64,000 nucleotides of DNA. It comes from Solirubrobacter deserti. Its GTDB lineage: Bacteria > Actinomycetota > Thermoleophilia > Solirubrobacterales > Solirubrobacteraceae. The translations under genes and the position numbers were made by a program. The first letter of the stretch is position 1; every line of letters begins with the position of its first letter. Positions 1-64,000 of the stretch are shown here, one piece after another. Below the pieces are notes generated by a model. The model had not been told where the DNA came from. It was given only the letters and a program-made list of their open reading frames with translations, and made no database searches. Where the stretch lies: the NCBI RefSeq assembly GCF_027587175.1, contig NZ_JAPCID010000021.1:1-64000 (forward strand), given 5' to 3'.

Positions 1-1281
1 GCCGGGCGGGGGGCGGGCCGCGGGGGCGACGGGGGGCGGGGCGGTAGGCGACGCCACGAGGGCGGGCGGGGCCGCCGCCGCCGGCGCCGCGGCCCGCTGC
101 CGCGCGGCGCGCGAGCGCGCCGCGTTGCGGCGTTGACGCTTGGCCCGGCGCGCCTCCGAGGCCGCGCGTGATGCGGTCCGCGCGCGGGCTGCCCGACCGG
201 GCCGCGCCCTGTCGTGTTCGGCCGCTTCGCCGGATCGCGTCGCCCGCTTCTCGCCGGTGGAGGGCGCACCCGCTGGCGGGGAGATCGCGGGCCGCGTCAG
301 TCCGCGGCGGTCCGCGGCGGCCTGGCCGGCACCGGCACCCGGCGTGCCGCTGGTCACGGCCGCGCCCGGAGGCTCCGGCGCGCTGTGGCCGGGCGGCCGA
401 TCGAAGAGCCGGACGCCGGCGAACGCCGTCACGGCCACCGCGCCGGCGGGCGCCGCCGCCAGCCCGGCCTGGCGAGCGCGCCGCGCGGGACGCGGGCGGT
501 CTCGCGGCCCGGGCGCCGCCCCGCTCCCTCCGCCGCGCCGCGCGGCAACCACCGCCGCGGCGGGCGGGGTCACGGCGGCGAGCCCGCGCATGCGCAGCAC
601 GCGGTACCGGCAGGCCGAGCAGTCCTCGAGGTGCTGCGCCGCGAGGCGGCGTCGCTCCCCGCCGGTGTCGAGCAGGCCAAGCGCATAGGCCCTGATGAGC
701 GACTCCCTTCGATCGCACCACTCGCCGCGCTCGATCTCGCCGAGCAGATCGCCGAGCTTCTTCGACACGCCGTCCATCAGCTTCTCCATCCGCCGCGGGC
801 TCACACCGAGCACCCGGGCGGCGTCCCGGCGCGTGTAGGCGTGCACGTAGCAGAGCGCCGCGGCCTGCTGCTCGCGCACCGTCAGCCGCTCACGCAGCCC
901 TTCGACGAACTGGCCGAGCCGGACATGGTCGTCAAGCCGCTCGGCGAGGTCGGGCTCCACCATCGGCAGCTCGACGTCGTCGACGGCCGCACGACGGTCC
1001 GGGTGCAACGCGCGCACCTCGTCGAGGGCACGCCGCTCGGCGATCGTGATCACCAGCCCGGCGCGGTTCGCGATCGGCTCGCCGGCCGCAAGCCGCGTGT
1101 ACACGCCATGCCAGGCCTGGTTGTAGGACGCTTCAAGGTCCGCGTCGTCGAGGCGAAGGCCGCGCGCGGCGAGCTTGCCCCGCAGCGTGCTGAGGACCTC
1201 GGGCTTGAGCCGCTCGTAGTCCTGCGCGACGATCGCGTCGGCGCGCTGGCGCCGATACCGCGACTCGGCAAGCGCGGTCAT
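1..1281 (-). CDS. Sigma-70-like / zinc-finger / membrane fusion protein (C-terminus beyond window)
   Basis: The reading frame is open from an ATG at 1281 to the left edge without a stop, so the C-terminus is missing. Residues ~1-180 resemble an ECF-type sigma factor: a helical region 2-like part, then a region 4-like helix-turn-helix around residues 132-175 (LTVREQQAAALCYVH, RRDAARVLGVSPRRMEKL). At ~213-222 there is an anti-sigma-like HLEDCSACR zinc-binding motif. A hydrophobic helix follows at ~270-297 and then a long Ala/Arg/Pro-rich low-complexity tail. The start codon overlaps the stop of the secreted protein upstream (ATGA), so the two are probably co-translated. Region 2 is weakly conserved, so real promoter recognition is uncertain. 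A similar architecture recurs at 52045-53280. Confidence 0.7.
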   Translation of the reverse strand, partial: MTALAESRYRRQRADAIVAQDYERLKPEVLSTLRGKLAARGLRLDDADLEASYNQAWHGVYTRLAAGEPIANRAGLVITIAERRALDEVRALHPDRRAAVDDVELPMVEPDLAERLDDHVRLGQFVEGLRERLTVREQQAAALCYVHAYTRRDAARVLGVSPRRMEKLMDGVSKKLGDLLGEIERGEWCDRRESLIRAYALGLLDTGGERRRLAAQHLEDCSACRYRVLRMRGLAAVTPPAAAVVAARRGGGSGAAPGPRDRPRPARRARQAGLAAAPAGAVAVTAFAGVRLFDRPPGHSAPEPPGAAVTSGTPGAGAGQAAADRRGLTRPAISPPAGAPSTGEKRATRSGEAAEHDRARPGRAARARTASRAASEARRAKRQRRNAARSRAARQRAAAPAAAAPPALVASPTAPPPVAPAARPPPG

Positions 1282-2915
1282 CGGATGTCGACGTCGACGA
1301 GCTGGCGCTCGCTGCGCACGACCGGCCACGGCCACCCGGGCGTGGACTCGACCACCGTCCGGAACGAGAACGTCGTGTCGCGCGTCAGGTGGACGAACCG
1401 GTAGCGCCAGCGGTACCGGCCGTCTGCGCGGGCGCGGGCGACGCCGACCGGCGCCCAGCGTCCGTTGACGATCGACTCGACGCGTACGATCGCGCCGCGG
1501 GCCGACGGCCCCGCGCCGCGCAGCCGTCCTTGCAACGTGAGCGTGCGCCCCTTCACCAGCGAGCCGGGGTGCGGCTCGGCGCTGAGCCGCAGACGCGTCC
1601 GGACCGTCACGGACGCGCTTGCGGCCGGCGCGCTCCCGGCGGCGGGGACGAACGCAACGGTGATGCGCCGCGCGCCGTCACCACGGGCGGGCACGGTGAA
1701 GCGTCCGCGCTGGTCGGTCGTGACCCGCGCGAGCGGGCGCGGCTCGGGGTCGTCGACGCCGAGGTCGAGCGAGGTCACCTCGAGCCGGGCGCCGGCGAGC
1801 GGTGCGCCCCGCGGCGTCCGCAACGTCCCGGTCACGTGCGCTGTGGCCCCGGCGCCGTGGACGATCGATCGCCGCGCCAGCCGCAGCTCGGCCGCTCGGA
1901 GCGCCTGCGCCGGCCCGGGCGCAGGTGCCGCCAGCACGGCGGGCGGCGTCACGGGCACGGGGCGCGGATCGGCCACGGTCGGGGCCCGCACCTCGAACTC
2001 GACGGGTCCCCAGCCGGTGACGTTGCCCGCCGCGTCGGCGACGGTCCCGGACGCGGTGTGGTGCCCGGCGGTGAGCGCGCCGGCATCGACGCGGAAGTGC
2101 TCGGCCACGGAGGTCGGACACGGAACGGCGGTCACGTACGGCTCGCGGCACCCCGTGGACGCGGTCTGCGCCGGCCTGCCGTCAATCGAGAGAGACACCG
2201 ACTCCACGCCGCCGCCCCGGTCCCACGCGGAGACCGTCAAGACCGCCGCGCCAGGCGCCACCGGCCCGTCCACGAGCTGGCCCGACACCGTCGGAGCCGC
2301 CGGCGGCTCCAGGTCTTCGAGGGTCACCTGCGCGCGGTACAGCGCGGCCTGCGCCGGCGTGCGGTCCGGTCGCTGGCACCACGACCGCTCGCACGAGACC
2401 TGCAACCGCACCGCGTCGAGCGGCGCCCGACGCTGCGTGACTTCGTTGGCCGGCGCGAGCGGGTCACCCGGATCCCCGGCGGCCGTGCATGTCCACGTGC
2501 TGCAGCCGTACGGCACCGCCGCACCGCCGGCGCTCTCCGCCACCGCGGCGCCGTAGTCGAAGCTGCGCAGGAACTGCGGCGGCGCGACCGCCAGCGAGCG
2601 CCACAGCCGGTAGCCGGCGATCCGCGTCCCGGGCGGAGCGGACAACGCCGCCATCCCGACGACGGCGCTGCTGAACTCCCGGCCTGGCGCCAGCGAGACG
2701 CTCAGCGCGCCGCCCTGGGCGCAGGTGTCGGCGAAGGTCACGTCGCCCGCCGCCGCGTTCACCGTCGTCGACGTCCACGCCGCGGCGCTCAGCGGCTCGC
2801 CCGCCGGCCCGCGACACGACCACACCGAGTACGTCTTGGCGTGGACGACCGCCGGCAGGGTCAGGCACACTCCCACCGCGGCGGCCGACGCGTAGCTCAA
2901 CCAGCCCTTGCCCAT
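1278..2915 (-). CDS. Secreted multi-domain Ig-like surface protein
   Basis: A 545-residue exported protein. I chose the ATG at 2915 because it opens directly into a signal peptide (MGKGWLSYASAAAVGVCLTL, ending AVVHA); the frame continues upstream to 3014 without signal character. Residues ~25-190 form a beta-rich, Cys-containing N-terminal domain. An Ig-like segment at ~215-310 has the phrase SGTVADAAGNVTGWG typical of surface Ig repeats. A Pro/Ala linker follows, then two carboxypeptidase-regulatory-like beta domains (~360-545) with G-R-F/Y-x-V turns. No catalytic motif is visible. The stop overlaps the start of the sigma-like gene, forming a two-gene operon whose promoter should lie in the 2916-3090 intergenic region with the inverted repeat. 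Function unknown; cell-surface location is inferred. Confidence 0.75.
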   Translation of the reverse strand: MGKGWLSYASAAAVGVCLTLPAVVHAKTYSVWSCRGPAGEPLSAAAWTSTTVNAAAGDVTFADTCAQGGALSVSLAPGREFSSAVVGMAALSAPPGTRIAGYRLWRSLAVAPPQFLRSFDYGAAVAESAGGAAVPYGCSTWTCTAAGDPGDPLAPANEVTQRRAPLDAVRLQVSCERSWCQRPDRTPAQAALYRAQVTLEDLEPPAAPTVSGQLVDGPVAPGAAVLTVSAWDRGGGVESVSLSIDGRPAQTASTGCREPYVTAVPCPTSVAEHFRVDAGALTAGHHTASGTVADAAGNVTGWGPVEFEVRAPTVADPRPVPVTPPAVLAAPAPGPAQALRAAELRLARRSIVHGAGATAHVTGTLRTPRGAPLAGARLEVTSLDLGVDDPEPRPLARVTTDQRGRFTVPARGDGARRITVAFVPAAGSAPAASASVTVRTRLRLSAEPHPGSLVKGRTLTLQGRLRGAGPSARGAIVRVESIVNGRWAPVGVARARADGRYRWRYRFVHLTRDTTFSFRTVVESTPGWPWPVVRSERQLVDVDIR

Positions 2916-2965
2916 GTCAGCCCGGCGAGCGTACACCTTCGGGGACGCCATCTCCGGCCTTACGG

Positions 2966-3055
2966 CTACGACCTTGGGATGATCTTCGGCGCCGGACCTG
3001 GTCCGGCAGCGCACGCCCGGTGGCTCAGGGCGGGAAGATCATCCCAACGTCGTAG
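2966..3055. promoter_or_regulatory. Inverted repeat (22-nt arms, one mismatch) between divergent genes
   Basis: The arm at 2966-2987 is the reverse complement of 3034-3055 except for one base; the spacer is 46 nt. Each arm contains the 16-mer TACGACCTTGGGATGA (2967-2982 exact on plus; 3039-3054 on minus, 15/16). It lies between the divergent secreted-protein operon (start 2915) and the LuxR gene (start about 3091). The 16-mer recurs exactly at 10547-10562 and in weaker form at 7021-7036 and 6195-6210, so it is likely a protein-binding site rather than a terminator. A LuxR-family protein binding here is inference. Confidence 0.6.
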
Positions 3056-3090
3056 GCCACGTCGACGGCGCACGGCTCATACTCGGCGCG

Positions 3091-3861
3091 ATGCGGAGGC
3101 GGCCGAGCGAGGCAGCGCGTGGATCTGCGCCGGTGCTCACACCGGTCGACCTCACGCCCCCAGGCGACGGACTGCTGCAGCTGATGGCCTCGGCCCTGCG
3201 GGTCGTCGTCACGGTGGTCCCCGCCGCGGTCGCCATCTTCTACGTCGTCACGCGGCGGCTACGCGTCGGCGATGGGGTGTTCACGCCGCCGCCGCCCGCG
3301 CTGGCCCAGCTGCCGGACGAGTGGGCCGAGCGCCACCGCAGCCCGGACTTCGTCGATCCGTTCGCCGCCAGCCGCGTCGCCGACGTCAGCGCCCCCGTGC
3401 TGCACCTCGACGACGTGCTCCCCCGGGAAGCGCTCGCCGACTCGTCGTACGGACGCTTCCTGGCGCGGTACGGCGTCGACGACCAGCTCGCGCTCTACGT
3501 CCGCGCGTCCGGCGCGATCGTCGGCGCCATCACGCTGATGCGCACGGCCGAGGCACCGGCGTTCGATCCCCGCGAGCGGCTGCTGCTGCGACGGCTCCAG
3601 CCCCTGGTCGAGCACGTCTACGTCGAGGCGCGCGAGCCGGCGGTGGCGTCGGACCGCCACGAGGCGCTGCTCCTGGCGAGCCTCACGCCGCGCGAAGCGG
3701 AGGTCGCCCAGCTCGTGGCCGGGGGCTCGACCAACGCGGAGATCTCGCGGGCGCTGTACATGAGTCTTCCGACCGTGAAGACCCACGTGACGCAGATCTA
3801 CGCCAAGCTCGGGGTGCGCAACCGGACCCAGCTCGCGATTCTGCTCGGCCCGCGGGCGTGA
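3091..3861 (+). CDS. LuxR-family transcriptional regulator
   Basis: A 256-residue regulator. The C-terminal ~65 residues are a GerE/LuxR helix-turn-helix: LTPREAEVAQLVAGG, TNAEISRALYMS, TVKTHVTQIYAKLGVRNR. The N-terminal ~190 residues look GAF-like (LALYVRASGAIVGAITLMR, FDPRERLLLRRLQPLVEHVY) and lack a phosphoacceptor receiver domain, so the input is probably a ligand or protein contact. The protein at 6217-6933 is a paralogue along its whole length. The start is uncertain: ATG 3091 has no clear ribosome site, and an in-frame GTG at 3133 is possible. It is divergent from the secreted-protein operon and is the best candidate to bind the inverted repeat upstream. It ends 6 nt before the convergent GGDEF gene. 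Confidence 0.85.
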   Translation: MRRRPSEAARGSAPVLTPVDLTPPGDGLLQLMASALRVVVTVVPAAVAIFYVVTRRLRVGDGVFTPPPPALAQLPDEWAERHRSPDFVDPFAASRVADVSAPVLHLDDVLPREALADSSYGRFLARYGVDDQLALYVRASGAIVGAITLMRTAEAPAFDPRERLLLRRLQPLVEHVYVEAREPAVASDRHEALLLASLTPREAEVAQLVAGGSTNAEISRALYMSLPTVKTHVTQIYAKLGVRNRTQLAILLGPRA

Positions 3862-3867
3862 CCGTCG

Positions 3868-5577
3868 TCAGGCGTACGGGCCGCGGAACGCGGCGAGCCG
3901 GCCCTCCCCGGCGGCGCGCGCTTGACGGCAGGCGGCCTCGGCGCCGGCGATCAGCGCTTCCGGCGTCGTGAGCCTGCGGGAGGCGTCGGCGACGCCGACG
4001 CTCGCGCTCAGCCCGCGCTGCAGGAGCGCGGCCTGAACCTCGCGTCCGGCCGCGGCGCAGGCGTCGAGGTCGGCGCCGGTGAGCACCGCGGCGAGCGTCC
4101 CGGCTCCGATCCGCGCGGCGTCCGCGCCCGTGTGCGCGCGCATCACCGCGGCCGCGACGAGCAGCGCCTCGTCGCCGGCCGCGAAGCCGTGCTCGGCGTT
4201 GAGCCGGCGAAGGTCATCCAGCTCGACCACGAGCACGCTGAGCGGCCGCCCGGAGGCGCACGCCCGCTGGACGTCCGCATGCAGCAGGTCGCGGAAGCGC
4301 CGGTGGTTGGCCAGCCCGGTCAGCTCGTCCTGCAGATCGGGGTTCCGGAGCCGCTCGTGCAGGTCGATGGCTTCGATCGACGCGGCGGTCTGCGCCGCGA
4401 GATACGCGAGCAGCTCGCTCTGCTCGCGCGAGAACGGCCCGCTCGTCCGGCAGACCGCGAGCGCGCCGAGGATCACGGGATCTCGCGACGCCAGCAGCGG
4501 ACGCCCGATCGCCCACAACCCGTGGTCGTCGCTCGACGCGGTCGCGTCCCCGGCGAGCGCCGCCCGCTCGACCGAGAGCAGCGCCTCCGAGTCGGCGTCG
4601 CCCGAGCGCGCGGGCACCGCCTCGAAGACGGACGACTCCAGCGCGCCGGCAAGTCGCGCCCGGCCGGCCGTGCCGGCGACGGCGTCGACGGCGGTCCCGA
4701 GCGCGACCTCGAGCATCGCGTCGCGGTCGAGGCTGTAGCCGAGCGATCGTGCCGTGCGGTGGATGGCCACCCGTACGCGCTCGCGCTCGCGCTCGACCTC
4801 GTCGAGCCGGTCGAGCGCGGCGTTCACCCGCTGGGTCCGGTCGCGTGCGAGCGCCGCCAGCAGCAGGGCCAGGGGCAGGGTCGCGAGCACGCCGAGCGGC
4901 TCGTGGGCGGCGGCCGTCGCGGTCACGAGTCCGGCGGGCACGAGCGTCGCGTCGACCGCGTAGACGGTGAGCATGACCCGCAGCTGGAGCGAAGGGCGGA
5001 TGCCGCGACCGAGCCACTCGCGTCCGACGGACAGGACGCAGTCGAGCGCGATCTGCGCCGCGAACGCCGCGGCGAGCACCGCCCACTGGCCGGTGGCCGC
5101 GTCCGGCTCGCCCGCGGCGCTGAGCACCACCACCGGCGCGAACGCGTACCCCGCGTCGCCGACCGCGGTGAGCAGCCGGCTGGGGGACTGCCGCCCCGCT
5201 AGCACCTCCGGGAGCGCGCCGCATACCAGCGCCACGACGACGACCAGTGGCACCAGCCCGAGCGGCAGCAGGAACAGCAGCGGGACGAAGACGAGCTGCG
5301 TGGCGAGCGCGGACCCGCCACCGACATACAGCCGCACGTGCGTGCAGACCGCGAACGCGAACACGCCCGCGACGAGCGAGCCGACGTCCAGCGAGCGCGC
5401 CGACGGCAGGGCGACCGCGGCGGCCAGCGCTCCGCCCGCGACGAGCGCCGCGAGCGCGAGCTCGACCCGCAGCTCGCGTTCGCTCAGCCCACGCGGGCGG
5501 TCGGGGCGCGACCGCGCAAGCAGCTCCTCGACACCGCCCTCAGCCCTTGCTGTAGGGGTCGACGTAGACATCGTCAA
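3868..5577 (-). CDS. Membrane GAF-GGDEF protein, degenerate (probably non-catalytic)
   Basis: A 569-residue protein. Residues ~35-250 hold about seven hydrophobic segments (MASE-like sensor). A short coiled region (~250-270) leads into a GAF domain (~275-410), then a GGDEF-family domain (~410-569) starting DELTGLANHRRFRDLL. The active-site loop, normally RxGGDEFAxLL, reads RIGAGTLAAVLTG near residue 489: the GGDEF signature is gone, including both acidic catalytic residues. Diguanylate cyclase activity is therefore unlikely; a c-di-GMP- or protein-binding sensory role is inference. The start overlaps the end of the upstream secreted-protein gene by 38 nt; ATG at 5571 is an alternative start. 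Confidence 0.8.
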   Translation of the reverse strand: MTMSTSTPTARAEGGVEELLARSRPDRPRGLSERELRVELALAALVAGGALAAAVALPSARSLDVGSLVAGVFAFAVCTHVRLYVGGGSALATQLVFVPLLFLLPLGLVPLVVVVALVCGALPEVLAGRQSPSRLLTAVGDAGYAFAPVVVLSAAGEPDAATGQWAVLAAAFAAQIALDCVLSVGREWLGRGIRPSLQLRVMLTVYAVDATLVPAGLVTATAAAHEPLGVLATLPLALLLAALARDRTQRVNAALDRLDEVERERERVRVAIHRTARSLGYSLDRDAMLEVALGTAVDAVAGTAGRARLAGALESSVFEAVPARSGDADSEALLSVERAALAGDATASSDDHGLWAIGRPLLASRDPVILGALAVCRTSGPFSREQSELLAYLAAQTAASIEAIDLHERLRNPDLQDELTGLANHRRFRDLLHADVQRACASGRPLSVLVVELDDLRRLNAEHGFAAGDEALLVAAAVMRAHTGADAARIGAGTLAAVLTGADLDACAAAGREVQAALLQRGLSASVGVADASRRLTTPEALIAGAEAACRQARAAGEGRLAAFRGPYA

Positions 5578-6151
5578 TCTCCCATGTGCTCAAGCCCAGC
5601 GACGTGAAGCGCAGCGCGACCCGCGTACGTCCGCCGAGCGCCAGCAGGTTCGCCAGCACCGGCATGGGCGGTGATGGAGCCCAGCCGCCCCCGGAGCTCA
5701 CCAGCAGGCCCACGGGCAGACCGATTCGCAGGCCGAGGACCGTCGTCACCACGACCTCGACCGCGAGCGAGCCCAACGGCGATCCCGTCTTGCGGACGAA
5801 GAAGCGCAGCGACGGGTGGTGGAGTCCCACGCAGATCTCCGGCGACTTCGCGGTCCCTCCCGGCGCCAGCTCCAGGGCGTGCGCGTCCGTCGCCGCGCGC
5901 TTGTTGAGGGGCTGGTTGCCCTCGACCACGATGGCGCGCGACCGCTGCCAGCCGCTGGCTCCGCCCTCGAAGCCACCGTCGCCGACGAGCACGTAGTTCG
6001 CGTCGTCCGCCCACGGCGCGAACGGGCGCTCGAGCGTCTCCGGCGGGCAGTTGTAGGCCGGGCGCACGAGGATCTGCGCGTGCGCTGGGGCGGCGGAGAA
6101 CGCGAAAACGGCGACGACGGCGAACACCAGTGCGAGCGGCATGCGGCGCAT
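5540..6151 (-). CDS. Secreted protein of unknown function, carbohydrate-binding-like fold
   Basis: About 203 residues from ATG 6151 (alternative ATG 6142). The start was chosen because a signal peptide follows directly (MRRMPLALVFAVVAVFAFSA, cleavage near AHAQ). The mature part begins with a short Cys-containing stretch and then FEGGASGWQ, a pattern common at the front of jelly-roll carbohydrate-binding modules. Alternating beta segments continue to an ending WEIDDVYVDPY, again typical of such modules. No enzyme motif is present. It is transcribed into the GGDEF gene, overlapping it by 38 nt. A weaker copy of the 16-nt motif lies 44 nt upstream (6195-6210). Confidence 0.7.
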   Translation of the reverse strand: MRRMPLALVFAVVAVFAFSAAPAHAQILVRPAYNCPPETLERPFAPWADDANYVLVGDGGFEGGASGWQRSRAIVVEGNQPLNKRAATDAHALELAPGGTAKSPEICVGLHHPSLRFFVRKTGSPLGSLAVEVVVTTVLGLRIGLPVGLLVSSGGGWAPSPPMPVLANLLALGGRTRVALRFTSLGLSTWEIDDVYVDPYSKG

Positions 6152-6194
6152 CGTCGCCGCCGGCGACGCGCCCGTGTGCCGTCGGCCGCGAGGA

Positions 6195-6210
6195 TCAACC
6201 CTAAGTCGCA
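6195..6210 (-). promoter_or_regulatory. Weak copy of recurrent 16-nt motif
   Basis: Read on the minus strand this is TGCGACTTAGGGTTGA, 12/16 to TACGACCTTGGGATGA. It sits 44 nt upstream of the secreted-protein start at 6151, in the same orientation as that gene. It is a weak match and counts mainly because stronger copies occur in the neighbouring intergenic regions. Confidence 0.3.
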
Positions 6211-6216
6211 GGCCGC

Positions 6217-6933
6217 TCATGCGCTCGCCACCGTCGGCGCGGCGCCCAGGACCACGGCCAGCTGCGTTCTCGTCCGCACGCCGACCTTGGCGTAGATCTT
6301 CGTCAGGTGAGTCTTGACGGTCGCCTGGCTCATCGCCAGCGCCTGCGCAATGTCCGCGTTGCTGGACCCGCTCGCGACCAGCGCGGCGACCTGGCGTTCC
6401 CGGCGGGTCAGGGCGTCGACCGGCTCGCGCGCGGCCAGCGGGTCGGCCGCCACCGCCTCTGCGGCGCCGACGAGCAACGACTGCTCGAGCAGCAGCGACA
6501 GACGCCTGAGCAGCAGCAAGTTCGCGGGCTCGAACGGCGGCATGCCCGCCTCGCGGAACAGCCCGATGGCCGCGACGATCCGCCGGTCGCGCCGCAGGTA
6601 GAGGAACGCCGGGTATCCGTACCCGTTGTCGAGCAGGCGCCGTCCGTAGATCGAGTTGAAGAAGCGCGTGGTCCCGCCGATCTCGGCCACCGACAGCACG
6701 ACGTCGCGACGGTCCTGAGCGCGGCGCGGGCTGAACGGGTCGACCGGCTCCAGCCGCCGCAGCAGTTCCGCGAGGCGCTCGGCCGGGGCGGCGTGCTCCG
6801 AACGGCCACGGCTTGCGACCTCGCGATCAAGGGTCCCGGACTCGTCGACCGCGAGGGCAACGACCAGCGAGGCCGGAATGAGCGCATGCAGCGCGTCGAC
6901 GGCCAAGCCCAGCAAGACGTCCTCCCTGCTCAC
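6217..6933 (-). CDS. LuxR-family transcriptional regulator (paralogue of the 3091 gene)
   Basis: About 238 residues. The GTG at 6933 is preferred: a G-rich ribosome site (GGGGGT) precedes it and the protein then starts VSREDVLLGLAVDAL, matching the paralogue; the frame runs upstream to 7008 through Arg-rich sequence that does not look coding. The C-terminal helix-turn-helix is clear: LTRRERQVAALVASGSSNAD, TVKTHLTKIYAKVGVRTRTQ. The N-terminal part is GAF-like (LYLRRDRRIVAAIGLFREAG). No receiver aspartate pocket is seen, so this is a stand-alone LuxR rather than a response regulator. The 16-nt motif copy at 7021-7036 lies ~90 nt upstream. Confidence 0.82.
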   Translation of the reverse strand: MSREDVLLGLAVDALHALIPASLVVALAVDESGTLDREVASRGRSEHAAPAERLAELLRRLEPVDPFSPRRAQDRRDVVLSVAEIGGTTRFFNSIYGRRLLDNGYGYPAFLYLRRDRRIVAAIGLFREAGMPPFEPANLLLLRRLSLLLEQSLLVGAAEAVAADPLAAREPVDALTRRERQVAALVASGSSNADIAQALAMSQATVKTHLTKIYAKVGVRTRTQLAVVLGAAPTVASA

Positions 6934-7020
6934 CCCTACCCCCGAAAGGTTCGTGCCCCGAGATTCTGGACGCGAGCGTCTCCTACGCCGGCCCGTCCAC
7001 GCAAGCATGGCAGGGCGAAC

Positions 7021-7036
7021 TCATCCGAAAGTCGGA
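7021..7036 (-). promoter_or_regulatory. Copy of recurrent 16-nt motif upstream of LuxR gene
   Basis: On the minus strand the sequence is TCCGACTTTCGGATGA, 13/16 to the motif at 2967-2982 and 10547-10562. It lies in the 7037-6934 gap upstream of the LuxR gene and in the same orientation. Autoregulation is a reasonable inference. Confidence 0.4.
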
Positions 7037-7074
7037 GACGGCGGGTAGGAGACCCGCCGCCCTCGACCGTGTCC

Positions 7075-7467
7075 TCACGATTCGATGCCGCGCAGCGCCT
7101 TCAGCGCGTGTTGCAGGCGCTCGGCTTCGGCCGTCGCCGGAGCGAGCTCGTCGAGGCGCGCCTCGAGCTCGCGGATCTGCCGTTCGATCAGCGGCGACGT
7201 CTCGTCGGCGTGCCGCGCGGGCGGCGGCCGCAGCGGGTGGCTCGTGCAGTGCTCGAGGTAGTAGCGGGTGGCCTGGATGCGGTTCCGGACCCCGATCTTC
7301 CTGTACATGTTCGTCAGGTGCGTCTTGATCGTGCCCGGCGTGACCCCCAGCTGGCGCGCGATGTCGGGGGTGGTGTTGCCGGCCGCCAACAGCGCGAGGG
7401 TCTCGAGCTCGCGCGGGGTGAGCGGTTCGTTCCCTCGCACCCGAGCGGGTTCGTTGCGTTGGCCCAT
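7075..7467 (-). CDS. Small LuxR-type DNA-binding protein with C-terminal coiled coil
   Basis: A 130-residue protein from ATG 7467 (MGQRNEPARV). The helix-turn-helix fills the N-terminal half: LTPRELETLALLAAG, TTPDIARQLGVTPGTIKTHL, MYRKIGVRNRIQ. There is no sensor domain in front of it. A charged helix at ~95-127 (IERQIRELEARLDELAP) is a probable coiled coil for dimerisation. The gene follows the DUF11 gene on the same strand, separated by a strong palindrome. An inverted repeat CAGTCG-GT-CGACTG (7475-7488) lies just upstream of the start and may be its operator. A single-domain LuxR protein of this kind could act as a constitutive or modulating partner of its longer paralogues (inference). 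Confidence 0.75.
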   Translation of the reverse strand: MGQRNEPARVRGNEPLTPRELETLALLAAGNTTPDIARQLGVTPGTIKTHLTNMYRKIGVRNRIQATRYYLEHCTSHPLRPPPARHADETSPLIERQIRELEARLDELAPATAEAERLQHALKALRGIES

Positions 7468-7495
7468 GGCGTTCAGTCGGTCGACTGCTCCCGCT

Positions 7496-7526
7496 GGGTG
7501 CGGCGCCGCCCGGCGGCGCCGCACCC
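7496..7526 (-). terminator. Perfect 31-nt GC palindrome downstream of DUF11 gene
   Basis: Arms 7496-7510 and 7512-7526 are exact reverse complements (15 bp) around a single base. It begins 17 nt past the stop of the DUF11 gene and ends upstream of the small LuxR gene. No T-tract follows on the minus strand, so it is a terminator-like or mRNA-stabilising hairpin rather than a textbook intrinsic terminator. Confidence 0.5.
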
Positions 7527-7543
7527 TGGTGGTGGGGAGGGAG

Positions 7544-10279
7544 CTACCCGGTCACCCCCGGGGAGGGGTTGACCACCCGCACCGACCGCCTGGCCGTGGC
7601 GGGCTTGACGTCGGACGAGCTGACCGTCGCGCGGTTGACCTTGCGGCCGCTGGCGCCCTTGGCCGCGCGCACCGTCACCCGGAACGTGCGGCTCTTGCCG
7701 GCGGCGAGCGAGGTGACCGTCCAGCACCGCTGGCTCCCGCTGCGCCGCGCGCGCGGCGACGAGCTGACGAAGGTCAGGCCCGACGGCAGGCGGTCGCAGA
7801 CCTCCACGTTGCGGGCCACGCCCTTGGACGGGTTGCTGACGCGGATGCGGTAGCTCAACGTCGATCCCGCCTGGACGGAGGCCCGGCTGGCCACCTTGGT
7901 CAGCCGCAGCGGCACCTTCTGGACGTCGACGTCTGCCGTGTCCATGTTGTTGCCCGGCGTCGAGTCGGTCCCGCAGCAGCTCGTCGCGCTGGCAGCGTTG
8001 CGCACCCGGCCGCTCTTGAGCGGCGCGATGATCATCGTCACCGTGACGCTCTTGCCCGGCTCGATCCGGCCCAGCTGACAGCTCACGGGCAGTTGTTGCG
8101 TGCAGGTGCCCTGGGTCGTGCGCGCGGACACCAGGGTCGCCGGGGAGTTGAGCGTGTCGGTGACCTCGGCCGCCGGGGCCGCGCCCGGGCCGTTGTTGCG
8201 GACCACGACCCGGTACGTGAGCCGCTGGCCGACGAGCGGCCGCGCGAGGCCGGCACGCTTGTCGACCGCCAGGTCGAAGGCCTCGGGCGCCGGCGCGGCT
8301 GGCACCGCTGGCACGCAGACCACGGCCGACGCGCGGTTGTCGTCTGCCGCCGGATCGCTGCGCGAGCCCTGCGCCTGTGCCGTGTTGGTGATGCACCCGG
8401 GCGCCGCCGTGGTGTTGGTGGTCACCAGCACCTGCGCCGAGCCGCCGTTGCGGAGCGCGCCGAGATCGCACGCGACGCGGTTGTTGGCCGTGGTGCACGA
8501 CCCCTGGCTGGCCTCCGCCGCGACGAGCGTCAGCCCGGCCGGGAGCGGGTCGGTCACCTTCACGTCGGGATCGTCGCTCGGCCCGTTGTTGCGAACCACG
8601 AGCGTGTACATGACCTGTCCACCGCCGGCGGGCACGGTCTGCGTCGAAGCGGTCTTGGTCATCGACACCGCCGACCGGGCCACGATCGGGACGCAGATCG
8701 TCGAGCTGTTGTTGCTCGTGTTCGGGTCCAGGGTCGCCCCGGCCGTCGTCGCGGTGTTGCGCAGGCAGCTGGTGAGCGAGCTCGCGACCTGGCCGGTGAT
8801 CGTGAAGGTCTTCGACGCGCCGACCGCGAGATCGCCGACCGCACACGTCACCGTACCGCTCGCCTCGTTGCAGCCCGGGCTCGCCGAGGTGAACGTGACC
8901 TCGGCCGGCAGCTTGTCGGTGATCGTCTCGTTGACCGCCGTGCTGGGGCCGTTGTTGGTCACCCTCAGGGAGAACGTCACGTCCTCGCCCGGGACGATCG
9001 GCGACGACGTCGCGCGCTTCTCGAGCACCACGTCCGCCATGGCCGAGTTCATGACGTTGCACGTGTAGTAGGTCGCGCTCGCGACTGTCAGCGTCCACGT
9101 TGGCCCGGTGCCGCCCGTGGCCACCGGGTTGCCGTTGGAGTCCTTGCACGCGAGCGAGCTCTGGTACTCGCCCAGCGGCGTCGGCGAGCCGGGAGCCATC
9201 GCGTCGGTGATCGTGTACGTCCTGCCCTGGCTCACCGGCCAGTTGGTCGTCGACGCCGTCGTCGCGGTGCCGGACGTCGTCGCCGAGTCCAGCGCCCGCC
9301 CCGTGTCCTCGACCAGCCCGACGACGAACTGGTCGGCCGGCCGCACCCGGCCGTTGACCGTCTTGGTCACCGTGATGGTCGGCACCGGCGCGCTCGCGCA
9401 CCGCCCGCCGTCGTTGCCTCCCGACGGCTGTCCCGTGGAGGCGAGGATCGTGGCACGCGTGGTCGTGTCGACGCGGTAGACGTTGCCGTTCGCGTTCTGG
9501 CTTCCGTAGAGGTACCCGGAGGCGTCGACGAAGACGGCGCCGATGCCGCCGCCCGAGAACCCGACGGGCCCCAGGTCGATCACGCGGCCGGTGGCCGGAT
9601 CGAAGCGCGCGAGATGCGTGGGCCCGGTCGGCACCGTCGCGCTGACGAGCGCGTGCAACGAGCCATTGACGAACGCCCAGTCGGCCATGCCGCCCGGCTG
9701 CAAGCCCGGGTCCCACGTGAACGTGCCCGACCGCAACACGCTCGGGGTCGGGGTCGTCAGGTCGACTTCGTACCAGTTGACGGTGTTGGCCACCCAATAG
9801 TGGCCATCGGGGCCCACGTCGCCGACGTGGTGACCCTCGGTGGCGGGGATGGTGCCGCCCGGCCCGGTGGGCGATCCGAGGTCGTCGACGCTGCCGTCGC
9901 TGTGGACGCGCACGATCGACAACGTCGGGGTGGCCGGGTCGTCCTCGTTGTTCTGCCGGCCGTAGTAGAAGCCGTCGAGCTGGTTGAACCCGACGGCGTT
10001 GACCGGATGTGCAAGATCGACCAGCTTGGTCTGCTGACCGCTGGCGAGGTCGACCCGATAGATCTCGTTCGTCCCGGCGGTGGGCGTCTGGAACAGGTAG
10101 CCGAACGCGTCGCACGACCACGCGCTCGCCTGGGCCGACGCCGACGGGGCGGCCACCGCCATCGTCGCCAGCGCCAAGGCCGTCACCACAGCAGCACGTA
10201 CCCGGCCCCTGGAGCGCCGGAAGCGCGCACCCGGCCCGCGGGCGTCCGGGTCGTCACTGGATGAGCGTGCTTCGAACAT
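7544..10279 (-). CDS. Large secreted DUF11-repeat surface protein
   Basis: A 911-residue exported protein. ATG 10279 is chosen because GGGAGG sits at normal spacing before it, although the frame is open to 10315. A long signal peptide ends near ASAQ (~residue 49). Residues ~50-310 look like a beta-propeller (repeated YRVD, HLARFDP blades, DUF6923-like). Residues ~310-410 resemble a prealbumin/SpaA-type domain. Four DUF11 repeats follow (about 420-525, 545-655, 680-790, 795-895), each with the TNNGPS/RNNGP core and a D-x-LPxG turn. No LPxTG sorting signal or C-terminal membrane helix is visible. The family is known from cell-surface proteins; an adhesive or structural role is inference. Confidence 0.85.
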   Translation of the reverse strand: MFEARSSSDDPDARGPGARFRRSRGRVRAAVVTALALATMAVAAPSASAQASAWSCDAFGYLFQTPTAGTNEIYRVDLASGQQTKLVDLAHPVNAVGFNQLDGFYYGRQNNEDDPATPTLSIVRVHSDGSVDDLGSPTGPGGTIPATEGHHVGDVGPDGHYWVANTVNWYEVDLTTPTPSVLRSGTFTWDPGLQPGGMADWAFVNGSLHALVSATVPTGPTHLARFDPATGRVIDLGPVGFSGGGIGAVFVDASGYLYGSQNANGNVYRVDTTTRATILASTGQPSGGNDGGRCASAPVPTITVTKTVNGRVRPADQFVVGLVEDTGRALDSATTSGTATTASTTNWPVSQGRTYTITDAMAPGSPTPLGEYQSSLACKDSNGNPVATGGTGPTWTLTVASATYYTCNVMNSAMADVVLEKRATSSPIVPGEDVTFSLRVTNNGPSTAVNETITDKLPAEVTFTSASPGCNEASGTVTCAVGDLAVGASKTFTITGQVASSLTSCLRNTATTAGATLDPNTSNNSSTICVPIVARSAVSMTKTASTQTVPAGGGQVMYTLVVRNNGPSDDPDVKVTDPLPAGLTLVAAEASQGSCTTANNRVACDLGALRNGGSAQVLVTTNTTAAPGCITNTAQAQGSRSDPAADDNRASAVVCVPAVPAAPAPEAFDLAVDKRAGLARPLVGQRLTYRVVVRNNGPGAAPAAEVTDTLNSPATLVSARTTQGTCTQQLPVSCQLGRIEPGKSVTVTMIIAPLKSGRVRNAASATSCCGTDSTPGNNMDTADVDVQKVPLRLTKVASRASVQAGSTLSYRIRVSNPSKGVARNVEVCDRLPSGLTFVSSSPRARRSGSQRCWTVTSLAAGKSRTFRVTVRAAKGASGRKVNRATVSSSDVKPATARRSVRVVNPSPGVTG

Positions 10280-10315
10280 GCGTGTCCCTCCCGTATGGGC
10301 ACTGGCATCCTCCAC

Positions 10316-10689
10316 GCGTGAAGTGACACGCGCGGATCAGCGGGCGTCTCAGCCCGGCTGGTGTTGACTTACTGTGAGTGGAGGTTGCGGAATGACCTCA
10401 CGACAGCTCGGTCACTGACAGCTGATGACCTGGTCGTGCCGGCCGAAGCGGCGCGCCAGCGCGCCGGAGGACTCTTCCGACGGGCCGTCGTGCCGATCGC
10501 AGACCATATGCGGTGTGAGTCTCTGCCGCATGGCAGAGCCCGTCTTTCATCCCAAGGTCGTATCCGACCACCGGGGGTCGCTGTGCGTTCACATACGCGT
10601 GACTACGACCAAAGAGTGATTCCGGCGGTGACGCTTACCAGCGACGGCCTCGTGCTGACTAGGCTGGCCACCCCGGGGGCGCGTCCCGG
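10316..10689. promoter_or_regulatory. Intergenic regulatory region with motif copies
   Basis: A 374-nt gap between the divergent DUF11 and L,D-transpeptidase genes; no convincing gene is present. It contains an exact copy of TACGACCTTGGGATGA on the minus strand (10547-10562, directed toward the DUF11 gene) and a degenerate plus-strand copy at 10603-10618 (11/16), so the two form a loose inverted pair like that at 2966-3055. Promoters for both genes must lie here, but I cannot place -10/-35 boxes with confidence. Confidence 0.5.
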
Positions 10690-11499
10690 ATGCAGACAGC
10701 CATGCGACGTCCACGACTCACAGGCGAGGGACCCGGGCGACTGACGCTTCGGCGCCACGCGCGCGCGCTCGTAGCGGTGGGCGCGATCGCCGTGACAGGC
10801 CCCACGCCCGCCCATGCGCAAGCGCCGACGCCGACGCCGACGCCGACGCCGTTCACGGTCGCCGCGCCGTCCCGCGCGAACGGCTCGACCGTCGCGCGAC
10901 TCGTCGCGCCCGCGTTCGCTCGCCATGACCTGCGCGCCGCGAAGTCCGGCCGCCGGCTGGGGACGACGACCTCGTGGTCGGCGCAGCCGCAGGCGCTGCT
11001 GGTGCTCGAGGGGGCGACGTTCGAGGGGCAGGACTGGGTGAAGGTGCTGCTGCCGACCCGCCCGAACGGCTCCACCGGGTGGGTCCCGCGCGACCGCGTC
11101 GCGCTCGGCCGCAGCCGCTACTGGATCACGGTCCGCCTGCGCACGCGGCGCGTCACCGTCTACCGCGACGGCAAGCGCGTACGCTCGTTCCGCGCGGTCA
11201 TCGGCGCCCGGGCGACGCCGACCCCGCTCGGGCTCGCCGCCATCTACGAGCGCAACCGCCAGCCGAACCCCCGGGTATTCGTCGGTCCATGGGTGCTGTC
11301 CCTGACCAGCCTCTCGAACGTCCTCGAGAGCTACGGCGGCGGCCCGGGACGGGTCGCGATCCACGGCCGGTCCGGCGCCAGCCTGCGCGACCCGCTCGGC
11401 AGTGCCCGCTCGCACGGCTGCATGCGCGTCAATAACCGCGATGTCCGCTGGCTCGCCACGCGGGTGCCGGCCGGCACGCCGGTGCACGTCAGGCGCTGA
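10690..11499 (+). CDS. L,D-transpeptidase (YkuD family), exported
   Basis: A 269-residue protein (alternative ATG 10702). A signal peptide ends near AHAQ (~residue 44), followed by a PTPTPTPTP linker encoded by a hexanucleotide repeat. An SH3-like wall-binding region (~60-135; WVKVLLP, GSTGWVPRDRV) precedes the YkuD catalytic domain (~140-269). The active site is intact: H in AIHGRSG and the SHGCMRV box with catalytic cysteine and arginine. Such enzymes make 3-3 peptidoglycan cross-links or attach proteins to the wall, outside the membrane. Divergence from the DUF11 surface protein, with shared motif copies between them, suggests joint control of the cell surface. Confidence 0.9.
   Translation: MQTAMRRPRLTGEGPGRLTLRRHARALVAVGAIAVTGPTPAHAQAPTPTPTPTPFTVAAPSRANGSTVARLVAPAFARHDLRAAKSGRRLGTTTSWSAQPQALLVLEGATFEGQDWVKVLLPTRPNGSTGWVPRDRVALGRSRYWITVRLRTRRVTVYRDGKRVRSFRAVIGARATPTPLGLAAIYERNRQPNPRVFVGPWVLSLTSLSNVLESYGGGPGRVAIHGRSGASLRDPLGSARSHGCMRVNNRDVRWLATRVPAGTPVHVRR
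10824..10851 (+). repeat. Hexanucleotide tandem repeat (GCCGAC, 4+ copies)
   Basis: Four full and one partial GCCGAC units within the L,D-transpeptidase gene, encoding the Pro-Thr linker after the signal peptide. Copy-number change would stay in frame and only lengthen or shorten the linker. Confidence 0.7.
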
Positions 11500-11539
11500 C
11501 GTGCCGGATGGAATGGAATCGACTGACGTGCCACCTCGT

Positions 11540-12015
11540 ACACCGGGCCCGGTCAAACGCCCCAGAGTCAAGTCCCGGGACGTGGTGTAGGAGGCCGTCA
11601 AGGTGGGCGACCGCTTCCGAGAGCCGATCGCGGGCCTCGGTGAGGCTGTCGGCGGCAAAGATCAGGCGGCTCAGCGCGCCGAGCGCGCCATGCTGATCCT
11701 TGCGCGCCGGCCCGAAGCAGTCCTGGAGGAAATGGACGGTGCAGCGCTGCCAGGCGCAGCCGAGGACCTTGGCGATCGCGGCCTTCAGGCCGGCGCGGGC
11801 GTCGCTGATGGCGAGCTGGACGCCGACCAGGGCCGCGAGCGACCAGCCCGCGCAGCAAGCTGGTCAGAACGCCTCGGTCACGTCCTCGCCGACATCGATC
11901 GAGAGGATTCGCGGCGGCCGGTCTCGTGGACGCCGTGCGCGATCACCAACGCCTTGTTCACCACCCGGCCGCCGTCGCGACCTTCTCGATCTTGGCGTCT
12001 AGGAAGAGCGCGAGA
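11540..12015 (-). pseudogene. IS256-family (mutator) transposase remnant
   Basis: Read on the minus strand, this encodes an internal IS256-type transposase piece broken by frameshifts: LFLDAKIEKV, then in another frame VVNKALVIAHGVHETG, LSIDVGE, LRGLVA, VGVQLAISDARAGLKAAIA, VLGCAWQRCTVHFLQDC, KDQHGALGAL. The A-W-Q-R-C-x-V-H block is diagnostic of the family. At least two frame changes are visible (one near 11980 inside the RDGGR block), and both ends are missing, so it is non-functional. It abuts the IS30 remnant at ~12015, showing one element inserted into or recombined with the other. Boundaries are approximate. Confidence 0.7.
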
Positions 12016-12019
12016 TGCG

Positions 12020-12550
12020 CAACCCCAGGCTCAGGCAGGTCACCAGCTCTCGACGGAGCGCGCCGTGGCTTTGCACGTAGAGCGCCTGATCGATCGCCTC
12101 GTGCGAGATCCGCATGCTCGATCATCCGGGAACTCAAGCTTGGGCCGTTTCAGAGATCTGCTGCGGGCTCCACGCATCACTTACTGGCGGTCCTGACGAC
12201 GGGGCTTGTTGCGGCCCTTCCATGCCGGTGTCTCCGGCCCACTCGCGGGTGTCCCGTCGGCTCGACGGACCGCTCCGGCCAAGCGCTCCTGCACGTACTC
12301 GCGCAAACGCTCGTTGGGACCAGCTTGGCCGTCTTGGGGCGCCGCGCGATCAGCTCGGCCTTCCACTGCGCCACCGAGGCCCGGTTCTCGAGCCGGCCGC
12401 AGCGCGTCGCGGCATTGCGCCGCAACTCCCACGAGATCGTCGAAGGCGACCTGCCGAGCCACCGGGCGGTTTCGCGGATCCCGACGCCTTGCGCCTTCAG
12501 GATCGCGGATCTTCTCGCGCTCGACAAACGACACGTAGCGGCCGCTGAGC
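12020..12550 (-). pseudogene. IS30-family transposase remnant
   Basis: Minus-strand fragments in alternating frames match the IS30 order: SGRYVSFVEREKI; AILKAQGVGIRETARWLGRS; STISWELRRNAATRCGRLEN; NERLREYVQERLAGAVR; WKGRNKPRRQ; LEFPDD; and finally MRISHEAIDQALYVQSHGAL. The N-terminal helix-turn-helix is recognisable, but the protein has several frameshifts and in-frame stops, and the catalytic core is missing after ~12020 where IS256 sequence begins. Clearly a pseudogene. Confidence 0.7.
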
Positions 12551-12552
12551 GG

Positions 12553-12812
12553 CCGCCCGCGATCACGCCGCACACGCTGCGCCGCGCGTTCGTGACCTTG
12601 TCGGCCCGGGCCGGCCGCAGCCCGTCGTGGGTGCAGGCACAGATCGGCCACGCGACATGACCACGATGCAGCGCTACTACATGCAGGCCTCGCGCTCGGA
12701 GATCCGGCCTCGGATCAAGCGCCTGGTGGAGTACCTGCTCGGCGAGGCCGTCATGACCGCCGAGGACGTCGGCGATGCCGGGATCGAGCGACTGCTGGAT
12801 GGGACTCGATGA
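12553..12812 (+). pseudogene. Tyrosine recombinase/integrase C-terminal fragment, frameshifted
   Basis: The plus strand encodes PHTLRRAFVTLSARAG, VQAQIGHAT up to ~12660 and then, one frame over, TTMQRYYMQASRSEIRPR, IKRLVEYLLGE, ending at 12812. This is the C-terminal half of a phage-type integrase: the H-x-L-R motif, the G-H box and the nucleophile tyrosine region are present but split by a frameshift, and the N-terminal domains are absent, replaced at ~12550 by IS30 sequence. Its position 134 nt from the 3' end of tRNA-Phe fits a decayed element that integrated at the tRNA (inference). Confidence 0.7.
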
Positions 12813-12862
12813 GCCGAATGACCGGAGATTCACGGCCATTTAGGCACAGGTTCCCGGCCTCC

Positions 12863-12903
12863 GGCGGTTCTTGTGCCCAAACCCCCGGGCTCGGAGAACC
12901 GCC
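12863..12903. repeat. Inverted repeat GGCGGTTCT / AGAACCGCC
   Basis: Nine-base perfect arms at 12863-12871 and 12895-12903 in the gap between the integrase remnant and the tRNA terminator. It may be a terminator for plus-strand transcripts or a relic of an element end. No copy of the tRNA 3' end was found elsewhere in the remnant region. Confidence 0.35.
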
Positions 12904-12914
12904 CTCAGAACGAG

Positions 12915-12939
12915 AAAACCGCCTGCTGGCAGGCGGTTT
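12915..12939 (-). terminator. Intrinsic terminator of tRNA-Phe
   Basis: Eleven-base perfect arms (12916-12926 and 12929-12939) with a 2-nt centre, followed on the minus strand by TTTTCTCG. It lies 7 nt beyond the tRNA 3' end, as expected for the transcript terminator. Confidence 0.8.
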
Positions 12940-12945
12940 CGGCGA

Positions 12946-13018
12946 TGGCGAGACCCGGACTCGAACCGGGGACACCACGATTTTCAGTCGTGTGCTCTAC
13001 CAACTGAGCTATCTCGCC
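12946..13018 (-). tRNA. tRNA-Phe (GAA anticodon)
   Basis: A 73-nt minus-strand cloverleaf. The acceptor stem GGCGAGA pairs with TCTCGCC, with discriminator A. The D loop contains AGCTCAGTTGGTAGAGC, the anticodon stem-loop is CACGA-CTGAAAA-TCGTG with GAA in the loop, and the T arm contains GGTTCGAGTCC. The CCA end is not encoded. An intrinsic terminator follows. The gene sits beside an integrase remnant, consistent with use as an integration site. Confidence 0.97.
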
Positions 13019-13135
13019 GCGGGCGCTTAGGCTAGCGCGTCGTGACGGGCGCAGGGGAAGACCGCGCCGTCGACAGCCTCGCAGGATCTCCTGCAGTGAT
13101 TTACGAAAGATTGATCACATGCCGAAATAGGGCCT

Positions 13136-13966
13136 GTGATCGTCGTTCTTGCCGCAGCCATCGCCCTGCTAATCGCGCCTGCCGCCCACGCCCAGAGCGG
13201 CGGGACGGCGGCCCCGACGGCGCGCGGCTTCACGGCCACGCCGCACGTGGTGACCGAGGGGGCGGCGGTGACGTTCGCGTTCAATGCGACGCCGAAGGCG
13301 CTCACGCGTGTCGACCTGATCGCGCCCGGCAAGCCCGCCGTGCGCGCGAAGCTCGGGCGGGTGAGCGGGAGCGGCGCGGTGAAGGCGACGTGGACGGCGA
13401 CGCTCACGCCCGGCCGGTACACGGCGCGGCTCGTGGTGACGGTCCGAAACAGCAAGCAGTACTTCCGGCAGACGCTGACGGTCGCGCCCAAGGCGCCGCC
13501 GACGCCGCCCGCGGCGCTGACGACGTCCGTCGGCTCGAAGATCTTCCCCGTGCAGGGCCCGTACACGTTCGGGGGCGAGCAGTCGAAGTTCGGCGTCGGC
13601 CGCGTCGGGCACACGCACCAGGGCCAGGATCTTGCCGCGGCGGAGGGCACGCCGGTGGCCACGCCGGTCGCCGGCACGGTCCAGCACGTCGCCTATCAGG
13701 CCAGCGGCGCGGGCTACTACGTCGTGATCGCGGGCGTCGATGGCCGCCACTACGTCTTCATGCACCTGCAGGAGAACTCCACCGTCGTCGCCAAGGACCA
13801 GTTGGTCACCGCCGGGCAGCGGATCGCGAACGTGGGCAACACGGGCGGCTCGAGCGGCCCGCACCTGCACTTCGAGATCTGGGTCAACGGCTGGCGTGCG
13901 TCCGCGGCGTCCGCGCCGGTCGACCCGCTCCCCGAGCTGCAGGCCTGGGCGGCTTCAGCGGGCTAG
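13136..13966 (+). CDS. Secreted M23-family metallopeptidase (LytM-type)
   Basis: A 276-residue protein from GTG 13136; the nearest upstream ATG (13119) meets a stop after three codons. A signal peptide (VIVVLAAAIALLIAPAAHAQ) is followed by an Ig-like domain (~25-125), a Pro-rich joint, and an M23 domain (~135-276). Zinc ligands are visible in GHTHQGQDL (H-x3-D) and GPHLHFEIW (H-x-H). The family cleaves peptidoglycan cross-bridges or acts in cell-wall remodelling. The end overlaps the convergent CAP-domain gene by 12 nt. Confidence 0.9.
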   Translation: MIVVLAAAIALLIAPAAHAQSGGTAAPTARGFTATPHVVTEGAAVTFAFNATPKALTRVDLIAPGKPAVRAKLGRVSGSGAVKATWTATLTPGRYTARLVVTVRNSKQYFRQTLTVAPKAPPTPPAALTTSVGSKIFPVQGPYTFGGEQSKFGVGRVGHTHQGQDLAAAEGTPVATPVAGTVQHVAYQASGAGYYVVIAGVDGRHYVFMHLQENSTVVAKDQLVTAGQRIANVGNTGGSSGPHLHFEIWVNGWRASAASAPVDPLPELQAWAASAG

Positions 13967-14338
13967 GTGCAGCACGCGGATCGTCGTCCCGCCCGCGCGG
14001 GCGGCACCGGCGCCGACGTGCGTGTACCGCGGTGAGAGCACGAGCCGCCGGTGCGGCGGGGAGTCCATCCAGGCTCGAACCGCGTCCGCCGGCGACAACC
14101 CGTCGCCGCGCGCGAGTGCTTCACCGAGCGCGCTGAAGCGCCCGCCGTCGACACGGATACGCGCATCGTGCGCGAACCGCCCGCTCCGCGCCAGCCGGTC
14201 CGCGAACCGGTCCGAGGACCGCTCGAGCACCACGCTCGACGCGAGCGGCGGCAATGCACGACGGGCACGTTCGGCGTTGACCGCGGCGACCGTCGGGTCC
14301 AGGGCGGCGAGGGAGAGCAGCAGCGCGGCGGAGGTCAT
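13955..14338 (-). CDS. CAP-domain (SCP/PR1-like) secreted protein
   Basis: A 127-residue protein from ATG 14338 (MTSAALLLSLAALDPTVAAV), which gives a short hydrophobic export segment; the frame runs to 14362. The body is a minimal CAP domain: AVNAERARRALPPL, SGRFAHD, LGEALARG, AVRAWMDSPPHRRLVLSPRY, VGAGAA. The first His (FAHD) and the SPPHR block characteristic of bacterial CAP proteins are present. Function of bacterial CAP proteins is mostly unknown. The 3' end overlaps the convergent M23 gene. Confidence 0.85.
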   Translation of the reverse strand: MTSAALLLSLAALDPTVAAVNAERARRALPPLASSVVLERSSDRFADRLARSGRFAHDARIRVDGGRFSALGEALARGDGLSPADAVRAWMDSPPHRRLVLSPRYTHVGAGAARAGGTTIRVLHLAR

Positions 14339-14395
14339 GCCCGGGACCCTCCCGGCGGGCACTAAGCCACCTGTGAGAGCGCCGTGAGGGTGTTC

Positions 14396-16648
14396 TCACG
14401 CGCCCAGCATGCGCCGCATCAACGCGGCCGAGCCGGCTTTCGACAGCGGCTCGTTCAGGTTCCCGCACTTGGGGGACTGCACGCAGGACGGGCACCCCGA
14501 CTCGCACGGGCACTCGCTCACGAGCCGGAAGGCGTCGCCCACCAGGCGCTCGAACGCCTCGTAGCCGCGCCGCGAGATCCCGATCCCGCCGGGGTGGCCG
14601 TCGTAGATGAAGATCGTCGGCCCGCCCGTCTGCGGGTGGAAGTTCGTCGAGAGCCCGCCGATGTCCCAGCGGTCGCACATCGCCAGCAGCGGCAGGACCG
14701 CGATCTGGGCGTGCTCGGCCGCGTGCAGCGTCCCCACGTCGTCATCTGACAGCTCGTACCAGAGCGCCTGCGTCGCGAACGACGTCTGCGGGAGGTCCAG
14801 AGGAATGAGGTCCATCGCCTCGTGATCGTTCAGCCGCCGCCGCTGGTAGGCCAGCACCTGCTCGCTCACCACCACGCGCCCGAAGGACAACCGAACGCCG
14901 AGCACGGTGCGCGTCGCCAGCACCTCCTCGATCCGCGTGTCGGTCTCGCGCTTGGGCTGCGTGTACCAGTTGCCGTCGAACGGCCGCACGAACGCGCGCC
15001 GGTCCTCGAGCTGCAGGGCCGCGACCTCGAACGACCGCCCGCCGTGCAGGTACACGGCGCCCTGGTGGACCGTCGAGGGCGCCGGCCCGGCGTCGACCGT
15101 GCCGATCACCTCGCCGGTCCCGCCGTCGATCACGGACACGGGATCGAGCCCGGCGGACCGCAGCGACACGTCGCCCGCCGGGTACTGGTCCGCGTGCCGG
15201 GGAACGAACGTTCCGTCCGGCCGCGCACGCAGCACGCCCTGGCCGACCAGCACCTGCGCGGCCTCCTTCCACTCCGGTCCGAAGATCGGCTCGTCCTCGT
15301 GCGAGAGCGCGCCCTCGTGCGCGGCGCACACCAGGTGCCCGGCGAACAGCTGCTCGTTGTGGGGATCGAGGATCGCCGCCTCGACCGGCCGCTCGAGGAA
15401 CTCGTCCGGGTGCCGGCAGAAGAACTGGTCGAGCGCGTCCTCACCCGCCACGTATACGGCGAGCCCGCGCCCGCGCCGCCCCGCGCGCCCCCACATCTGC
15501 TTCAGCGACGCCACCGTCCCCGGGAACGTCACGCAGATCGCGGCGTCCAGCGCGCCGATGTCGATGCCGAGCTCCAGCGCGTCCGTGGCCACCACGCCGA
15601 TCAGCTCGCCGTCCATCAGCCGCCGCTCCAGCTCGCGCCGCTGCGCGGGCGTGTAGCCCGCGCGGTAGGGCGCGATCCGCTCCGCGAGCTCCGGGTGGCC
15701 GCGCTTGCGCAACTCCACATCGGCGAACTTGGCCATCAGCTCGATGCCCTTGCGCGACTTCATGAACACGATCGTCCGCGCGCCCTCGATCGCGAGGCTC
15801 ACGAGCAGGTCCGCGGCCTCGGACAGGGCCGAACGCCGGCGCGCCGTCTCCTCGTCGACCACGGGCGGGTTCCACATCGCGATCGTGCGCCGCGTGCCGG
15901 GTGAGCCGTCGCGATCGACCACCTGCATGCCGTCGAGCCCGGTGAGCCGCGTGGCCAGCTCGCCCGGGTTGGCCACGGTCGCGCTCGCGAGCAGGAACCG
16001 CGGCGCCGTCCCGTAGAACTCGCAGATCCGCCGCAGCCGCCGGATCACGTTCGCGACGTGGGAGCCGAAGACGCCGCGGTACACGTGCGCCTCGTCGATC
16101 ACGACCACCGCCAGCCCGCTGAAGAACCGCTCCCACTGGCGGTGGTTCGGGAGGATGCCGACGTGCAGCATGTCCGGGTTGGTGAGGATCAGGTTCGCGC
16201 GCCGGCGCAGCTCGGCCCGGTGCTCGCGCGGGGTGTCGCCGTCGTAGATCGCCGGCAGCAGCCGCTTGAAGTTGAACGCGTGCAGCGCCCGCGCCTGGTC
16301 CTGTGCGAGCGCCTTGGACGGGTACAGGTACAGCGCCCGCGCCATCGGGGCGGTCGCGAGCGTCTGCAGCGTCGGCAGCTGGAAGCACAGCGACTTGCCG
16401 GACGCCGTGCCCGTGGTGACGATCGTCGGCCCCGCGAACGCGGCGTCCAGCGCCTCGGCCTGGTGGCCCCACAGGAAGTCGACGCCGCGCCGCTTCAGGG
16501 CGGCGACGACGTCCGGGTGCAGATCGGCGGGAATCGGGACCATCGTCCCCTGACGCTCGTGCTGCATCGCCTGCCGCACCAGCCGGTCGTCGATCCGGCC
16601 GGAGCTGAGCAAGCCGTCCCACGGCTCATGATCACGAACGACCCCCAC
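14396..16648 (-). CDS. mrfA: DEAD/DEAH-box helicase with C-terminal DUF1998, MrfA/YprA type
   Basis: A 750-residue superfamily 2 helicase, full length for the family; start GTG 16648. Motifs in order: Q-like HQAEAL, Walker A TGTASGKS (~79-86), DEAH (~184), SAT, and in the second RecA domain GVVATDALELGIDIG and QMWGRAGRRG. The C-terminal DUF1998 region ends with a four-cysteine cluster (CPCESGCPSCVQSPKCGN, ~707-724), the metal-binding signature of MrfA. In Bacillus MrfA takes part in a mitomycin-C repair route independent of UvrABC; that role here is by family. The start overlaps the stop of the DUF2867 gene by 17 nt. Confidence 0.88.
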   Translation of the reverse strand: MGVVRDHEPWDGLLSSGRIDDRLVRQAMQHERQGTMVPIPADLHPDVVAALKRRGVDFLWGHQAEALDAAFAGPTIVTTGTASGKSLCFQLPTLQTLATAPMARALYLYPSKALAQDQARALHAFNFKRLLPAIYDGDTPREHRAELRRRANLILTNPDMLHVGILPNHRQWERFFSGLAVVVIDEAHVYRGVFGSHVANVIRRLRRICEFYGTAPRFLLASATVANPGELATRLTGLDGMQVVDRDGSPGTRRTIAMWNPPVVDEETARRRSALSEAADLLVSLAIEGARTIVFMKSRKGIELMAKFADVELRKRGHPELAERIAPYRAGYTPAQRRELERRLMDGELIGVVATDALELGIDIGALDAAICVTFPGTVASLKQMWGRAGRRGRGLAVYVAGEDALDQFFCRHPDEFLERPVEAAILDPHNEQLFAGHLVCAAHEGALSHEDEPIFGPEWKEAAQVLVGQGVLRARPDGTFVPRHADQYPAGDVSLRSAGLDPVSVIDGGTGEVIGTVDAGPAPSTVHQGAVYLHGGRSFEVAALQLEDRRAFVRPFDGNWYTQPKRETDTRIEEVLATRTVLGVRLSFGRVVVSEQVLAYQRRRLNDHEAMDLIPLDLPQTSFATQALWYELSDDDVGTLHAAEHAQIAVLPLLAMCDRWDIGGLSTNFHPQTGGPTIFIYDGHPGGIGISRRGYEAFERLVGDAFRLVSECPCESGCPSCVQSPKCGNLNEPLSKAGSAALMRRMLGA

Positions 16649-17258
16649 CCTTCGATCCTAGGCCCGTCTGCCACTGCCGGCCGATCGTTTCCAGCAACAT
16701 GGGGTAAACGATCGCGAGCCGGAACGGTTTGATGGCCGCCAGATAGGCGCGTCCGAACCAGCCCGCTGGCTTGACCAGCACCGCCATCTGGGCGTTGTGG
16801 CCGTCGTCGCTCTCCACCCAGCCGATGTGCAGCAGCCCGTGGACCGTCTTGTTGGCGAGCTCGGCCACCCACTCGTCGCCGGTCAGGTAGACCGAGTCGA
16901 ACACCGCTCGCTGCGGCTCGTCGCGGCCCGGCACGGCGGTGATGTCCGGCCCGCGCGGCCCGTCGCGCAGATCGGGCGGGAGCCGCTCGCGCAGTGACGG
17001 CACGCGCCCGTCGGTCCCGCCGCCCTCCTGGTCCCAGCCGAACAGCTTCCCCAGCTGCCAGCGCAGCGCGAACAGCGCCCGGAACGCGACCGGGAAGTCG
17101 CCAGGCTCGCCACGGGAGACGAACTGCTCGACGAGCCGCGGGAAGTTCTCCTTGCGTCCGGGCGTCGGGAGCGCCCAGACGTCCTCGAGGTCGAAGTCCG
17201 CCGCGAGCGCGTGGATGCGCCACGGGTGGGAGAAGTGCGTGCCGTCGGGAAGCCGCAT
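16632..17258 (-). CDS. DUF2867 family protein
   Basis: A 208-residue protein. Start ATG 17258 is well supported: GGAGGTGACGGC immediately precedes it, whereas the open frame upstream runs through operator sequence. Features include HPWRIHALAADFDLEDVWAL near the N-terminus, a central LRWQLGKLFGWDQE, and a C-terminal YLAAIKPFRLAIVYPMLLE, matching DUF2867. The biochemical role of the family is not established. The gene is divergent from a TetR regulator and shares two palindromic operators with it, so it is probably the main repressed target. It overlaps the helicase gene downstream and may drive its transcription. Confidence 0.8.
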   Translation of the reverse strand: MRLPDGTHFSHPWRIHALAADFDLEDVWALPTPGRKENFPRLVEQFVSRGEPGDFPVAFRALFALRWQLGKLFGWDQEGGGTDGRVPSLRERLPPDLRDGPRGPDITAVPGRDEPQRAVFDSVYLTGDEWVAELANKTVHGLLHIGWVESDDGHNAQMAVLVKPAGWFGRAYLAAIKPFRLAIVYPMLLETIGRQWQTGLGSKGGGRS

Positions 17259-17835
17259 GCCGTCACCTCCATACAGTGGTGTACGGAACGGACCGTACAG
17301 TACTGTACGGGCCATCGCAACCCGTGAGGACTGGACCCGCGCCGCGCTCGTCGCGATGGCCGAGAGCGGCGTCGCCGGCGTGGCCGTCGACCGCCTGACC
17401 AAGGCCGTCGGCGCCACCCGCGGCAGCTTCTACTGGCACTTCAAAGATCGCGACGAGCTCGTCCAGGCCGCGCTGCTGCTGTGGGAGCGCGAGAACACGA
17501 CCGAGCTGATCCCGGAGGGCGAGGCGGTGCGCGACCCGCAGGCGCGGCTGCGCGCGCTCTTCGCGCGCGTGTACGAGCCGCCCGCGGACCCGATCGAGGT
17601 CGCGCTGGCCAAGGCGGCCGACGATCCGCTGGTGGCGCCCGTGTTCGCCCGCGTGGTCGCTTCGCGGATCGCGTTCTTGCGCACCCTCTTCCTCGAGCTG
17701 GGCTGCGAGGAAGAGGAGGCCGACTCGCGCGCGTGGCTGGCGTACGGGTTCTACGTCGGCCACCATCAGCTCGGGCCGGTCCCGGGCCGGCCGGCGGGCC
17801 TCGGCCGCATCGTCGAGCTGCTCGGTGGGGCGTAG
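17257..17835 (+). CDS. TetR-family repressor (start codon unclear)
   Basis: The recognisable protein begins ATREDWTRAALVAMAESGVA and continues with the TetR helix-turn-helix VDRLTKAVGATRGSFYWHFK, then an all-helical ligand domain. About 170-192 residues, normal for the family. The nearest in-frame ATG/GTG is ATG 17257, which would make the two operators coding and add ~20 odd residues (PYSGVRNGPYSTVRAI). A true start around the ATC at 17314, just after the operators, would suit the homology better but needs a non-standard start codon. The ligand is unknown; the neighbouring divergent DUF2867 gene is the probable target. Confidence 0.8.
   Translation: MPSPPYSGVRNGPYSTVRAIATREDWTRAALVAMAESGVAGVAVDRLTKAVGATRGSFYWHFKDRDELVQAALLLWERENTTELIPEGEAVRDPQARLRALFARVYEPPADPIEVALAKAADDPLVAPVFARVVASRIAFLRTLFLELGCEEEEADSRAWLAYGFYVGHHQLGPVPGRPAGLGRIVELLGGA
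17269..17310. promoter_or_regulatory. Twin 18-bp palindromic operators for TetR regulator
   Basis: 17293-17310 is a perfect 18-bp palindrome (CCGTACAGT/ACTGTACGG). A second copy at 17269-17286 matches it at 15 of 18 positions; the copies start 24 bp apart. They lie between the divergent DUF2867 and TetR genes, and the left copy covers the DUF2867 ribosome site. Size, symmetry and position are typical of TetR operators. Confidence 0.8.
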
Positions 17836-17876
17836 ACCCGATCGCCCGGGCGGCCGGAGCGGTCGATACCGCCCTC

Positions 17877-18173
17877 ATGCCCAGCAAGCTCACCCTGTCC
17901 GCGCTCGGCGCGGTCTGCGCCCTCGCCGCTCTTCCCGCGCCCGCCCACGCGACCGACGTCTGCAACGAGGCCGAGAACTCGCACCGCGGCGGCTACACCG
18001 TCAACGGCGGTCCGGTCGACCCGAACCCGCCCGCGTTCCTGCGCGGCTCGCAGATGCGCGTCGGCAAGGGCGGCGAGGGCCTCGTCAATGCCGCCCTCCA
18101 CTCGCCCGCGCTGCGCACGTGCGGCCCCGACGACACCGGTGGCGGCGGCGGGGGTCCCATCTCCGACGTGTGA
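17877..18173 (+). CDS. Small secreted protein, unknown function
   Basis: A 98-residue protein starting at ATG 17877, 41 nt after the TetR stop. It opens with a signal peptide (MPSKLTLSALGAVCALAALP, cleavage near AHAT). The mature part is ~75 residues with two cysteines (VCNEAENS, LRTCGPDD), a Pro/Asn-rich middle (GGPVDPNPPAF) and a Gly-rich end. No domain is recognised. It may be co-transcribed with the TetR gene. Confidence 0.6.
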   Translation: MPSKLTLSALGAVCALAALPAPAHATDVCNEAENSHRGGYTVNGGPVDPNPPAFLRGSQMRVGKGGEGLVNAALHSPALRTCGPDDTGGGGGGPISDV

Positions 18174-18188
18174 GCTAGATTCGGGCGC

Positions 18189-18572
18189 ATGCCGGCCTCG
18201 CTGCGCTGCGTCTTCTACGACCCGGACATCGTCGACCCGGGCTCGCGGCTCAACGACATGGCGCTCGAGGCCTGCGCCCGCGCCGACGTGCAGGTCTTCG
18301 CGCTCGCCAACGACGAGGACTCCGTCGAGGTCGGCGGCGAGCGGCACGACGTGGCGACCGAGGACGGCTCGGTCGCGTTCGTCATGCGCGCGCTCGGCCT
18401 GCAACGCGAGCAGTGCATCGGCGTCGGCGCGGCGCTCGCGGGCGCACCCGTCGGGACGGTGTGGGTGGGCCCGCTCGAGCTCGAGATCCGCGGCCCGTTC
18501 GTGCGCGTCGCCGAGGAGGAGGAGGACCTGCTCTACCAGGCCGTGATCAGCGAACTGGCGCAGCGACGCTGA
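18189..18572 (+). CDS. Conserved-looking hypothetical protein, 127 aa
   Basis: A soluble acidic protein with no signal peptide or membrane helix, starting MPASLRCVFYDPDIVDPGSR. It alternates helix and strand (DMALEACARADVQVFALAND; GTVWVGPLELEIRGPF), has a charged EEEEDLLYQ near the end and codon use like its neighbours. I do not recognise the family. It starts 15 nt after the small secreted protein gene and its last 26 nt overlap the 3' end of convergent egtD. Confidence 0.6.
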   Translation: MPASLRCVFYDPDIVDPGSRLNDMALEACARADVQVFALANDEDSVEVGGERHDVATEDGSVAFVMRALGLQREQCIGVGAALAGAPVGTVWVGPLELEIRGPFVRVAEEEEDLLYQAVISELAQRR

Positions 18573-19530
18573 GCGCGAACAGGTCCTCCGGGTCGGTCAG
18601 GAACGCGCGCGAGCGCAGGCCGGCGGCCGCCAGGTCCGCTTCCAGGCGCCGTGGCGTGAACTTGCAACTGATCTCGGTCCGCAGCTCCTCGCGGTTGGCG
18701 AAGTGCACGGCGCGGTCGAGCTTGCGCACGTTGACCACCATCGGCCGCAGCGCCCGCAGGCGCATCTCGATCCACTCCTGCTCGCGGTCGTAGAACGCGA
18801 CGTGCTCGAACGCCTCGAGGTCGAAGTCCGCGTCCAGCTCGCGATTGATCACGGCGAGCATGTTGCGGTTGAACGCGGCGGTGACGCCCGCGCTGTCGTT
18901 GTAGGCCGCCTCCAGCACCGCAGGGTCCTTCACGAGGTCCGTGCCGAGCAGGAGCGCGTCCTGCGGCCGCAACGCGCGGGCCAGCCCGCGCAGGAAGCGG
19001 CGGCGCGAGCCGGGCGGGAAGTTGCCGATCGTGCCGCCCAGGAACGCGATCACGCGCGGGCCCTCGGCGGGCGGGAGCGCGTCCAGGTGGCGCTCGAAGT
19101 CGCCCACCACGCCGAACACGCGCACGCCGGGGTAGCGCTCCACCAGCATCTCGGCCGACTCGCGCAGGACGACCTCGCTGACGTCGAACGGCATGTAGCG
19201 GTCCAGCGTCCCCGCGTCGCGCATCGCGTCCAGCAGCAACAGCGTCTTGGTCGGGACACCGCTGCCGAGCTCCACGAGCTCGGCCATGCCGGTCATGTCG
19301 ACGATGTTCGCCGCCTCGGCCTCGAGGATCGAGCGCTCCGTGCGCGTCGGGTAGTACTCCGGGAGCTTGGTGATCGCCTCGAACAGGCGCGAGCCCTCGG
19401 TGTCGTAGAAGTGCTTGGGCGGGATCTCCTTGAACGGCCGCGTCAGCCCGTCCAGCACGTCGAACGCGAGCGTGCGTTCGTCCGCGCCGAGCCGCGACAC
19501 GATCTGGATGTCCTTGAACGCCGTCTTCAT
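18547..19530 (-). CDS. egtD: L-histidine N-alpha-methyltransferase EgtD
   Basis: A 327-residue protein from ATG 19530, whose ATGA overlaps the egtB stop; the open frame further upstream is egtB read in another frame. EgtD trimethylates histidine to hercynine with three S-adenosylmethionine molecules, the first step of ergothioneine synthesis. Hallmarks: PPKHFYDTEGSRLFEAI, LPEYYPTRTERSIL, the SAM-binding motif LVELGSGVPTKT, FLGGTIGNFPP, LLLGTDLVKDP, AFNRNMLAVINREL and a C-terminal SCKFTPRRLEADLAAAGL. Length matches the family. Co-translated with egtB; no egtA, egtC or egtE is seen in this window. Confidence 0.95.
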   Translation of the reverse strand: MKTAFKDIQIVSRLGADERTLAFDVLDGLTRPFKEIPPKHFYDTEGSRLFEAITKLPEYYPTRTERSILEAEAANIVDMTGMAELVELGSGVPTKTLLLLDAMRDAGTLDRYMPFDVSEVVLRESAEMLVERYPGVRVFGVVGDFERHLDALPPAEGPRVIAFLGGTIGNFPPGSRRRFLRGLARALRPQDALLLGTDLVKDPAVLEAAYNDSAGVTAAFNRNMLAVINRELDADFDLEAFEHVAFYDREQEWIEMRLRALRPMVVNVRKLDRAVHFANREELRTEISCKFTPRRLEADLAAAGLRSRAFLTDPEDLFALSVAAPVR

Positions 19531-20588
19531 CGCGCGATCCTCACTCCGGCGAACAGCTGCCGGCGTTCGGGGAGGTCCCAGTTGCGGAACTGATTTGACG
19601 CGACCCGCGGATGCGTCGCGCACGAACCGCCGCGCAGCACCCGATAGTGGTCGCCGAAGAACACTTCGGAGTACTCGCGGTACGGATGGGCCTTGAAGCC
19701 GGGGTAGCCGGTGAAGTGGCTCGACGTCCACTCCCACACGGCCCCGACGCCCTCCAGCCGCGGCGCCGCCTTCTCCCACTCGACCTCGGTGGGCAGGCGC
19801 GCGTCGTGGGCACGGGCGAACGCCTCGGCCTCGAAGTAGGTGACGTGCATGACGGGGGCGTTGCGCGGCCCGCCGGGGTGCGAGTCGATCCCCTGCTCGG
19901 TGCGCCAGGCCCAGCCCGCGTCCGACCAGAACGCGCGCTCGGTGTAGCCGCCGTTGTCGGCCCACGCCTGCCAGGTGGCGTTGGTGACCGGCGTACGCCC
20001 GATCGTGTAGCGGCCGGTGGAGGCCGTGTGGCGCGGGCGCTCGTTGTCGTACGCGAAGCCCTCGCTGCCGGAGCCCAGCTCGAACGGGCCCTCCTCGATC
20101 TCGACCGTCTCGAGCCCGCTCCCGTCCACGGCCGGCGGGCCGGTGAACGACGGAGGCGCGATGCCCGCGAGGACCATCGCCTGCAGCATCGTCTCCGTGT
20201 GCTGGAGCTCGTGCCGGATCACGAGCTCGTGCAGCTCACCGCCGTCGCGCACCGGCGCCTCGAGCGCCCGCGCGCGGACCTCGGCCATGTACTCGCGCAG
20301 CGGCTCCCCGCGCAGGAACTCGAGATCGCCGCGCACCGCCCGGGGCGTCTCGAACGCGTCGTAGAGCGCCGCCAGGTCCTCCCGCAGCAGCTCGCGCCCG
20401 CCGACGCGGTGGTTGAGCCACAGGTCCTCATACGCCGCCATGTGCCCGAGATCCCAGCTCAACGGGCTCATGATCGGGCTGGTCGTCTCGTTCAGCCGGT
20501 CCTCGTCGAGGTGCGCCACGAGCGCGAACGTCCGCTCCCGCACCTGCGTCATCACCGTGTGCAGATCGTGCGCCACGAGTTCGAACAT
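19527..20588 (-). CDS. egtB: Hercynine oxygenase (sulfoxide synthase) EgtB
   Basis: A 353-residue non-haem iron enzyme that joins hercynine to a sulfur donor (gamma-glutamylcysteine or cysteine) with oxygen. A DinB-type N-terminal bundle supplies iron ligands: LGHMAAYEDLW and the HELQHTE (H-x3-H-x-E) motif near residue 130. The C-terminal formylglycine-generating-enzyme fold (~155-353) shows GPFELGSG, YTIGRTPVTNATW, LPTEVEWEKA, VWEWTSS and VLRGGS. The sulfur donor cannot be decided from sequence by eye. The start lies inside a perfect inverted repeat; the gene follows a vWA gene by 37 nt and overlaps egtD by ATGA. Confidence 0.94.
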   Translation of the reverse strand: MFELVAHDLHTVMTQVRERTFALVAHLDEDRLNETTSPIMSPLSWDLGHMAAYEDLWLNHRVGGRELLREDLAALYDAFETPRAVRGDLEFLRGEPLREYMAEVRARALEAPVRDGGELHELVIRHELQHTETMLQAMVLAGIAPPSFTGPPAVDGSGLETVEIEEGPFELGSGSEGFAYDNERPRHTASTGRYTIGRTPVTNATWQAWADNGGYTERAFWSDAGWAWRTEQGIDSHPGGPRNAPVMHVTYFEAEAFARAHDARLPTEVEWEKAAPRLEGVGAVWEWTSSHFTGYPGFKAHPYREYSEVFFGDHYRVLRGGSCATHPRVASNQFRNWDLPERRQLFAGVRIAR

Positions 20589-20607
20589 ACACGGATCGTA
20601 TGTTCGA
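20581..20607. promoter_or_regulatory. Inverted repeat over the egtB start codon
   Basis: Perfect 10-base arms TCGAACATAC (20581-20590) and GTATGTTCGA (20598-20607) around 7 nt. The egtB ATG (20588) is inside the left arm. It could be an operator or an mRNA hairpin hiding the start codon. The half-sites resemble Gram-positive LexA boxes, but the spacing (15 nt between TCGAAC and GTTCGA) is wrong for one. Confidence 0.5.
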
Positions 20608-20625
20608 TTTAGGTCAGCGGGTGAC

Positions 20626-21600
20626 CTAGATCAGGCGTCCGAACCAGCGCAGCGAGAGCCCGCCGGCGGCGATGAGCAGGAAGATCGCGCCTCCGGCGAA
20701 GAACGCGGTGACCTCTTCCTTCTCGGAGCGCGACGACAGCCGCGTGCCCAAGTTGGCGTAGATCTCCTTGACCTTGTCCGCCTGGGCGGCCTCGTACTGG
20801 CGGCCGCCGGAGACGCGCGCGATCTCCTTGAGCGTCTCGGTGTCCGGCGGGACCTGGACGCGCTGCAGCAGGCCGAACGAGTCGCGCAGCTCGACCTCGC
20901 CGGCGGGCGTGCCGAGCGCGATGGCGTAGATCGGGATGCGCGCGCGGCCGGCCTCGACGGCGACCTCGATCGGGTCGCGCGCGCCGGACGTGTTCTTGCC
21001 GTCCGAGAGCAGGACGATGACCGACGGCAGGCGGCGGACGCCGGTGCCGGCGGCGTCGGGCACGGGCGTGCGGGCGGCGGCGAGGCCGCGCTCGAGCCCG
21101 TCGCCCATCGCGGTGCCGCCCTCGGCCACGAGCTGGTCCAGCGCGCCCTTCATCTGCGCGCGGTCGGTGGTCGGCGCGACGCGCTGCTCGGCATAGTCGG
21201 AGAACGTCACGAGGCCGAGCCGGAACGTCGACGGCACGCGCTCGGTGAGCGTCTTGGCCGCGTCCACGGCGGCGGTCAGGCGGTCCGGGTTCACGTCCGT
21301 GGCGTTCATCGAGCCGCTGATGTCCGTGACCATGATGATGTTCGCCGCGCGCTGCGGCGCGGCGACGGTGCGCTGCGGGCGCGCGAGGGCGACGACCAGC
21401 ACCGCCAGCGCGAGCAGGAGCAGCAGCGGCGGGAGGTGGCGGCGCCAGCCGGGCCGGCCGGCGACGAGGTTCGGCAGCAGCGCCGGGTTGGCCCAGGCGG
21501 CGGACTCGCGTGTGCGGCGCCGCTGCAGGGACCCGTAGGCCAGCAGCGCCAGCGGGATCAGGATGAACCCGGCGAGCAGGATCGGTTCGGCGAAGCTCAC
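20626..21600 (-). CDS. von Willebrand A-domain membrane protein, BatA/BatB-like
   Basis: A 324-residue protein from GTG 21600. Membrane helices lie at ~5-23 and ~60-75, a vWA domain at ~85-285 with an intact MIDAS (DISGSM, then T and D in later loops), and a final helix at ~300-318. This topology matches BatA/BatB proteins that work with MoxR ATPases and DUF58 proteins in envelope stress or metal insertion. It is a paralogue of the gene at 22707. It ends 37 nt before egtB on the same strand. Confidence 0.85.
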   Translation of the reverse strand: MSFAEPILLAGFILIPLALLAYGSLQRRRTRESAAWANPALLPNLVAGRPGWRRHLPPLLLLLALAVLVVALARPQRTVAAPQRAANIIMVTDISGSMNATDVNPDRLTAAVDAAKTLTERVPSTFRLGLVTFSDYAEQRVAPTTDRAQMKGALDQLVAEGGTAMGDGLERGLAAARTPVPDAAGTGVRRLPSVIVLLSDGKNTSGARDPIEVAVEAGRARIPIYAIALGTPAGEVELRDSFGLLQRVQVPPDTETLKEIARVSGGRQYEAAQADKVKEIYANLGTRLSSRSEKEEVTAFFAGGAIFLLIAAGGLSLRWFGRLI

Positions 21601-21655
21601 GGCCGCGTCTCCCGGTGGGCGGGCGCAGCGAGGCGCGGCGCGCGGACGGCGGCGC

Positions 21656-22624
21656 TCATCGTCCCGCCGCCCGGTTGACCGCGGCCGTCCGGCCCGGGTT
21701 TCCCGCCTTCAGGGCGGCCTCGCTGCGGCGCAGATGCCCGGCGAGCACGCGCAGCCAGTCGCCGGCGGTGGACAGCACGAGGTGGTCGGCGCCGGCGCGG
21801 CGGATCGCTGTGCGGACCTCGTCGCGCTCGGCCGCGGCGGCCGCCGCGAAGCGCTGGCGGATCTTGCGCCGGCGCGTATCCACGTGCACCTGGCGGCCCG
21901 TCTCCGGGTCCACCAGCCACAGGTCGCCGGCCGGAACGAGCTCCTGCTCGCGCGGGTCGACGATCTCCACGCACAGCACGCCGTGGCGCGCGCGCAGCTC
22001 CTGCAGCGGCGCGGCCCAGTCGCGGTCGCCGCGGAAGTCGCTCACGATCACGACCAACCCGCGCTGCCGGCCGATCGCGGCCGCGCCCTTGAGCGCCTGG
22101 CCGAGCGTCGCGCCGTCGGGCGCTCCGCCGTCGCGGCGCAGCTCCGCCAGCAGGCCGAGCAGCCCGTAACGACCCTGGCGCGGTCGGATGATGCGCGTGT
22201 CCCCGGCGCCGACGCCCATCACGCCGAGCCGGTTCCCGCGCCGGGTGGCGACGTGGCCGATCGCGAGCGCGACGCCCTCCGCGACGTCCGCCTTGCGGCG
22301 ATCCGCGGTGCCGAACTGCATCGACGCGGACACGTCGAGCACCAGCCAGGAGGTCAGCGCGCGCTCGCCCACGTGCACGCGGACGTACGGCTCCTGCAGC
22401 CGCGCGGTCGCGTTCCAGTCCAGGTGGCGGACGTCGTCGCCCGGGTGGTAGGGGCGGATCATCGCCAGCTCGGTGCCCTGGCCGGTCTGCGGCGTCAGGT
22501 GCTCGCCGGGGATCAGGCTCTCGATCCGCTTCATCACCGCGAGGTCAAGTGAACGCAGGACCGCGGGCGGGACCGGCCCGGGCCCGGGCTTGTGCGGCGG
22601 GCGCTCGTCGGTCACCAGTCGCAC
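21656..22624 (-). CDS. DUF58 domain protein
   Basis: A 322-residue soluble protein. The DUF58 signature is clear: RPYHPGDDVRHLDWNATAR (~57-75) followed by a vWA-like core with VLDVSASMQFG (D-x-S-x-S) and LVVIVSDFRGD. The C-terminal ~60 residues are Ala-rich and helical. DUF58 proteins accompany MoxR and vWA proteins; the biochemical role is not settled. The gene lies between two vWA genes in the MoxR operon. Confidence 0.87.
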   Translation of the reverse strand: MRLVTDERPPHKPGPGPVPPAVLRSLDLAVMKRIESLIPGEHLTPQTGQGTELAMIRPYHPGDDVRHLDWNATARLQEPYVRVHVGERALTSWLVLDVSASMQFGTADRRKADVAEGVALAIGHVATRRGNRLGVMGVGAGDTRIIRPRQGRYGLLGLLAELRRDGGAPDGATLGQALKGAAAIGRQRGLVVIVSDFRGDRDWAAPLQELRARHGVLCVEIVDPREQELVPAGDLWLVDPETGRQVHVDTRRRKIRQRFAAAAAAERDEVRTAIRRAGADHLVLSTAGDWLRVLAGHLRRSEAALKAGNPGRTAAVNRAAGR

Positions 22625-22706
22625 GGGATCACCTCACCCCGGGAGAATCGCCCTCTAGGCGATTGCTCCCAGCGACGCGAGCGCGCAGCGCGAGTCGTCG
22701 CCGACC

Positions 22707-23668
22707 TCATGGCAGTCGCGCTCCCCGCGCGAGGCCGAAGCCGGCGCCGAGCAGCAGCAGGACCAGCGCGCCGCCCGCGAACGCGGACGTCACCTGCTGC
22801 TTCTCCTTGGTCCTGGTGAGCCGCGTGCCGATGTTGCGGTACACGGCGGCGAGCCGGTTCGCGTCGGCGGTGGCGAAGAACTGGCCGCCCGTGTCGCGCG
22901 CGATGTCCTGCAGCGTCAACCGGTCCGGCGGGACGCGGTCGGTGGTCGTCGCGCCCGTGTTCGGGTCGGTGTGCGTGAGCGTGCCGTCCTGGGTGCCGAG
23001 CGCGACGGTGTAGACCGGGATCTTGAACTTCTTGGAGTCCTGCACGACGTCGATCGGGTCGTCCCCGCGGGTGCTCGCGCCGTCGCCGAGCAGGACGATC
23101 GCGCCCGGCAGGCGCCGCGACCCGCCGAGGCCGTCCGGCACGGGCACGCGGGCGGAGTTGAACGCGAGCTTGAGCGCGTCGCCCATCGCGGTCGCGCCCG
23201 CGACCTGGAGCGACTCGATCGTCGCCTTCACGCGCAGGTGGTCGGTGGTCGGCTCGCTCAGCTGCTGCGCGGTGGAGCCGAAGCCGATCACGCCGATCCG
23301 GAACTCGTCCGGCACCGCGTCCACGAACGTGGTCCCGGCCAGCTGGGCGGCGGACAGGCGGTTCGGCGCGACGTCGGTGGCGAGCATCGAGCCGCTGGTG
23401 TCGAAGACGAGCAGGACGTTGGCCTCGCGCCGCTCGGCGTCGACCGTGCGCTCCGGCCGGGCGAGCGCGACCAGCAGCGCGGCGAACGCCAGCAGCGCGA
23501 ACACCGCCGGGACGTGGCGCGTGTAGGAGCGGCCCGCGACCGCGGCCAGGACCGAGACGTTGGTGAACGTGACGGCGTACTTGCGCCGCCGCCGCTGCAT
23601 CAGTGCGTAGATCACCGCGACCAGCGGGACCAGCGCCAGCAGGAGCAGCAGGAGCGGCGCCTGGAACG

Positions 23669-23672
<4 letters not shown>
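22707..23672 (-). CDS. von Willebrand A-domain membrane protein, BatA/BatB-like
   Basis: A 321-residue protein with two N-terminal helices (~5-24, ~55-70), a vWA domain with MIDAS VFDTSGSM near residue 90, and a C-terminal helix (AFAGGALVLLLLGAGFGLA). A vWA-loop insertion (TLTHTDPNTGATTTDRVPP) distinguishes it from its paralogue at 20626. The start overlaps the moxR stop by 4 nt (ATGA), so the two are translationally coupled. Confidence 0.87.
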
Positions 23673-24700
<1,028 letters not shown>

Positions 24701-24710
24701 TGGGAATCTC

Positions 24711-25793
24711 CTAGCGGCAGTTCGCCGTCGCCTGGGTCTCGGGTCGCGTGCCGAGCTGGATGGTCAGGGTACGTTCCTGGCCGCCGCGCTTGACCACCAC
24801 TTTGGCCTGTTCACCGGGCTTGCGGGCGGTGACCGCCGAGGAGACGTCCTCGGAGGACTTGATGTCCTTGTTGTCGATCTTGGTGATCTTGTCGCCCGGC
24901 AGCAGGCCGCCCTGGGCGGCGGGTCCGTTCGGGACGACGGAGTCGACGATCGCGCCGTCACGCGCGGGCGGGGTGCCGTTGCGGACGCCGAGGTAGGCGC
25001 GCTCGACCTTGCCGCCGTTCTGGATCAGCGGCACGACGAACTTGACGGTCGAGACCGGGACGGCGAAGCCGACGCCGCTGTTGGAGCCGGACCCGGACCG
25101 GATCTGGCTGTTGACGCCGATCACGCGGCCGTTGCCGTCGAGCAGCGGGCCGCCGGAGTTGCCGGGGTTGATGGCCGCGTCGGTCTGGACGGCGTCGGCG
25201 ATCGGGTAGCAGTTCGGCGAGTCGATCGTGCGGCCGAGGCTCGAGATGATGCCCGTCGTCACGGTGCCCTCGAGGCCGAACGGGGAGCCGATCGCGATCG
25301 CCTGGTCGCCTGGCTCGAGCGTGGTCGAGTCGCCGAGCTCGAGCGGCTTGAGCCCGCCCTTGACGGCGCCCGGGTCGACCTTGAGCACCGCGAGGTCGCT
25401 GGAGGGATCCTGGCCCATCAGCCGCGCGGGGATCGGATTGGGATCGCCGCCGATGACGACCTGGAACTGCGTGGAGCCCTCGACGACGTGGTCGTTCGTG
25501 ACGATGTGGCCCTCGTCGCTGTAGACGAAGCCCGAGCCCGTGCCCGTCTGGCCGGCCTGCACGAACACCACGCCGGGCGAGACCCGCTTGTAGAGCTCGG
25601 AGATGTCGGCGGGCGCGCTGCCGCCGCCCTCGTCGTCGTTGTCGGAGTCGTTGTTCGCAGTGGGAGGCGACGGCGCGGCCGCCGAGGAGGAGGACGTGGA
25701 CGCGTCGTCGTCGATGACGCCGCCGACGGCCAGGAGCGCGACCACGGCACCGACCGCGATCGCGCCCGCCAGAAAGGACACGAAGGAGCGCAT
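24711..25793 (-). CDS. HtrA/DegP-type membrane-anchored serine protease with PDZ domain
   Basis: A 360-residue protein from ATG 25793, chosen because the export helix follows (MRSFVSFLAGAIAVGAVVAL); the frame extends upstream without coding character. A Ser/Pro/Asp-rich linker (~35-75) precedes the trypsin-like S1C domain with its triad: His in VTNDHVVEG, Asp in SSDLAVLKVD, Ser in INPGNSGGPLLDG. One PDZ domain follows (~265-350; GPAAQGGLLPGDKITKID). It acts in the cell-envelope space on misfolded proteins. It is divergent from an OmpR-type two-component system, an arrangement reminiscent of mycobacterial mprAB-pepD, so it is probably part of that stress regulon. Confidence 0.93.
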   Translation of the reverse strand: MRSFVSFLAGAIAVGAVVALLAVGGVIDDDASTSSSSAAAPSPPTANNDSDNDDEGGGSAPADISELYKRVSPGVVFVQAGQTGTGSGFVYSDEGHIVTNDHVVEGSTQFQVVIGGDPNPIPARLMGQDPSSDLAVLKVDPGAVKGGLKPLELGDSTTLEPGDQAIAIGSPFGLEGTVTTGIISSLGRTIDSPNCYPIADAVQTDAAINPGNSGGPLLDGNGRVIGVNSQIRSGSGSNSGVGFAVPVSTVKFVVPLIQNGGKVERAYLGVRNGTPPARDGAIVDSVVPNGPAAQGGLLPGDKITKIDNKDIKSSEDVSSAVTARKPGEQAKVVVKRGGQERTLTIQLGTRPETQATANCR

Positions 25794-25875
25794 AGCCCAC
25801 GCATGAGAGCGCGACTTCCTAAAGATCGCCTTCTCTTCTGTGATTCTTACGTTGAGAACTGACCTTGGTGGCCCG

Positions 25876-26556
25876 ATGACCCGCGTTCTGATCGTCGACG
25901 ATGAACCCGCCGTGCGGAGCGCGCTGGACCGTGCGCTGCGGTTGGACGGGTACGAGGTGACGCTCGCCGAGGACGGGCGCCAGGCGCTGGACCGGCTCGC
26001 GGACACGCGCCAGGATGCGGTGATCCTCGACGTCGCGATGCCGGGCGTGGACGGGCTGGAGGTCTGCCGGCGGCTGCGCGACGCGGGGGACCGGACGCCC
26101 GTGCTGATGCTCACGGCCCGGGACGCGGTGGACGACCGCGTAGCCGGGCTGGACGCGGGCGCCGACGACTACCTGGTCAAGCCCTTCGCTCTGAAGGAGC
26201 TCAAGGCGCGGCTGCGCGCGCTGCTGCGGCGGGCGGACCCCGGCGCCGAGGACGACGGCTCGGTCCTGCGCTTCGCGGATCTGGTCCTGGACCGGGGCGC
26301 GTGGGAGGCGCGGCGGGGCGCGCGGGTCCTGGAGCTGTCGCGGACCGAGTTCCAGTTGCTGGCGCTGTTCATGGAACACCCGAAGCAGGTGCTCACGCGC
26401 TCGCAGATCTTCGAGCGGGTGTGGGGCTACGACTTCGGCTCCTCCTCGAACTCGCTCGGCGTGTACATGGGCTATCTGCGCCGCAAGACCGAGGAGGGCG
26501 GGGAACCGCGCCTGCTGCACACGGTCCGCGGCGTGGGCTACGTGCTGCGGGACTGA
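25876..26556 (+). CDS. OmpR/PhoB-family response regulator (MprA-like)
   Basis: A 226-residue regulator; ATG 25876 places the receiver motif at the normal position ([20 protein letters not shown]). The phosphoacceptor is the Asp in [16 protein letters not shown]; Thr in LMLTARD and Lys in [13 protein letters not shown] complete the pocket. The C-terminal winged helix (~135-226) shows [29 protein letters not shown] and [11 protein letters not shown]. Four nucleotides separate it from the kinase gene, so the two form an operon divergent from htrA. Most likely controls envelope-stress genes including htrA. Confidence 0.93.
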
Positions 26557-26560
26557 AGTG

Positions 26561-27931
26561 ATGTCCGGGCTGCCGTTGCGCCGTCGGATGACGGTGGCCG
26601 TGGCGATCGCGGTGGCGGTGGCGGTCGCGCTGGCCGCGCTGGTGGCGTATCTGGCCGTGCGCGGCTCGATCCGCGGCGAGGTCGACCGGGCGCTCGAGGA
26701 GCAGCGGCTGATCCCGTTCCCGCAAGGGTTCGGCGAGGGTCGTGGCGGGCCCTTCGGCCCCGGCGGCCCCGGCGGTCGCTTCCGGCCGTTGGCGGCGCGC
26801 TTCGGCGGGCCGACGCCGTTCATCCAGCTGATCGACGCCGACGAGCTGGTGCGCCCGATCGGCACCGAGCTGGTCGAGATCCCGGTGCAGGACCGCGCGC
26901 GCGACGTGGCCGCGGGCGTCGCCGAGCCGTTCTTCGCCGACGCGGACGTCGCCGGCACGCACACGCGCGTGCTCACGGTCCCGGCCGGCGACGGGCTGGC
27001 CGTCCAGTTCGGGCGCTCGCTGGAGCCCGCCGACTCGGTGCTCGCGCGGCTGCGCCTGATCCTGGTCTTCGTGGTCCTGGGCGGGATCGCGCTCGCGGTG
27101 GCGCTGGGCCGGCTGGTCTCGCGCAACGTCGTCGCCCCGATCGTGCACGTAACCGACGCCGCCCGCCACATCGCGGCCACCGAGGACCTGGGGCGCCGGA
27201 TCGACGTCGAGACCCAGGACGAGGTCGGCGAGCTGGCCCAGCACTTCAACGCGATGCTCGCCACGCTCGAGGGCAGCGTCGCCGCCCAGCGCCAGCTCGT
27301 CGCCGACGCCTCGCACGAGCTGCGCACCCCCATCACCTCCCTGCGCACGAACATCGAGGTGCTGGCCGAGTCGGACTCCCTCCCGGCGGACGAGCGCGCC
27401 CGCCTGCTGGCCGACGTCGAGGAGCAGACCACCGAGCTCGGCATGCTCGTCGCCGACCTGATCGAGCTCGCCCGCGGCGACGAACCCACGCGTGAGCGCG
27501 AGGACGTGCGCCTGGACGAGCTCGTCCGCGACGCCGTCGTCCGCGCCCGCCGCCACGCCCCGGGCATCGAGTTCGACGCCACCGTCGAACCCGCCGTGCT
27601 CGACGGCACCCGCGAGCGCCTCGCTCGCGCCGTCAACAATCTGCTCGACAACGCCGCCAAGCACTCTCCACCGGGTGGCCTCGTCGAGGTCCACGCCGGC
27701 CCGGACGGCGTCCGCGTGCGCGACCACGGCACCGGCATCGACCCCGCCGACCTCCCGCACCTCTTCGACCGCTTCTACCGCGGCGCCTCCTCCCGCGGGC
27801 GCCCCGGCTCCGGCCTCGGCCTGGCGATCGTCCGCCAGGTCGCCGAGCAGCACGGCGGCAGTGTCCACGCCGCCAACGCCCCGGGTGGCGGCGCCGAGTT
27901 CACCCTCACCCTCCCGGCCGACCCAACCTAA
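26561..27931 (+). CDS. Membrane sensor histidine kinase (MprB-like)
   Basis: A 456-residue kinase (GTG 26558 is an alternative start). Helices at ~10-30 and ~165-187 flank an extracytoplasmic sensor containing a Gly/Pro-rich stretch. HAMP follows ([20 protein letters not shown]), then HisKA with the phosphorylated His in [16 protein letters not shown], and HATPase_c with N box [13 protein letters not shown]1 [11 protein letters not shown] box LFDRFYRG and G2 [11 protein letters not shown]. All catalytic boxes are intact. The stop codon (27929-27931) lies inside the left REP-like repeat, so insertion of that repeat may have set the C-terminus (ending LTLPADPT). Confidence 0.94.
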
Positions 27932-27964
27932 AGCAACATCAACGGGTCTGACCCCTTTAGGTTG
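27924..27964. repeat. REP-like palindromic element, left of RAYT gene
   Basis: Outer arms CAACCTAAAG (27924-27933) and CTTTAGGTTG (27955-27964) are perfect; an inner palindrome GGGTC-T-GACCC lies at 27944-27954, with ~10 unpaired bases on the left side. It is a degenerate version of the perfect element at 28541-28573. It covers the kinase stop codon. Confidence 0.8.
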
Positions 27965-28005
27965 AGGGCGGGGCGAGAACGAGCCGCCGACCGCCTACAG
28001 CGGGC

Positions 28006-28581
28006 ATGCCTCGTTCGTTGCGTCCCGAGTTGGCCGGAGGGATTCACCACGTGTACGCGCGCGGTGCGGCGAAACAACAGATCTTCCTAGACGACCTCGA
28101 TCGTCGCCGCTACCTGTCGCTCCTCGCTCGCGTCACGAACCGGATGGCGTGGCGTTGCTTGGCGTATTGCTTGATGGGCAACCACATGCATCTGATGATC
28201 GAGACTCCGCAACCGAACCTCGGTCGCGGTATGCAGCGCCTGCAGGGCACGTATGCGCAGGCGTTCAACCTCCGCCATGAGGCGGCCGGTCACGTCTTCG
28301 GCGCGCGTTACGGCTCGACAAGCGTGTTCACGGACCCACAACTGTGGATCACCGCCGCCTACATCGCTCGGAACCCGGTCGAGGCCGGGTTCTGCGCCGC
28401 ACCCGACGCGTGGCCCTGGAGCAGCTTCAACGCCATCGTCACGGCGGACTACCCGGCCTGGCTCGACGCTCCACGCCTGCTCTCGTACTCGCCCAGGCCG
28501 GCGGCGATCCGGTTCAGGTCTACCGCGAGTTCGTCGCTGCACAACCTAAAGGGGTCTGACCCCTTTAGGTTGTTGGGATGA
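28006..28581 (+). CDS. REP-associated tyrosine transposase (RAYT, Y1_Tnp)
   Basis: A 191-residue HUH single-strand transposase. The His pair is in CLMGNHMHLMIETP (H-M-H) near residue 62 and the nucleophile Tyr is in LQGTYAQAFN near 85; GHVFGARYGS and YIARNPVEAGF are further family blocks. RAYTs process REP hairpins, and matching palindromes flank this gene. The final ~13 residues (NLKGSDPFRLLG) are encoded by the right-hand palindrome itself. The stop overlaps the glycerate kinase start (ATGA). The catalytic residues look intact, so it could still be active. Confidence 0.93.
   Translation: MPRSLRPELAGGIHHVYARGAAKQQIFLDDLDRRRYLSLLARVTNRMAWRCLAYCLMGNHMHLMIETPQPNLGRGMQRLQGTYAQAFNLRHEAAGHVFGARYGSTSVFTDPQLWITAAYIARNPVEAGFCAAPDAWPWSSFNAIVTADYPAWLDAPRLLSYSPRPAAIRFRSTASSSLHNLKGSDPFRLLG
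28541..28573. repeat. Perfect REP-like palindrome, right of RAYT gene
   Basis: Sixteen-base perfect arms (28541-28556 and 28558-28573) around one base, core AAAGGGGTCTGACCCCTTT. It encodes the RAYT C-terminus and ends 4 nt before the glycerate kinase ATG, so the hairpin would cover that gene's ribosome-binding region. AAAGGGGTC(A/T)GACCCCTTT-type palindromes are known RAYT substrates in other bacteria. Confidence 0.9.
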
Positions 28582-29585
28582 GCGTCGTTCCTGAGCGTCC
28601 TGTTCTCGTTGCGCCCGACAAGTTCAAGGGCACGTTCAATGCCGCGCAGGTCGCGGCGGCGATCGGGCGCGGGCTCGAGAAGGCCGGGCTGATGCCGCCC
28701 GACCTGTGTCCCGTGGCCGACGGGGGCGACGGCACGCTGGACGCGCTGCTGCCGCAGCTGGGCGGGGAGCTGATCGCCCGCACGGTCACCGGGCCGCTCG
28801 GGGCGCCGGTGAAGACCGGGTTCGGGCTCATCGAGGACGGCGGGACGGCGATCGTCGAGATGGCGATGGCGTCCGGGCTCGCGCTCGTCGGCGACAACAA
28901 AGACGCGTGGGCCGCGACGACCTACGGCACCGGGGAGCTGATCGCGGCGGCGGCGCAGGCCGGGGCGGCGGTGATCCTGGTGGCGGTGGGCGGAAGCGCG
29001 ACGACCGACGGCGGCGCGGGCGCGATCGAGGCGATCGAGGCCGCCGGCGGGATCGGCAGGGCCAAGATCGTGATCCTCACGGACGTGCGGACGGTGTGGG
29101 AGGACGCGCCGAAGGTCTTCGGGCCCCAGAAGGGCGCTGACCCCGACATGGTCGCCCGGTTGGAGGCGCGGCTGCACGAGCTCGCTCAGACGCTCCCGAA
29201 GGACCCGCGCGGCGTGCCGATGACCGGCGCCGCGGGCGGCCTCAGCGGCGGCCTGTGGGCGAAGTACGGCGCGGCGATCGAACCGGGCGCCTCCTTCGTG
29301 CTCGACGCGCTCGGCTTCGACGGCCGCATGCGCGCCGCGCGGGCGGTCGTGACCGGCGAGGGCAAGCTCGACCAGCAGACGCTGCAGGGCAAGCTCGTGG
29401 GCGAGATCGGCACGCGGACGCGCCAGGCGGGCGTGCCGCTGCACGCGATCGTCGGCCGCGACGAGCTCGACGGCTTCGGCAAGCGGATGATCGACCTGCA
29501 GATGGTTCAGGAGGCGACGAACCTCGAGGAGCTGGAAGCGGCCGGCGAGCGCCTCGGCGAGGCGCTCGCCAGTGGCGAGGCGTGA
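28578..29585 (+). CDS. Glycerate kinase (GlxK/GarK family)
   Basis: A 335-residue enzyme that phosphorylates glycerate (2- or 3-phosphoglycerate product not decidable here). Typical blocks: VLVAPDKFKGTFNAAQVA at the N-terminus, CPVADGGDGTLDALL, GGSATTDGGAGAIEAI, MTGAAGGLSGGLWAKYG, VTGEGKLDQQTLQGK and the C-terminal VGRDEL. Somewhat shorter than common ~370-residue homologues. Start ATG 28578 overlaps the RAYT stop; without coupling, initiation would face the palindrome immediately upstream. It ends directly against the convergent glycerophosphodiesterase gene. Confidence 0.9.
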   Translation: MSVVPERPVLVAPDKFKGTFNAAQVAAAIGRGLEKAGLMPPDLCPVADGGDGTLDALLPQLGGELIARTVTGPLGAPVKTGFGLIEDGGTAIVEMAMASGLALVGDNKDAWAATTYGTGELIAAAAQAGAAVILVAVGGSATTDGGAGAIEAIEAAGGIGRAKIVILTDVRTVWEDAPKVFGPQKGADPDMVARLEARLHELAQTLPKDPRGVPMTGAAGGLSGGLWAKYGAAIEPGASFVLDALGFDGRMRAARAVVTGEGKLDQQTLQGKLVGEIGTRTRQAGVPLHAIVGRDELDGFGKRMIDLQMVQEATNLEELEAAGERLGEALASGEA

Positions 29586-30839
29586 CTACGGGTTCGTGGT
29601 CGACAGCGTGAAGGTCAGCGTCTTGGCGTAGGTGCCGGTGCGCAGCGGCTCCGTCCGGCCGATCGGCTGGGTGAAGGTGATCGCGGCGTCGGCGTTGGAG
29701 ACCGGGCCCGACCAGGCGTTCGGGGCGATCGTCACGCCGAGCGGCGAGGCCAGCGTGAAGGCGCCGTTGGTCAGGTGGCCGGGCTCGCTCACCGTCAGCG
29801 ACGCGTCGCCCGCGGTCGAGATGACCTTGGCGGTCGTGCCGGCGGTGTAGACCCGCTCGACGCCCGGGATGAACGGCTCGAAGCTGGCCGGGGCGCCCAT
29901 CGTTAGCGACAGCGTGGCGGGCACGGAGCCGCCGACCTGCGCCGGGACGTCCTTCTGCTCACCGCGGCAGCGGCGCGTTTCGGCGGCGGCGATCGACGCG
30001 CCCGTCAGGCCCGGGGCGGCCTTGGCGCCGAGCAGCGTCTCGAGGCGGTCGGCGAAGTTGGTGAACATGCCGTCGACGCCGAGCTCGAGCATCCGCTGGA
30101 TGTCCGCGGTGGTGTTGACCGTGTACGGGTGCACGTTCAAGCACGCGGCGTGCGCGAGATCGACGTTCGCCTTGGTCACACCGCCGAACGACGGGCCGAT
30201 GCCGACGCCGTACTCACGCACCGCCTGGATGCTGGTCGGGTTCAGCGAACCGAGGAAGACGAGCGGCAGACGCGGGTCCATCGCGTGGATGGTCTTGAGC
30301 GAGTTGGCGTCGAAGGACTGGATCAGCACCTGCCAGTCCGTGACGGCGGACTCGCGCAGGTCGTACTTGTCCAGGAGCGCCAGCAGCTTGGCCTCCATGT
30401 TCTCGCCCGGCTCCGGCTGCTTGGTCTCGATGTAGTAGTTGACCGTCTTGCCGTAGCGCTGGAAGACCTCTTCCATCGTCGGGATCTTCTCGCTCACGTA
30501 TGCGCCGCCGGCGAACTTGCCCCAGTCGCCCGCGCTGCACGTCTTCAGCTGCGCGAGCGTCTTGGAGTCGACGCGACCGGTGCAGTTCTCGGCCGGCCCG
30601 CGCACCGTGCGCGTGAGCGTCTCGTCGTGCATGACGACGAGCACGCCGTCGCTCGTGATCTGGAGGTCCTGCTCGATGTAGTCCGCACCCAGGGTGAGGG
30701 CGTGGTCGTACGCGGCGAACGTGTGCTCCGGACGGGCGTCGGAAGCGCCTCGGTGCGCGATGTTCAGCTGGACCGCCGAAGCCTGCGCCGGAGCGATGCA
30801 GGCGAGGGCCAGCAGCCCGAGGGCCAATGTCTTCTTCAT
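29586..30839 (-). CDS. Secreted glycerophosphodiester phosphodiesterase (GlpQ-like)
   Basis: A 417-residue exported enzyme. ATG 30839 begins a signal peptide (MKKTLALGLLALACIAPAQA); the open frame runs to 33299 but that part is antisense to other genes. Catalytic residues: AHRGASDARPEHTFAAYDHA, ADYIEQDLQ, LVVMHDETLTRT, then YYIETKQPE and LNVHPYTVNT. It releases glycerol-3-phosphate from deacylated phospholipids or wall polymers. A beta-rich domain of ~110 residues is added at the C-terminus (LSLTMGAPASFEPFIPGV...). gpsA, which interconverts glycerol-3-phosphate, lies nearby at 35108. Confidence 0.92.
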   Translation of the reverse strand: MKKTLALGLLALACIAPAQASAVQLNIAHRGASDARPEHTFAAYDHALTLGADYIEQDLQITSDGVLVVMHDETLTRTVRGPAENCTGRVDSKTLAQLKTCSAGDWGKFAGGAYVSEKIPTMEEVFQRYGKTVNYYIETKQPEPGENMEAKLLALLDKYDLRESAVTDWQVLIQSFDANSLKTIHAMDPRLPLVFLGSLNPTSIQAVREYGVGIGPSFGGVTKANVDLAHAACLNVHPYTVNTTADIQRMLELGVDGMFTNFADRLETLLGAKAAPGLTGASIAAAETRRCRGEQKDVPAQVGGSVPATLSLTMGAPASFEPFIPGVERVYTAGTTAKVISTAGDASLTVSEPGHLTNGAFTLASPLGVTIAPNAWSGPVSNADAAITFTQPIGRTEPLRTGTYAKTLTFTLSTTNP

Positions 30840-30893
30840 GGCGCGCCAGCCTGTTCGACGGCTGGCCCGACCGTGTGACCGGAAGGTGAAGCG

Positions 30894-32456
30894 TTGACGG
30901 AACCCCACACTCCGTCCAAGCTGTCGCGCGTGCTGTTCGTCGTACGCGTGGCCGTCACCGGCCTTCTCCTCGCCCTGCTCGCCGTGCCCGCCGCCCAGGC
31001 GCAGGACACCGGCACCTACCGTTCCGGCCCGCTCGACTGGGGCCAGGAGCGCGGCCGGGCCTGGGTGGACTTCAATGCGGACGGCAAGGCGGACTACTGC
31101 CGCCTCGACGCCGCCTCCCGGCCGTTGTGCACGCTCGCGACCGGCCGGGGCTTCGGCACCACGGTCACGGGCGAGCCCGCCGACCCGGGCTACCTGGACG
31201 ACCGCCTGTGGGGGGACGTCGACGGCAACGGCGGCGCGGACTACTGCCGCCGCGTCGGTGACGCGGGCCGAGAAGGCTTCGCCTGCACGCTGTCCACCGC
31301 CTTCACGTTCGTCGGCGCCTCGCAGCTGCTCACCTGGGGCGAGACGAACACCGCCGCGCTCGCGGACGTCACCGGCGACGGCAAGCGCGACTACTGCCGG
31401 TTGACCGCCGACCGTGCGCTGTGCTCGGCGTGGGAGCCGGGCTTCGGGCCCGGGTTCGGCTCGGCCGTGCTCGCCGTCGGGGACCTCGCGGGACGCGCAT
31501 GGGTGGACTTCAATGCCGACGGGCGCGCCGACCTGTGCCGTGTGGCGTCGGGCACGCTGGCGTGCACGCTCTCGACCGGCAGCGGGTTCGGCGGGACGAT
31601 CGTCAGCGCCACCGACGACGTCGGCTATCCGGACGGTCGCGCCTTCGTGGACGTCGACGGCGACCGGCGCGCCGACTACTGCCGCCGTGTCGGCGGGGCG
31701 CCGCCCCACCCCCACATCCCCTGCCCGCCGGGCCCGCCCCCGGGCTTCGACGGCGCCAACCTCACCTCCCCCCCCGTGCGGGGGGGAGACACGGCCGGCA
31801 CGGCCTGGGTGGACTTCGACGCCGACGGCGACCGCGACTTCTGCCGGCCGGTCGCGCCCAGCGCCACCAACGCGCAGCTGTTCTGCACGCTGTGGACGCC
31901 GGCCGGCCTCGGCCCGACGATCGTCTCCGGCCCGACCGACGTGGGCTACGCGGACACACGCGCCTGGGTCGACCACAACGGCGACGGCCGCGCCGACTAC
32001 TGCCGCACGATCGGCGGTGGTGCGGACCCCGGGATCTCGTGCACGACCTCGATCGGGACCGCGTTCGGCCCGGTGCCGGAGCCGGCTCCGCCCGCTCCTC
32101 CCGCACCCCCGCCGCCTCCGCCCGCACCGCCCGCGCCGACGCCGAAGACGCGGCTCGTGGTGACGCTCTCCTACGACTACAGCGTCAAGGGCCGCTGGAC
32201 GCGGATCACGCGGCTGCAGGTCAAGGGTGTCCCGGCGGGCGCGACGGTCAAGGCGACGTGCCGGAAGGGCTGCTCGCGCAAGTCCTACTCGGTCAAGAAG
32301 CGGGCGCGGGGCACGGCTTCGCTCGACCGGGTCGTGCGCAAGCGGCTGCGGGCCGGGACGAAGGTCCGCGTGGTGGTCTCCCGCCCCGGCAACCTGGCCG
32401 CCATCAAGACGCTCACGATCCGGGCGAGCAAGCGCCCGACGGTGAAGACGGGCTAG
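30894..32456 (+). CDS. Secreted VCBS/FG-GAP-like repeat protein
   Basis: A 520-residue protein with TTG start 30894, supported by GGAAGG eight bases upstream. A signal peptide ends near AQAQ (~residue 36). About seven copies of AWVDFNADGKADYCR-type repeats follow, each with Asp/Asn-rich calcium-loop character and a conserved cysteine. A Pro-rich stalk (~395-415) joins a C-terminal beta domain with Arg/Lys-rich end. One repeat is expanded by a Pro-rich stretch containing C8/G7 homopolymer runs (31768-31786). The fold is expected to be a beta-propeller; role unknown. The stop overlaps the convergent ABC permease by 4 nt. Confidence 0.85.
   Translation: MTEPHTPSKLSRVLFVVRVAVTGLLLALLAVPAAQAQDTGTYRSGPLDWGQERGRAWVDFNADGKADYCRLDAASRPLCTLATGRGFGTTVTGEPADPGYLDDRLWGDVDGNGGADYCRRVGDAGREGFACTLSTAFTFVGASQLLTWGETNTAALADVTGDGKRDYCRLTADRALCSAWEPGFGPGFGSAVLAVGDLAGRAWVDFNADGRADLCRVASGTLACTLSTGSGFGGTIVSATDDVGYPDGRAFVDVDGDRRADYCRRVGGAPPHPHIPCPPGPPPGFDGANLTSPPVRGGDTAGTAWVDFDADGDRDFCRPVAPSATNAQLFCTLWTPAGLGPTIVSGPTDVGYADTRAWVDHNGDGRADYCRTIGGGADPGISCTTSIGTAFGPVPEPAPPAPPAPPPPPPAPPAPTPKTRLVVTLSYDYSVKGRWTRITRLQVKGVPAGATVKATCRKGCSRKSYSVKKRARGTASLDRVVRKRLRAGTKVRVVVSRPGNLAAIKTLTIRASKRPTVKTG
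31766..31788 (+). repeat. C8 / G7 homopolymer hairpin inside VCBS gene
   Basis: Arms CTCCCCCCC (31766-31774) and GGGGGGGAG (31780-31788) flank CGTGC; the C run is 8 long and the G run 7. It encodes S-P-P-V-R-G-G within an expanded repeat. Runs of this length are prone to slipped-strand changes, and a one-base change would truncate or switch the protein. Confidence 0.75.
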
Positions 32457-33226
32457 CCGCCCGCCCGTTCCGCCGAGGCGACGCCGCGCACCGCCCACGC
32501 CAGAAACAGCGCGCCGAGTCCGATCGCGACCCCGAACACGAGCAGGGGCTGGAAGTCGCCACCCGAGATCAGGTCGCGCCCGCCCTCGATCAGCGGCGTG
32601 ATCGGGTTCAGGTGCGCGACCGCCTCGATCCAGCCCGCGAGCAGGTCGAGCGGCACGTAGACCGGCGCGAGAAACAGGATCAGGAATACGGGCAGCTGCA
32701 TCGCGGGTCCGGCCTGGATCGAGCGGATGCGCATGGCGACGCCCGCGGACCACATCGCGGCCGTGAAGTTCACCAGCAGCGCGAGCACGACCAGGCCGAA
32801 CAGGTCGACGCCGTTGCCGTCGATCTGCATGCCGCTGGCCAGCGCGACGACGAACAGCAGCACGCCGACGACAGCCGCCCGGATCGTCGCCCCGAGCGTG
32901 TAGCCGGCGAGGATGCCGAGCCGGTTCGGCGCGGCCAGCATCAGCCGCCGCGAGAAGCCGTTCTCGAAGTCCGAGGCGATACCGAACCCGGTGAACACGC
33001 CGCCGAACGCGGAGGCCTGCAGCAGCACGAACACGAACTGGAACGCCGTGTAGCCCGACGGGAAGTCGAAGCCGGGCACGTCCCCGACGCTCGACAGCCC
33101 GCCGGCGAACGCGACGAAGAAGAACAGCGGGAAGATCAGCGACGGGAGCAGCAGCTGCGGGTTGGTGGCGACCTTCTTGGTCGAGCGGTAGGCGATGCCG
33201 TACGCCACGTCGAGGAAGCGCCGCAT
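32453..33226 (-). CDS. ABC-2 type transporter permease
   Basis: A 257-residue permease with six hydrophobic segments, beginning with an amphipathic stretch (MRRFLDVAYGIAYRSTKKVA) and including LLLPSLIFPLFFFVAFAGGL and a C-terminal FGVAIGLGALFLAWAV. The block NPITPLIEGGRDLI is typical of DrrB-like permeases. It follows a second permease with a 1-nt overlap (TGATG) and the ATPase; the three probably form one exporter, substrate unknown (drug or lipid by family). Confidence 0.9.
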   Translation of the reverse strand: MRRFLDVAYGIAYRSTKKVATNPQLLLPSLIFPLFFFVAFAGGLSSVGDVPGFDFPSGYTAFQFVFVLLQASAFGGVFTGFGIASDFENGFSRRLMLAAPNRLGILAGYTLGATIRAAVVGVLLFVVALASGMQIDGNGVDLFGLVVLALLVNFTAAMWSAGVAMRIRSIQAGPAMQLPVFLILFLAPVYVPLDLLAGWIEAVAHLNPITPLIEGGRDLISGGDFQPLLVFGVAIGLGALFLAWAVRGVASAERAGG

Positions 33227-34002
33227 CAGCGCACCGCCACCCGGGTGCGGAGCGCGGTCGTCGCGCCGAAGACGCCGAGCACCGCGATCGCCGCCGCAAA
33301 GCCGAACCCGAGCGCCAGCTCCCGTGCCTGCCAGCCGAAGATGATCAGCGACCGCAGGCCCTCGAACAGGTAGGAGACCGGGTTCCAGGTGGCGACGATC
33401 CGGAACCAGTCGTGCTCGATCAGGTCCCGCGGAAGCGAGCCCGAGGAGAGGAACAGGAACACGAACAGCAGCGGGAAGACGCCCTGCACCGCCTCCGGCG
33501 AGCCCGTCCGCAGCCCGATGAACGCGCCCAGCCCGGCGAACGCGAGCGCGATCAACAGCGACAGGGCGAGCAGGACGAGCACCCCGGCGAAGCCCGACGC
33601 GAAGTGCAGCCCGGCCGCGAACCCCACGGCGAGATAGATCAGCGTGCTGACGAACGCGATCAGCATCTCGCCGGTGAACAGGCCGAGCAGCATCGCGGCG
33701 CGCTGCATCGGCGTCAGCGCGAGCCGGTTCAGGAACCCGGTCTCGACGTCGCGCGCGACCGAGCTGCCCGCGTTGATGGAGGCGAACAGCGCGCCCTGGA
33801 TCATCGGGAACGCGATCGCGAAGTCCAGGTAGCTGTCGGTCGGGAAGCCGGGGATCTCCGTGGCGGCGTCGAGCCCGCTCACGTTGATGCCCATCATGAT
33901 CAGCGGGAACAGGATCGGCGGGATCACGAGCGCCGGCTGGCGCAGGACCTTCACCACCGAGCGGCGAGCCATCTCGTAGGTCTGAAGTGCCAGCTCGTTC
34001 AT
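33226..34002 (-). CDS. ABC-2 type transporter permease
   Basis: A 258-residue permease from ATG 34002, which overlaps the ATPase stop by ATGA; the longer open frame upstream is the ATPase gene in another frame. Six transmembrane segments are evident (e.g. ALVIPPILFPLIMMGINVSG, GFAGVLVLLALSLLIALAFA), as is NPVSYLFEGLRSLIIF, the counterpart of the permease motif in its partner. With the next gene it forms the heterodimeric membrane part of the exporter. Confidence 0.9.
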   Translation of the reverse strand: MNELALQTYEMARRSVVKVLRQPALVIPPILFPLIMMGINVSGLDAATEIPGFPTDSYLDFAIAFPMIQGALFASINAGSSVARDVETGFLNRLALTPMQRAAMLLGLFTGEMLIAFVSTLIYLAVGFAAGLHFASGFAGVLVLLALSLLIALAFAGLGAFIGLRTGSPEAVQGVFPLLFVFLFLSSGSLPRDLIEHDWFRIVATWNPVSYLFEGLRSLIIFGWQARELALGFGFAAAIAVLGVFGATTALRTRVAVR

Positions 34003-34976
34003 ACGGCGGCCGGCTCCTCGCTCGCCGGAGGGTCCAGCTTGCGGCCCGTCTTGGCCAGGAACACGTCGTCCAGCGACGGCTGGTGCAGCTGCAGATCGGC
34101 GACCGCGAGGTCGGCGGCGTCGAGCGCGCGCACGACCTCGGCGAGGTTCTCGCCGGATTCGAGGCGGACGGCCGCGGCCCCGGGCGGAGCGGGGACGGCC
34201 GACCCGAAGCGGCTGAGCACGCCGGCGACGGCGTCGCGGTCGGCGCGGTCGGCGGGCGTGGCCTCGACGGACGGGCGCCCGATCTCGGCCTTCAGCGCCT
34301 CCGGCGTGCCCTCGGCGACGATCCCGCCCTTGTCGATGATGCCGACGCGATCGGCGAGCACGTCGGCCTCCTCGAGGTACTGCGTGGTGAGGAAGACGGT
34401 CGTGCCGTCCTCGCGGGCGAGGCGGGCGACCTCGTCCCACAGATCCGCGCGGGAGCTCGGGTCCAGGCCGGTCGTCGGCTCGTCCAGGAACAACACGCGC
34501 GGGCGGTGCACGAGCGCGAGCGCGAGATCGAGCCGGCGCTTCATGCCGCCCGAGTAGCCGCCGACCTTGCGGTCCGCGGCGTCCATCAGCCCCACGCGCT
34601 CGAGCAGCTCGTCGCCGCGCGCGCGGCGCTCGCCCTTCGGGATTCCCTGGAGCGTCGTCTGCAGCCGCATGTGGTCCTGGCCCGTGAGCAACGGGTCCAG
34701 CGCGGCCTCCTGCAGCGCGGCGCCGATCGCGGCGCGCACGGCCGCACCTTCGCGCCGGATGTCGTGGCCGGCGACGCGCGCCGTCCCGTCCGTGGGCGGC
34801 AGCAACGTGGTGAGCATGAGCACGGTCGTGGACTTGCCCGCCCCGTTCGGCCCGAGGAAGCCGTAGATCTCCCCCGGCGCCACCCGCAGGTGGATGCCGT
34901 CCACGGCCCGTGGGCCGTTCTTGAACTCGCGGACCAGACCCTCGACCTCGATGCCCGCGCTGGCAGCTAGCGACAT
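33999..34976 (-). CDS. ABC transporter ATP-binding protein (DrrA-like)
   Basis: A 325-residue ATPase. Walker A GPNGAGKST (~43-51), Q loop LQEAALDPLLTG, signature YSGGMKRRLDLA (~140), Walker B VLFLDEPTTGLDP, and switch His replaced by Gln in VFLTTQYLEEAD, as in the daunorubicin-resistance (DrrA) subfamily. A ~90-residue C-terminal extension (DUF4162-like; DLQLHQPSLDDVFLAKTGRK) matches that subfamily. First gene of a three-gene exporter operon. Confidence 0.93.
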   Translation of the reverse strand: MSLAASAGIEVEGLVREFKNGPRAVDGIHLRVAPGEIYGFLGPNGAGKSTTVLMLTTLLPPTDGTARVAGHDIRREGAAVRAAIGAALQEAALDPLLTGQDHMRLQTTLQGIPKGERRARGDELLERVGLMDAADRKVGGYSGGMKRRLDLALALVHRPRVLFLDEPTTGLDPSSRADLWDEVARLAREDGTTVFLTTQYLEEADVLADRVGIIDKGGIVAEGTPEALKAEIGRPSVEATPADRADRDAVAGVLSRFGSAVPAPPGAAAVRLESGENLAEVVRALDAADLAVADLQLHQPSLDDVFLAKTGRKLDPPASEEPAAV

Positions 34977-35107
34977 ATCGGTAGCGTACGCCCCGGTTCG
35001 TGAGTGATCCGGGAGCCAGCCCCCTGGAAATCCGAGCGCCTGTGAGCCAATATGAATCCAGGCGGGTGGGTCGGTAACGACGCCGCGTCAGCAGGGTACG
35101 TCTCCCT

Positions 35108-36208
35108 GTGCCGGCCCGGCCCCAGATCAATCTCCCCACGCCCGGATCACGACGCGCGATCGTCATCGGCGCCGGTTCCTTCGGCACGGCGGTCGCCGTG
35201 CTGCTCGCGCGCGGCGGCTTCAAGACGACGCTGCAGACCCGCTCCGCCGAGCAGGCCGCCCGGCTCGAGGAGGACCGCGAGAACGTCGCGTACCTGCCCG
35301 AGGTCCCGCTGCCACGCGAGCTGCGCGTGGAGCCCATGTCGGCGGGCCTCTCGCGCGCGGACTACGTTTTCCTCGGCGTGCCGTCCAAGGGCATCGCGCA
35401 GGTCATCGAGAACCTCAACCGCAGCGGGCTGCCCGCGCGCACGCCCGTGATCTCGATGGCCAAGGGCCTCGTCCCGCCGGACGGACTGGCCCCGACAACG
35501 CTGCTCAACCAGGTGTGCGGCGTGGACCGGGTCGGCTGCCTCGGCGGTCCCGCCCACGCGCGCGAGATGGTCACCGAGGGCGCGGCCCTCGTCGCCGCCT
35601 CGACCAACGTGCAGGTCTCGGCCGCGGTGGCACAGGTGTTCATGCGCGCGGGCGTCGTGTGCGAGCAGTCCAACGACCCGGTCGGCGTGGAGCTGAGCGG
35701 CATCGCGAAGAACGCGGCCGCGCTGGCTGCGGGCGCGACCGAGGGCCAGGGCCTGAACGCCGCCGGCGCCGCCGCGGGCCACATCTTCGCCGAGGTGTGG
35801 CGCTACGCCGAGCGCCAGGGCGGCAAGCCCGAGTCGATGATCGGCCTCGCCGGCACGGGTGACCTCGTCGGCACCGCGCTCGCGCCGCAGTCGCGCAACC
35901 GGCGCGCGGGTGAGCTGCTCGGCCAGGGCGTGCCCGCGTCCGAGATCCCGGCGCGCATCGGCCAGGCGGTCGAGGCGCTGGACATGGTCCCGCTGCTCGC
36001 CACCGCGCTGCGCCGCGCCCACGTCGACGCGCCGGTCACGGCCGCCCTGCACGGCCTGATCTCGGGCGAGCTTCCGCTGGACGAGTGGGTCGCCCGCGTG
36101 CGCACCACGGTGCCTCCGCCGGCGGTCCGCGACTCGGCGTGGCGGCGCGCGATCGCCCGCGTGCGGCGGCGCCAGGTCACCGAGTCGGTGCTGCGCTCGG
36201 ACGCGTAG
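35108..36208 (+). CDS. gpsA: NAD(P)H-dependent glycerol-3-phosphate dehydrogenase
   Basis: A 366-residue enzyme from GTG 35108, reducing dihydroxyacetone phosphate to sn-glycerol-3-phosphate for phospholipid synthesis. The Rossmann motif is GAGSFGTAVA (~21-30). MAKGL, GCLGGPAHAREM, the catalytic Lys in LSGIAKNAAALAAGA, and GLAGTGDLVGTALAPQSRNR are all typical. A ~30-residue Arg-rich tail (RRAIARVRRRQ) extends past the family core. It is convergent with the ligase gene. Confidence 0.93.
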   Translation: MPARPQINLPTPGSRRAIVIGAGSFGTAVAVLLARGGFKTTLQTRSAEQAARLEEDRENVAYLPEVPLPRELRVEPMSAGLSRADYVFLGVPSKGIAQVIENLNRSGLPARTPVISMAKGLVPPDGLAPTTLLNQVCGVDRVGCLGGPAHAREMVTEGAALVAASTNVQVSAAVAQVFMRAGVVCEQSNDPVGVELSGIAKNAAALAAGATEGQGLNAAGAAAGHIFAEVWRYAERQGGKPESMIGLAGTGDLVGTALAPQSRNRRAGELLGQGVPASEIPARIGQAVEALDMVPLLATALRRAHVDAPVTAALHGLISGELPLDEWVARVRTTVPPPAVRDSAWRRAIARVRRRQVTESVLRSDA

Positions 36209-37153
36209 CTAGGTGCGCAGCTGCGCCATCGAGCACTCCTGCGGGCGCTTGTCGTCACGCCAGCGCACGAGCTTGGTGCCGTGGCGGATGCGGTCGTTGG
36301 AGGTGTGGTCGAAGGTGATCTCGATCACGAGCTCGGGCCGCAGCGCGATCCATTCCAGCTCGCGCGCGTTGTCCCAGCGTGACGGGTCCCCCTGGCCGCG
36401 CTCGCCGGTCTCGTACGGCTTGAGCTTGGCGGGCAGCGTGCGCTTCTCGGCGCGGCTGATGCCGGAGGTGTGGCCGACGGTCTGCAGATTGCCGTCGTCG
36501 TCGTAGAGCCCGAGGATGAGCGAGCCGACCGTGCCCTCCTCCTTGCCGGGCCGCCAGCCCTGGACGACGGCGTCGATCGTCCGCACGCGCTTGATCTTCG
36601 ACATCCCGACGCGCTCGCCGGGCTTGTAGACCGCGTCCTGCTTCTTGGCGATCACGCCCTCGCGGTCGTCCAGCCACAGCTCGGCCGCCGCCGGGTCGGT
36701 GGTGGAGTCGCAGAGCTGGAGCGGGTCGGAGATGAACGCGACCAGCCGATCGCGGCGCTCCCGCTGCGGGAGGGCGAGCAGCGACTCGTCGTCGTGCGCC
36801 AGCAGGTCGAAGGCGACGAACGTCGTCGGCGTCTGCTCGGCGAGCATGGCGATGCGCGACTCGGCCGGATGGATGCGCTGGCCGAGCGCGTCGAAGTCCT
36901 GGCGCCCGTCGGCGTCGAAGAGCACGATCTCACCGTCGAGGACGTAGCGCCCGGCGGGGAAGGCGAGCTCGGGGAAGTAGCGGCGCAGCGGCTTCCCGCT
37001 GCGCGACTGCAGGTAGACGTCCGCGCCATCCACGAAGGCGATGGCGCGGAATCCGTCCCATTTGGGCTCGTACGCCCAGCCTTCACCGACCGGCAGCTTC
37101 TTGGCCGGACGAGCGAGCTGGGGGAGCAGAGGTGGCTTGAGTGGCAGCGCCAT
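36209..37153 (-). CDS. ATP-dependent DNA ligase (LigC/LigD-ligase type)
   Basis: A 314-residue stand-alone ligase. The adenylated Lys is in YEPKWDGFRA (motif I, ~30); motif III FVAFDLLAHD, motif IV EGVIAKK, motif V SKIKRVRTIDAVV and an OB-fold part ending with ITFDHTSNDRIRHGTKLVRW follow. No polymerase or nuclease domain is fused, so this is a LigC-like enzyme, perhaps for base-excision or stationary-phase repair. A 31-codon reading frame lies 18 nt upstream and may be in the same transcript. Confidence 0.9.
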   Translation of the reverse strand: MALPLKPPLLPQLARPAKKLPVGEGWAYEPKWDGFRAIAFVDGADVYLQSRSGKPLRRYFPELAFPAGRYVLDGEIVLFDADGRQDFDALGQRIHPAESRIAMLAEQTPTTFVAFDLLAHDDESLLALPQRERRDRLVAFISDPLQLCDSTTDPAAAELWLDDREGVIAKKQDAVYKPGERVGMSKIKRVRTIDAVVQGWRPGKEEGTVGSLILGLYDDDGNLQTVGHTSGISRAEKRTLPAKLKPYETGERGQGDPSRWDNARELEWIALRPELVIEITFDHTSNDRIRHGTKLVRWRDDKRPQECSMAQLRT

Positions 37154-37171
37154 GGGCGCTGCGAACCTTAC

Positions 37172-37267
37172 TTAGGACAGCGGGGAGGTCTCGCGGAAAC
37201 CGGGGCGATCCTCGGCCGCGAAAACCGCACCCACCGCGAAGGCGGCGATGAGAGCGAGAGCGATCAT
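37172..37267 (-). CDS. Possible 31-aa single-pass membrane peptide
   Basis: A short frame from ATG 37267 to TAA 37172: MIALALIAAFAVGAVFAAED then a polar tail (RPGFRETSPLS). It would be a single hydrophobic helix with a short tail. AGGGG lies very close to the ATG, and it is 18 nt upstream of the ligase start on the same strand. It could be a true micropeptide in the ligase transcript or chance; comparison in relatives would settle it. Confidence 0.4.
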   Translation of the reverse strand: MIALALIAAFAVGAVFAAEDRPGFRETSPLS

Positions 37268-37323
37268 GCCCCTAGTATCGGACCTTGTGCCCCATTGTTG
37301 TAGGCTTGATTGACTCTGGGATA

Positions 37324-37340
37324 CATAGGGATCACCTATG
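37324..37340. promoter_or_regulatory. Inverted repeat over LysR start codon
   Basis: CATAGG-GATCA-CCTATG (37324-37340): 6-base perfect arms, with the LysR ATG as the last three bases. Position and symmetry suggest negative autoregulation. Confidence 0.4.
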
Positions 37341-38213
37341 AGACTGGAACAGCTCGAGTACTTTCTCGCCGCGGCCGAGCACAAGAGCTTCTCGGCGGCT
37401 GCACACGCGCTGACGATGGCGCAGCCGAGCATGTCGGAGCAGATCCGCCGGCTGGAGGCGGAGCTCGGCGTCCCGCTGTTCATGCGGGCCGGGCGCGGGG
37501 TCGAGCTCACGGACGCCGGGCGGCTGTTCGTGCCGCACGCGGAGCGGGTGTTGGCCGAGGCGCAGGAGGCGGTCGAGTCGGTGCGCGAGGTCCGCACGCT
37601 CGTGAGCGGGACGGTCGCGTTCGGGTTCTTCGGCGGCGCCCACCACTCCGTCCTGGTCGGGCTGATCGCGCGCTTCCGGGCCAAGTACCCGGACGTCCGC
37701 GTGCGGGCGATCGGCCAGAACTCGGCCGAGGTGGCCGACGCGGTGCGCGACGGGCATCTGGAGGCCGGCCTCGTGATCCTGCCGATCGAGGACCGCGGGC
37801 TGGAGGTGCGGCCGGCCCGCAGCGAGGAGCTGTTCTACATGTCCGCCGACCCCGAGCGCACGCGCGAGCCGATCACGATCGAGCGGCTCGCGGACGCGCC
37901 GTTGATCCTGTATGACGCCCGTTGGGCGGCGCAGGACCCGACCCGCGTGCAGCTGCGGGAGCGGGCGCAGGTGGCCGGCGTGCGGGTCGAGCCGGTGATC
38001 GAGGTCGAATACATGACCGCGGCCTTCGACCTGGCGGCACGGGGGCTCGGCGACACCGTCGGCTTGCCCTCGATGTTGCGTGCCCGCAAGCTGCACCAGG
38101 TGGCGTTCGATCCGCCTCTGTTCGAGACCTACGCGTTCATCACGCGCCGGAATGCTCGTCTGTCCCCCTCCACACGCGCCTTCATGGAACTGGCGGAGAA
38201 GGCGCTCGCCTGA
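37338..38213 (+). CDS. LysR-family transcriptional regulator
   Basis: A 291-residue regulator with the winged helix at the N-terminus (MRLEQLEYFLAAAEHKSFSA, ALTMAQPSMSEQIRRLEAEL, PLFMRAGRGVELT) and a substrate-binding co-inducer domain from ~90 (VSGTVAFGFFGGAHH). Full length for the family. It is divergent from the ligase gene and followed by the DtxR-type regulator after 19 nt; the inducer and targets are unknown. Confidence 0.92.
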   Translation: MRLEQLEYFLAAAEHKSFSAAAHALTMAQPSMSEQIRRLEAELGVPLFMRAGRGVELTDAGRLFVPHAERVLAEAQEAVESVREVRTLVSGTVAFGFFGGAHHSVLVGLIARFRAKYPDVRVRAIGQNSAEVADAVRDGHLEAGLVILPIEDRGLEVRPARSEELFYMSADPERTREPITIERLADAPLILYDARWAAQDPTRVQLRERAQVAGVRVEPVIEVEYMTAAFDLAARGLGDTVGLPSMLRARKLHQVAFDPPLFETYAFITRRNARLSPSTRAFMELAEKALA

Positions 38214-38232
38214 GGCGGATACGATCAACGGC

Positions 38233-38940
38233 ATGGCCGACGCGACCGTTGCCGAAGAGGAATATCTCCAGACCATCTTCTGGCTCCACGAGGCGGGCCT
38301 GCCGATGACGGGCGCGAACGTCGCGCGTGCCATGCAGCTGTCCGCGCCCACCGTGCACGAGATGGTCGGACGCCTGGAGCGCGACGGCTACATCACGCGC
38401 GGAGCCGACAAGTCGATCTCGTTCACCGACGACGGGCTCGAGCAGGCGCAGCAGGTCGTGCGCCGCCACCGGCTGATCGAGCGCTTCCTCACCGACGTGC
38501 TCAAGATCCCGTGGGACGACGTGCACGAGGAGGCCGAGCGGCTCGAGCATGCGATGTCCCCGAACCTCGAGGCGCGCATGATGGCCGCGATCGGGGACGC
38601 GAAGACGTGCCCACACGGCCATCCGATCGAGCCGGGGACCCGCATCGAGGGCGTCCCGCTCGGGGACTGCGAGGTCGGCGCCAAGATCACGATCCTGCGC
38701 TTCGAGAACGAGGCCGAGGACCTGCTGCACCTGTTCAAGGCCGAGGGCCTGGAGCCGGGGCACGCGGGCGAGATCACCGCGGTCGACGACGAGCAGGTGA
38801 CATTCGTGCTCGACGGGCGCGAGGGCTCGTTGACGCGTTCCGTGGCCGAGACCGTCTCGGTGCTCGCCGATCCGTCACCGCCGCCGCGCATCGCCCTTCC
38901 CGAGCAGCTCGTGCTCGGTAAGGAACGCTACGGGCGCTGA
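38233..38940 (+). CDS. DtxR/IdeR-family metal-dependent repressor
   Basis: A 235-residue regulator from ATG 38233. The N-terminal helix-turn-helix reads GANVARAMQLSAPTVHEMVG. Metal-site residues fall in the expected helices: HEEAERLEHAMSPNLEARM and CPHGHPI, the latter matching the ancillary-site block of IdeR/DtxR. A C-terminal SH3-like (FeoA-like) domain (~150-225) completes the three-domain architecture. It should sense Fe(II) or Mn(II); which metal cannot be told by eye. No transporter target gene is adjacent. Confidence 0.92.
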   Translation: MADATVAEEEYLQTIFWLHEAGLPMTGANVARAMQLSAPTVHEMVGRLERDGYITRGADKSISFTDDGLEQAQQVVRRHRLIERFLTDVLKIPWDDVHEEAERLEHAMSPNLEARMMAAIGDAKTCPHGHPIEPGTRIEGVPLGDCEVGAKITILRFENEAEDLLHLFKAEGLEPGHAGEITAVDDEQVTFVLDGREGSLTRSVAETVSVLADPSPPPRIALPEQLVLGKERYGR

Positions 38941-38988
38941 TAACGGATCCGACTTGGGAAGTCCGGGGTGCGGGGCCATGGTTCGAGC

Positions 38989-39327
38989 ATGGCCTTGAAC
39001 CCCGTGACCACTGACACCTTCACCGCCGAGGTCCTGGAGGCGGACAAGCCCGTCCTCGTCGACTTCTGGGCGACGTGGTGCCCACCGTGCCGCGTGATGT
39101 CGCCGATCCTCGAAGACATGGCGGGCGAGCGCGACGATCTGAAGATCGTCAGCGTCGATGTCGACGCCGAGCAGGAGCTGGCGGTCGAGTACGGCGTGCT
39201 CGGCATGCCCACCTTCATGCTGTTCCGCGGCGGTGCGCCGATCGCCAACCTCGTGGGCGCGCGCCCACGCAAGCGCCTGGAGTCAGAGCTCCGCGAGGCG
39301 CTCGAGCAGCAGCCGGCCGGCCGGTGA
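38989..39327 (+). CDS. Thioredoxin
   Basis: A 112-residue thioredoxin from ATG 38989. The active site is WCPPC within DFWATWCPPCRVMSPIL, a Pro variant of the common WCGPC; the cis-Pro block GMPTFMLFRGG is present. The length matches a single-domain cytosolic thioredoxin. The last 45 nt overlap the convergent LysR gene. The nearby IdeR-type regulator may reflect a link between iron and redox control (inference). Confidence 0.93.
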   Translation: MALNPVTTDTFTAEVLEADKPVLVDFWATWCPPCRVMSPILEDMAGERDDLKIVSVDVDAEQELAVEYGVLGMPTFMLFRGGAPIANLVGARPRKRLESELREALEQQPAGR

Positions 39328-40143
39328 GGCGCCCGCCGAGGGCGTGAGCAGCGACAGCCGGTGACGCGGCGGGTCGCGCAGATCCGCCGCACCGACGACC
39401 GGGCCGGGCCGCTCCAGCCAGCTCGCCGGCACGAGCCCCACGCCGAGCCCTTCCTTGACCAGGAAGCGGACCGTCGCCGGGTCGCCGACCTCGAACAGCG
39501 GCAGCGGACTGAAGCCGGCGCGCTGGGTCGCCTGCAGGACCGTGTCGCGCAGCGCGGTGCCCGGCTCGGCGAGGATGAACGGGCGGCCGCGCAGCTCCTC
39601 GAGCGCGATGGTCGTGCCCGCGAGCTCGTCGTCGACGGGCAGTGCGGCGCGCAGCGGCTCGTCCGTGAGCGGCGCGACCGTCACGCCGGGCGGCGTCCCG
39701 GTCAGGGCGAGCACGGCCACGTCGACGGTGCCGGCCTGCGTCAGCGCGACCAGCTCGGCGGCCGATCCCTGTCGCAGCGCGATCTGGATGTGCGGGTGCT
39801 CGTGGTGGAACGCGGCCAGGGCGGCGGGCAACCGCGGCGCGTCGGCGGCGGTCGTGGCGACCCGGACGACGCCGCGGGAGGCGCCCGTGTGGCGGTCCAT
39901 GTCGGCGCGCGCCTGAGCGACCTCGCCGAGGATGCGCTCGGCGTGTGCCAGCAGGTCCTCGCCCGCGGCGGTCAGCTCGACACCCCTGGACGTGCGCCGG
40001 AACAGCTGCAGCCCGAGCTCGGCCTCGAGCCGGCGCACCTGCTGCGAGAGCGCCGGCTGGGTGACGTAGAGCGCCTCCGCCGCGCGCGTGAAGTGCCGGT
40101 GGCGCGCGACCGCGGCGAAGTACTCGAGCTGTCTCAGCTCCAC
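39283..40143 (-). CDS. LysR-family transcriptional regulator
   Basis: A 286-residue regulator. I take GTG 40143 (VELRQLEYFAAVARHRHF), which puts the helix-turn-helix (TRAAEALYVTQPALSQQVRR) at its normal place; the frame upstream is the GH3 gene in another frame. The effector domain starts at ~90 (RGVVRVATTAADAP). It overlaps the end of the GH3 gene by 10 nt and is probably in the same transcript, and its 3' end overlaps thioredoxin by 45 nt. Confidence 0.9.
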   Translation of the reverse strand: MELRQLEYFAAVARHRHFTRAAEALYVTQPALSQQVRRLEAELGLQLFRRTSRGVELTAAGEDLLAHAERILGEVAQARADMDRHTGASRGVVRVATTAADAPRLPAALAAFHHEHPHIQIALRQGSAAELVALTQAGTVDVAVLALTGTPPGVTVAPLTDEPLRAALPVDDELAGTTIALEELRGRPFILAEPGTALRDTVLQATQRAGFSPLPLFEVGDPATVRFLVKEGLGVGLVPASWLERPGPVVGAADLRDPPRHRLSLLTPSAGASPAGRLLLERLAEL

Positions 40144-42299
40144 GGGCTCGACAGCTTCAGGTCCGCGACCGAGCGGCCGGCTTCGAGGACGAACGCGCCG
40201 GGCTCGCGCTGCCACGCGCCGTCGGCCCAGTGGTCGAAGGCGCGCGGGGAGAGCGGGACTTCGACGATGACCTCCTCGCCGGCGTCGGCCTCGACGACCG
40301 CGAAGCCGGCGAGCCAGCGCGACGGGCGTTCGATCGCGCTGTCGGGGCGGGAGGCGTAGACCTGGACGACCTCGCGGCCGCGGCGGGTGCCGGTGTTGGC
40401 CAGGCGTACTCGGGTGCCGTCCATCGCGAGGTACTGCCAGCTCGTGTAGCCGAGGCCGTGGCCGAACGGGAACAGCGGCTCGGCGTCTCCCCGGTAGCCG
40501 ACCTTCAGGCCCTCGGTGTACTCGAGCACGCCGTCGACCGGCTGCACGCGCGGCAGACCTTCCTCGGTCGCGGGCCAGGTGGTGGGCAGCCGGCCGCCCG
40601 GCTCGGCGGCGCCGAGGATGACGTCGGCGATCGCGTTGCCGGCCTCCTGGCCTGCGAACCAGGTGAGCAGGACGGCGGGTGCCTGCTGGATCCATGGCAT
40701 CAGCACGGGCGCGCCCGCGTTGACGACCACGACCGTCTTGGGATTGGCGTCGGTCACGCGCGCGACGAGCTCGTCCTGCGCGCCCGGCAGCGCGAGCGAG
40801 GATCGGTCGAAGCCCTCGCTCTCGACCTCCGCGGTGGTGCCGACGACGAGCACGACCAGGTCCGCGTCACGCGCGAGCGCGACGGCGTCGTCCATCGCCG
40901 TGTCCGGGAACGGCGGGTCGTGGTTGAGCTGGAAGGACGTCACGCCCTCCGCGCGCAGCGCCACGTCGACGGCCTGGTTGGCGGCGAGCCTGACCGGCAC
41001 GCCGTGCTGGGGCGGCGCGAACAGCAGCTCGCCGGGGTCGGCGTCGTCGCCGAGCGCGAGCGTCTCGTCGAACGCGATCTCGCCGTCGAGCGTGAGGGTG
41101 AAGCGGCCCGCGCCCGACACGCCGATCACGTGCTCGCCCGCGACCTCGGCCGTGATCGTGGTCCGCAGCTCCACCGTGCGCGGCTCGCCGAACCAGATGA
41201 ACTCGCCGGTCTCGCGCTGCTCGGTGCCGTTCAGCGTGACGGACACCTTCGCCACCGGCAGCCGCGTGTGCGCCTTGACCCCTGGCGCGTACGTGACCTC
41301 CGCGTGCGGGAGCGCGGCGCGCAGGCCGTCGAGCGGCGAGACCGCGTACGTGGGGTAGACGGTCGCGCTTCCGCCGCCGAGCGTCCGCGCCTCGCGCGCG
41401 TTCGGGCCAATCACGGCGACGCGGCGCAGCGAGCTGCCGGTGAGGGGGAGCAGCGCGCCGTGGTTGCGCGCGAGCACGAAGCCGGCGGCCGCGGCCGCGC
41501 GCAGCTCGGTGGCGATCTCGGCCTCGGACCAGGGCGTGGCCTCATGCTTCGAGGTCCGTCGCGCGAGCTCGACGAGGCGCCCGACGCGCACGTCCACGTC
41601 GGGCGGATCCAGCGGCGAGTCCGGGCCGGGCATCGCGAGGTCGACCAGCGCGTCGGCGCTGCGGGTCGCGCCCCAGTCGGACATCACGACGCCGGCGTAG
41701 CCCCACTCGCCGCGCAGCACGTCCGCGATCAGCGGCGACTCGGTCATCGTCGTCCCGTTCACGCGGTTGTAGGCGGCCATGATCGCCCACGGGTCGGCGG
41801 CCACGATCAGCTCGAACGGCAGCAGGTACAGCTCGCGCAGCACGCGCTCGTCGACGTGGGCGTCCAGCGTGAAGCGCTCGGTCTCGCTGTCATTGGCGAC
41901 GAAGTGCTTGACGGTCGCGCCGACGCCCTCCTGCTGCAGCCCGCGCACGAAGGCGACGCCCAGCGCCGCCGTCAGGTACGGGTCCTCGGAGAAGCACTCG
42001 AAATGGCGTCCGCCGTACGGCGTGCGATGCAGATTGACGGTCGGCGCGAGCAGCACGTCCACGCCCTTGCGGCGGCACTCGAACGCGAGCAGCCGCGCGA
42101 CGCGCTCCACCCGCGCGACGTCCCACGTCGCCGCCAGAGCGGTCGGCGCCGGCACGTTCGCGGACGGGGAGCGCTCATCCCAGGTCTCTCCCCGCACACC
42201 CGCCGGGCCGTCGGACACCACGAGCCGCCGCAGGCCCAGCTCCGGCGCCTCCCGCAGCGACCAGAAGTCCGCACCCGTCAGCAGCCGCGCATCCATCAC
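40134..42299 (-). CDS. Glycoside hydrolase family 3 beta-glycosidase
   Basis: A 721-residue intracellular-type enzyme (no signal peptide; ATG 42296 also possible). N-terminal TIM barrel: SDGPAGVRGE, APTVNLHRTPYGGRHFECFS, VKHFVANDSE, and the nucleophile Asp in VVMSDWGATRS near residue 206. The alpha/beta sandwich domain contains ITAEVAGEHVIGVSGAGRF, a PA14-like insertion, and later WFAGQEAGNAIADVILG and PLFPFGHGLGYT. The C-terminal fibronectin-like domain is FN3-type. The enzyme releases terminal beta-linked sugars; the precise sugar is unknown. Followed by a LysR gene on the same strand. Confidence 0.92.
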   Translation of the reverse strand: MMDARLLTGADFWSLREAPELGLRRLVVSDGPAGVRGETWDERSPSANVPAPTALAATWDVARVERVARLLAFECRRKGVDVLLAPTVNLHRTPYGGRHFECFSEDPYLTAALGVAFVRGLQQEGVGATVKHFVANDSETERFTLDAHVDERVLRELYLLPFELIVAADPWAIMAAYNRVNGTTMTESPLIADVLRGEWGYAGVVMSDWGATRSADALVDLAMPGPDSPLDPPDVDVRVGRLVELARRTSKHEATPWSEAEIATELRAAAAAGFVLARNHGALLPLTGSSLRRVAVIGPNAREARTLGGGSATVYPTYAVSPLDGLRAALPHAEVTYAPGVKAHTRLPVAKVSVTLNGTEQRETGEFIWFGEPRTVELRTTITAEVAGEHVIGVSGAGRFTLTLDGEIAFDETLALGDDADPGELLFAPPQHGVPVRLAANQAVDVALRAEGVTSFQLNHDPPFPDTAMDDAVALARDADLVVLVVGTTAEVESEGFDRSSLALPGAQDELVARVTDANPKTVVVVNAGAPVLMPWIQQAPAVLLTWFAGQEAGNAIADVILGAAEPGGRLPTTWPATEEGLPRVQPVDGVLEYTEGLKVGYRGDAEPLFPFGHGLGYTSWQYLAMDGTRVRLANTGTRRGREVVQVYASRPDSAIERPSRWLAGFAVVEADAGEEVIVEVPLSPRAFDHWADGAWQREPGAFVLEAGRSVADLKLSSPWS

Positions 42300-42307
42300 G
42301 CGTCAGT

Positions 42308-42955
42308 ATGCAGCTTGTGAAGGCGCTGATCTTCGACGTGTTCGGCACGACGGTCGACTGGCGCGGCAGCATGATCCGGCACTGCGCGCGGTTCGGGCTC
42401 CCGGAACAGGCGGCGGACCTGTGGCGGGCGCAGTACCAGCCGCAGCTGGAGACCGTGCGCAGCGGCGCGCGCCCGTGGGTGAACCTCGACGTGCTGCACC
42501 GGATCGGGCTTGACCAGGTCTTGAGGGAGCTGGGTAGCGATCTTCCCAACCGCTACCGCGAGACGCTCGTCCGCGCCTGGCACCGGCTCGACCCGTGGCC
42601 GGACGTCGTCGCCGGCCTCACCGCCCTCAAGGAGACCCACATCATCGCGCCCTGCTCGAACGGCCACATCGCCCAGTCCGTGAACCTCGCCAAGTACGCG
42701 AAGCTGCCGTGGGACGCCATCCTCGGCGCCGAGATCGCGCGCGCGTACAAGCCCGACCCGCGCGTGTACCGGGCCAGCGCCGACGCGCTCGGCCTCCCGT
42801 ACGACGAGGTCTGCATGGTCGCCGCGCACAACGACGACCTGGCCGCGGCGCGCGCGGTCGGCCTGCGCACGGCGTTCGTCCCGCGCCCGACCGAGGACAC
42901 GGAGCCGACGAGCGACTGGGACATCGTGGCCGCGACGTTCGGCGAGCTCGCATGA
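42308..42955 (+). CDS. HAD-superfamily hydrolase, haloacid dehalogenase type II-like
   Basis: A 215-residue protein. The nucleophile Asp is in LIFDVFGTTVDW, motif II in APCSNGH, the Lys in AYKPDPRVYRA, and the acidic motif in MVAAHNDDLAAARAVG. This matches type II haloacid dehalogenases, though many members act on other substrates. The stop overlaps the antiporter start (ATGA). A more distant relative lies at 59672. Confidence 0.88.
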   Translation: MQLVKALIFDVFGTTVDWRGSMIRHCARFGLPEQAADLWRAQYQPQLETVRSGARPWVNLDVLHRIGLDQVLRELGSDLPNRYRETLVRAWHRLDPWPDVVAGLTALKETHIIAPCSNGHIAQSVNLAKYAKLPWDAILGAEIARAYKPDPRVYRASADALGLPYDEVCMVAAHNDDLAAARAVGLRTAFVPRPTEDTEPTSDWDIVAATFGELA

Positions 42956-44028
42956 AGCATCTGATCGCCGGCTGGGGCACCGTCATCGCCTTCCAGCTCT
43001 TCGGGGACGACCTGCTCTCGAAGTCCAACTTGGACTCGGTCCCGATCGCGACGCTGTTCCTGGTCTGGCTGCTGGCCGTGATCCTGTGGTGCGCGTACGG
43101 CGTGATCGTCGCCGCCGACCACCTGGCGGAGATGCTCGGCGAGCCGTTCGGCACGCTGATCCTGACGCTGAGCATCGTCGGCATCGAGGTGATGCTGATC
43201 AGCGCGGTGATGCTCGGCGGCGACGCGCCCACCGTCGGCCGGGACACGATGTTCGCGGTGATGATGATCGTGCTCAACGGCGTGATCGGCCTGTCGCTCG
43301 TGATCGGCGGCCTCAAGCACCACGAGCAGGACTACAGCCTCCCGGGCGCGTCCGCGTTCCTGAGCGTGATCATTCCGCTGGGCGTAATCGCGCTGATCCT
43401 GCCGTCGGTCACCACCTCGACCGACGCGCCGACGCTGTCGACGACGCAGGCGGTCCTGTTCGCGGCGGCGACGATCGTCCTCTACGTCTTCTTCCTGCGC
43501 ATCCAGACCGGCCGGCACCGCGACCTGTTCATGCACGGCGCGTCCGACGAGCACGAGCCCGAGGAGCTCAACGCGCGCACGATCGCCAAGTGGGTGGCGC
43601 TGCTGCTCGCCGCGGCGCTTCCGATCGTGCTGCTGTCCAAGAGCCTGGACAAGGTCGTCACGGCCGAGATCAAGGCGCTGGGGGCGCCGATCGCGCTCAG
43701 CGGCGTGCTGATCGCGCTGATCGTGTTCACGCCCGAGGGCATCAGTGCGCTCAAGGCGGCCCGCAAGAACCAGCTGCAGCGGACGGTGAACCTCTGCCTC
43801 GGCGCCTGCCTGTCCACGCTCGGCCTCACGCTTCCCGCCGTCCTGACGATCGGCCTGATCACGGGCGAGCAGGTCATCCTCGGGCTCGACCCGACCGGGA
43901 TGGTGCTCGTCGCGCTCACGTTGCTGCTCAGCGTGGTCACCTTCTCCGGCCCGCGCACGACCGTGCTCGAGGGCGCCGTGCACCTGCTCGTGTTCTTCGT
44001 GTACATCGTGCTGGTCTTCTCCCCGTAA
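42952..44028 (+). CDS. Calcium/cation-proton antiporter (ChaA-like, CaCA family)
   Basis: A 358-residue membrane protein with about eleven helices. The two alpha repeats carry the acidic ion-binding residues: GEPFGTLILTLSIVGIEVML (first) and VFTPEGISALKAARKNQLQR plus NLCLGACLSTLGLTLPAV (second). The cytoplasmic loop (HGASDEHEPEEL) is short and acidic. It exchanges Ca2+ or Na+/K+ for protons across the membrane. The start overlaps the HAD gene stop, so they are co-translated; the functional link is unclear. Confidence 0.9.
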   Translation: MKHLIAGWGTVIAFQLFGDDLLSKSNLDSVPIATLFLVWLLAVILWCAYGVIVAADHLAEMLGEPFGTLILTLSIVGIEVMLISAVMLGGDAPTVGRDTMFAVMMIVLNGVIGLSLVIGGLKHHEQDYSLPGASAFLSVIIPLGVIALILPSVTTSTDAPTLSTTQAVLFAAATIVLYVFFLRIQTGRHRDLFMHGASDEHEPEELNARTIAKWVALLLAAALPIVLLSKSLDKVVTAEIKALGAPIALSGVLIALIVFTPEGISALKAARKNQLQRTVNLCLGACLSTLGLTLPAVLTIGLITGEQVILGLDPTGMVLVALTLLLSVVTFSGPRTTVLEGAVHLLVFFVYIVLVFSP

Positions 44029-44040
44029 AGTCTCCGGGCG

Positions 44041-45636
44041 GTGCCGTCCCAGCACGACGAACTGCACAAGCTGCGGGCTCTTCAGCGCGTCGCCGACGTC
44101 GCGCTCGCCTATCTGCCGCTGGACCAGCTGCTCAACGAGCTGCTGGAGCGGATCGCCGAGATCCTGGGCACCGACACGGCCGCGTTCCTGCTGCTCGACG
44201 AGAGCGGCGAGTGGCTCGTCGCGACCGCCGCCAAGGGCATCGAGGAGGAGGTCGAGCAGGGGGTCCGGATCCCGGTCGGCGGCGGCTTCGCGGGCCGGAT
44301 CGCGGCGGAGCGGCGCGCGATCTTCATCGAGGACGTCGACCACGCCGACATCCTCAACCCGATCCTGCGCGAGAAGCGCATCCGCTCGATGCTCGGCGTC
44401 CCGCTGTTCGTCGCCGACGTCGTGATCGGCGTGTTGCACGTCGGCACGCTCACGCCGCGGATGTTCGACAGCGCCGACGCCGACCTGCTGCAGCTGGCGG
44501 CCGACCGCGCCGCGACCGCGATCGAGCGCGCGCGCTCCTTCCACCAGCGCGGCGTGGTGGAGATGCTGCAGCGCAGCCTCGTGCCGGAAGAGCTGCCGAG
44601 CGTGCCCGGCCTGGAGCTCGCCGCGCGCTACCGCCCCGCCGTGCGGCGCGGCGGCATCGGCGGCGACTGGTACGACGCGTTCACACTCGGCCGCGGCGCG
44701 ATCGCGCTCGTGGTCGGCGACGTGATGGGCCACGGCATCGGCGCCGCGGCCATGATGGCCCAGATGCGCACCGGCCTGCGCGCCTACGCGCTCGATGGGC
44801 ACCCACCCGCCGGCGTCGTCGACCGGCTCAACCGGCTGCTGCTCACGCTCGGCCAGCACGAGATGACCACGCTGTCCTACGCGGTGGTCGACCTCGAGCG
44901 CGAGCGGGCGACGCTCGTGAGCGCGGGTCACCTGCCGCCGATCATGCGCGGTCCCGCCGGCGAGACGGTCGTGCTGGCGGTCGAGGGTGGCCCGCCGCTG
45001 GGCGTGTCCGTCGCGGCGACGTTCCCCGAGGCGACGTTCGAGTTCCCGGCCGGAAGCGTCCTGCTGCTCGCGACCGACGGCGCCGTGGAGGTCCGCGGCG
45101 AGGGCGTGGAGGCGGGGCTCGAACGGCTGCGCGCGCTGGTGGAGGTCTCCGACGACCTCAGCGATCTGTGCCTCAACATCGCCGAGGGCGCGGTGCGGGG
45201 CACGGCGGCCGACGACGACGTCGCCGTGCTCGGCGCCCGGCTGGAGCTGCTGCCGGACACGCTGCGCACCACATGGCCCGCAACGGCCGACACGCTGCCG
45301 ACCATGCGCCCGTTGCTGCGCCGCTGGCTGGGGCGCTGGGGTGCGGCCGAGGACGAGATCTACGACATCATCGTGTCCGTGCAGGAGGCCGCCGCGAACG
45401 CCGTCGAGCACGCGTACGCGCCCGGGGACGCCACTTACGAGGTCATCGGGAGCTGCGAGAACGGGCAGATCTGCTTCCAGATCCGTGACCGCGGAAGCTG
45501 GCGCGAGCCACGCGGAACGCATCGCGGGCGCGGAATCTCGATGATGCGGGCCTTGATGGAATCGGTGGACGTAACCCAGGACGAGGAGGGCACACGCGTG
45601 GAGCTGCGGCGGACGCTGGGGCGGGAGGCGGCGTGA
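44041..45636 (+). CDS. GAF - PP2C (RsbU/SpoIIE) phosphatase - HATPase fusion
   Basis: A 531-residue cytosolic protein from GTG 44041. The GAF domain (~20-160) begins LRALQRVADVALAYLP; the SpoIIE-type phosphatase (~195-390) shows GGDWYDAF, LVVGDVMGHGIGAA, SAGHLPP and LLLATDGAVEVRG; the C-terminal anti-sigma-type HATPase (~400-525) shows VSVQEAAANAVEHAYAP and GRGISMM. Thus an RsbU-like phosphatase and an RsbW-like kinase reside in one chain. The downstream STAS protein, overlapping by GTGA, is the expected anti-anti-sigma partner. A general-stress partner-switching role is inferred. Confidence 0.93.
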   Translation: MPSQHDELHKLRALQRVADVALAYLPLDQLLNELLERIAEILGTDTAAFLLLDESGEWLVATAAKGIEEEVEQGVRIPVGGGFAGRIAAERRAIFIEDVDHADILNPILREKRIRSMLGVPLFVADVVIGVLHVGTLTPRMFDSADADLLQLAADRAATAIERARSFHQRGVVEMLQRSLVPEELPSVPGLELAARYRPAVRRGGIGGDWYDAFTLGRGAIALVVGDVMGHGIGAAAMMAQMRTGLRAYALDGHPPAGVVDRLNRLLLTLGQHEMTTLSYAVVDLERERATLVSAGHLPPIMRGPAGETVVLAVEGGPPLGVSVAATFPEATFEFPAGSVLLLATDGAVEVRGEGVEAGLERLRALVEVSDDLSDLCLNIAEGAVRGTAADDDVAVLGARLELLPDTLRTTWPATADTLPTMRPLLRRWLGRWGAAEDEIYDIIVSVQEAAANAVEHAYAPGDATYEVIGSCENGQICFQIRDRGSWREPRGTHRGRGISMMRALMESVDVTQDEEGTRVELRRTLGREAA

Positions 45637-45971
45637 GCGAGCTTGCGCGCGTGGACGTCGAATGGCACGGCGACTTCCCGGTCGCCGTCGTGACGGGCGA
45701 GATCGATGCCTCCAACGTCGCCGAGGTCGGCGCCGCGGTGCGCGGACTGGTGACCAACCAGTCGTCGGTGCTGGTCGTGGACCTCACGCCCACGACCTAC
45801 CTGGACAGCGCCGGCATCAACCTGATGTTCTCGCTCGGGGACGAGCTGCGGTCGCGCCAGCTGTCGCTCAGGCTCGTGATCGCGCCGGACTCCTCGATCG
45901 CCCGCATGCTGAAGATCACGGGGCTCGACAAGACCTACCCGACCTTCCCCACGGTCGAAGCCGCGCTGTAG
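45633..45971 (+). CDS. STAS-domain anti-sigma factor antagonist
   Basis: A 112-residue RsbV/SpoIIAA-like protein, GTG 45633. The phosphorylatable Ser is in TYLDSAGINLMFSLG near residue 58; TGEIDASNVAEVG and LKITGLDKTYPTF are typical of the fold. Its phosphorylation by the fused kinase and dephosphorylation by the PP2C module upstream would set the partner switch. It overlaps the convergent AraC gene by 37 nt. Confidence 0.93.
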   Translation: MSELARVDVEWHGDFPVAVVTGEIDASNVAEVGAAVRGLVTNQSSVLVVDLTPTTYLDSAGINLMFSLGDELRSRQLSLRLVIAPDSSIARMLKITGLDKTYPTFPTVEAAL

Positions 45972-46693
45972 GCGGCGGGCGAGCGGCCGACGACCGCCTT
46001 GAACGCCTTGATGAAGTGCGCCTGGTCGAAGAAGCCGAGGTCGAGCGCCAGGCTTGCCCAGTCCGCTTCGCCGTCCGCCATCCGCTCGGCGGCTTCGTGC
46101 AGGCGGATGCGGTCGAGCACCCACTTCGGCGTGACGCCGACGTACTCGCGGAACAGCCGTTGGAGCGTGCGCTTGGAGTAGCCGGCGTGCGCGCACAGGT
46201 GCTCGACCCGGGTGATCGCCGGGTCGTCCAGCATCGCGCTGTGGAGCGCGACGATCTCGTCGATGCGCGGGTCGTCGGTCCAGCCGTGCGCGCGCAGCAC
46301 GTCTTCGATCTCGGCGAACGTTCGCGGCCGCGGGCGGCTGAAGACGGTGTCGGCGAGGATGACCTGGTTCGTCAGCGTGTGCGCGGGGACGGGGTGGAAG
46401 GCGTGGAACCCGCCGGGGCGGAACTTGGTCGCGATCACGCGGCCTGACCCGGTCAGCTCGCGGTCGAAGCGGCCGGTGAAGACGCCGTGGATCGTCGGCG
46501 GGTCCTGAAAGGCGATGTTGACGCTCGGGTGGGTGACGATCTGCGCCGTGTACGGCTCGTCCAGGTCCCACTCGACCATCCAGTGGCGCTCGACCAGGTG
46601 GGCGAGGTCGGCGGACGGCGGCACCCGGGTGAGGCGGTAGTGGCGACCCGCCTCCTCCGGGTTCACGATGCCGCGCCGATCCACGTTGAGCAC
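45935..46693 (-). CDS. AraC-family transcriptional regulator
   Basis: A 252-residue regulator. The N-terminal part (~20-110; HLVERHWMVEWDL, RPGGFHAFHPVPAHTL) resembles the DUF6597 sensor linked to many AraC proteins; the C-terminal double helix-turn-helix is EHLCAHAGYSKRTLQRLF and SLALDLGFFDQAHFIKAFK. It begins 14 nt after the MFS exporter stop on the same strand, so the two are likely co-transcribed. Confidence 0.9.
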   Translation of the reverse strand: MLNVDRRGIVNPEEAGRHYRLTRVPPSADLAHLVERHWMVEWDLDEPYTAQIVTHPSVNIAFQDPPTIHGVFTGRFDRELTGSGRVIATKFRPGGFHAFHPVPAHTLTNQVILADTVFSRPRPRTFAEIEDVLRAHGWTDDPRIDEIVALHSAMLDDPAITRVEHLCAHAGYSKRTLQRLFREYVGVTPKWVLDRIRLHEAAERMADGEADWASLALDLGFFDQAHFIKAFKAVVGRSPAAYSAASTVGKVG

Positions 46694-46707
46694 GTTCCGA
46701 ATGTAAC

Positions 46708-48150
46708 TCAGACGCTAGCTTCCGCCACCATCGCCGCGTCGGGCTGGATACGGGGCGCGCGGATGAGGCCCACGACGAGGTTCGCGATCGCCAGCCCCGC
46801 GGCGATCATCATCCCGCGCTCGAACCCCTGCGCCAGCGCGTCGGCCTGGGCGGCGCCGGCCGCGAGCGCGTCGCCGGTGCGGGTGGTGGCGGCCGTGGAG
46901 ATGAGCGCGAGGCCGATCGCACCGCCGACCTGGAACGCGGCGGTGATGACGCCCGACGCCGCGCCCGCGTCCTCGTGCGGGACCTCGGCGACGGCGGCGA
47001 TCTGGTTGGCCACGCCGACGAGCGGCAGGCCGAGGCCGAAGACGATCAGGCCGGGCAGCAGCGCGCCCGCGTAGCTGGAGTCGGCGCCCGCCTGGCTGAG
47101 CAGGAGCAGGCCCACGGCGCCGACCGTCGTCCCGCCCAGGTAGGCCGAGCGCGTGCCGAAGCGGGTGACGAGCTGCGCGCCGACGACGGCGGAGGCGATG
47201 GCCGCGATGCCCATCGGGACGAAGTGCGCGCCGGCCTCCAGCGCGGAGTCGCCGTGCACCTGCTGCAGGAACAGCGCGGTGAGGAAGAACATGCCGAGGA
47301 ACGCGCCGCCGTTGAGCGCGAGCGCGATCGCGGAGACGCTCAGGCCGCGCACGCGGAACAGGCGCAGCGGGACGAGCGGGTCCTTGGCGCGCGCCTCGAC
47401 CGCGACGAACCCCGCGAGCAGCGCGATGCCCGCGGCGAACAGGCTCAGCACCTCCGCGGATCCCCAGCCCGCGGCCTCCGTACGGATGACCCCGCCCACC
47501 ACCGCGAGCAGGCCGAGGGTGCCGAGCACGGCGCCGGCGACGTCGAAGCTCGAGTCCGCCTGCACGCGCCGGCTCTCGGTGATGAACATCGGCGTGGCCG
47601 CGATCGCCAGCGCGGCGACCGGCACGTTGACGAAGAAGATCCACTCCCAGCCGAGCGAGTCGACCAGCACGCCGCCGGCGACCACGCCGAGCGTGCCGCC
47701 GATGCCGGCGAGCGCGCCCCACACGCCGAGCGCGATGTTGCGTTCACGGCCGGCGGGGAACGTGACCGTGAGCAGCGCGAGCGCCGCCGGGGACAGCAGG
47801 GCGGCGCCGACCCCCTGGACCGCGCGAGCGGCGATCAACAGGCCGTCGGAGGTGGCGAAACCGCCGGCCAGCGAGGCGGCCGTGAAGAGCCCGAGCCCGA
47901 TCAGGAACAAGCGCCGGCGACCGAGGATGTCGCTCATCCGCCCGCCCAGCAGCAGGAGGCCGCCGAACGCGAGCGTGTAGCCGTTGACCACCCACTGCAG
48001 CCCTTCGGCGCTGAACCCGAGGTCGGTCTGGATGGCCGGGAGCGCGACATTGACGATCGTCACGTCCAGGACGACCATGAATTGGGCGATGGCCAGCACG
48101 GCGAGTGCAAGCCATTTTGCGCGTGAATCATTCTCTTCGTGAACGTTCAT
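46708..48150 (-). CDS. MFS multidrug exporter, DHA2 (14-TM, EmrB/QacA) family
   Basis: A 480-residue transporter. ATG 48150 is favoured because AAGG lies 8 nt upstream; GTG 48159 is an alternative. The N-terminal helix carries VVLDVTIVNVALPAIQTDLG (motif D1), loop 2-3 has GGRMSDILGRRR (motif A), and helix 5 has GPLAG-like GALAGIGGTLGVVAGGVLVD (motif C), all typical of 14-helix drug/proton antiporters. Divergent from a MarR gene with a shared palindromic operator, and followed by an AraC gene. Confidence 0.93.
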   Translation of the reverse strand: MNVHEENDSRAKWLALAVLAIAQFMVVLDVTIVNVALPAIQTDLGFSAEGLQWVVNGYTLAFGGLLLLGGRMSDILGRRRLFLIGLGLFTAASLAGGFATSDGLLIAARAVQGVGAALLSPAALALLTVTFPAGRERNIALGVWGALAGIGGTLGVVAGGVLVDSLGWEWIFFVNVPVAALAIAATPMFITESRRVQADSSFDVAGAVLGTLGLLAVVGGVIRTEAAGWGSAEVLSLFAAGIALLAGFVAVEARAKDPLVPLRLFRVRGLSVSAIALALNGGAFLGMFFLTALFLQQVHGDSALEAGAHFVPMGIAAIASAVVGAQLVTRFGTRSAYLGGTTVGAVGLLLLSQAGADSSYAGALLPGLIVFGLGLPLVGVANQIAAVAEVPHEDAGAASGVITAAFQVGGAIGLALISTAATTRTGDALAAGAAQADALAQGFERGMMIAAGLAIANLVVGLIRAPRIQPDAAMVAEASV

Positions 48151-48198
48151 GCGGCGCACCTTACGCCGCTACGATGAATGATTCAAGTCATGAATCAT
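48124..48198. promoter_or_regulatory. MarR operator between MFS and MarR genes
   Basis: A perfect palindrome ATGATTCA-AGTCA-TGAATCAT spans 48178-48198, with a further TGAATCAT half-site at 48124-48131 inside the start of the MFS gene. Repeated half-sites around two divergent starts suggest the MarR product represses both genes. Confidence 0.65.
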
Positions 48199-48225
48199 TT
48201 TTCCGAGACTCTACCCTGCGAGGAC

Positions 48226-48642
48226 ATGCTGTCCCGCGGAACCCTCAGCCGGTCGGCCCTGCTGCTCGTGAAGCTGGGCAACGAGATCATGGCCCGCGCC
48301 GAGGACCCGCTGGCCGCGATCGGGCTGAGCGGGCGCCAGTACATCGTCCTCGCGGTGCTGAGCGAGGACGCGCCGCCCTCCCAGCAGGAGCTCGCGGGGC
48401 TCTGCGGCCTGTTGCCCGCGCAGATCGTGCCGGTGATCGACGAGCTCGAACGGCGCGGCATGGTCGCCCGTCAGCGCTCGGAGACCGACCGGCGACGGTC
48501 GGTCGTCACTTTGACGGAGGCCGGCACCGAGGCGTTGCGGCAGGCGGACGCGCTGGGGGACCGGCTCGTCGCCGACCTCGACGAGGGCGTGCGCCAGGCA
48601 GCCGTGGACGCCCTGGCGCGTTCTTACAATACGGCCGGCTGA
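48226..48642 (+). CDS. MarR-family transcriptional regulator
   Basis: About 138 residues from ATG 48226 (preceded by GAGG); in-frame ATGs at 48178 and 48190 lie within the operator palindrome and are less likely. The winged helix reads SGRQYIVLAVLSED, SQQELAGLCGLLPAQIVPVI, and the wing is QRSETDRRRSVVTLTEAG with the family's D-R-R-S block. It should be released from DNA by small aromatic ligands. Divergent from and probably a repressor of the MFS exporter. Confidence 0.9.
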   Translation: MLSRGTLSRSALLLVKLGNEIMARAEDPLAAIGLSGRQYIVLAVLSEDAPPSQQELAGLCGLLPAQIVPVIDELERRGMVARQRSETDRRRSVVTLTEAGTEALRQADALGDRLVADLDEGVRQAAVDALARSYNTAG

Positions 48643-48662
48643 GCGGCGCCTACGGTCGTGGA

Positions 48663-49121
48663 ATGACCGTCAAGCCGATTCCCGAGGGATTTCACACCGT
48701 CACGCCCCAGCTCACCGTCGAAGGCGGCGTCGAGGCGCTGGACTTCTACGAGCGCGCGTTCGGCGCGCAGGTCCGGCTCAAGCTCGTGATGGGCGGCAAG
48801 CTCATGCACTCCGAGCTGCAGATCGGCACCTCGATCGTCGGCGTCTCCGACGCCTTCCCGGAGTACGGCTCCGTCGCGCCCAAGGGTGACGAGCCCGTCC
48901 CGGTGGCGCTGATGATCTACACCGAGGACTGCGACGCGCTGCACGACCGGGCGGTGGCGGCGGGCGCGACGTCCGTCACGCCGCCCAACGACACCTTCCA
49001 CGGCGACCGCGCGTGTTCGCTGCGCGACCCGTACGGCCACCGCTGGATGATCTGCACGCACATCGAGGACATGGACGAGGCCGAGCTGCAGCGCCGCACC
49101 GAAGAGGCCATGTCGGCCTAG
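48663..49121 (+). CDS. VOC-family (glyoxalase/PhnB-like) protein
   Basis: A 152-residue protein. The phrases GFHTVTPQLTVEGGVEALDF, FYERAFGA, MHSELQIG and FHGDRACSLRDPYGHRWMI place it in the PhnB/YdcJ-like VOC group. Metal ligands typical of the fold may be His in MHSEL and Glu/His in the last strand, but the reaction is unknown. It starts 20 nt after the MarR gene and ends overlapping the convergent kynureninase by 4 nt. Confidence 0.85.
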   Translation: MTVKPIPEGFHTVTPQLTVEGGVEALDFYERAFGAQVRLKLVMGGKLMHSELQIGTSIVGVSDAFPEYGSVAPKGDEPVPVALMIYTEDCDALHDRAVAAGATSVTPPNDTFHGDRACSLRDPYGHRWMICTHIEDMDEAELQRRTEEAMSA

Positions 49122-50320
49122 GTCACGCGCGAGACGGCCACGTCGATCTCGCGGTGCACCCCGCGCTCGACGAGGTCCCGCAGGCGTTCGAGCGCGTCGT
49201 AGACGTCGACGAAGCGGGTGTAGAGCGGGGCGATGCCGAGCCGGACGGAGTCCGGGCCGCGGAAGTCCGGGATGACGTCGGCGCGCTCGATCAGCGCCTT
49301 GCAGATCGGCCAGGCCTCCTCGTGCCGGAGGGAGACGTGCGAGCCGCGCAGATGCGGCTCGCGCGGCGTCCCGAGCGTGAAGCCGAGCGCCTGCAGCCAC
49401 TGGTCGTGCAGCGCGATCAGCAACTCGGTCTGCGCGATCGACTTCTCGCGGATGGCCTCGATACCGGCCTCGGCGGTGATCCGCGCGCCCTCCTCCACCG
49501 CGGCGAGGACGAGGATCGGTGGCGTGCCGGCGAGAAAGCGCGTGATGCCGGGCGCGGGCTCGTACGGGCGCTCCATCTCGAACTGGCGCGCCTGGCCGAA
49601 CCAGCCCTGGATCGGCGTGACCAGCGCGTCGGGGTCGCGCGCGTAGAGGAAGCCCGTCGCGCCCGGGCCGGCGTTGAGGTACTTGTAGGTGCAGCCGACG
49701 GCGTAGCGGATCGCGCGCAGGTCCACGGGCAGCGCGCCGGCCGAGTGGCTGAGGTCCCAGATCACCGTGTCCGGGAACGCGGCCATGTCGGCGAGCGCCC
49801 CGCTGCGGTAGGCGACGTGCGAGAGCACCGTGAGCGCGTCTTCCGGCACGTCGGACGGCTGCGGGCCCAGCAGCGGGTCGACGTCGAAGATCTCCAGCTC
49901 GAGGCCGCGGGCGCGGGCGATGCCCTCGAGCACGTAGCGGTCCGTGGGGAAGTTGTCCTGGTCGGTCGCCAGCTTTCGGAGATGGGGCTGCGTCTCCAGG
50001 ATCGCGTTGACGAGCTTGAACAGGTTGACCGTGACGCTGTCGGCGACGAGCACCGTGCCGGGGTCGGCGCCGATCACTTCCGCGAGCGCGTCGCCCGTGC
50101 GGGTGGGCGCGTCGATCCAGTCGTGCCAGCCGCCGACGAGCTCCGAGCCCCACTCGTCGATGACCCGGTGCAGCCGCTCACGCGTGCCCTTCGGCAGCCG
50201 GCCGAGCGAGTTGCCGTCGAGGTAGAGCCTGTGCTCGTCCTCGATCACGAAGCGCTCGCGGAACGCCGCGAGTGGGTCCTTCGCGTCCAGCGCGAGGGCG
50301 TCGGCGCGCGTCACAGCCAT
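49118..50320 (-). CDS. kynU: Kynureninase
   Basis: A 400-residue PLP enzyme cleaving kynurenine or 3-hydroxykynurenine to (hydroxy)anthranilate and alanine. ATG 50320 aligns the start LDAKDPLAAFRERF and YLDGNSLGRLPK; the longer frame upstream is the hydrolase gene. PLP Lys is in VGCTYKYLNAGPG, with WDLSHSAGALPVDL before it and RGSHVSLRH near the C-terminus. It overlaps the putative formamidase gene by 10 nt, forming an operon with it and the aminotransferase. Confidence 0.94.
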   Translation of the reverse strand: MAVTRADALALDAKDPLAAFRERFVIEDEHRLYLDGNSLGRLPKGTRERLHRVIDEWGSELVGGWHDWIDAPTRTGDALAEVIGADPGTVLVADSVTVNLFKLVNAILETQPHLRKLATDQDNFPTDRYVLEGIARARGLELEIFDVDPLLGPQPSDVPEDALTVLSHVAYRSGALADMAAFPDTVIWDLSHSAGALPVDLRAIRYAVGCTYKYLNAGPGATGFLYARDPDALVTPIQGWFGQARQFEMERPYEPAPGITRFLAGTPPILVLAAVEEGARITAEAGIEAIREKSIAQTELLIALHDQWLQALGFTLGTPREPHLRGSHVSLRHEEAWPICKALIERADVIPDFRGPDSVRLGIAPLYTRFVDVYDALERLRDLVERGVHREIDVAVSRVT

Positions 50321-50964
50321 GCCAGCACCGCCTTCCAGAGCGGGTTGTCCGGGTCGATGTGGCCGAAGTGGTCCTCGTCGGGCTCGACGATCAGCGCTGC
50401 GCCGGAGGCGGCGGCGAAGCGCTGTGAGATCTCCACGGGCACGATGTCGTCCTTCCCGCCGTGGGTGAGCAGCGTGGGGACGCCGAGCGGCAGGCGCTCG
50501 ATCGGCGAGGCCACCGACGTCGGGTGCTCGCCCAGGAAGCGATCCACGACGCCGTCCGACAATCGCAGCTCGCGCGCCCGGGCCAGGTCGAGCACGCCGG
50601 CCTGGGAGACGACGCCGGTCACCCGCACGCGCGTGGCCGCGTAGGCCGCCAGGTGCCCGCCGGCGCTGTGGCCGATCGTCACGACGCGGCTGCGGTCCAC
50701 GGGCAGGTGCTCGAGGAACTCGATCGCGGCGCAGACGTCGTCGAGCGTCTCCGGCACGCCGCCGCCGTTGCCGAGCCGGCGGTACTCGATGTTCCACGCC
50801 GCCCACCCGCGCGCGGCCAGGTCGGCGCACAGGTCGTCCATCAGGTCCAGCCCGTACTGGGCCTTCCAGAAGCCGCCGTGGATGACCACCGCGACCGGCC
50901 CCTCGCCGTACAGCACGCCGTACTGCGAGGGGTCGTCGCCGTACCTATGAAGCTGCGACTCCAA
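50311..50964 (-). CDS. Alpha/beta hydrolase, probable kynurenine formamidase
   Basis: About 217 residues. TTG 50964 is preferred over ATG 51003, which would overlap the previous gene by 59 nt. The oxyanion motif HGGFWKAQYG resembles the HGG(Y/F)W of arylformamidases; the nucleophile is Ser in IGHSAGGHLA, the Asp in THGGKDDIVP and His in DEDHFGHI. Immediately upstream of kynureninase, the role converting N-formylkynurenine to kynurenine is a good inference. No tryptophan dioxygenase is in the window. Confidence 0.8.
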   Translation of the reverse strand: MESQLHRYGDDPSQYGVLYGEGPVAVVIHGGFWKAQYGLDLMDDLCADLAARGWAAWNIEYRRLGNGGGVPETLDDVCAAIEFLEHLPVDRSRVVTIGHSAGGHLAAYAATRVRVTGVVSQAGVLDLARARELRLSDGVVDRFLGEHPTSVASPIERLPLGVPTLLTHGGKDDIVPVEISQRFAAASGAALIVEPDEDHFGHIDPDNPLWKAVLAWL

Positions 50965-52033
50965 GGCTCTTGAGCGCCTCGGCGAGCTTGGTGATGCCCT
51001 CATCGATCTGCTCCGGCGTGACGCCCGAGTAGGCGAGGCGGAGTGTGTTCGGGCCGCCGCCGAAGTCGGTGCCCTTGACGAACTGGACCTCGCGCTGGGC
51101 CGCGGCCTTCTCGAGCTCGGCCACGTCGACGCCCTCGGGCAGCTCGACCCACATGAAGTAGCCGCCGGACGGGTTGGCGAACGTCGCGTCGGGGATCTCC
51201 CGCTGGAGCGCGTTCACGACCGCGTCCTTGCGCGCCTTCAGGTTCGTCTTGACCGTCTCGATCGCGCCGTCCATCCGCCCGGAGCGTGCGAACTGGTTCA
51301 CGATCGACTGCGCGACCATGTTCGGCGAGATGTAGGTGTTGGTGGCGAGCGTCTGGATCTGCTTGATCACGGCCTGCGGCCCGACGAGGTAGCCGACGCG
51401 GATGCCCGGGCAGACGGTCTTGCTGAACGAGGACGCGTAGACGACGCGGCCGGCGTCGTCCTGGCTGAGCATGGTCGGGATCGACTCGCCCTCGAAGCGG
51501 ATCGCCACGTACGGGTCGTCCTCGAAGATCGTGAAGTCGTGCTCGACCGCGAGCTCCAGCAGCGCCGTGCGCTTCTCGGCCGAGAGCGTGTAGCCCGCGG
51601 GGTTCTGGAAGTTCGGGATGATGTGGGCGAGCTTCGGGTGCACGGCCTCGCCGAGCACCGTCTTGAGCGCGTCGATGCTGATGCCGTCGGGCTCGAGGTC
51701 GACCATGCGCACGTCCGCGCCGCGGCCGCGCAGGTTCAGCAGCGTGCGGTCGTAGGTCGGGTTCTCGACGATCACCGCGTCGCCCTGCTGCACGAGCAAC
51801 TCGAACAGGAACGCGTCGGCCTGCATCGAGCCGTTGGTGACGAGCACCTGCTCGACGGCCACGCCGTGCTGCTCGGCGATCCACTCGCGCAGCGGCACGT
51901 AGCCCACGCTCGTCCCGTACGCCGTCGTCCCGGCGGGGTCGTTCTCGAAGGCGAGTCGGGAGGCCTCTTTGAGGCCCTCCACGTCGACGATGTCGAGCGA
52001 CGGCGCCCCACGGGCGAAGGAGATCGTGGCCAT
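50945..52033 (-). CDS. PLP-dependent aminotransferase, class I/II (aminoadipate/kynurenine type)
   Basis: A 362-residue fold-type I enzyme without the N-terminal GntR domain of MocR proteins. Blocks: GTSVGYVPLREWIAEQ, VLVTNGSMQADAFLFELL, PNFQNPAGYTLS, FEDDPYVAIRF and the PLP Lys in YASSFSKTVCPGIRVGYL. It matches the 2-aminoadipate/kynurenine aminotransferase (LysN/KAT II) group, so kynurenine or another amino acid may be the substrate. Operon with the formamidase and kynureninase genes. Confidence 0.88.
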   Translation of the reverse strand: MATISFARGAPSLDIVDVEGLKEASRLAFENDPAGTTAYGTSVGYVPLREWIAEQHGVAVEQVLVTNGSMQADAFLFELLVQQGDAVIVENPTYDRTLLNLRGRGADVRMVDLEPDGISIDALKTVLGEAVHPKLAHIIPNFQNPAGYTLSAEKRTALLELAVEHDFTIFEDDPYVAIRFEGESIPTMLSQDDAGRVVYASSFSKTVCPGIRVGYLVGPQAVIKQIQTLATNTYISPNMVAQSIVNQFARSGRMDGAIETVKTNLKARKDAVVNALQREIPDATFANPSGGYFMWVELPEGVDVAELEKAAAQREVQFVKGTDFGGGPNTLRLAYSGVTPEQIDEGITKLAEALKSLGVAAS

Positions 52034-52044
52034 AGGCGTGGAGC

Positions 52045-53280
52045 CTAGCGGCGTTTACAGAGCGTGCCGACGCTGATCACGAGCGGTGCGTCCCGGCGCT
52101 GGGCCGCGTACTCGATCTCCGTCGTGCGCGACGGTCGGCCGCGGGCGAGACGGCGGTGGTCGGCCTTGGAGATCTGGTACATCGCGAGGTGCTCGAGCGC
52201 GAGCTTGCCGTCCTGCGTGCGCGGCTGGGCGAGCCCGGCGGCCACCATCCCGGCGGGGCAGCTCACGCGGGCGCTGAGCCGCTTGAACGTGCGCTGTCGC
52301 GCGGGCAGCTCGACCGTCAGCTTCGCGATCGCCACGTCGGGCGGCAGGGCGCTGCCCTTGCGGATCGGTGTGCCGATGAGGGCCCGGCCGCCGCCCTCCG
52401 CGGCCGGAGCGCGGTCGCGCACGACCTCGGTCTGGCCGGCGACCCAGGCCGTCGCGCCGCCCGCGGCGAGCACCGCGCAGCAGCCTCCGGCCACGACCTT
52501 GGTGGCGACGCCGCCGCCACCGCCGAGGCCGGACAACAGACCTCCGAGCGGGCCGAAGCCGATCGGCGGGACCAGCACGCGCAGGCGGCTGCGCGTGGCC
52601 TTCAGGTTCGCGCGGAACTCGGCGCACGCGGAGCACCCGCGGACGTGGCGCAGCGCGTGCTCGGACGGCCGGCGCTTCTCGTCGTGCGCGACAAGCAGGT
52701 CGTCGCGGATGTCGCCGCAGGCGGCGTCGCGCGCCTCAGCGGCGGCGTTGAGCCTGGTGCGGGCGCGCATGACGAGCTGGCGTGATGCCTGGGGTGTGAT
52801 CTCGAGCACGCTCGCGACCTCGTCGTGGGTCAGCCCGTCGAGCTCGCGCATGAGCAGGGCGGCGCGCTGCTGCTCGGGCAGGTCCGCGAGGTCGTCGATC
52901 AGGCCGCGCAACTCGTGGCGGCGGCTGAGCGTCGAGTAGACGTCCTCGCCCGCCGGCACCTGGATCTCGTCGTCGTCATCGTCGAGCGAGACGGCTCGCG
53001 TGCGCCGCAGCTCGTCGATGCAGAGGTTGCGCACGATGCGGTGCAGCCACGGCTTGAGCTCCGCCGGCGCGCGCTCACCGCGGAGCGCCCGGTGGGCGCG
53101 GATGAACGCCTCCTGGACGATGCCCTCCGGGTCGCCCCCGTGGGTGCGCAGCGCGCGGGCGGCGGCGGCGTGCAGGCGCCGCGCGTGGCGGTCGTGGATC
53201 GCCTCGAAGGCGTCCTCCCGCCCCGCGCGGAACAGCCGGACCAGGTGGTCGTCCGAGCGCAGGCGCAGAGCGGGGTTCAC
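52045..53280 (-). CDS. ECF sigma factor fused to zinc-finger and membrane domains
   Basis: A 411-residue protein. Residues ~8-95 carry sigma region 2 (FEAIHDRHARRLHAAAARAL, EGIVQEAFIRAHRAL, HRIVRNLCIDELRR) and ~125-180 region 4 (LPEQQRAALLMRELDGLTHD, SVLEITPQASRQLVMRAR). A ZAS-like motif HALRHVRGCSACAEFR follows near 205, then a Gly-rich stretch and a membrane helix (~258-283, KVVAGGCCAVLAAGGATAWV), and a ~125-residue outer domain with two cysteines. Sigma factor and anti-sigma-like parts are in one chain. It would be membrane-bound until released, perhaps by proteolysis (inference). Confidence 0.88.
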   Translation of the reverse strand: MNPALRLRSDDHLVRLFRAGREDAFEAIHDRHARRLHAAAARALRTHGGDPEGIVQEAFIRAHRALRGERAPAELKPWLHRIVRNLCIDELRRTRAVSLDDDDDEIQVPAGEDVYSTLSRRHELRGLIDDLADLPEQQRAALLMRELDGLTHDEVASVLEITPQASRQLVMRARTRLNAAAEARDAACGDIRDDLLVAHDEKRRPSEHALRHVRGCSACAEFRANLKATRSRLRVLVPPIGFGPLGGLLSGLGGGGGVATKVVAGGCCAVLAAGGATAWVAGQTEVVRDRAPAAEGGGRALIGTPIRKGSALPPDVAIAKLTVELPARQRTFKRLSARVSCPAGMVAAGLAQPRTQDGKLALEHLAMYQISKADHRRLARGRPSRTTEIEYAAQRRDAPLVISVGTLCKRR

Positions 53281-53289
53281 CGGCGGAGC

Positions 53290-53565
53290 CTACCGGCAGA
53301 GATCGGCGGTCTTGACCCAACCCTTGCGCTTCGCGTTGCCGCGGGCGTCGCCATAGGCCCACCGGCCGGAAGGGCTGTAGCGGGTCACGCGGATCTTCTG
53401 GTCCTTGAACAGGGTGCCGGTCACGGTCTTGCCGGGCTTGTGCATGACGTAGGTGGACTCGGCGCAGACCGCTCGGACGCCGGTCTTGTCCGCCGCGACG
53501 GCGGGCGTGACGCCGCCGACGGCCAGGGTGGTGGTCAGCAGGAGGGTGGGGAGGATGCGGGTCAT
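53290..53565 (-). CDS. Small secreted SH3-like protein
   Basis: A 91-residue protein from ATG 53565. A signal peptide (MTRILPTLLLTTTLAVGGVT, cleavage near AVAAD) leads into a ~65-residue beta-rich domain (TYVMHKPGKTVTGTLFKDQK, GRWAYGDARGNAKRKGWV) resembling bacterial SH3 domains, with two cysteines that could form a disulfide. It ends upstream of the sigma-fusion gene with a 9-nt gap, so the pair is probably an operon. Function unknown. Confidence 0.65.
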   Translation of the reverse strand: MTRILPTLLLTTTLAVGGVTPAVAADKTGVRAVCAESTYVMHKPGKTVTGTLFKDQKIRVTRYSPSGRWAYGDARGNAKRKGWVKTADLCR

Positions 53566-53632
53566 GTCGGCGTCACGAGGCGAGCGGGCGTGATGTGACG
53601 GACCTTCCCCCCTCGCGGATATTTTTCGCACC

Positions 53633-54949
53633 GTGGATTTTCTCGATCGTGCCCGCGACGCTGTCACGAGCTGGCGGGAGCCGGCTCCGTCGCATCCCGC
53701 CCTGCAGCCCGACGCCGCGCGGTTCGAGGCCGCCTGGGGCGAGTTCGTCGAGCGCATGGGGACGAGCTATCCGTTCCATCACCCGCGCTACGCGGGGCAG
53801 ATGCTCAAGCCGCCGCACCCCGTGGCCATCGCTGCCTACACCGCGGCGCTGCACGTGAACGCCAACAACCATGCGCTGGACGGCGGGCCGGCGACGTCCG
53901 CGATGGAGGTCGAGGTGGTCGCGTGGCTGGCGCGCATGTTCGGCTTCCCGGACGACACGCTCGGGCACCTCACCTCCTCGGGCACGATCGCGAACCTCGA
54001 AGCGCTGTGGGTGGCGCGTGAGCTGCACCCGGGCAAGGCGGTGGTGTACGGGGCGAACGCGCACTACACGCACTCGCGCATGTGCGCCGTGCTGGGCGTG
54101 ACCGGGCTGGAGGCGCCCGCGGACGTGCAGGGACGGATCGACCTGGACGCGGTCGAGGCGCTGTGCCGCGAGGGGCGCGTGGGCACCGTGGTGGTGACGG
54201 CGGGGACGACCGGGACCGGCACGCTGGACGACGTCGCCCGCGCCGTCACGTTCCGCGAGCAGTACGGCGTGCGCGTGCACGTCGACGCGGCCTACGGCGG
54301 CTTCTTCGCGCTGCTGGCCGATTCCGGGCTGATCGACGGAGAGCCGTTCCGCGCCATCGCGCGCGCGGACAGCGTGGTGGTGGACCCGCACAAACACGGG
54401 CTGCAGCCCTACGGGTGCGGCGCGATCCTGTTCCGCGACCCGGGCGTCGGGCGCCTGTACAAGCACGACTCGCCGTACACGTACTTCACCTCGGCCGAGC
54501 TGCACCTGGGCGAGATCTCGCTGGAGTGCTCGCGCGCGGGCGCCGCGGCGGCGGCGCTGTGGCTGACGCTGCGCTCGCTCGACCTCGCGCCGATCCTCTC
54601 CGCGGGCGTGCGCGCCGCGCGCGCGTGGGCGGAGCTGATCCGCGGCTCGGACGCGCTCACGCTCCACCGCGAGCCCGAGCTCGACATCCTCACCTACTTC
54701 CCGACGCGGTCGCGCGCGTCGGAGATCGACGCGGCGAGTGAGCAGGTGCTGCAGGCCGGCATGACGGAGGAGGATCCGGTGTTCCTCTCCACGCTGCGGA
54801 TCGGCCGTGACGCGTTCGCCGCCGCGCATCCGGACGTCGAGCTCGACGCCGACGGCGCGCGCGTGCTGCGCTCAGTGCTGATGAAGCCCGAGCACGAGCC
54901 GCACGTGCCGTGGCTGCACGAGCGGGTCAGTCGAATCGCGTCACGGTGA
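53633..54949 (+). CDS. PLP-dependent group II decarboxylase
   Basis: A 438-residue enzyme from GTG 53633. It shows FHHPRYAGQMLKPPHPVA, NANNHALDGGPATSAMEVEV, HLTSSGTIANLEALWVAR, the Asp pairing with the PLP nitrogen in VHVDAAYGGFF, and the PLP Lys in VVDPHKHGLQPYGCGAIL. It is most like aromatic amino acid/tyrosine decarboxylases and related members, but the substrate cannot be fixed. The end overlaps the convergent delta-60 gene by 23 nt. Confidence 0.88.
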   Translation: MDFLDRARDAVTSWREPAPSHPALQPDAARFEAAWGEFVERMGTSYPFHHPRYAGQMLKPPHPVAIAAYTAALHVNANNHALDGGPATSAMEVEVVAWLARMFGFPDDTLGHLTSSGTIANLEALWVARELHPGKAVVYGANAHYTHSRMCAVLGVTGLEAPADVQGRIDLDAVEALCREGRVGTVVVTAGTTGTGTLDDVARAVTFREQYGVRVHVDAAYGGFFALLADSGLIDGEPFRAIARADSVVVDPHKHGLQPYGCGAILFRDPGVGRLYKHDSPYTYFTSAELHLGEISLECSRAGAAAAALWLTLRSLDLAPILSAGVRAARAWAELIRGSDALTLHREPELDILTYFPTRSRASEIDAASEQVLQAGMTEEDPVFLSTLRIGRDAFAAAHPDVELDADGARVLRSVLMKPEHEPHVPWLHERVSRIASR

Positions 54950-56195
54950 GCGCGAAGCGGCCCGTGTAAGTGGTGCCGTTGATGCTGCGGACGAGCCGGC
55001 CCGGGCCGGCCGCGGAGCCGACGACGACGGCCTTGCTGCCCGCGACGTCGATCGCGTCCAAGCGCGTGAAGACGGGCGTGCCGCCGGGCGGGGCGCCGAG
55101 CACGGGGAAGGTGAGGCCGCCGTTGCCGAAGCGCGCGTCGCGGGCGCCGTTGGCGCGCAGGCGGACGAGCAGCGAGTCGGGCGTGCGGCCGGTGCCGGCG
55201 ACGAGGATGCGGCCGGAGCGGTCGCGCACCATCGACGTGACGTGGAGGTCGCGGCCCGAGCGGGAGATCCGCGTGATGCCGTCGGAGCCGAACGCCGTGT
55301 CGAGTGAACCGTCGGCATTCAGGCGGACGACGGCGCCGCGGGCGGTGCCGGCGGCGGTGGTGTCCGTGCCGGCGACGAGCGTCGTGGTGGCCGAGCCCTG
55401 GCGCACGGCCATCGCGCCGACGTCCGGCCCGGTGCCGGAACTGAGCACGTGGGTGACGACGCCGGTGCCGCCCCAGGCGGGGTCGAGCGTGCCGGCGGCG
55501 TTCAGGCGCACGACGGTGAAGGCCGCGGCGCCGGTGGCGACCGTGTAGGTGAGCGTGCCGTCGGGGCGGATCAGCAGGCCCGTCACGCGGCCGGTCAGGC
55601 CGAGCGCGGGGTTGGCGAAGGCGGGGTCGACCGTGCCGTCGCCGAGCAGGCGCATGATGAACGGCGCGCCGTTGCTCTCGCCCCCGAGGTAGACGACGCC
55701 GTCGCGGTTCATCGTCATCGCGTGCAGGACGGCGTCGTTCGGGCCGCTGAGCACGTACCCCTGGCCGGCGCCGTAGCTCGGGTCGATCTCACCGCTCGGC
55801 AGCAGCCGCAGCGTCACGAAGCGCGTCGAGCCGTCTGCGAGCCGCAACGTGCCGGACGCGACGACGCGCCCGTCCCGCACGGTCTCGATGCCCTTCACGC
55901 CGTCCAGCGACGTGCCCGGCAGCGCCGGGACGACCTGCCCGCGCGTGCCGAACGTGCTGTCCAGCGAGCCGGACGCGCGCAGCTTGAGCACGACCAGCTG
56001 GCCCGCCGCGGACCCGCCCGCGAGCACGCGGTTGCCGGAGATGACCTTGACCGCGAAGCCGACCGCGTCGGCGTCGGTGGCCTTCAGCGTCACCGTTCCG
56101 CGCCGGCCGAAGTCCGTGTCCGGGTCACCGGCAGCGGCGAACGCGGGCGCGGGAAGGGCGAGCAGGAGGGCGAGGGCGAGAAGGAAGCGGGGCAT
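54927..56195 (-). CDS. Secreted delta-60 repeat (beta-propeller) protein
   Basis: A 422-residue exported protein with signal peptide MPRFLLALALLLALPAPAFA. About six to seven delta-60 repeats (TIGR02608 type) follow, with the recurrent LNADGSLDTAFGSDG pattern, each ~50 residues. The fold is expected to be a beta-propeller. No catalytic site is seen. Its role is unknown; such proteins are common secreted components in this group. Confidence 0.87.
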   Translation of the reverse strand: MPRFLLALALLLALPAPAFAAAGDPDTDFGRRGTVTLKATDADAVGFAVKVISGNRVLAGGSAAGQLVVLKLRASGSLDSTFGTRGQVVPALPGTSLDGVKGIETVRDGRVVASGTLRLADGSTRFVTLRLLPSGEIDPSYGAGQGYVLSGPNDAVLHAMTMNRDGVVYLGGESNGAPFIMRLLGDGTVDPAFANPALGLTGRVTGLLIRPDGTLTYTVATGAAAFTVVRLNAAGTLDPAWGGTGVVTHVLSSGTGPDVGAMAVRQGSATTTLVAGTDTTAAGTARGAVVRLNADGSLDTAFGSDGITRISRSGRDLHVTSMVRDRSGRILVAGTGRTPDSLLVRLRANGARDARFGNGGLTFPVLGAPPGGTPVFTRLDAIDVAGSKAVVVGSAAGPGRLVRSINGTTYTGRFALTVTRFD

Positions 56196-56251
56196 CGTGG
56201 AGCGGGGGGGTCTCGGGGGGGCGGCAGCCCCACCGGGCGGTTACAACGCGT

Positions 56252-56278
56252 GGCGGGGGCAAAGGATGCGCCCCCGCC
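56252..56278 (-). terminator. Terminator-like hairpin after sucD
   Basis: Perfect 9-base arms GGCGGGGGC (56252-56260) and GCCCCCGCC (56270-56278) with a 9-nt loop, 13 nt past the sucD stop on the minus strand. No T-tract follows, so it may stabilise mRNA or act with Rho. Confidence 0.5.
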
Positions 56279-56291
56279 GCGCCAGGTGGTT

Positions 56292-57179
56292 CTACGCCGA
56301 CTTCAGCGAGCCTGCGATCTCGGCCGCGATCTGCGCGACTTCGGTGGGCGTGCGGCCGACGCGGACGCCGTTGGCCTCCAGCGCCTCCTGCTTGGCCTTG
56401 GCGGTGCCGGCGGTGCCGGAGACGATCGCGCCGGCGTGGCCCATCGTCTTACCGGGCGGTGCGGTGAACCCCGCGATGTAGGCGACGACCGGCTTGGAGA
56501 CGTTGGCCTTGATGAACTCGGCCGCCTCCTCCTCGGCGGAGCCGCCGATCTCGCCCGCCATCACGATCAGCTCGGTCTCGGGATCGGCCTCGAACTCGGC
56601 GATGATGTCGATGAAGCTCGACCCGGGGACCGGGTCGCCGCCGATGCCGACGATGCTCGAGTTGCCGAAGCCGGCCTGGGCCAGCTCGTTGCCGATCTGG
56701 TAGGTCAGCGTGCCGGAGCGGCTCACGACGCCGACGTTGCCCTCGGAGAAGAACGCGGCCGGGATGATGCCGACGTTGGCCTTGCCCGGCGACAGGATGC
56801 CCGGGCAGTTCGGGCCGACCAGGCGCACGTTCGGGTTCTTGGCGAGGTGGTTGTAGACGCGCAGCTCGTCGTGGGCGGGGATGCCCTCGGTGATCGCGAT
56901 GATCAGGCTGATGCCGGCGTCCTCGGCCTCGAGGATCGAGTCGGCGGCGAAACGCGGCGGGACGAAGATCATCGCCGTGTTCGCGCCGGTCTCGCTGACC
57001 GCGTCGTGGAACGTGTTGAACACCGGGATGCCCTCGACGTCCTGGCCGCCCTTGCCGGGCGTGACGCCGGAGACGACGTTCGTCCCGTAGTTGCGGTTGT
57101 TGAGCGTGTGGAAGGTGCCCTCACGGCCGGTGATGCCGGAGACGCACAGCTTCGTGTCGTTGGTGACCAGGATCGCCAT
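56292..57179 (-). CDS. sucD: Succinyl-CoA synthetase alpha subunit
   Basis: A 295-residue subunit from ATG 57179. It binds CoA and carries the phospho-His in [11 protein letters not shown] near residue 247; [12 protein letters not shown] and [14 protein letters not shown] mark the CoA-binding and nucleotide-binding folds, and [15 protein letters not shown] is typical. It works with SucC in the TCA cycle, interconverting succinyl-CoA and succinate with nucleotide phosphorylation. The start overlaps the sucC stop by 1 nt. Confidence 0.97.
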
Positions 57180-58318
57180 CAGCCAGCCAGCTCCACGACC
57201 TTCTTCGCGGCGCCGAGCATCGTCGCCTCCGTATGGACATTGGGGAGGTTCGCGTCGGCGAGCAGCTGCCGGCCCTCCTTGTCGTTGGTGCCGTCGAGGC
57301 GGACCACGAACGGCACGGTCGGCTTGATCTGGTCGAACGCCTCGATCAGCCCGCGCGCGACCTCGTCGCAGCGCGTGATGCCGCCGAAGATGTTGAACAG
57401 GACGGCGGTGACGTTCGGGTTGGAGAGGATGACTTCGACGGCCTGCGTGATCGCCTCGGCCTTCGATCCGCCGCCCGCGTCGAGGAAGTTCGCGGGCTGG
57501 CCGCCGGCCTGGTCGACGACGTCGAGCGTCGACATCACGAGGCCGGCGCCGTTGCCGAGGATGCCGACGTTGCCGTCGAGCTTGACGAACGTGAGCCCGC
57601 GCTCGCGCGCCATCCGCTCCTGCTCGTCCTCGGCCGCCGTGTTGCGCAGCGCGGCGTTGTCCGGGTGGCGGAAGAGGCTGTTGCCGTCGAGCGTGACCTT
57701 CGCGTCCAGCGCGGCGACGTTGCGGTCGGCGGTCACGATCAGCGGGTTGACCTCGACCAGCATCGCCTCCTCCTCGACGAAGGCGGTGTAGAGCTTGGTC
57801 AGCAGCGCGCCGAGCGGGCGGACGACGTCGGCGTCCACGCCGGCCTCGTACGCGAGCCGGCGCGCGTGGAAGTCCTGGAAGCCGAGCAGCGGGTCCACGT
57901 GCAGGCGCGCGATGGCCTTCGGGTCCTTCTCCGCCACCTCCTCGATGTCCATGCCGCCCTGGGTGGAGAGCATGACCAGCGGGCGCTTGGCACTGCGGTC
58001 GAAGACGATGCTCGCGTAGTACTCCGCCGCGATCTCGGACGCCGCCTCGATCCACACCTCGTGCACCGTGTGCCCGCGGATGTCCATCCCGAGGATGTTC
58101 TTCGCGTGCTCCTCGGCCTCTTGGCGGTTCTGCGCCACCTTGATGCCGCCGGCCTTCCCGCGGCCGCCGATCTGCACCTGCGCCTTGACGACGCAGGGAT
58201 ACCCGATCTCGTCGGCCGCCGCGACGGCCTCCTCGACGGTGGTGGCGGGGGCGCCGCTGGGCACCGGCACCCCATGGCGGGCGAACAGCTGCTTGCCCTG
58301 ATATTCGAGTAGGTCCAT
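57179..58318 (-). CDS. sucC: Succinyl-CoA synthetase beta subunit
   Basis: A 379-residue ATP-grasp subunit. Features: MDLLEYQGKQLFARHGVPVP, KAQVQIGGRGKAGGIKVA, MLVEVNPLIVTADRNV, GGGSKAEAITQAVEVIL and FNIFGGITRCDEVARG. Normal family length. Co-transcribed with sucD (1-nt overlap) and only 15 nt after the SPFH gene, so the nfeD-SPFH-sucC-sucD block may be one transcript. Confidence 0.97.
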   Translation of the reverse strand: MDLLEYQGKQLFARHGVPVPSGAPATTVEEAVAAADEIGYPCVVKAQVQIGGRGKAGGIKVAQNRQEAEEHAKNILGMDIRGHTVHEVWIEAASEIAAEYYASIVFDRSAKRPLVMLSTQGGMDIEEVAEKDPKAIARLHVDPLLGFQDFHARRLAYEAGVDADVVRPLGALLTKLYTAFVEEEAMLVEVNPLIVTADRNVAALDAKVTLDGNSLFRHPDNAALRNTAAEDEQERMARERGLTFVKLDGNVGILGNGAGLVMSTLDVVDQAGGQPANFLDAGGGSKAEAITQAVEVILSNPNVTAVLFNIFGGITRCDEVARGLIEAFDQIKPTVPFVVRLDGTNDKEGRQLLADANLPNVHTEATMLGAAKKVVELAG

Positions 58319-58333
58319 TGTGCGCGCCGAATG

Positions 58334-59158
58334 TTACGAGCGCGCGTGCTCCGATGGCTGTCCGTTCACAAGTGGTGAGGCTTCGTTGCCGCGCGGCAGC
58401 TCCGGCCGGCCGGCCTCCAGCAGCGGCTTGATGAGGTCCATCGGCAGCGGGAACACGACCGTCGAGTTGTCCTTGCCGATCTCGCTGATCGTCTGCAGGT
58501 AGCGCAGTTGGATCGTCGTCGGGTTCTTCGAGATCACGTCCGCGGCCTCGCCCAGTCGCGCCGCGGCCTGGAACTCGCCCTCGGCGTTGATGATCTTCGC
58601 GCGCCGCTCGCGCTCGGCCTGCGCCTGGCGGGCCATGGCGTGCTGCATCGCCGGGGGGATGCCGACGTCCTTGATCTCGACCGTGGTCACCTTCACGCCC
58701 CACGGCTCGGTCTGCTCGTCGATGATCTTCTGCAGCTCCTCGTTGAGCGTCTCGCGCTCGGCGAGCAGCGAGTCGAGGTCGGCCTTGCCCAGCACAGACC
58801 GCAATGTCGTCTGCGCGATCTGGGACGTCGCCTTCAGGAAGCTCTCGACCTGGACGACGGCGCACTTGGGGTCGACGACGCGGAAGTAGACGACGGCGTC
58901 CACGCGCACCGGGACGTTGTCGTGGGTGATGACGTCCTGCGGCGGGACGTTCAGCGTCACGGTGCGCAGCGAGATGCGCACCATCCGGTCGATCGCGGGC
59001 ACGAGCAGGACCAGGCCCGGGCCCTTGGTGTCGATCACCCGCCCGAGCCGGAACACGACCGCGCGCTCGTACTCGCGCAGCACACGCACCGACGCCGCCG
59101 CCAGCACGAGCAGCATCGCCAACACGCACACGACGGTCACCAACAGCGCCTCGATCAC
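58334..59158 (-). CDS. SPFH/stomatin-like membrane protein
   Basis: A 274-residue protein from GTG 59158, with GGGAGG at normal distance. One N-terminal membrane helix ([20 protein letters not shown]) is followed by the SPFH domain: [45 protein letters not shown] and then a coiled helix [22 protein letters not shown] split across ~185-205. It forms membrane microdomain scaffolds. The nfeD gene upstream overlaps it by GTGA, the standard partnership. Confidence 0.92.
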
Positions 59159-59604
59159 GGGGCCACCTCCCACTCCTCGGCCGGGCGCACGATCAGCGTC
59201 AGGCCGTTCACGTTCTCGACGACCACCGGCAGGCCGCGCGCGAGCGGCGGATCGCCGTCGAGACCCCAACCGCGGGCGCGCCACAGCCCGCCGTCCACGA
59301 ACACGGCGTCCGTGCCGCGCGCCACGCCCACCCGGCCGATCAGGCTGTTGGACGCGCGCATGCGGCGCGTGGCGAGCGCCTTGCGCACGATCAGCGCGAG
59401 CGCGACCGCCCCCGCGAGGCCGACGCCGAGGCCGGCGGAGGCGGCGACCAGCGTGGCCGAGCCGGCGGCGGAGAGCAGCAGCGCGACACCGGTGGCGAGG
59501 GCGAGCACGGCGCTCGCGCCCAGCGCGCCGTGGCTCGGCACGTGGGCTTCCGCCGCCGCGAGCGCGGCGCCCGCGAGCACGAGCAGGAGGCCGAGCGTGA
59601 GCAC
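59155..59604 (-). CDS. NfeD-like membrane protein
   Basis: A 149-residue protein with two to three N-terminal helices ([35 protein letters not shown]) and a C-terminal OB-fold (~85-149; [36 protein letters not shown]). This is the short NfeD type, without the ClpP-like protease domain. It partners the SPFH protein downstream. The start overlaps no gene; the intergenic space toward the HAD gene on the other strand is 67 nt. Confidence 0.88.
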
Positions 59605-59671
59605 CTATTTCTCCTGCAGAACAGGTTACTCCCGGCTCGCGCGAATGGAAATGTCATCATGCACGGCCGCG

Positions 59672-60352
59672 ATGCCCCTCCCTAAAGAAGTCACCTTCGT
59701 CACCTTCGATGTCTACGGCACCCTGATCGACTGGGAGACCGGGGTGTACGACGCGTTTGCCAAGGAGGCGGAGAAGGACGGCTACACGCTGTCGAAGGAG
59801 GAGCTCGTGCCGCTCTTCCTCGAGACCCAGCAGGAGATCAAGGGCGGCTCGTACGAGCTGTACGCGGAGGTCCTTCGCCGGACCGCCGTCCAGATCTCAC
59901 GCCAGCTCGGCTGGCCGCTGGAGCCGTCTCGCTCCGGCTTCCTCCCGGCCTCGGTGTCCCGCTGGCCGCCGTTCAAGGAGACCAGGACCCAGCTCGACCG
60001 CTTCGCCAAGAAGTTCGAGCTCGGCCTGATCTCGAACATCGACGACAAGCTGCTCGGTGAGACCCGGCGCTACTTCAAGACGGACTTCGACCTCGTGGTC
60101 ACGGCGCAGCAGGTCCGCTCCTACAAGCCGGACCCCGCGCACTTCAAGGAGGCCGAGCGTCGCATCGGCACCAAGAAGGGCTGGGTGCACGTCACCTCGT
60201 CGTACTACTACGACGTGGAGCCGTGCCTGAAGGCCAAGGTCCCCGTGATCTGGGTCAACCGCAACAAGGAGACCCTCGACGCGTCGCAGAAGAAGCCGAC
60301 GGCCGAGGTCAAGACGCTGCTCGAAGCGGCGAAGCTGCTCGGCGTCGCTTGA
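59672..60352 (+). CDS. HAD-superfamily hydrolase, haloacid dehalogenase type II-like
   Basis: A 226-residue protein from ATG 59672 (in-frame ATGs a few codons upstream are possible). Nucleophile Asp in FVTFDVYGTLIDW, motif II LISNIDDK, Lys in RSYKPDPAHF, and an aberrant acidic motif region VTSSYYYDVEPCLKAKVPV. Cap helices between match type II haloacid dehalogenases. The substrate is unknown. Four-nt overlap (TTGA) with the metallo-beta-lactamase fold gene downstream. Confidence 0.87.
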   Translation: MPLPKEVTFVTFDVYGTLIDWETGVYDAFAKEAEKDGYTLSKEELVPLFLETQQEIKGGSYELYAEVLRRTAVQISRQLGWPLEPSRSGFLPASVSRWPPFKETRTQLDRFAKKFELGLISNIDDKLLGETRRYFKTDFDLVVTAQQVRSYKPDPAHFKEAERRIGTKKGWVHVTSSYYYDVEPCLKAKVPVIWVNRNKETLDASQKKPTAEVKTLLEAAKLLGVA

Positions 60353-61110
60353 GAGCAGTCGCCCTTCACGAGGACGTCATCGCCGTCACCTCCCGCGCGT
60401 TCGCGACCGCGAGCGTGTTGGTGCGCAACGGCGGCGAGGCGTTCCTGGTGGACTCGCCCGTGTTCCCGGACGAGCTGGAGATCCTGCCCGGGATCGCCGC
60501 GCAGTCGCAGTTCAACGTCGTCGGGGTGCTGGCCACGCACGCCGACTGGGACCACCTGCTCGGCCGCTACGCGTTCCCGGAGGCGCCGCTGGGCGCCGCC
60601 GAGTCGACCGCCGCGCGGCTGATCAACGAGCCGGGCGCGGCCCAGCGCAAGCTGCGCGACTTCGACGACGAGATGTATGTGGTGCGCCCTTCCCCGCTGT
60701 CCCTGCCGGGCGCGCAGCGGCTGGACACGCCGGGCTACATCGACATCGGCGAGCAGACGCTCGAGGTCCATCCCGCCGACGGGCACACCGTGGACGGCAT
60801 GGCGGTCTGGGTCCCGTGGGCGCGCGTGCTCATCCCCGGCGACTACCTGTCACCGGTCGAGATCCCGATGATCTCCGAGGGCGGCTCCGTGTCCGCCTAC
60901 CTGGCGACGCTCAACCGGCTCGAGGAGCTCGTGATCGAGGCCGAGCACGTCGTCCCGGGCCACGGCGGCCCGATCGACGCGCAGCGCGCGCTCGCGATCC
61001 TGCGCGAGGACCGGGCCTATCTCGAAGGCCTGCCGGAAGCGTCGCTGCCGCTGGCGCGGCGGACCAAGGCCCAGCGCGCGATCCACGAGAAGAACCTCAC
61101 ACGGATATGA
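60349..61110 (+). CDS. Metallo-beta-lactamase-fold hydrolase
   Basis: A 253-residue protein; TTG 60349 overlaps the HAD stop (TTGA). The metal box reads THADWDH: the second His of the usual H-x-H-x-D-H is an Asp. The remaining ligands are visible: DGHTVDG, IPGDYLSP and VVPGHGGP. The Asp replacement could alter metal use but need not abolish it. The reaction is unknown. It overlaps the convergent DMT gene by 14 nt. Confidence 0.85.
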   Translation: MRAVALHEDVIAVTSRAFATASVLVRNGGEAFLVDSPVFPDELEILPGIAAQSQFNVVGVLATHADWDHLLGRYAFPEAPLGAAESTAARLINEPGAAQRKLRDFDDEMYVVRPSPLSLPGAQRLDTPGYIDIGEQTLEVHPADGHTVDGMAVWVPWARVLIPGDYLSPVEIPMISEGGSVSAYLATLNRLEELVIEAEHVVPGHGGPIDAQRALAILREDRAYLEGLPEASLPLARRTKAQRAIHEKNLTRI

Positions 61111-61918
61111 GCGGGACGCCCGCGAGGGCGAGCGCGACGCCGACCCGCTGAACCGGCACGAGCCGCTCGTGCAGGATCAGATAGGCCAGCGCGACGGTCA
61201 CGACCGGGAACAGGCCGCCGAGGACCGAGACGAGGCTGAGCAGGCCGCCGGTGGTGGCGATCGCGAACGCGGTGTTCGCTCCCGTGTCGAGCAGGCCGAT
61301 CCCGCCGAGCTTCGGGAGCTCGGAGAGCGGCGCGCGGGCGGCGGTGCGCCAGGCGAGCGCGCCGAGCACCACGACGCCGACGACCCGTGCCGCCGCGACG
61401 CCGCCGAGCGCGTCGTGCTCGGCGGCCGCGTCGAGGCAGATCAGCGCGAGGCCGATGAAGACGGCCGCGATCAGCGCGAGCTGGATCGCCCGGCGCGGGT
61501 CGATCGCGGTCGTGTGCGCGGGCTCCCGGCTGGCGAGGATCACGCCGGCCAGCGCGAGCGCCATGCCGACCCACTGCAGCGCCCCGGGGCGCTCGCCGTC
61601 GAACACGACGCCCGCGACCACCGGGACGATGCTCGACGTGGCCACGATCGGCGCGATCACGGACATCGTCCCGAGCGCGAGCGAGCGGTAGAAGCACAGG
61701 ATCGCGACCGAGCCCACGACGCCCGACAGCGCTCCCGGCAGGAACGCGCCCGAGTCGACGCCGCGGATCGCCAGGATGATCGTGAGCGCGACCAGCCCGG
61801 CCGCCTGGCCGACGAGCGCGACGAGCACCGCGGGGTGGACGCGGCTGGCCCGCCCGGCGAGGAAGTCGGCCGTGCCCCAGAGCAGGGACGCCAGCAGCGC
61901 GGCGGGCGCGCCGCTCAC
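61097..61918 (-). CDS. DMT-superfamily (EamA) transporter
   Basis: A 273-residue membrane protein with ten helices in two EamA repeats (first ASLLWGTADFLAGRASRVHP; second VFIGLALICLDAAAEHDALG). Ends with LAYLILHERLVPVQRVGVAL, typical of the family. The substrate is unknown; amino acids or nucleotide-like solutes are common. It lies downstream of the SIS gene on the same strand with an 82-nt gap. Confidence 0.88.
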   Translation of the reverse strand: MSGAPAALLASLLWGTADFLAGRASRVHPAVLVALVGQAAGLVALTIILAIRGVDSGAFLPGALSGVVGSVAILCFYRSLALGTMSVIAPIVATSSIVPVVAGVVFDGERPGALQWVGMALALAGVILASREPAHTTAIDPRRAIQLALIAAVFIGLALICLDAAAEHDALGGVAAARVVGVVVLGALAWRTAARAPLSELPKLGGIGLLDTGANTAFAIATTGGLLSLVSVLGGLFPVVTVALAYLILHERLVPVQRVGVALALAGVPLISV

Positions 61919-62000
61919 GGGCGACGCTCGGCTGGCGGCTCGCGTCGCTGCGAGTACTCGCCCGAAGGGCTCGCACTCGGGCGCCGAGAGGGTCTGGACC

Positions 62001-63023
62001 TCATGTACTGGCGGCGTCCGCGGCGGCCTTGTAGGTCGGCTGCTCGCGGCGGATCAGGTCGGGGTTGGTGCCCGCCTGGTGGACGAGCTCGAGCGTCAGC
62101 AGCTGCAGCGCGATCGCGCCCGCGAGCAGCGGGTGGCCTTCGGGCAGCGCGTCGACCGTGACGGTCGGCATGCCGAGCTCGGCGACGGCGCGGCGGACGT
62201 CGTCGGCGCGCGCGTCGCGCTTGGCCGCGGCGCTCGGGTCGACGCGGATGACGATGATGCCGGTGGTGGCGTCGGCGGCCGGGAGGTGGCCGTGCAGGAC
62301 CTTCTCGACGCCGAGCGGGGTGCACGGGACGTGCAGGCCCTCTTCGATCTTGAGGGCGAGCTCGCGCGCGGTGATCTCGTCCACGCCGCTGCCGGTGATG
62401 ACCAGCCGCTCGGCGGACGCGAGCTGCTTGGCCGCGTCGGTGAAGCGGGCGCGGTGCTCGAGCGTGTCGGTGAGCACGCGGGCGCAGGTGGCGGCGTCGG
62501 CGGCGCCGGCGATCGCGGTGAGCGCCAGCAGCGGCGACACATAGCCGACGGTGTGACACCACGACGTGTCCACGAGCGGCGTCGCGAAGACGATGTCGGG
62601 CGCGGTGACGGTGTCGCCGCCGGTCGTGGCGGTGGCGGCCGAGGAGGGCACGATCTCGTCGGGCTTGGCGGTGATGAGGATCGTGCGGGCGCCGTTGGCG
62701 GCGGCCGCGTGCATGGCGGCGAGCGTCGCGGCCGTGCCCGCCTCGTGCGAGATCGCGATGCAGACGCCGCCGGCCTGCGGGTCGAGCGAGGCCTCGAAGG
62801 CGTCGCGCGCCGTCGCCCCCTCGATCAACGCCGCGCCGGCCATGGCCGCATGCTCGGACGTGCCGCAGCCGACGATGACGACGGGTCCGCCCTCGCGGAT
62901 CGACTCGGCGGCTTCGAGCGCGGCGGACGAGGTCAGGATCGGCTCCACCAACCCCGGCTCGGCGTAGATCATCTCCTCCATGGCCCACGGCGGGCCCGTG
63001 CGCAGCTCCGGCATGTCGCTCAT
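62001..63023 (-). CDS. SIS-domain sugar isomerase/deglycase-like protein
   Basis: A 340-residue protein from ATG 63023, without the glutaminase domain of GlmS. Two SIS folds are present: VVIVGCGTSEHAAMAG with ISHEAGTAATLAAM in the first (~50-180) and VITGSGVDEITARELALKIE in the second (~205-330). It resembles AgaS/FrlB-type sugar-phosphate isomerases or deglycases. The substrate is unknown. Divergent from the MocR-type regulator with 47 nt between starts, suggesting that regulator controls it. Confidence 0.87.
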   Translation of the reverse strand: MSDMPELRTGPPWAMEEMIYAEPGLVEPILTSSAALEAAESIREGGPVVIVGCGTSEHAAMAGAALIEGATARDAFEASLDPQAGGVCIAISHEAGTAATLAAMHAAAANGARTILITAKPDEIVPSSAATATTGGDTVTAPDIVFATPLVDTSWCHTVGYVSPLLALTAIAGAADAATCARVLTDTLEHRARFTDAAKQLASAERLVITGSGVDEITARELALKIEEGLHVPCTPLGVEKVLHGHLPAADATTGIIVIRVDPSAAAKRDARADDVRRAVAELGMPTVTVDALPEGHPLLAGAIALQLLTLELVHQAGTNPDLIRREQPTYKAAADAAST

Positions 63024-63070
63024 GCTCGAGACGGTACCGTCCGAGTGGCTCGACCAACAGAGCCACTTCG

Positions 63071-64000
63071 ATGTCGACGAACCGTGCCACTTTGGAGCTC
63101 TTCGCTGCGCTCGACCGCGCCTCGCCCGAGCCGCTGCGCGCTCAGCTGGAGACCGCGATCCGCGCCGCGATCGCCGGCGGCGGTGCTCCGCCGGGCACGC
63201 GCCTGCCCGCCTCACGCGTGCTCGCCGAGGCGCTGCACGTGTCCCGGGGCGTCGTCAGCGAGGCCTACGCCCAGCTCGCCGCCGAGGGCTGGATCGAGGT
63301 CCGCCACGGCGCCGCGCCCGTCGTCCGAACCGAGCCGGCGAACATAAAGAGGGACAGTCCCTCTTTAGGAAACGACCCGGGTGGCGGGCGTCCGCCGGGG
63401 ACACCGACGGGTGTTTTCCTAAAGGGGGACAGTCCCTCTTTAGGAAACGTGGGTGCTCCGGCGGCCCGGGTGGATCTGCGTGCGACGGCGCCCGATCTGT
63501 CGGCGTTCCCACGGCGGGCGTGGGCGGCGGCGCTGCGGCGGGCGCTCGCGGACATGCCGGACGCGGCGCTCGACTACGGCGACCCGCGTGGGGACGACGA
63601 GCTGCGGGCCGAGTTGGCCGCGTACCTCGTGCGCGTGCGCGGCGCGGCGGCGAACGCTGAGGACCTCGTCATCACGTCGGGCTACACGCAGGGGTTGTGG
63701 CTGGCGTGCCGGGCGCTCGCGCATCGCGGCGCGACGCGGGTGGCGGTTGAGGACCCGTCGCTCGACGACGCCTGGGGGACGATCCGGTCGGCCGGGTTGG
63801 ACGTCGTCCCCGTGCCGGTCGACGAGCACGGGATCGACCCGAGCCGGCTCGACGCGGACGCCGTGCTCGTCACGCCCGCGCACCAGTTCCCGACGGGCGC
63901 GGTCCTCAGCCCCGAGCGCCGGCGGGCGCTGCTGGCGTGGGGCGGCATCGTGCTCGAGGACGACTACGACAGCGAGTATCGCTACGACCGCGCGCCCGTG
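63071..64000 (+). CDS. MocR/PdxR-type regulator (GntR winged helix + aminotransferase), truncated by window
   Basis: At least 310 residues from ATG 63071; the frame is open to the right edge. Residues ~1-85 are a GntR winged helix (PLRAQLETAIRAAIAGG, LPASRVLAEALHVSRGVVSE, AYAQLAAEGWIEV); ~125 onward is an aminotransferase-like domain (GDPRGDDELRAELAAYL, VITSGYTQGLWLACRAL, ILEDDYDSEYRYDRAP) whose PLP Lys should lie beyond the window. The linker (~90-125) is encoded by two REP-like palindromes at 63345-63447, each giving RDSPSLGN- or GDSPSLGN-like text and using TTA and ATA codons that are otherwise avoided. MocR proteins sense PLP or amines; the divergent SIS gene is the likely target. Confidence 0.88.
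   Translation, partial: MSTNRATLELFAALDRASPEPLRAQLETAIRAAIAGGGAPPGTRLPASRVLAEALHVSRGVVSEAYAQLAAEGWIEVRHGAAPVVRTEPANIKRDSPSLGNDPGGGRPPGTPTGVFLKGDSPSLGNVGAPAARVDLRATAPDLSAFPRRAWAAALRRALADMPDAALDYGDPRGDDELRAELAAYLVRVRGAAANAEDLVITSGYTQGLWLACRALAHRGATRVAVEDPSLDDAWGTIRSAGLDVVPVPVDEHGIDPSRLDADAVLVTPAHQFPTGAVLSPERRRALLAWGGIVLEDDYDSEYRYDRAPV
63345..63447. repeat. Pair of REP-like palindromes inside MocR gene
   Basis: Palindrome 1: 63345-63355 and 63357-63367, perfect 11-base arms. Palindrome 2: 63415-63430 and 63432-63447, 16-base arms with one mismatch. Between them is 47 nt of ordinary GC-rich sequence. The outer CCTAAAG/CTTTAGG and GTC-x-GAC-like cores resemble the RAYT-flanking repeats at 27924-27964 and 28541-28573, although the inner bases differ. 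Read in frame they encode the linker of the MocR protein. Confidence 0.85.

What the first reader, a model, noticed from the sequence alone, without database searches (positions are those of the whole stretch)
2966..10618. Recurrent 16-nt motif across a LuxR/surface-protein region: candidate regulon
TACGACCTTGGGATGA occurs exactly at 2967-2982 (plus) and 10547-10562 (minus), at 15/16 at 3039-3054 (minus), and in weaker form at 7021-7036 (13/16), 6195-6210 (12/16) and 10603-10618 (11/16). All copies found lie in intergenic regions in front of the secreted Ig-like protein with the sigma-like gene, both GAF-LuxR genes, the carbohydrate-binding-like protein, the DUF11 protein and the L,D-transpeptidase. 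I did not notice the motif elsewhere in the window. One of the three LuxR proteins binding it to coordinate cell-surface remodelling is an inference, but the arrangement looks like an undescribed surface regulon.
Basis: partly seen in the sequence, partly recalled or inferred. Interest (0 to 1): 0.72.

Follow-up and report, generated by a model that had tools for sequence, protein, structure and literature searches.

The report
LuxR operator at Solirubrobacter surface-protein locus
A short DNA sequence recurs in front of the genes of one soil-bacterium locus and of its counterpart in another species, most likely as the landing site of the locus's own LuxR-type switches, which would control surface proteins and a wall cross-linking enzyme; the surface proteins also carry an apparently unreported three-residue tail that goes with that enzyme across related bacteria.

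Summary
The motif is real. Five of the six sites hold; the sixth (true position 10604-10619) is at chance level by score. In the 7.1 Mb genome (Solirubrobacter sp.) the three strong copies are the only ones with 0-2 mismatches. A degenerate form matches ten times: seven in intergenic DNA of this locus, three inside genes elsewhere. A matrix from only the three strong copies, run on 911 nt of intergenic DNA at the counterpart locus of another Solirubrobacter species, gives four sites with expected numbers of 0.008 or less; the next hit has 0.9. In the genus, intergenic sites were found only where this LuxR subfamily occurs. Mixed orientation argues for an operator, not a core promoter. Best reading: operator of the locus-encoded GAF-LuxR proteins, controlling surface proteins, a diguanylate cyclase, an L,D-transpeptidase and the LuxR genes. 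Binding is inferred. The subfamily also sits beside DUF11 and L,D-transpeptidase genes in other families. Unexpected: proteins encoded next to such transpeptidases end in [V/F/I]TG-COOH, across unrelated families (30 of 43 loci); the window's DUF11 protein does too. I found no report of this.

The parts
2967..2982 (-). operator copy TCATCCCAAGGTCGTA, reading towards the Ig-like gene
   Evidence: exact; with 3039-3054 it forms a 23-25 nt inverted repeat between divergent genes
3039..3054 (+). operator copy TCATCCCAACGTCGTA, 36 nt before the LuxR1 start
10547..10562 (+). operator copy TCATCCCAAGGTCGTA, 127 nt before the L,D-transpeptidase start and 267 nt before the DUF11 start (divergent genes)
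7021..7036 (+). operator copy TCATCCGAAAGTCGGA ahead of LuxR2
   Evidence: expected 0.016 per 64 kb with a matrix from the three strong sites
6195..6210 (+). weak operator copy TCAACCCTAAGTCGCA ahead of the 5540-6151 gene
   Evidence: expected 1.2 per 64 kb; same place and orientation as TCATCCGGAGGTCGTA ahead of the orthologous gene in G003 (L070 7836-7851)
   Evidence: 14 windows in 64 kb score the same; not supported
1278..2915 (-). secreted Ig-like/CarboxypepD_reg-like protein (start could be 2951)
3091..3861 (+). LuxR1: GAF-like sensor domain + GerE HTH
3868..5571 (-). membrane-type GGDEF (diguanylate cyclase) protein, downstream of 5540-6151
5540..6151 (-). secreted protein of an unnamed family (no Pfam or NCBIfam match), found in 53 of 232 genomes of the order, usually beside a GGDEF gene
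6217..6933 (-). LuxR2: same subfamily as LuxR1
7075..7524 (-). LuxR3: HTH without the sensor domain, directly downstream of the DUF11 gene
7544..10279 (-). DUF11 surface protein, C-terminus NPSPGVTG
10690..11499 (+). L,D-transpeptidase (YkuD) with HGR...SHGCMRVN catalytic motif

Best explanation
TCATCCsAAvGTCGTA is a locus-specific operator. One or more of the GAF-LuxR proteins encoded here (LuxR1, LuxR2, and LuxR0 just left of the window) bind it as dimers, probably in response to an unidentified small ligand of the GAF domain. They switch together the transcription units of the locus: Ig-like protein with the following gene, LuxR1, LuxR2, 5540-6151 protein with the GGDEF protein, and the divergent DUF11-LuxR3 and L,D-transpeptidase units. 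The output is a co-expressed surface layer, a wall-modifying enzyme and a c-di-GMP arm, with feedback on the LuxR genes. Shown: the sites, their near-confinement to the locus, their recurrence in a second species, co-occurrence with the subfamily, the HTH and a modelled GAF domain. Inferred: binding, dimer mode, sign of regulation, ligand, biological role.
For: No other site with 0-2 mismatches in the genome. Seven of ten degenerate matches are intergenic at this locus, the other three coding (the pattern was partly drawn from these sites). Independent: a matrix from three window sites finds four sites in 911 nt of intergenic DNA at the G003 counterpart locus, expected 0.008 or less each, then a gap to 0.9. 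The sensor-domain subfamily occurs in 10 of 232 genomes; in the genus only in the genomes with intergenic sites, always at the site-bearing locus. Both orientations relative to genes (four with, five against) fit an operator. GAF fold Z 14.5 over 145 residues; whole chain resembles RhlR/SdiA/QscR. The LuxR-DUF11-transpeptidase neighbourhood recurs in another family of the order.
Against: No binding or expression data. The genome has over 90 LuxR-type HTH proteins, so an unlinked one could read the site. Motif not found at the LuxR-DUF11-transpeptidase loci of the other family. The dyad symmetry of the motif is weak. Only two species carry a good set of sites, so co-occurrence rests on few independent events.
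Confidence: 0.75

Rival explanations
1. The operator is real but is read by a regulator encoded elsewhere; the local LuxR genes are targets, not readers.
For: The genome holds over 90 LuxR-type HTH matches; no binding data exist.
Against: Sites and the sensor-domain subfamily occur in the same genomes and at the same loci; sites lie ahead of LuxR genes in both species, as in autoregulation.
Confidence: 0.17
2. The motif is a core promoter element of an alternative sigma factor, perhaps the sigma-like gene at 1-1281.
For: A gene described as sigma-like lies in the same cluster; no sigma-70-type promoter was found here.
Against: Sites occur in both orientations relative to their genes and at variable distance (about 15-130 nt) from start codons, and form one compact 16 nt block, not two spaced elements. 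The 1-1281 product has no Pfam match.
Confidence: 0.05
3. Chance, or recent local duplication of a short stretch without regulatory meaning.
For: The copies at 2967 and 3039 share a 23-25 nt inverted repeat.
Against: The third exact copy shares only the core; shuffles do not give it; four predicted sites occur at the counterpart locus of another species.
Confidence: 0.03

Closest known systems
LuxR-type quorum-sensing regulators and LuxR solos (RhlR, SdiA, QscR)
   Same: GerE HTH at the C-terminus, ligand-type sensor domain at the N-terminus, best whole-chain fold matches; 16 nt site of weak dyad symmetry beside the regulator's own gene.
   Different: Autoind_bind match below Pfam's cut-off; sensor domain scores best against GAF domains; no match to the LuxI family in the genome, though that search had no positive control; ligand unknown; several paralogs at one locus.
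EpsA (TIGR03020), LuxR-type regulator associated with XrtB/PEP-CTERM
   Same: Best NCBIfam match of LuxR1 (53 bits); also a LuxR-type regulator tied to a C-terminal protein-sorting system.
   Different: Far below the 170-bit cut-off, so not a member; no exosortase was noticed at this locus.
Sortase / LPXTG cell-wall sorting
   Same: Unrelated surface proteins share a C-terminal ...TG motif and are encoded beside a cysteine transpeptidase.
   Different: Transpeptidase is YkuD-type, not a sortase; the motif is the extreme C-terminus, with no hydrophobic segment or basic tail after it.
Protein-to-peptidoglycan attachment by L,D-transpeptidases (Braun lipoprotein; beta-barrel proteins of Alphaproteobacteria; own knowledge)
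   Same: An L,D-transpeptidase that may link a protein to peptidoglycan.
   Different: There the protein supplies an amine (C-terminal Lys side chain or N-terminus); here the conserved feature is a C-terminal Thr-Gly carboxylate.

Membership tests
LuxR/NarL-type (GerE) regulators | GerE HTH domain | tested here: met
   PF00196 in LuxR1, LuxR2, LuxR3, E 1e-18 to 5e-17, above cut-off
LuxR autoinducer receptors | autoinducer-binding domain | tested here: inconclusive
   PF03472 in LuxR1 at 20 bits, cut-off 23; model is GAF-fold (Z 14.5) and resembles RhlR/SdiA as a whole chain
LuxR autoinducer receptors | cognate LuxI synthase in the genome | tested here: inconclusive
   PF00765 gave no match in the genome, but no control genome rang either
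Direct LuxR regulon | shared operator ahead of several transcription units, conserved in a relative | tested here: met
Direct LuxR regulon | the regulator binds the operator and changes expression | not testable with these tools
   needs footprint and expression data
EpsA (TIGR03020) | score above the family cut-off | tested here: not met
   53.4 bits against 170
Sortase LPXTG substrates (for the DUF11 protein) | motif followed by hydrophobic segment and basic tail | tested here: not met
   the stop codon directly follows VTG or FTG in the six cases read from DNA
YkuD L,D-transpeptidases (for 10690-11499) | YkuD domain with HXn[ST]HGC catalytic motif | tested here: met
   PF03734 E 1.5e-22; SHGCMRVN in the translation

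The most novel reading that the evidence does not exclude
The locus is one case of a surface-protein system in the window's class of bacteria (probably Thermoleophilia), in which unrelated secreted proteins end in [V/F/I]TG-COOH and a partner L,D-transpeptidase uses this end as a stand-in for its normal donor (L-centre followed by D-Ala or Gly with a free carboxylate). It would break Thr-Gly, release Gly and join the protein's C-terminus to a peptidoglycan amine: a sortase-like reaction by an unrelated enzyme, here under GAF-LuxR control.
Probability: 0.3. Interest if true: 0.9.

Novelty: new variant of a known kind. Interest (0 to 1): 0.6.

Why it matters
The regulon gives a concrete operator and cognate GAF-LuxR candidates in a lineage with hardly any studied transcription factors, and one binding assay would decide it. 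The tail found with it would, if it is an anchoring signal, be a new way for bacteria to fix proteins to the wall through L,D-transpeptidases, and would suggest a role for many unannotated surface proteins with DUF11 or ice-binding-like domains.

Tried and rejected
The copy at 10604 was rejected by score. Near-matches in other genera (TCATCCCGACGTCGTA and others) were mostly inside coding ORFs or unresolved, none tied to this gene cluster, and were dropped; likewise the G003 and G002 matches outside the cluster, and a G003 hit at L070 11577 that looks like part of a tRNA gene. Motif search at the LuxR-DUF11-transpeptidase loci of the other family gave nothing convincing; the matrix may not fit their HTH, whose recognition helix differs. 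Sigma-70 promoter and terminator scans were uninformative. The model of the 5540-6151 protein was too poor to use (pLDDT 36). Most genes of that unknown protein family elsewhere lack the motif, so the motif follows the LuxR genes and not that family. A hand-seen spacing from the site to a -10-like CATACT ahead of LuxR1 did not repeat at the other sites and is not used. Literature searches in the held library found no description of the regulon or of the transpeptidase-tail pairing; that library lacks most subscription journals.

Full report
Where it is. The window is the start of contig C38 of a 7.1 Mb Solirubrobacter genome; strain CPCC 204708 is the same species and carries the same locus on one long contig. 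There the locus continues to the left with an aquaporin gene and a further LuxR gene (LuxR0, 47% identical to LuxR1).

Observation. The 11/16 copy is one base off, and that score is reached 14 times in the window. In the whole genome only the three strong copies have 0-2 mismatches. A degenerate pattern, TCMNCCSNAVGTCGNA, drawn from the sites of the window, its left flank and the second species, matches ten times in this genome: seven in intergenic DNA of this locus, including two left of the window, and three elsewhere; the elsewhere sites that could be inspected here or in the sister genome lie inside coding ORFs. Because the pattern was partly drawn from these sites, this count alone is circular; the next test is not.

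Independent test. Another Solirubrobacter species (G003) has a counterpart locus: two GAF-LuxR genes (about 35-43% identical to those here), the ortholog of the secreted protein 5540-6151 followed by a GGDEF gene, a second GGDEF gene, a CAP gene and an RTX-repeat gene. A matrix from only the three strong window sites was run on its 911 nt of intergenic DNA. The four best hits (TCATCCGGAGGTCGTA, TCAGCGGAACGTCGTA, TCAGACCAACGTCGCA, TCGTCCGAAGGTCTGA) have expected numbers of about 0, 0.0007, 0.002 and 0.008; the fifth has 0.9. They lie ahead of the secreted-protein gene, the RTX gene, LuxR-A and the second GGDEF gene. I had seen these four by a mismatch search before computing the matrix scores, but the matrix itself did not use them. 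The site ahead of the secreted-protein gene has the same place and orientation as the weak 6195 site of the window, which rescues that site. The 7021 site stands alone (expected 0.016 per 64 kb).

Who reads it. A profile of the LuxR sensor domain matches in 10 of 232 genomes of the order; in this genus only in G000/G001 (three genes, all at this locus) and G003 (two genes, one locus). The four other species of the genus lack it, and their pattern matches are few and nearly all in coding DNA. Of nine sites, four read towards their gene and five the other way, which fits an operator and not a promoter. The core has a weak dyad (C-N2-CC-N3-(G)G-N2-G). LuxR1 has a GerE HTH; its AlphaFold2 model (pLDDT 81) has a GAF-fold N-terminal domain (Z 14.5, rmsd 3.3, 145 residues), and its best whole-chain matches are RhlR, SdiA and QscR. 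Binding is an inference from co-occurrence, autoregulatory position and architecture.

What it controls. Transcription units with a site within about 130 nt: Ig-like protein plus gene 1-1281; LuxR1; LuxR2; 5540-6151 plus GGDEF; L,D-transpeptidase. The DUF11-LuxR3 unit shares the divergent region holding the 10547 site. Outside the genus the same LuxR subfamily sits beside DUF11 genes in genomes G149, G147, G182 (two loci) and G032 (two loci, looser), with a transpeptidase gene next to DUF11 in G149 and both G182 loci. So the association of LuxR, DUF11 and L,D-transpeptidase is wider than the operator sequence. In G032 a LuxR-type/DUF11 divergent region holds two motif-like copies in tandem, a suggestive third case (p about 1.4e-5 per position for the better one).

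Unexpected: a C-terminal tail that goes with the transpeptidase. The window's DUF11 protein ends ...NPSPGVTG. DUF11 proteins of other genera end in the same three residues after linkers that differ in length and sequence. Looking from the transpeptidase: of 53 distinct transpeptidase loci in the order, 43 have a complete same-strand gene directly 5', and 30 of those genes end in [VFIL]TG. Ten of the loci were fetched because they lacked such a neighbour within 1.5 kb, while a few came from earlier DUF11 searches, so the fraction is only a rough one; among all 459 unique genes called at these loci 44 have such an end, most of them these neighbours. Among 56 unique tails position -3 is V (40), F (11), I (4) or L (1); -2 and -1 are T and G by selection. 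The proteins belong to unrelated families: DUF11, ice-binding-like DUF3494, a ferritin-like protein, HYDIN/Big_3_5 Ig-like, DUF7507, and a cadherin/Big_9 plus DUF11 protein. Four cases lie in other families of the class, among many transpeptidase loci there without such a neighbour. Gene calls come from a simple codon-usage script; six quoted ends were checked in the DNA. The closest orthologs of the window's own transpeptidase (59-67% identical) mostly lack such a neighbour, and in the window the pair is divergent, so the pairing of these two genes rests on vicinity and a shared upstream region.

Mechanism proposed for the tail (inference). L,D-transpeptidases open the bond between the L-centre of diaminopimelate and a terminal D-Ala, and can use Gly in that place (own knowledge). 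A C-terminal L-Thr-Gly with a free carboxylate resembles that donor, which would explain why the motif is at the extreme end. The enzyme could then join the protein's end to a peptidoglycan amine, as sortase does at LPXT-G. Alternatives: the tail is recognised by another sorting or export factor, or protects against tail-specific proteases.

Verdict. The regulon alone would be a new member of a known kind. The transpeptidase-linked tail in its products makes the module as a whole more unusual, hence 'new variant'.

Noticed in passing
window 7544-10279 and 10690-11499; L084, L085, L162, L192, L203-L225, L237-L263, L270, L274, L275, L284: Secreted proteins of unrelated families end exactly in [V/F/I]TG and are encoded next to an L,D-transpeptidase gene across the order and in other families of the class; candidate C-terminal anchoring signal.
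   Followed up: partly
window 3868-6151; L092-L119: The unnamed secreted protein family (window 5540-6151) occurs in 53 of 232 genomes of the order and lies beside a GGDEF gene in nearly all loci examined; up to 13 copies per genome. Possible extracellular partner of the cyclase.
   Followed up: partly
L068 6803-8936 (left of the window in CPCC 204708): Aquaporin gene followed by LuxR0; ahead of it an inverted pair TCCACCCGAGGTCGCA / TCCACCGAAGGTCGCA, a variant of the motif, perhaps the site of LuxR0 itself.
   Followed up: partly
L083 12150-12477: Divergent region between a large LuxR-type regulator gene and a DUF11 gene ending in VTG holds two motif-like copies in tandem (TGCGACCTCCGAGGGG, GGCGACCTTCGGGTGA).
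   Followed up: no
L267 6913-8331: A secreted protein whose gene overlaps a transpeptidase gene ends PVPVTR instead of ...VTG: possible variant tail.
   Followed up: no
   Followed up: no

Follow-up and report, generated by a model that had tools for sequence, protein, structure and literature searches.

Why does a transcription factor of Solirubrobacter deserti encode the stretch between its two domains with a pair of DNA palindromes? The question is raised by the end of the window, by which we mean the whole stretch of 64,000 nucleotides analysed here, where a MocR-type regulator gene (MocR1) carries two hairpins. The original prediction, made from the letters of the window, had described them as RAYT-type repeats converted into a coding linker. 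The features of the gene are the following:

63071..64000, plus strand: MocR-type regulator gene MocR1, an open frame with Pfam matches to GntR and Aminotran_1_2, which continues past the window to contig position 64516
63140..63316, plus strand: winged-helix (GntR) domain, residues 24-82 (Pfam)
63341..63448, plus strand: predicted disordered interdomain linker, codons 91-126, encoded by the palindromes (AlphaFold2 pLDDT)
63345..63367, plus strand: palindrome 1, TAAAGAGGGACAGTCCCTCTTTA, with the family A core at 63346-63366 and the peptide NIKRDSPSLGN; position common to two congeners
63368..63414, plus strand: spacer separating the two palindromes, self-complementary in part; seen in this species only and missing from the orthologues
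63415..63447, plus strand: palindrome 2, TTTCCTAAAGGGGGACAGTCCCTCTTTAGGAAA, with the family A core at 63421-63441 and the peptide FLKGDSPSLGN; species-specific and missing from the orthologues
63515..64000, plus strand: aminotransferase-like domain (Aminotran_1_2), residues 149-450, running past the window end (Pfam)

The two palindromes are near-perfect, lie 75 nt apart and both fall within 63345-63447; the second has a G variant in the 5′ arm of its family A core. The core pattern matches the window exactly twice, both times in MocR1, compared with 0 matches in 100 shuffles. Folding of the 126-nt region gave z = -6.3 as RNA and z = -7.2 as DNA relative to shuffled sequences, and the RNA fold of the insert region reaches -74 kcal/mol. 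Core matches, shuffles and folding thus confirm the hairpins that had been proposed. They are also in frame and introduce no stop, as the ORF of 481 codons is open from 63071 to contig position 64516 (seen on the contig, not in the window alone). PF00392 and PF00155 were both found above cut-off and the structure model agrees, which gives the MocR/GabR architecture, and orthologues are present in all six of the other congeneric assemblies.

The claim that the insert is rich in rare codons held as well: both TTA codons of MocR1 and its sole ATA, CTA and AGG codons are located inside the insert, and the 4,616 reference codons include 2 TTA and 0 ATA. The same applies to its position in the protein, since codons 91-126 lie between GntR and Aminotran_1_2 and are predicted to be disordered. 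In an AlphaFold2 model, for which an alignment of 37 sequences served as input, the only residues with pLDDT under 50 are 1-7 and 92-128, and the domains are mostly above 90. In this model, the insert is an almost exact match to the predicted disordered stretch joining the two folded domains. Linkers of actinobacterial MocR proteins are mostly coil and very variable in length (PMC5026710).

Family A palindromes and their RAYT genes

A genome-wide count, in which the fifth base of each arm was left free (N), revealed 52 exact copies of the family A core AAAGAGGGACWGTCCCTCTTT. The 22-nt arm pattern, searched genome-wide with up to 3 mismatches, has 72 matches compared with 0 for the reversed control. 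Sixteen doublets occur in the genome, with their members 49-123 nt apart. The assignment to a RAYT-associated repeat family is supported by a 186-aa Y1_Tnp gene (RAYT) on contig C30, which has identical 33-nt palindromes (TTTCCTAAAGAGGGACWGTCCCTCTTTAGGAAA) on both flanks and whose stop codon falls within the flanking palindrome. PF01797 is above cut-off in this gene. Its translation, read by eye, contains NHVHLL, which we take to be the HUH motif, and AYVARNPVSAGL with AAYVARNPV, presumably the tyrosine context, both being typical of RAYTs. Variants of the family A core also surround the family A RAYTs at a second locus (C86) and those of two congeners, G003 and G006.

Among the congeners, the copy number of family A tracks the presence of a family A RAYT. 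Species with such a gene have 52 (this species), 24 and 53 exact cores; G002 and G005, which have distant RAYTs alone, have 4 and 0, and G004 has neither a RAYT nor a family A core. In a pattern survey across 232 genomes of the order, family A was detected in this genus and in one genome with a single match, and the lineage restriction of the repeat was thereby upheld. Family A is not a GTAG REP, because none of the listed copies has a constant GTAG next to the stems. Judged by its sequence, we file it as a RAYT-associated palindrome nearer to the TIR-flanked TIRYT class than to the GTAG REPs. Cores resembling GGGGWSAS were recognised by eye in GGGGACAG/AGGGACAG and in GGGGTCAG.

The window also contains the second RAYT gene of the genome, together with its palindrome:

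28006..28494, plus strand: RAYT gene of palindrome family B (GGGTCWGACCC), with a Y1_Tnp match
28541..28573, no strand given: family B palindrome ACAACCTAAAGGGGTCTGACCCCTTTAGGTTGT, downstream of the family B RAYT

This RAYT is 56% identical to the family A RAYT. Over 27926-28573 it is accompanied by a decayed palindrome upstream and the family B palindrome downstream. Its C terminus ends with LLSYSP, where relatives have LLSYFAQDGGD..., and this divergent end looks like a frameshift.

Some family A copies seem to be parts of larger units. The doublets at L012, L013, L016 and L025 have a common spacer motif around GCAGAGCCAAAA, and may therefore represent composite elements some 100 nt long; the motif is missing from the MocR1 doublet. 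Another composite is seen at L040, L042, L043 and L047, where a GCGACAnnTGTCGC-like hairpin directly adjoins a family A palindrome, and pieces like this hairpin accompany family B cores in G002.

The scan of coding context covered 39 family A loci with about 43 sites. Ten genes carry family A in frame: MocR1, its paralogue MocR2, two genes for Wzy_C ligases and one each for a kinase of the APH family (APH), an S9 peptidase, a CydDC-type double ABC protein, an amidase, a histidine kinase and a PAD-like protein. In the last of these, the palindrome lies near the N terminus and the in-frame status hinges on the start codon. With about ten such genes in one genome, the view of MocR1 as an exceptional case of repeat exaptation is not supported. 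The palindrome can be read through in two frames (LKRDSPSLG and PKEGQSLFRK), and the third contains a TAA. This TAA is the stop codon of several upstream genes, including the RAYT itself (L011, L023 and others). The amidase gene (L036 on C44, 2584-3725) has one palindrome in frame and a second 632 nt away at its upstream end. The spacings of intragenic doublets are 75, 75, 75, 78 and 99 nt, all five divisible by 3, compared with 4 of the 11 other doublets (Fisher p = 0.029, from a small sample and a test chosen after the data were seen).

MocR2, located on C62, is 50% identical to MocR1 and has family A palindromes in its linker. Hairpin 1 of MocR1 and hairpin 2 of MocR2 share 95% identity over 43 nt. 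Gene conversion between the paralogues was considered and is not needed, as their spacers differ and the same asymmetric unit is also found at other loci. In other genomes, no RAYT-type palindrome was found in the MocR linkers of 80 loci, about half of which were parsed by script, and conservation of the linker palindromes across distant genera was rejected on this basis.

Orthologous sites in sister species

MocR1 of G006 and of G003 has a single perfect palindrome, which coincides with hairpin 1 in position and frame; where the two species differ in one arm, the other arm has changed to match (CGAACATAAAGAGGGACAGTCCCTCTTTATGTTCG and CGAATCTAAAGCGGGACAGTCCCGCTTTAGATTCG). The gene of G005 contains two decayed palindromes; those of G002 and G004 are intact and have none. 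An alignment of orthologues had been suggested to see whether the 103-nt insert is lineage-specific. The spacer and hairpin 2 belong to this species alone, and hairpin 1 is common to two congeners. A single insertion of 103 nt was rejected, since G003 and G006 have hairpin 1 alone.

The linker of MocR2 carries a family A doublet in this species, in contrast to the family B core GGGTCWGACCC in G002, G003, G005 and G006. The reading frame also varies between the species, and the peptides NLKRDSPSL, EHKGVRPLYVE and NLKGSDPF... result. With palindromes that differ in core and frame, the peptide itself is not conserved, and the filling of this linker by unrelated peptides from other palindromes speaks against the exaptation that had been proposed.

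The insert in the histidine kinase gene is missing in four congeners (G002, G003, G005 and G006), and no target-site duplication is readable at the empty site. At S9 and CydDC, G003 and G006 have exactly the cores of this species, with surrounding genes just 78-83% identical in DNA. Hairpin 1 of MocR1, the S9 palindrome and palindrome 2 of CydDC are perfect or near-perfect between species, within genes that are 78-85% identical. From these alignments, palindrome conservation at these sites exceeds the expectation under neutral decay, and the DNA is probably subject to some selection or actively maintained.

Family A sites were also mapped onto 2.4 Mb of G002 and onto orthologue loci. Eleven sites could be placed in G002 under strict filters and a twelfth (L026) under looser ones; L020, L039 and L041 come from G002 windows picked around known family B matches. 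At the other nine sites, chosen by gene or in contiguous stretches, G002 has a palindrome in seven cases: the core is of family D at APH, L017 and L032, of family B at MocR2 and of family C at L026, and variants of family A are found at S9 and CydDC. The MocR1 and histidine kinase sites are the two without a palindrome. Of 200 random control sites, 4 have a hairpin score of at least 9 (two distinct sequences); these are GC-rich and not of this type.

The palindrome at the APH site of G002 is AAACGTCCWGGACGTTT (family D), and the same palindrome flanks the RAYT of G002 itself; in G003, a decayed relative of it occupies this site. In the L041 doublet, the spacer is conserved between G002 and this species and both cores differ. 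S9 (L198) and CydDC (L083) of G002 carry the same variant GAAGAGGGACWGTCCCGCTTC in unrelated genes and in different reading frames. A match between core and resident RAYT was shown in G002 for family D only, because no B-type RAYT was found there. A sister species without a family A RAYT usually has a palindrome at the orthologous sites all the same, with the core of another family. This would mean either repeated replacement by new palindromes at the same sites or a rewriting of cores in place.

Origin of the MocR1 insert

The best explanation for the insert in MocR1, to which we assign a probability of roughly 0.85, is a RAYT-associated palindromic (REP-type) doublet that lies in frame in the interdomain linker and is tolerated there, because linkers accept extra disordered residues. 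The RAYT would move or copy the palindrome as single-stranded DNA, as in REP-RAYT systems, and the doublet would have landed in frame within the linker of MocR1. Insertions that break the frame would be removed by purifying selection, and linkers and loops would serve as safe havens. What persists would be the DNA of the palindrome and not the encoded peptide. Against this explanation stand the absence of any observed transposition or established target-site duplication and the conservation of some palindromes beyond the expectation under neutral decay. A putative effect of the hairpin on the MocR1 mRNA may come in addition. In an adaptive exaptation, the insert would have been selected because it lengthens or alters the linker and with it the allostery of the regulator, or because the mRNA hairpin tunes translation or stability. 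The very stable RNA fold (-74 kcal/mol, z -6.3) would fit such a role, as would the RAYT palindromes in the same linker region of two MocR paralogues across most of the genus and the compensated changes by which the MocR1 hairpin was kept between G003 and G006. However, the linkers of MocR2 hold different peptides from different frames, MocR1 is intact in G002 and G004 without any palindrome, and the same element is also present in unrelated enzymes, so that we regard selection for such a function as improbable. Far less probable still is a broken gene, with a frame error masking the break, or a misassembly of the repeats. MocR1 extends past the window, within which its intactness cannot be proved, but on the contig the ORF is open over its full length, a second, independent assembly of this species agrees exactly (L052) and the orthologues have one palindrome in the same frame. 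A pseudogene or frame error in MocR1 was rejected on the full ORF and the identical assembly.

An active turnover of the palindromes is compatible with a tolerated insertion and would add to it. Cores at fixed sites would be rewritten or replaced to match another RAYT family, the site and the outer arms would stay, and the MocR insert would be a snapshot of this process. G002 has B, C or D cores where this genome has A (APH, MocR2, the intergenic sites L017, L032 and L026, and also L020, L039 and L041). The retained spacer of L041, the D core next to the RAYT of G002 and the variant GAAGAGGGACWGTCCCGCTTC in two unrelated genes and frames also point in this direction. Yet a site that is permissive or REP-targeted could have received insertions repeatedly and independently, with a similar outcome at most loci, and L020, L039 and L041 stem from windows selected for family B. 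Moreover, G002 has no palindrome in MocR1 and the histidine kinase gene, and no B-type RAYT was found in it. We consider this turnover possible, at clearly less than even odds. A more specific version is slightly more doubtful: each palindrome would stay at its chromosomal site, coding sites included, and its core would be converted in place to the one that another RAYT recognises, with outer arms and frame kept and with transposase and cores changing in concert.

A mobile repeat here directly supplies protein sequence: RAYT palindromes are part of the coding sequence of ten or more genes in a single bacterium, and MocR linkers contain them repeatedly. The sites shared by sister species and filled with different cores represent a natural experiment on how REP sequences change and spread.

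Comparison with known systems

Intragenic REPs and in-frame palindromic elements of Rickettsia are already known, and the turnover at orthologous sites is the unexpected part. In the sections available to us, Di Nocera et al. (2013, PMC3733652) describe REPs inside genes of several species, dimers included, and suggest their tolerance in linkers or loops. As in our case, palindromes of tyrosine transposases are located in frame in genes, singly or as dimers. TIRYT transposases are also described there, with terminal repeats on their flanks that contain a GGGGWSAS motif, and by eye this motif fits GGGGACAG and GGGGTCAG of this genome. In contrast to the REPs described there, neither a GTAG nor a CGTC tag was seen in this genome, and MocR linkers are not named among the intragenic sites in these sections. 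Moreover, coding sites that are occupied by one palindrome family in this genome can carry another in a sister species, for which the one comparable case in these sections is the occurrence of different REPs at about the same recB site in two Xanthomonas species. The RPEs of Rickettsia, cited in the same source as in-frame precedent, resemble family A by description: they too are palindromes in frame in many unrelated protein genes, whereas family A is linked with a RAYT gene and has intergenic copies as well.

REPINs are almost wholly extragenic; of the commonest 16-mers in SBW25, with 1,067 occurrences, 14 overlap genes (Bertels and Rainey 2011, PMC3116915). Family A resembles them in its palindrome doublets with a spacer, its single-copy cognate transposase and a presence that follows the RAYT, but several of the doublets look like direct and not inverted repeats of an asymmetric unit. 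In the REP orthoswitch, a new REP class spreads and the older copies remain in place and degenerate (Nunvar et al. 2013, PMC3686654). Orthologous RAYTs with different REP classes in related strains are found there as here; in our case, however, palindromes of other families occupy the orthologous sites themselves. That different families recurrently occupy the same sites in sister species, within genes and between them, goes beyond the main-text accounts in all three studies (PMC3733652, PMC3116915 and PMC3686654).
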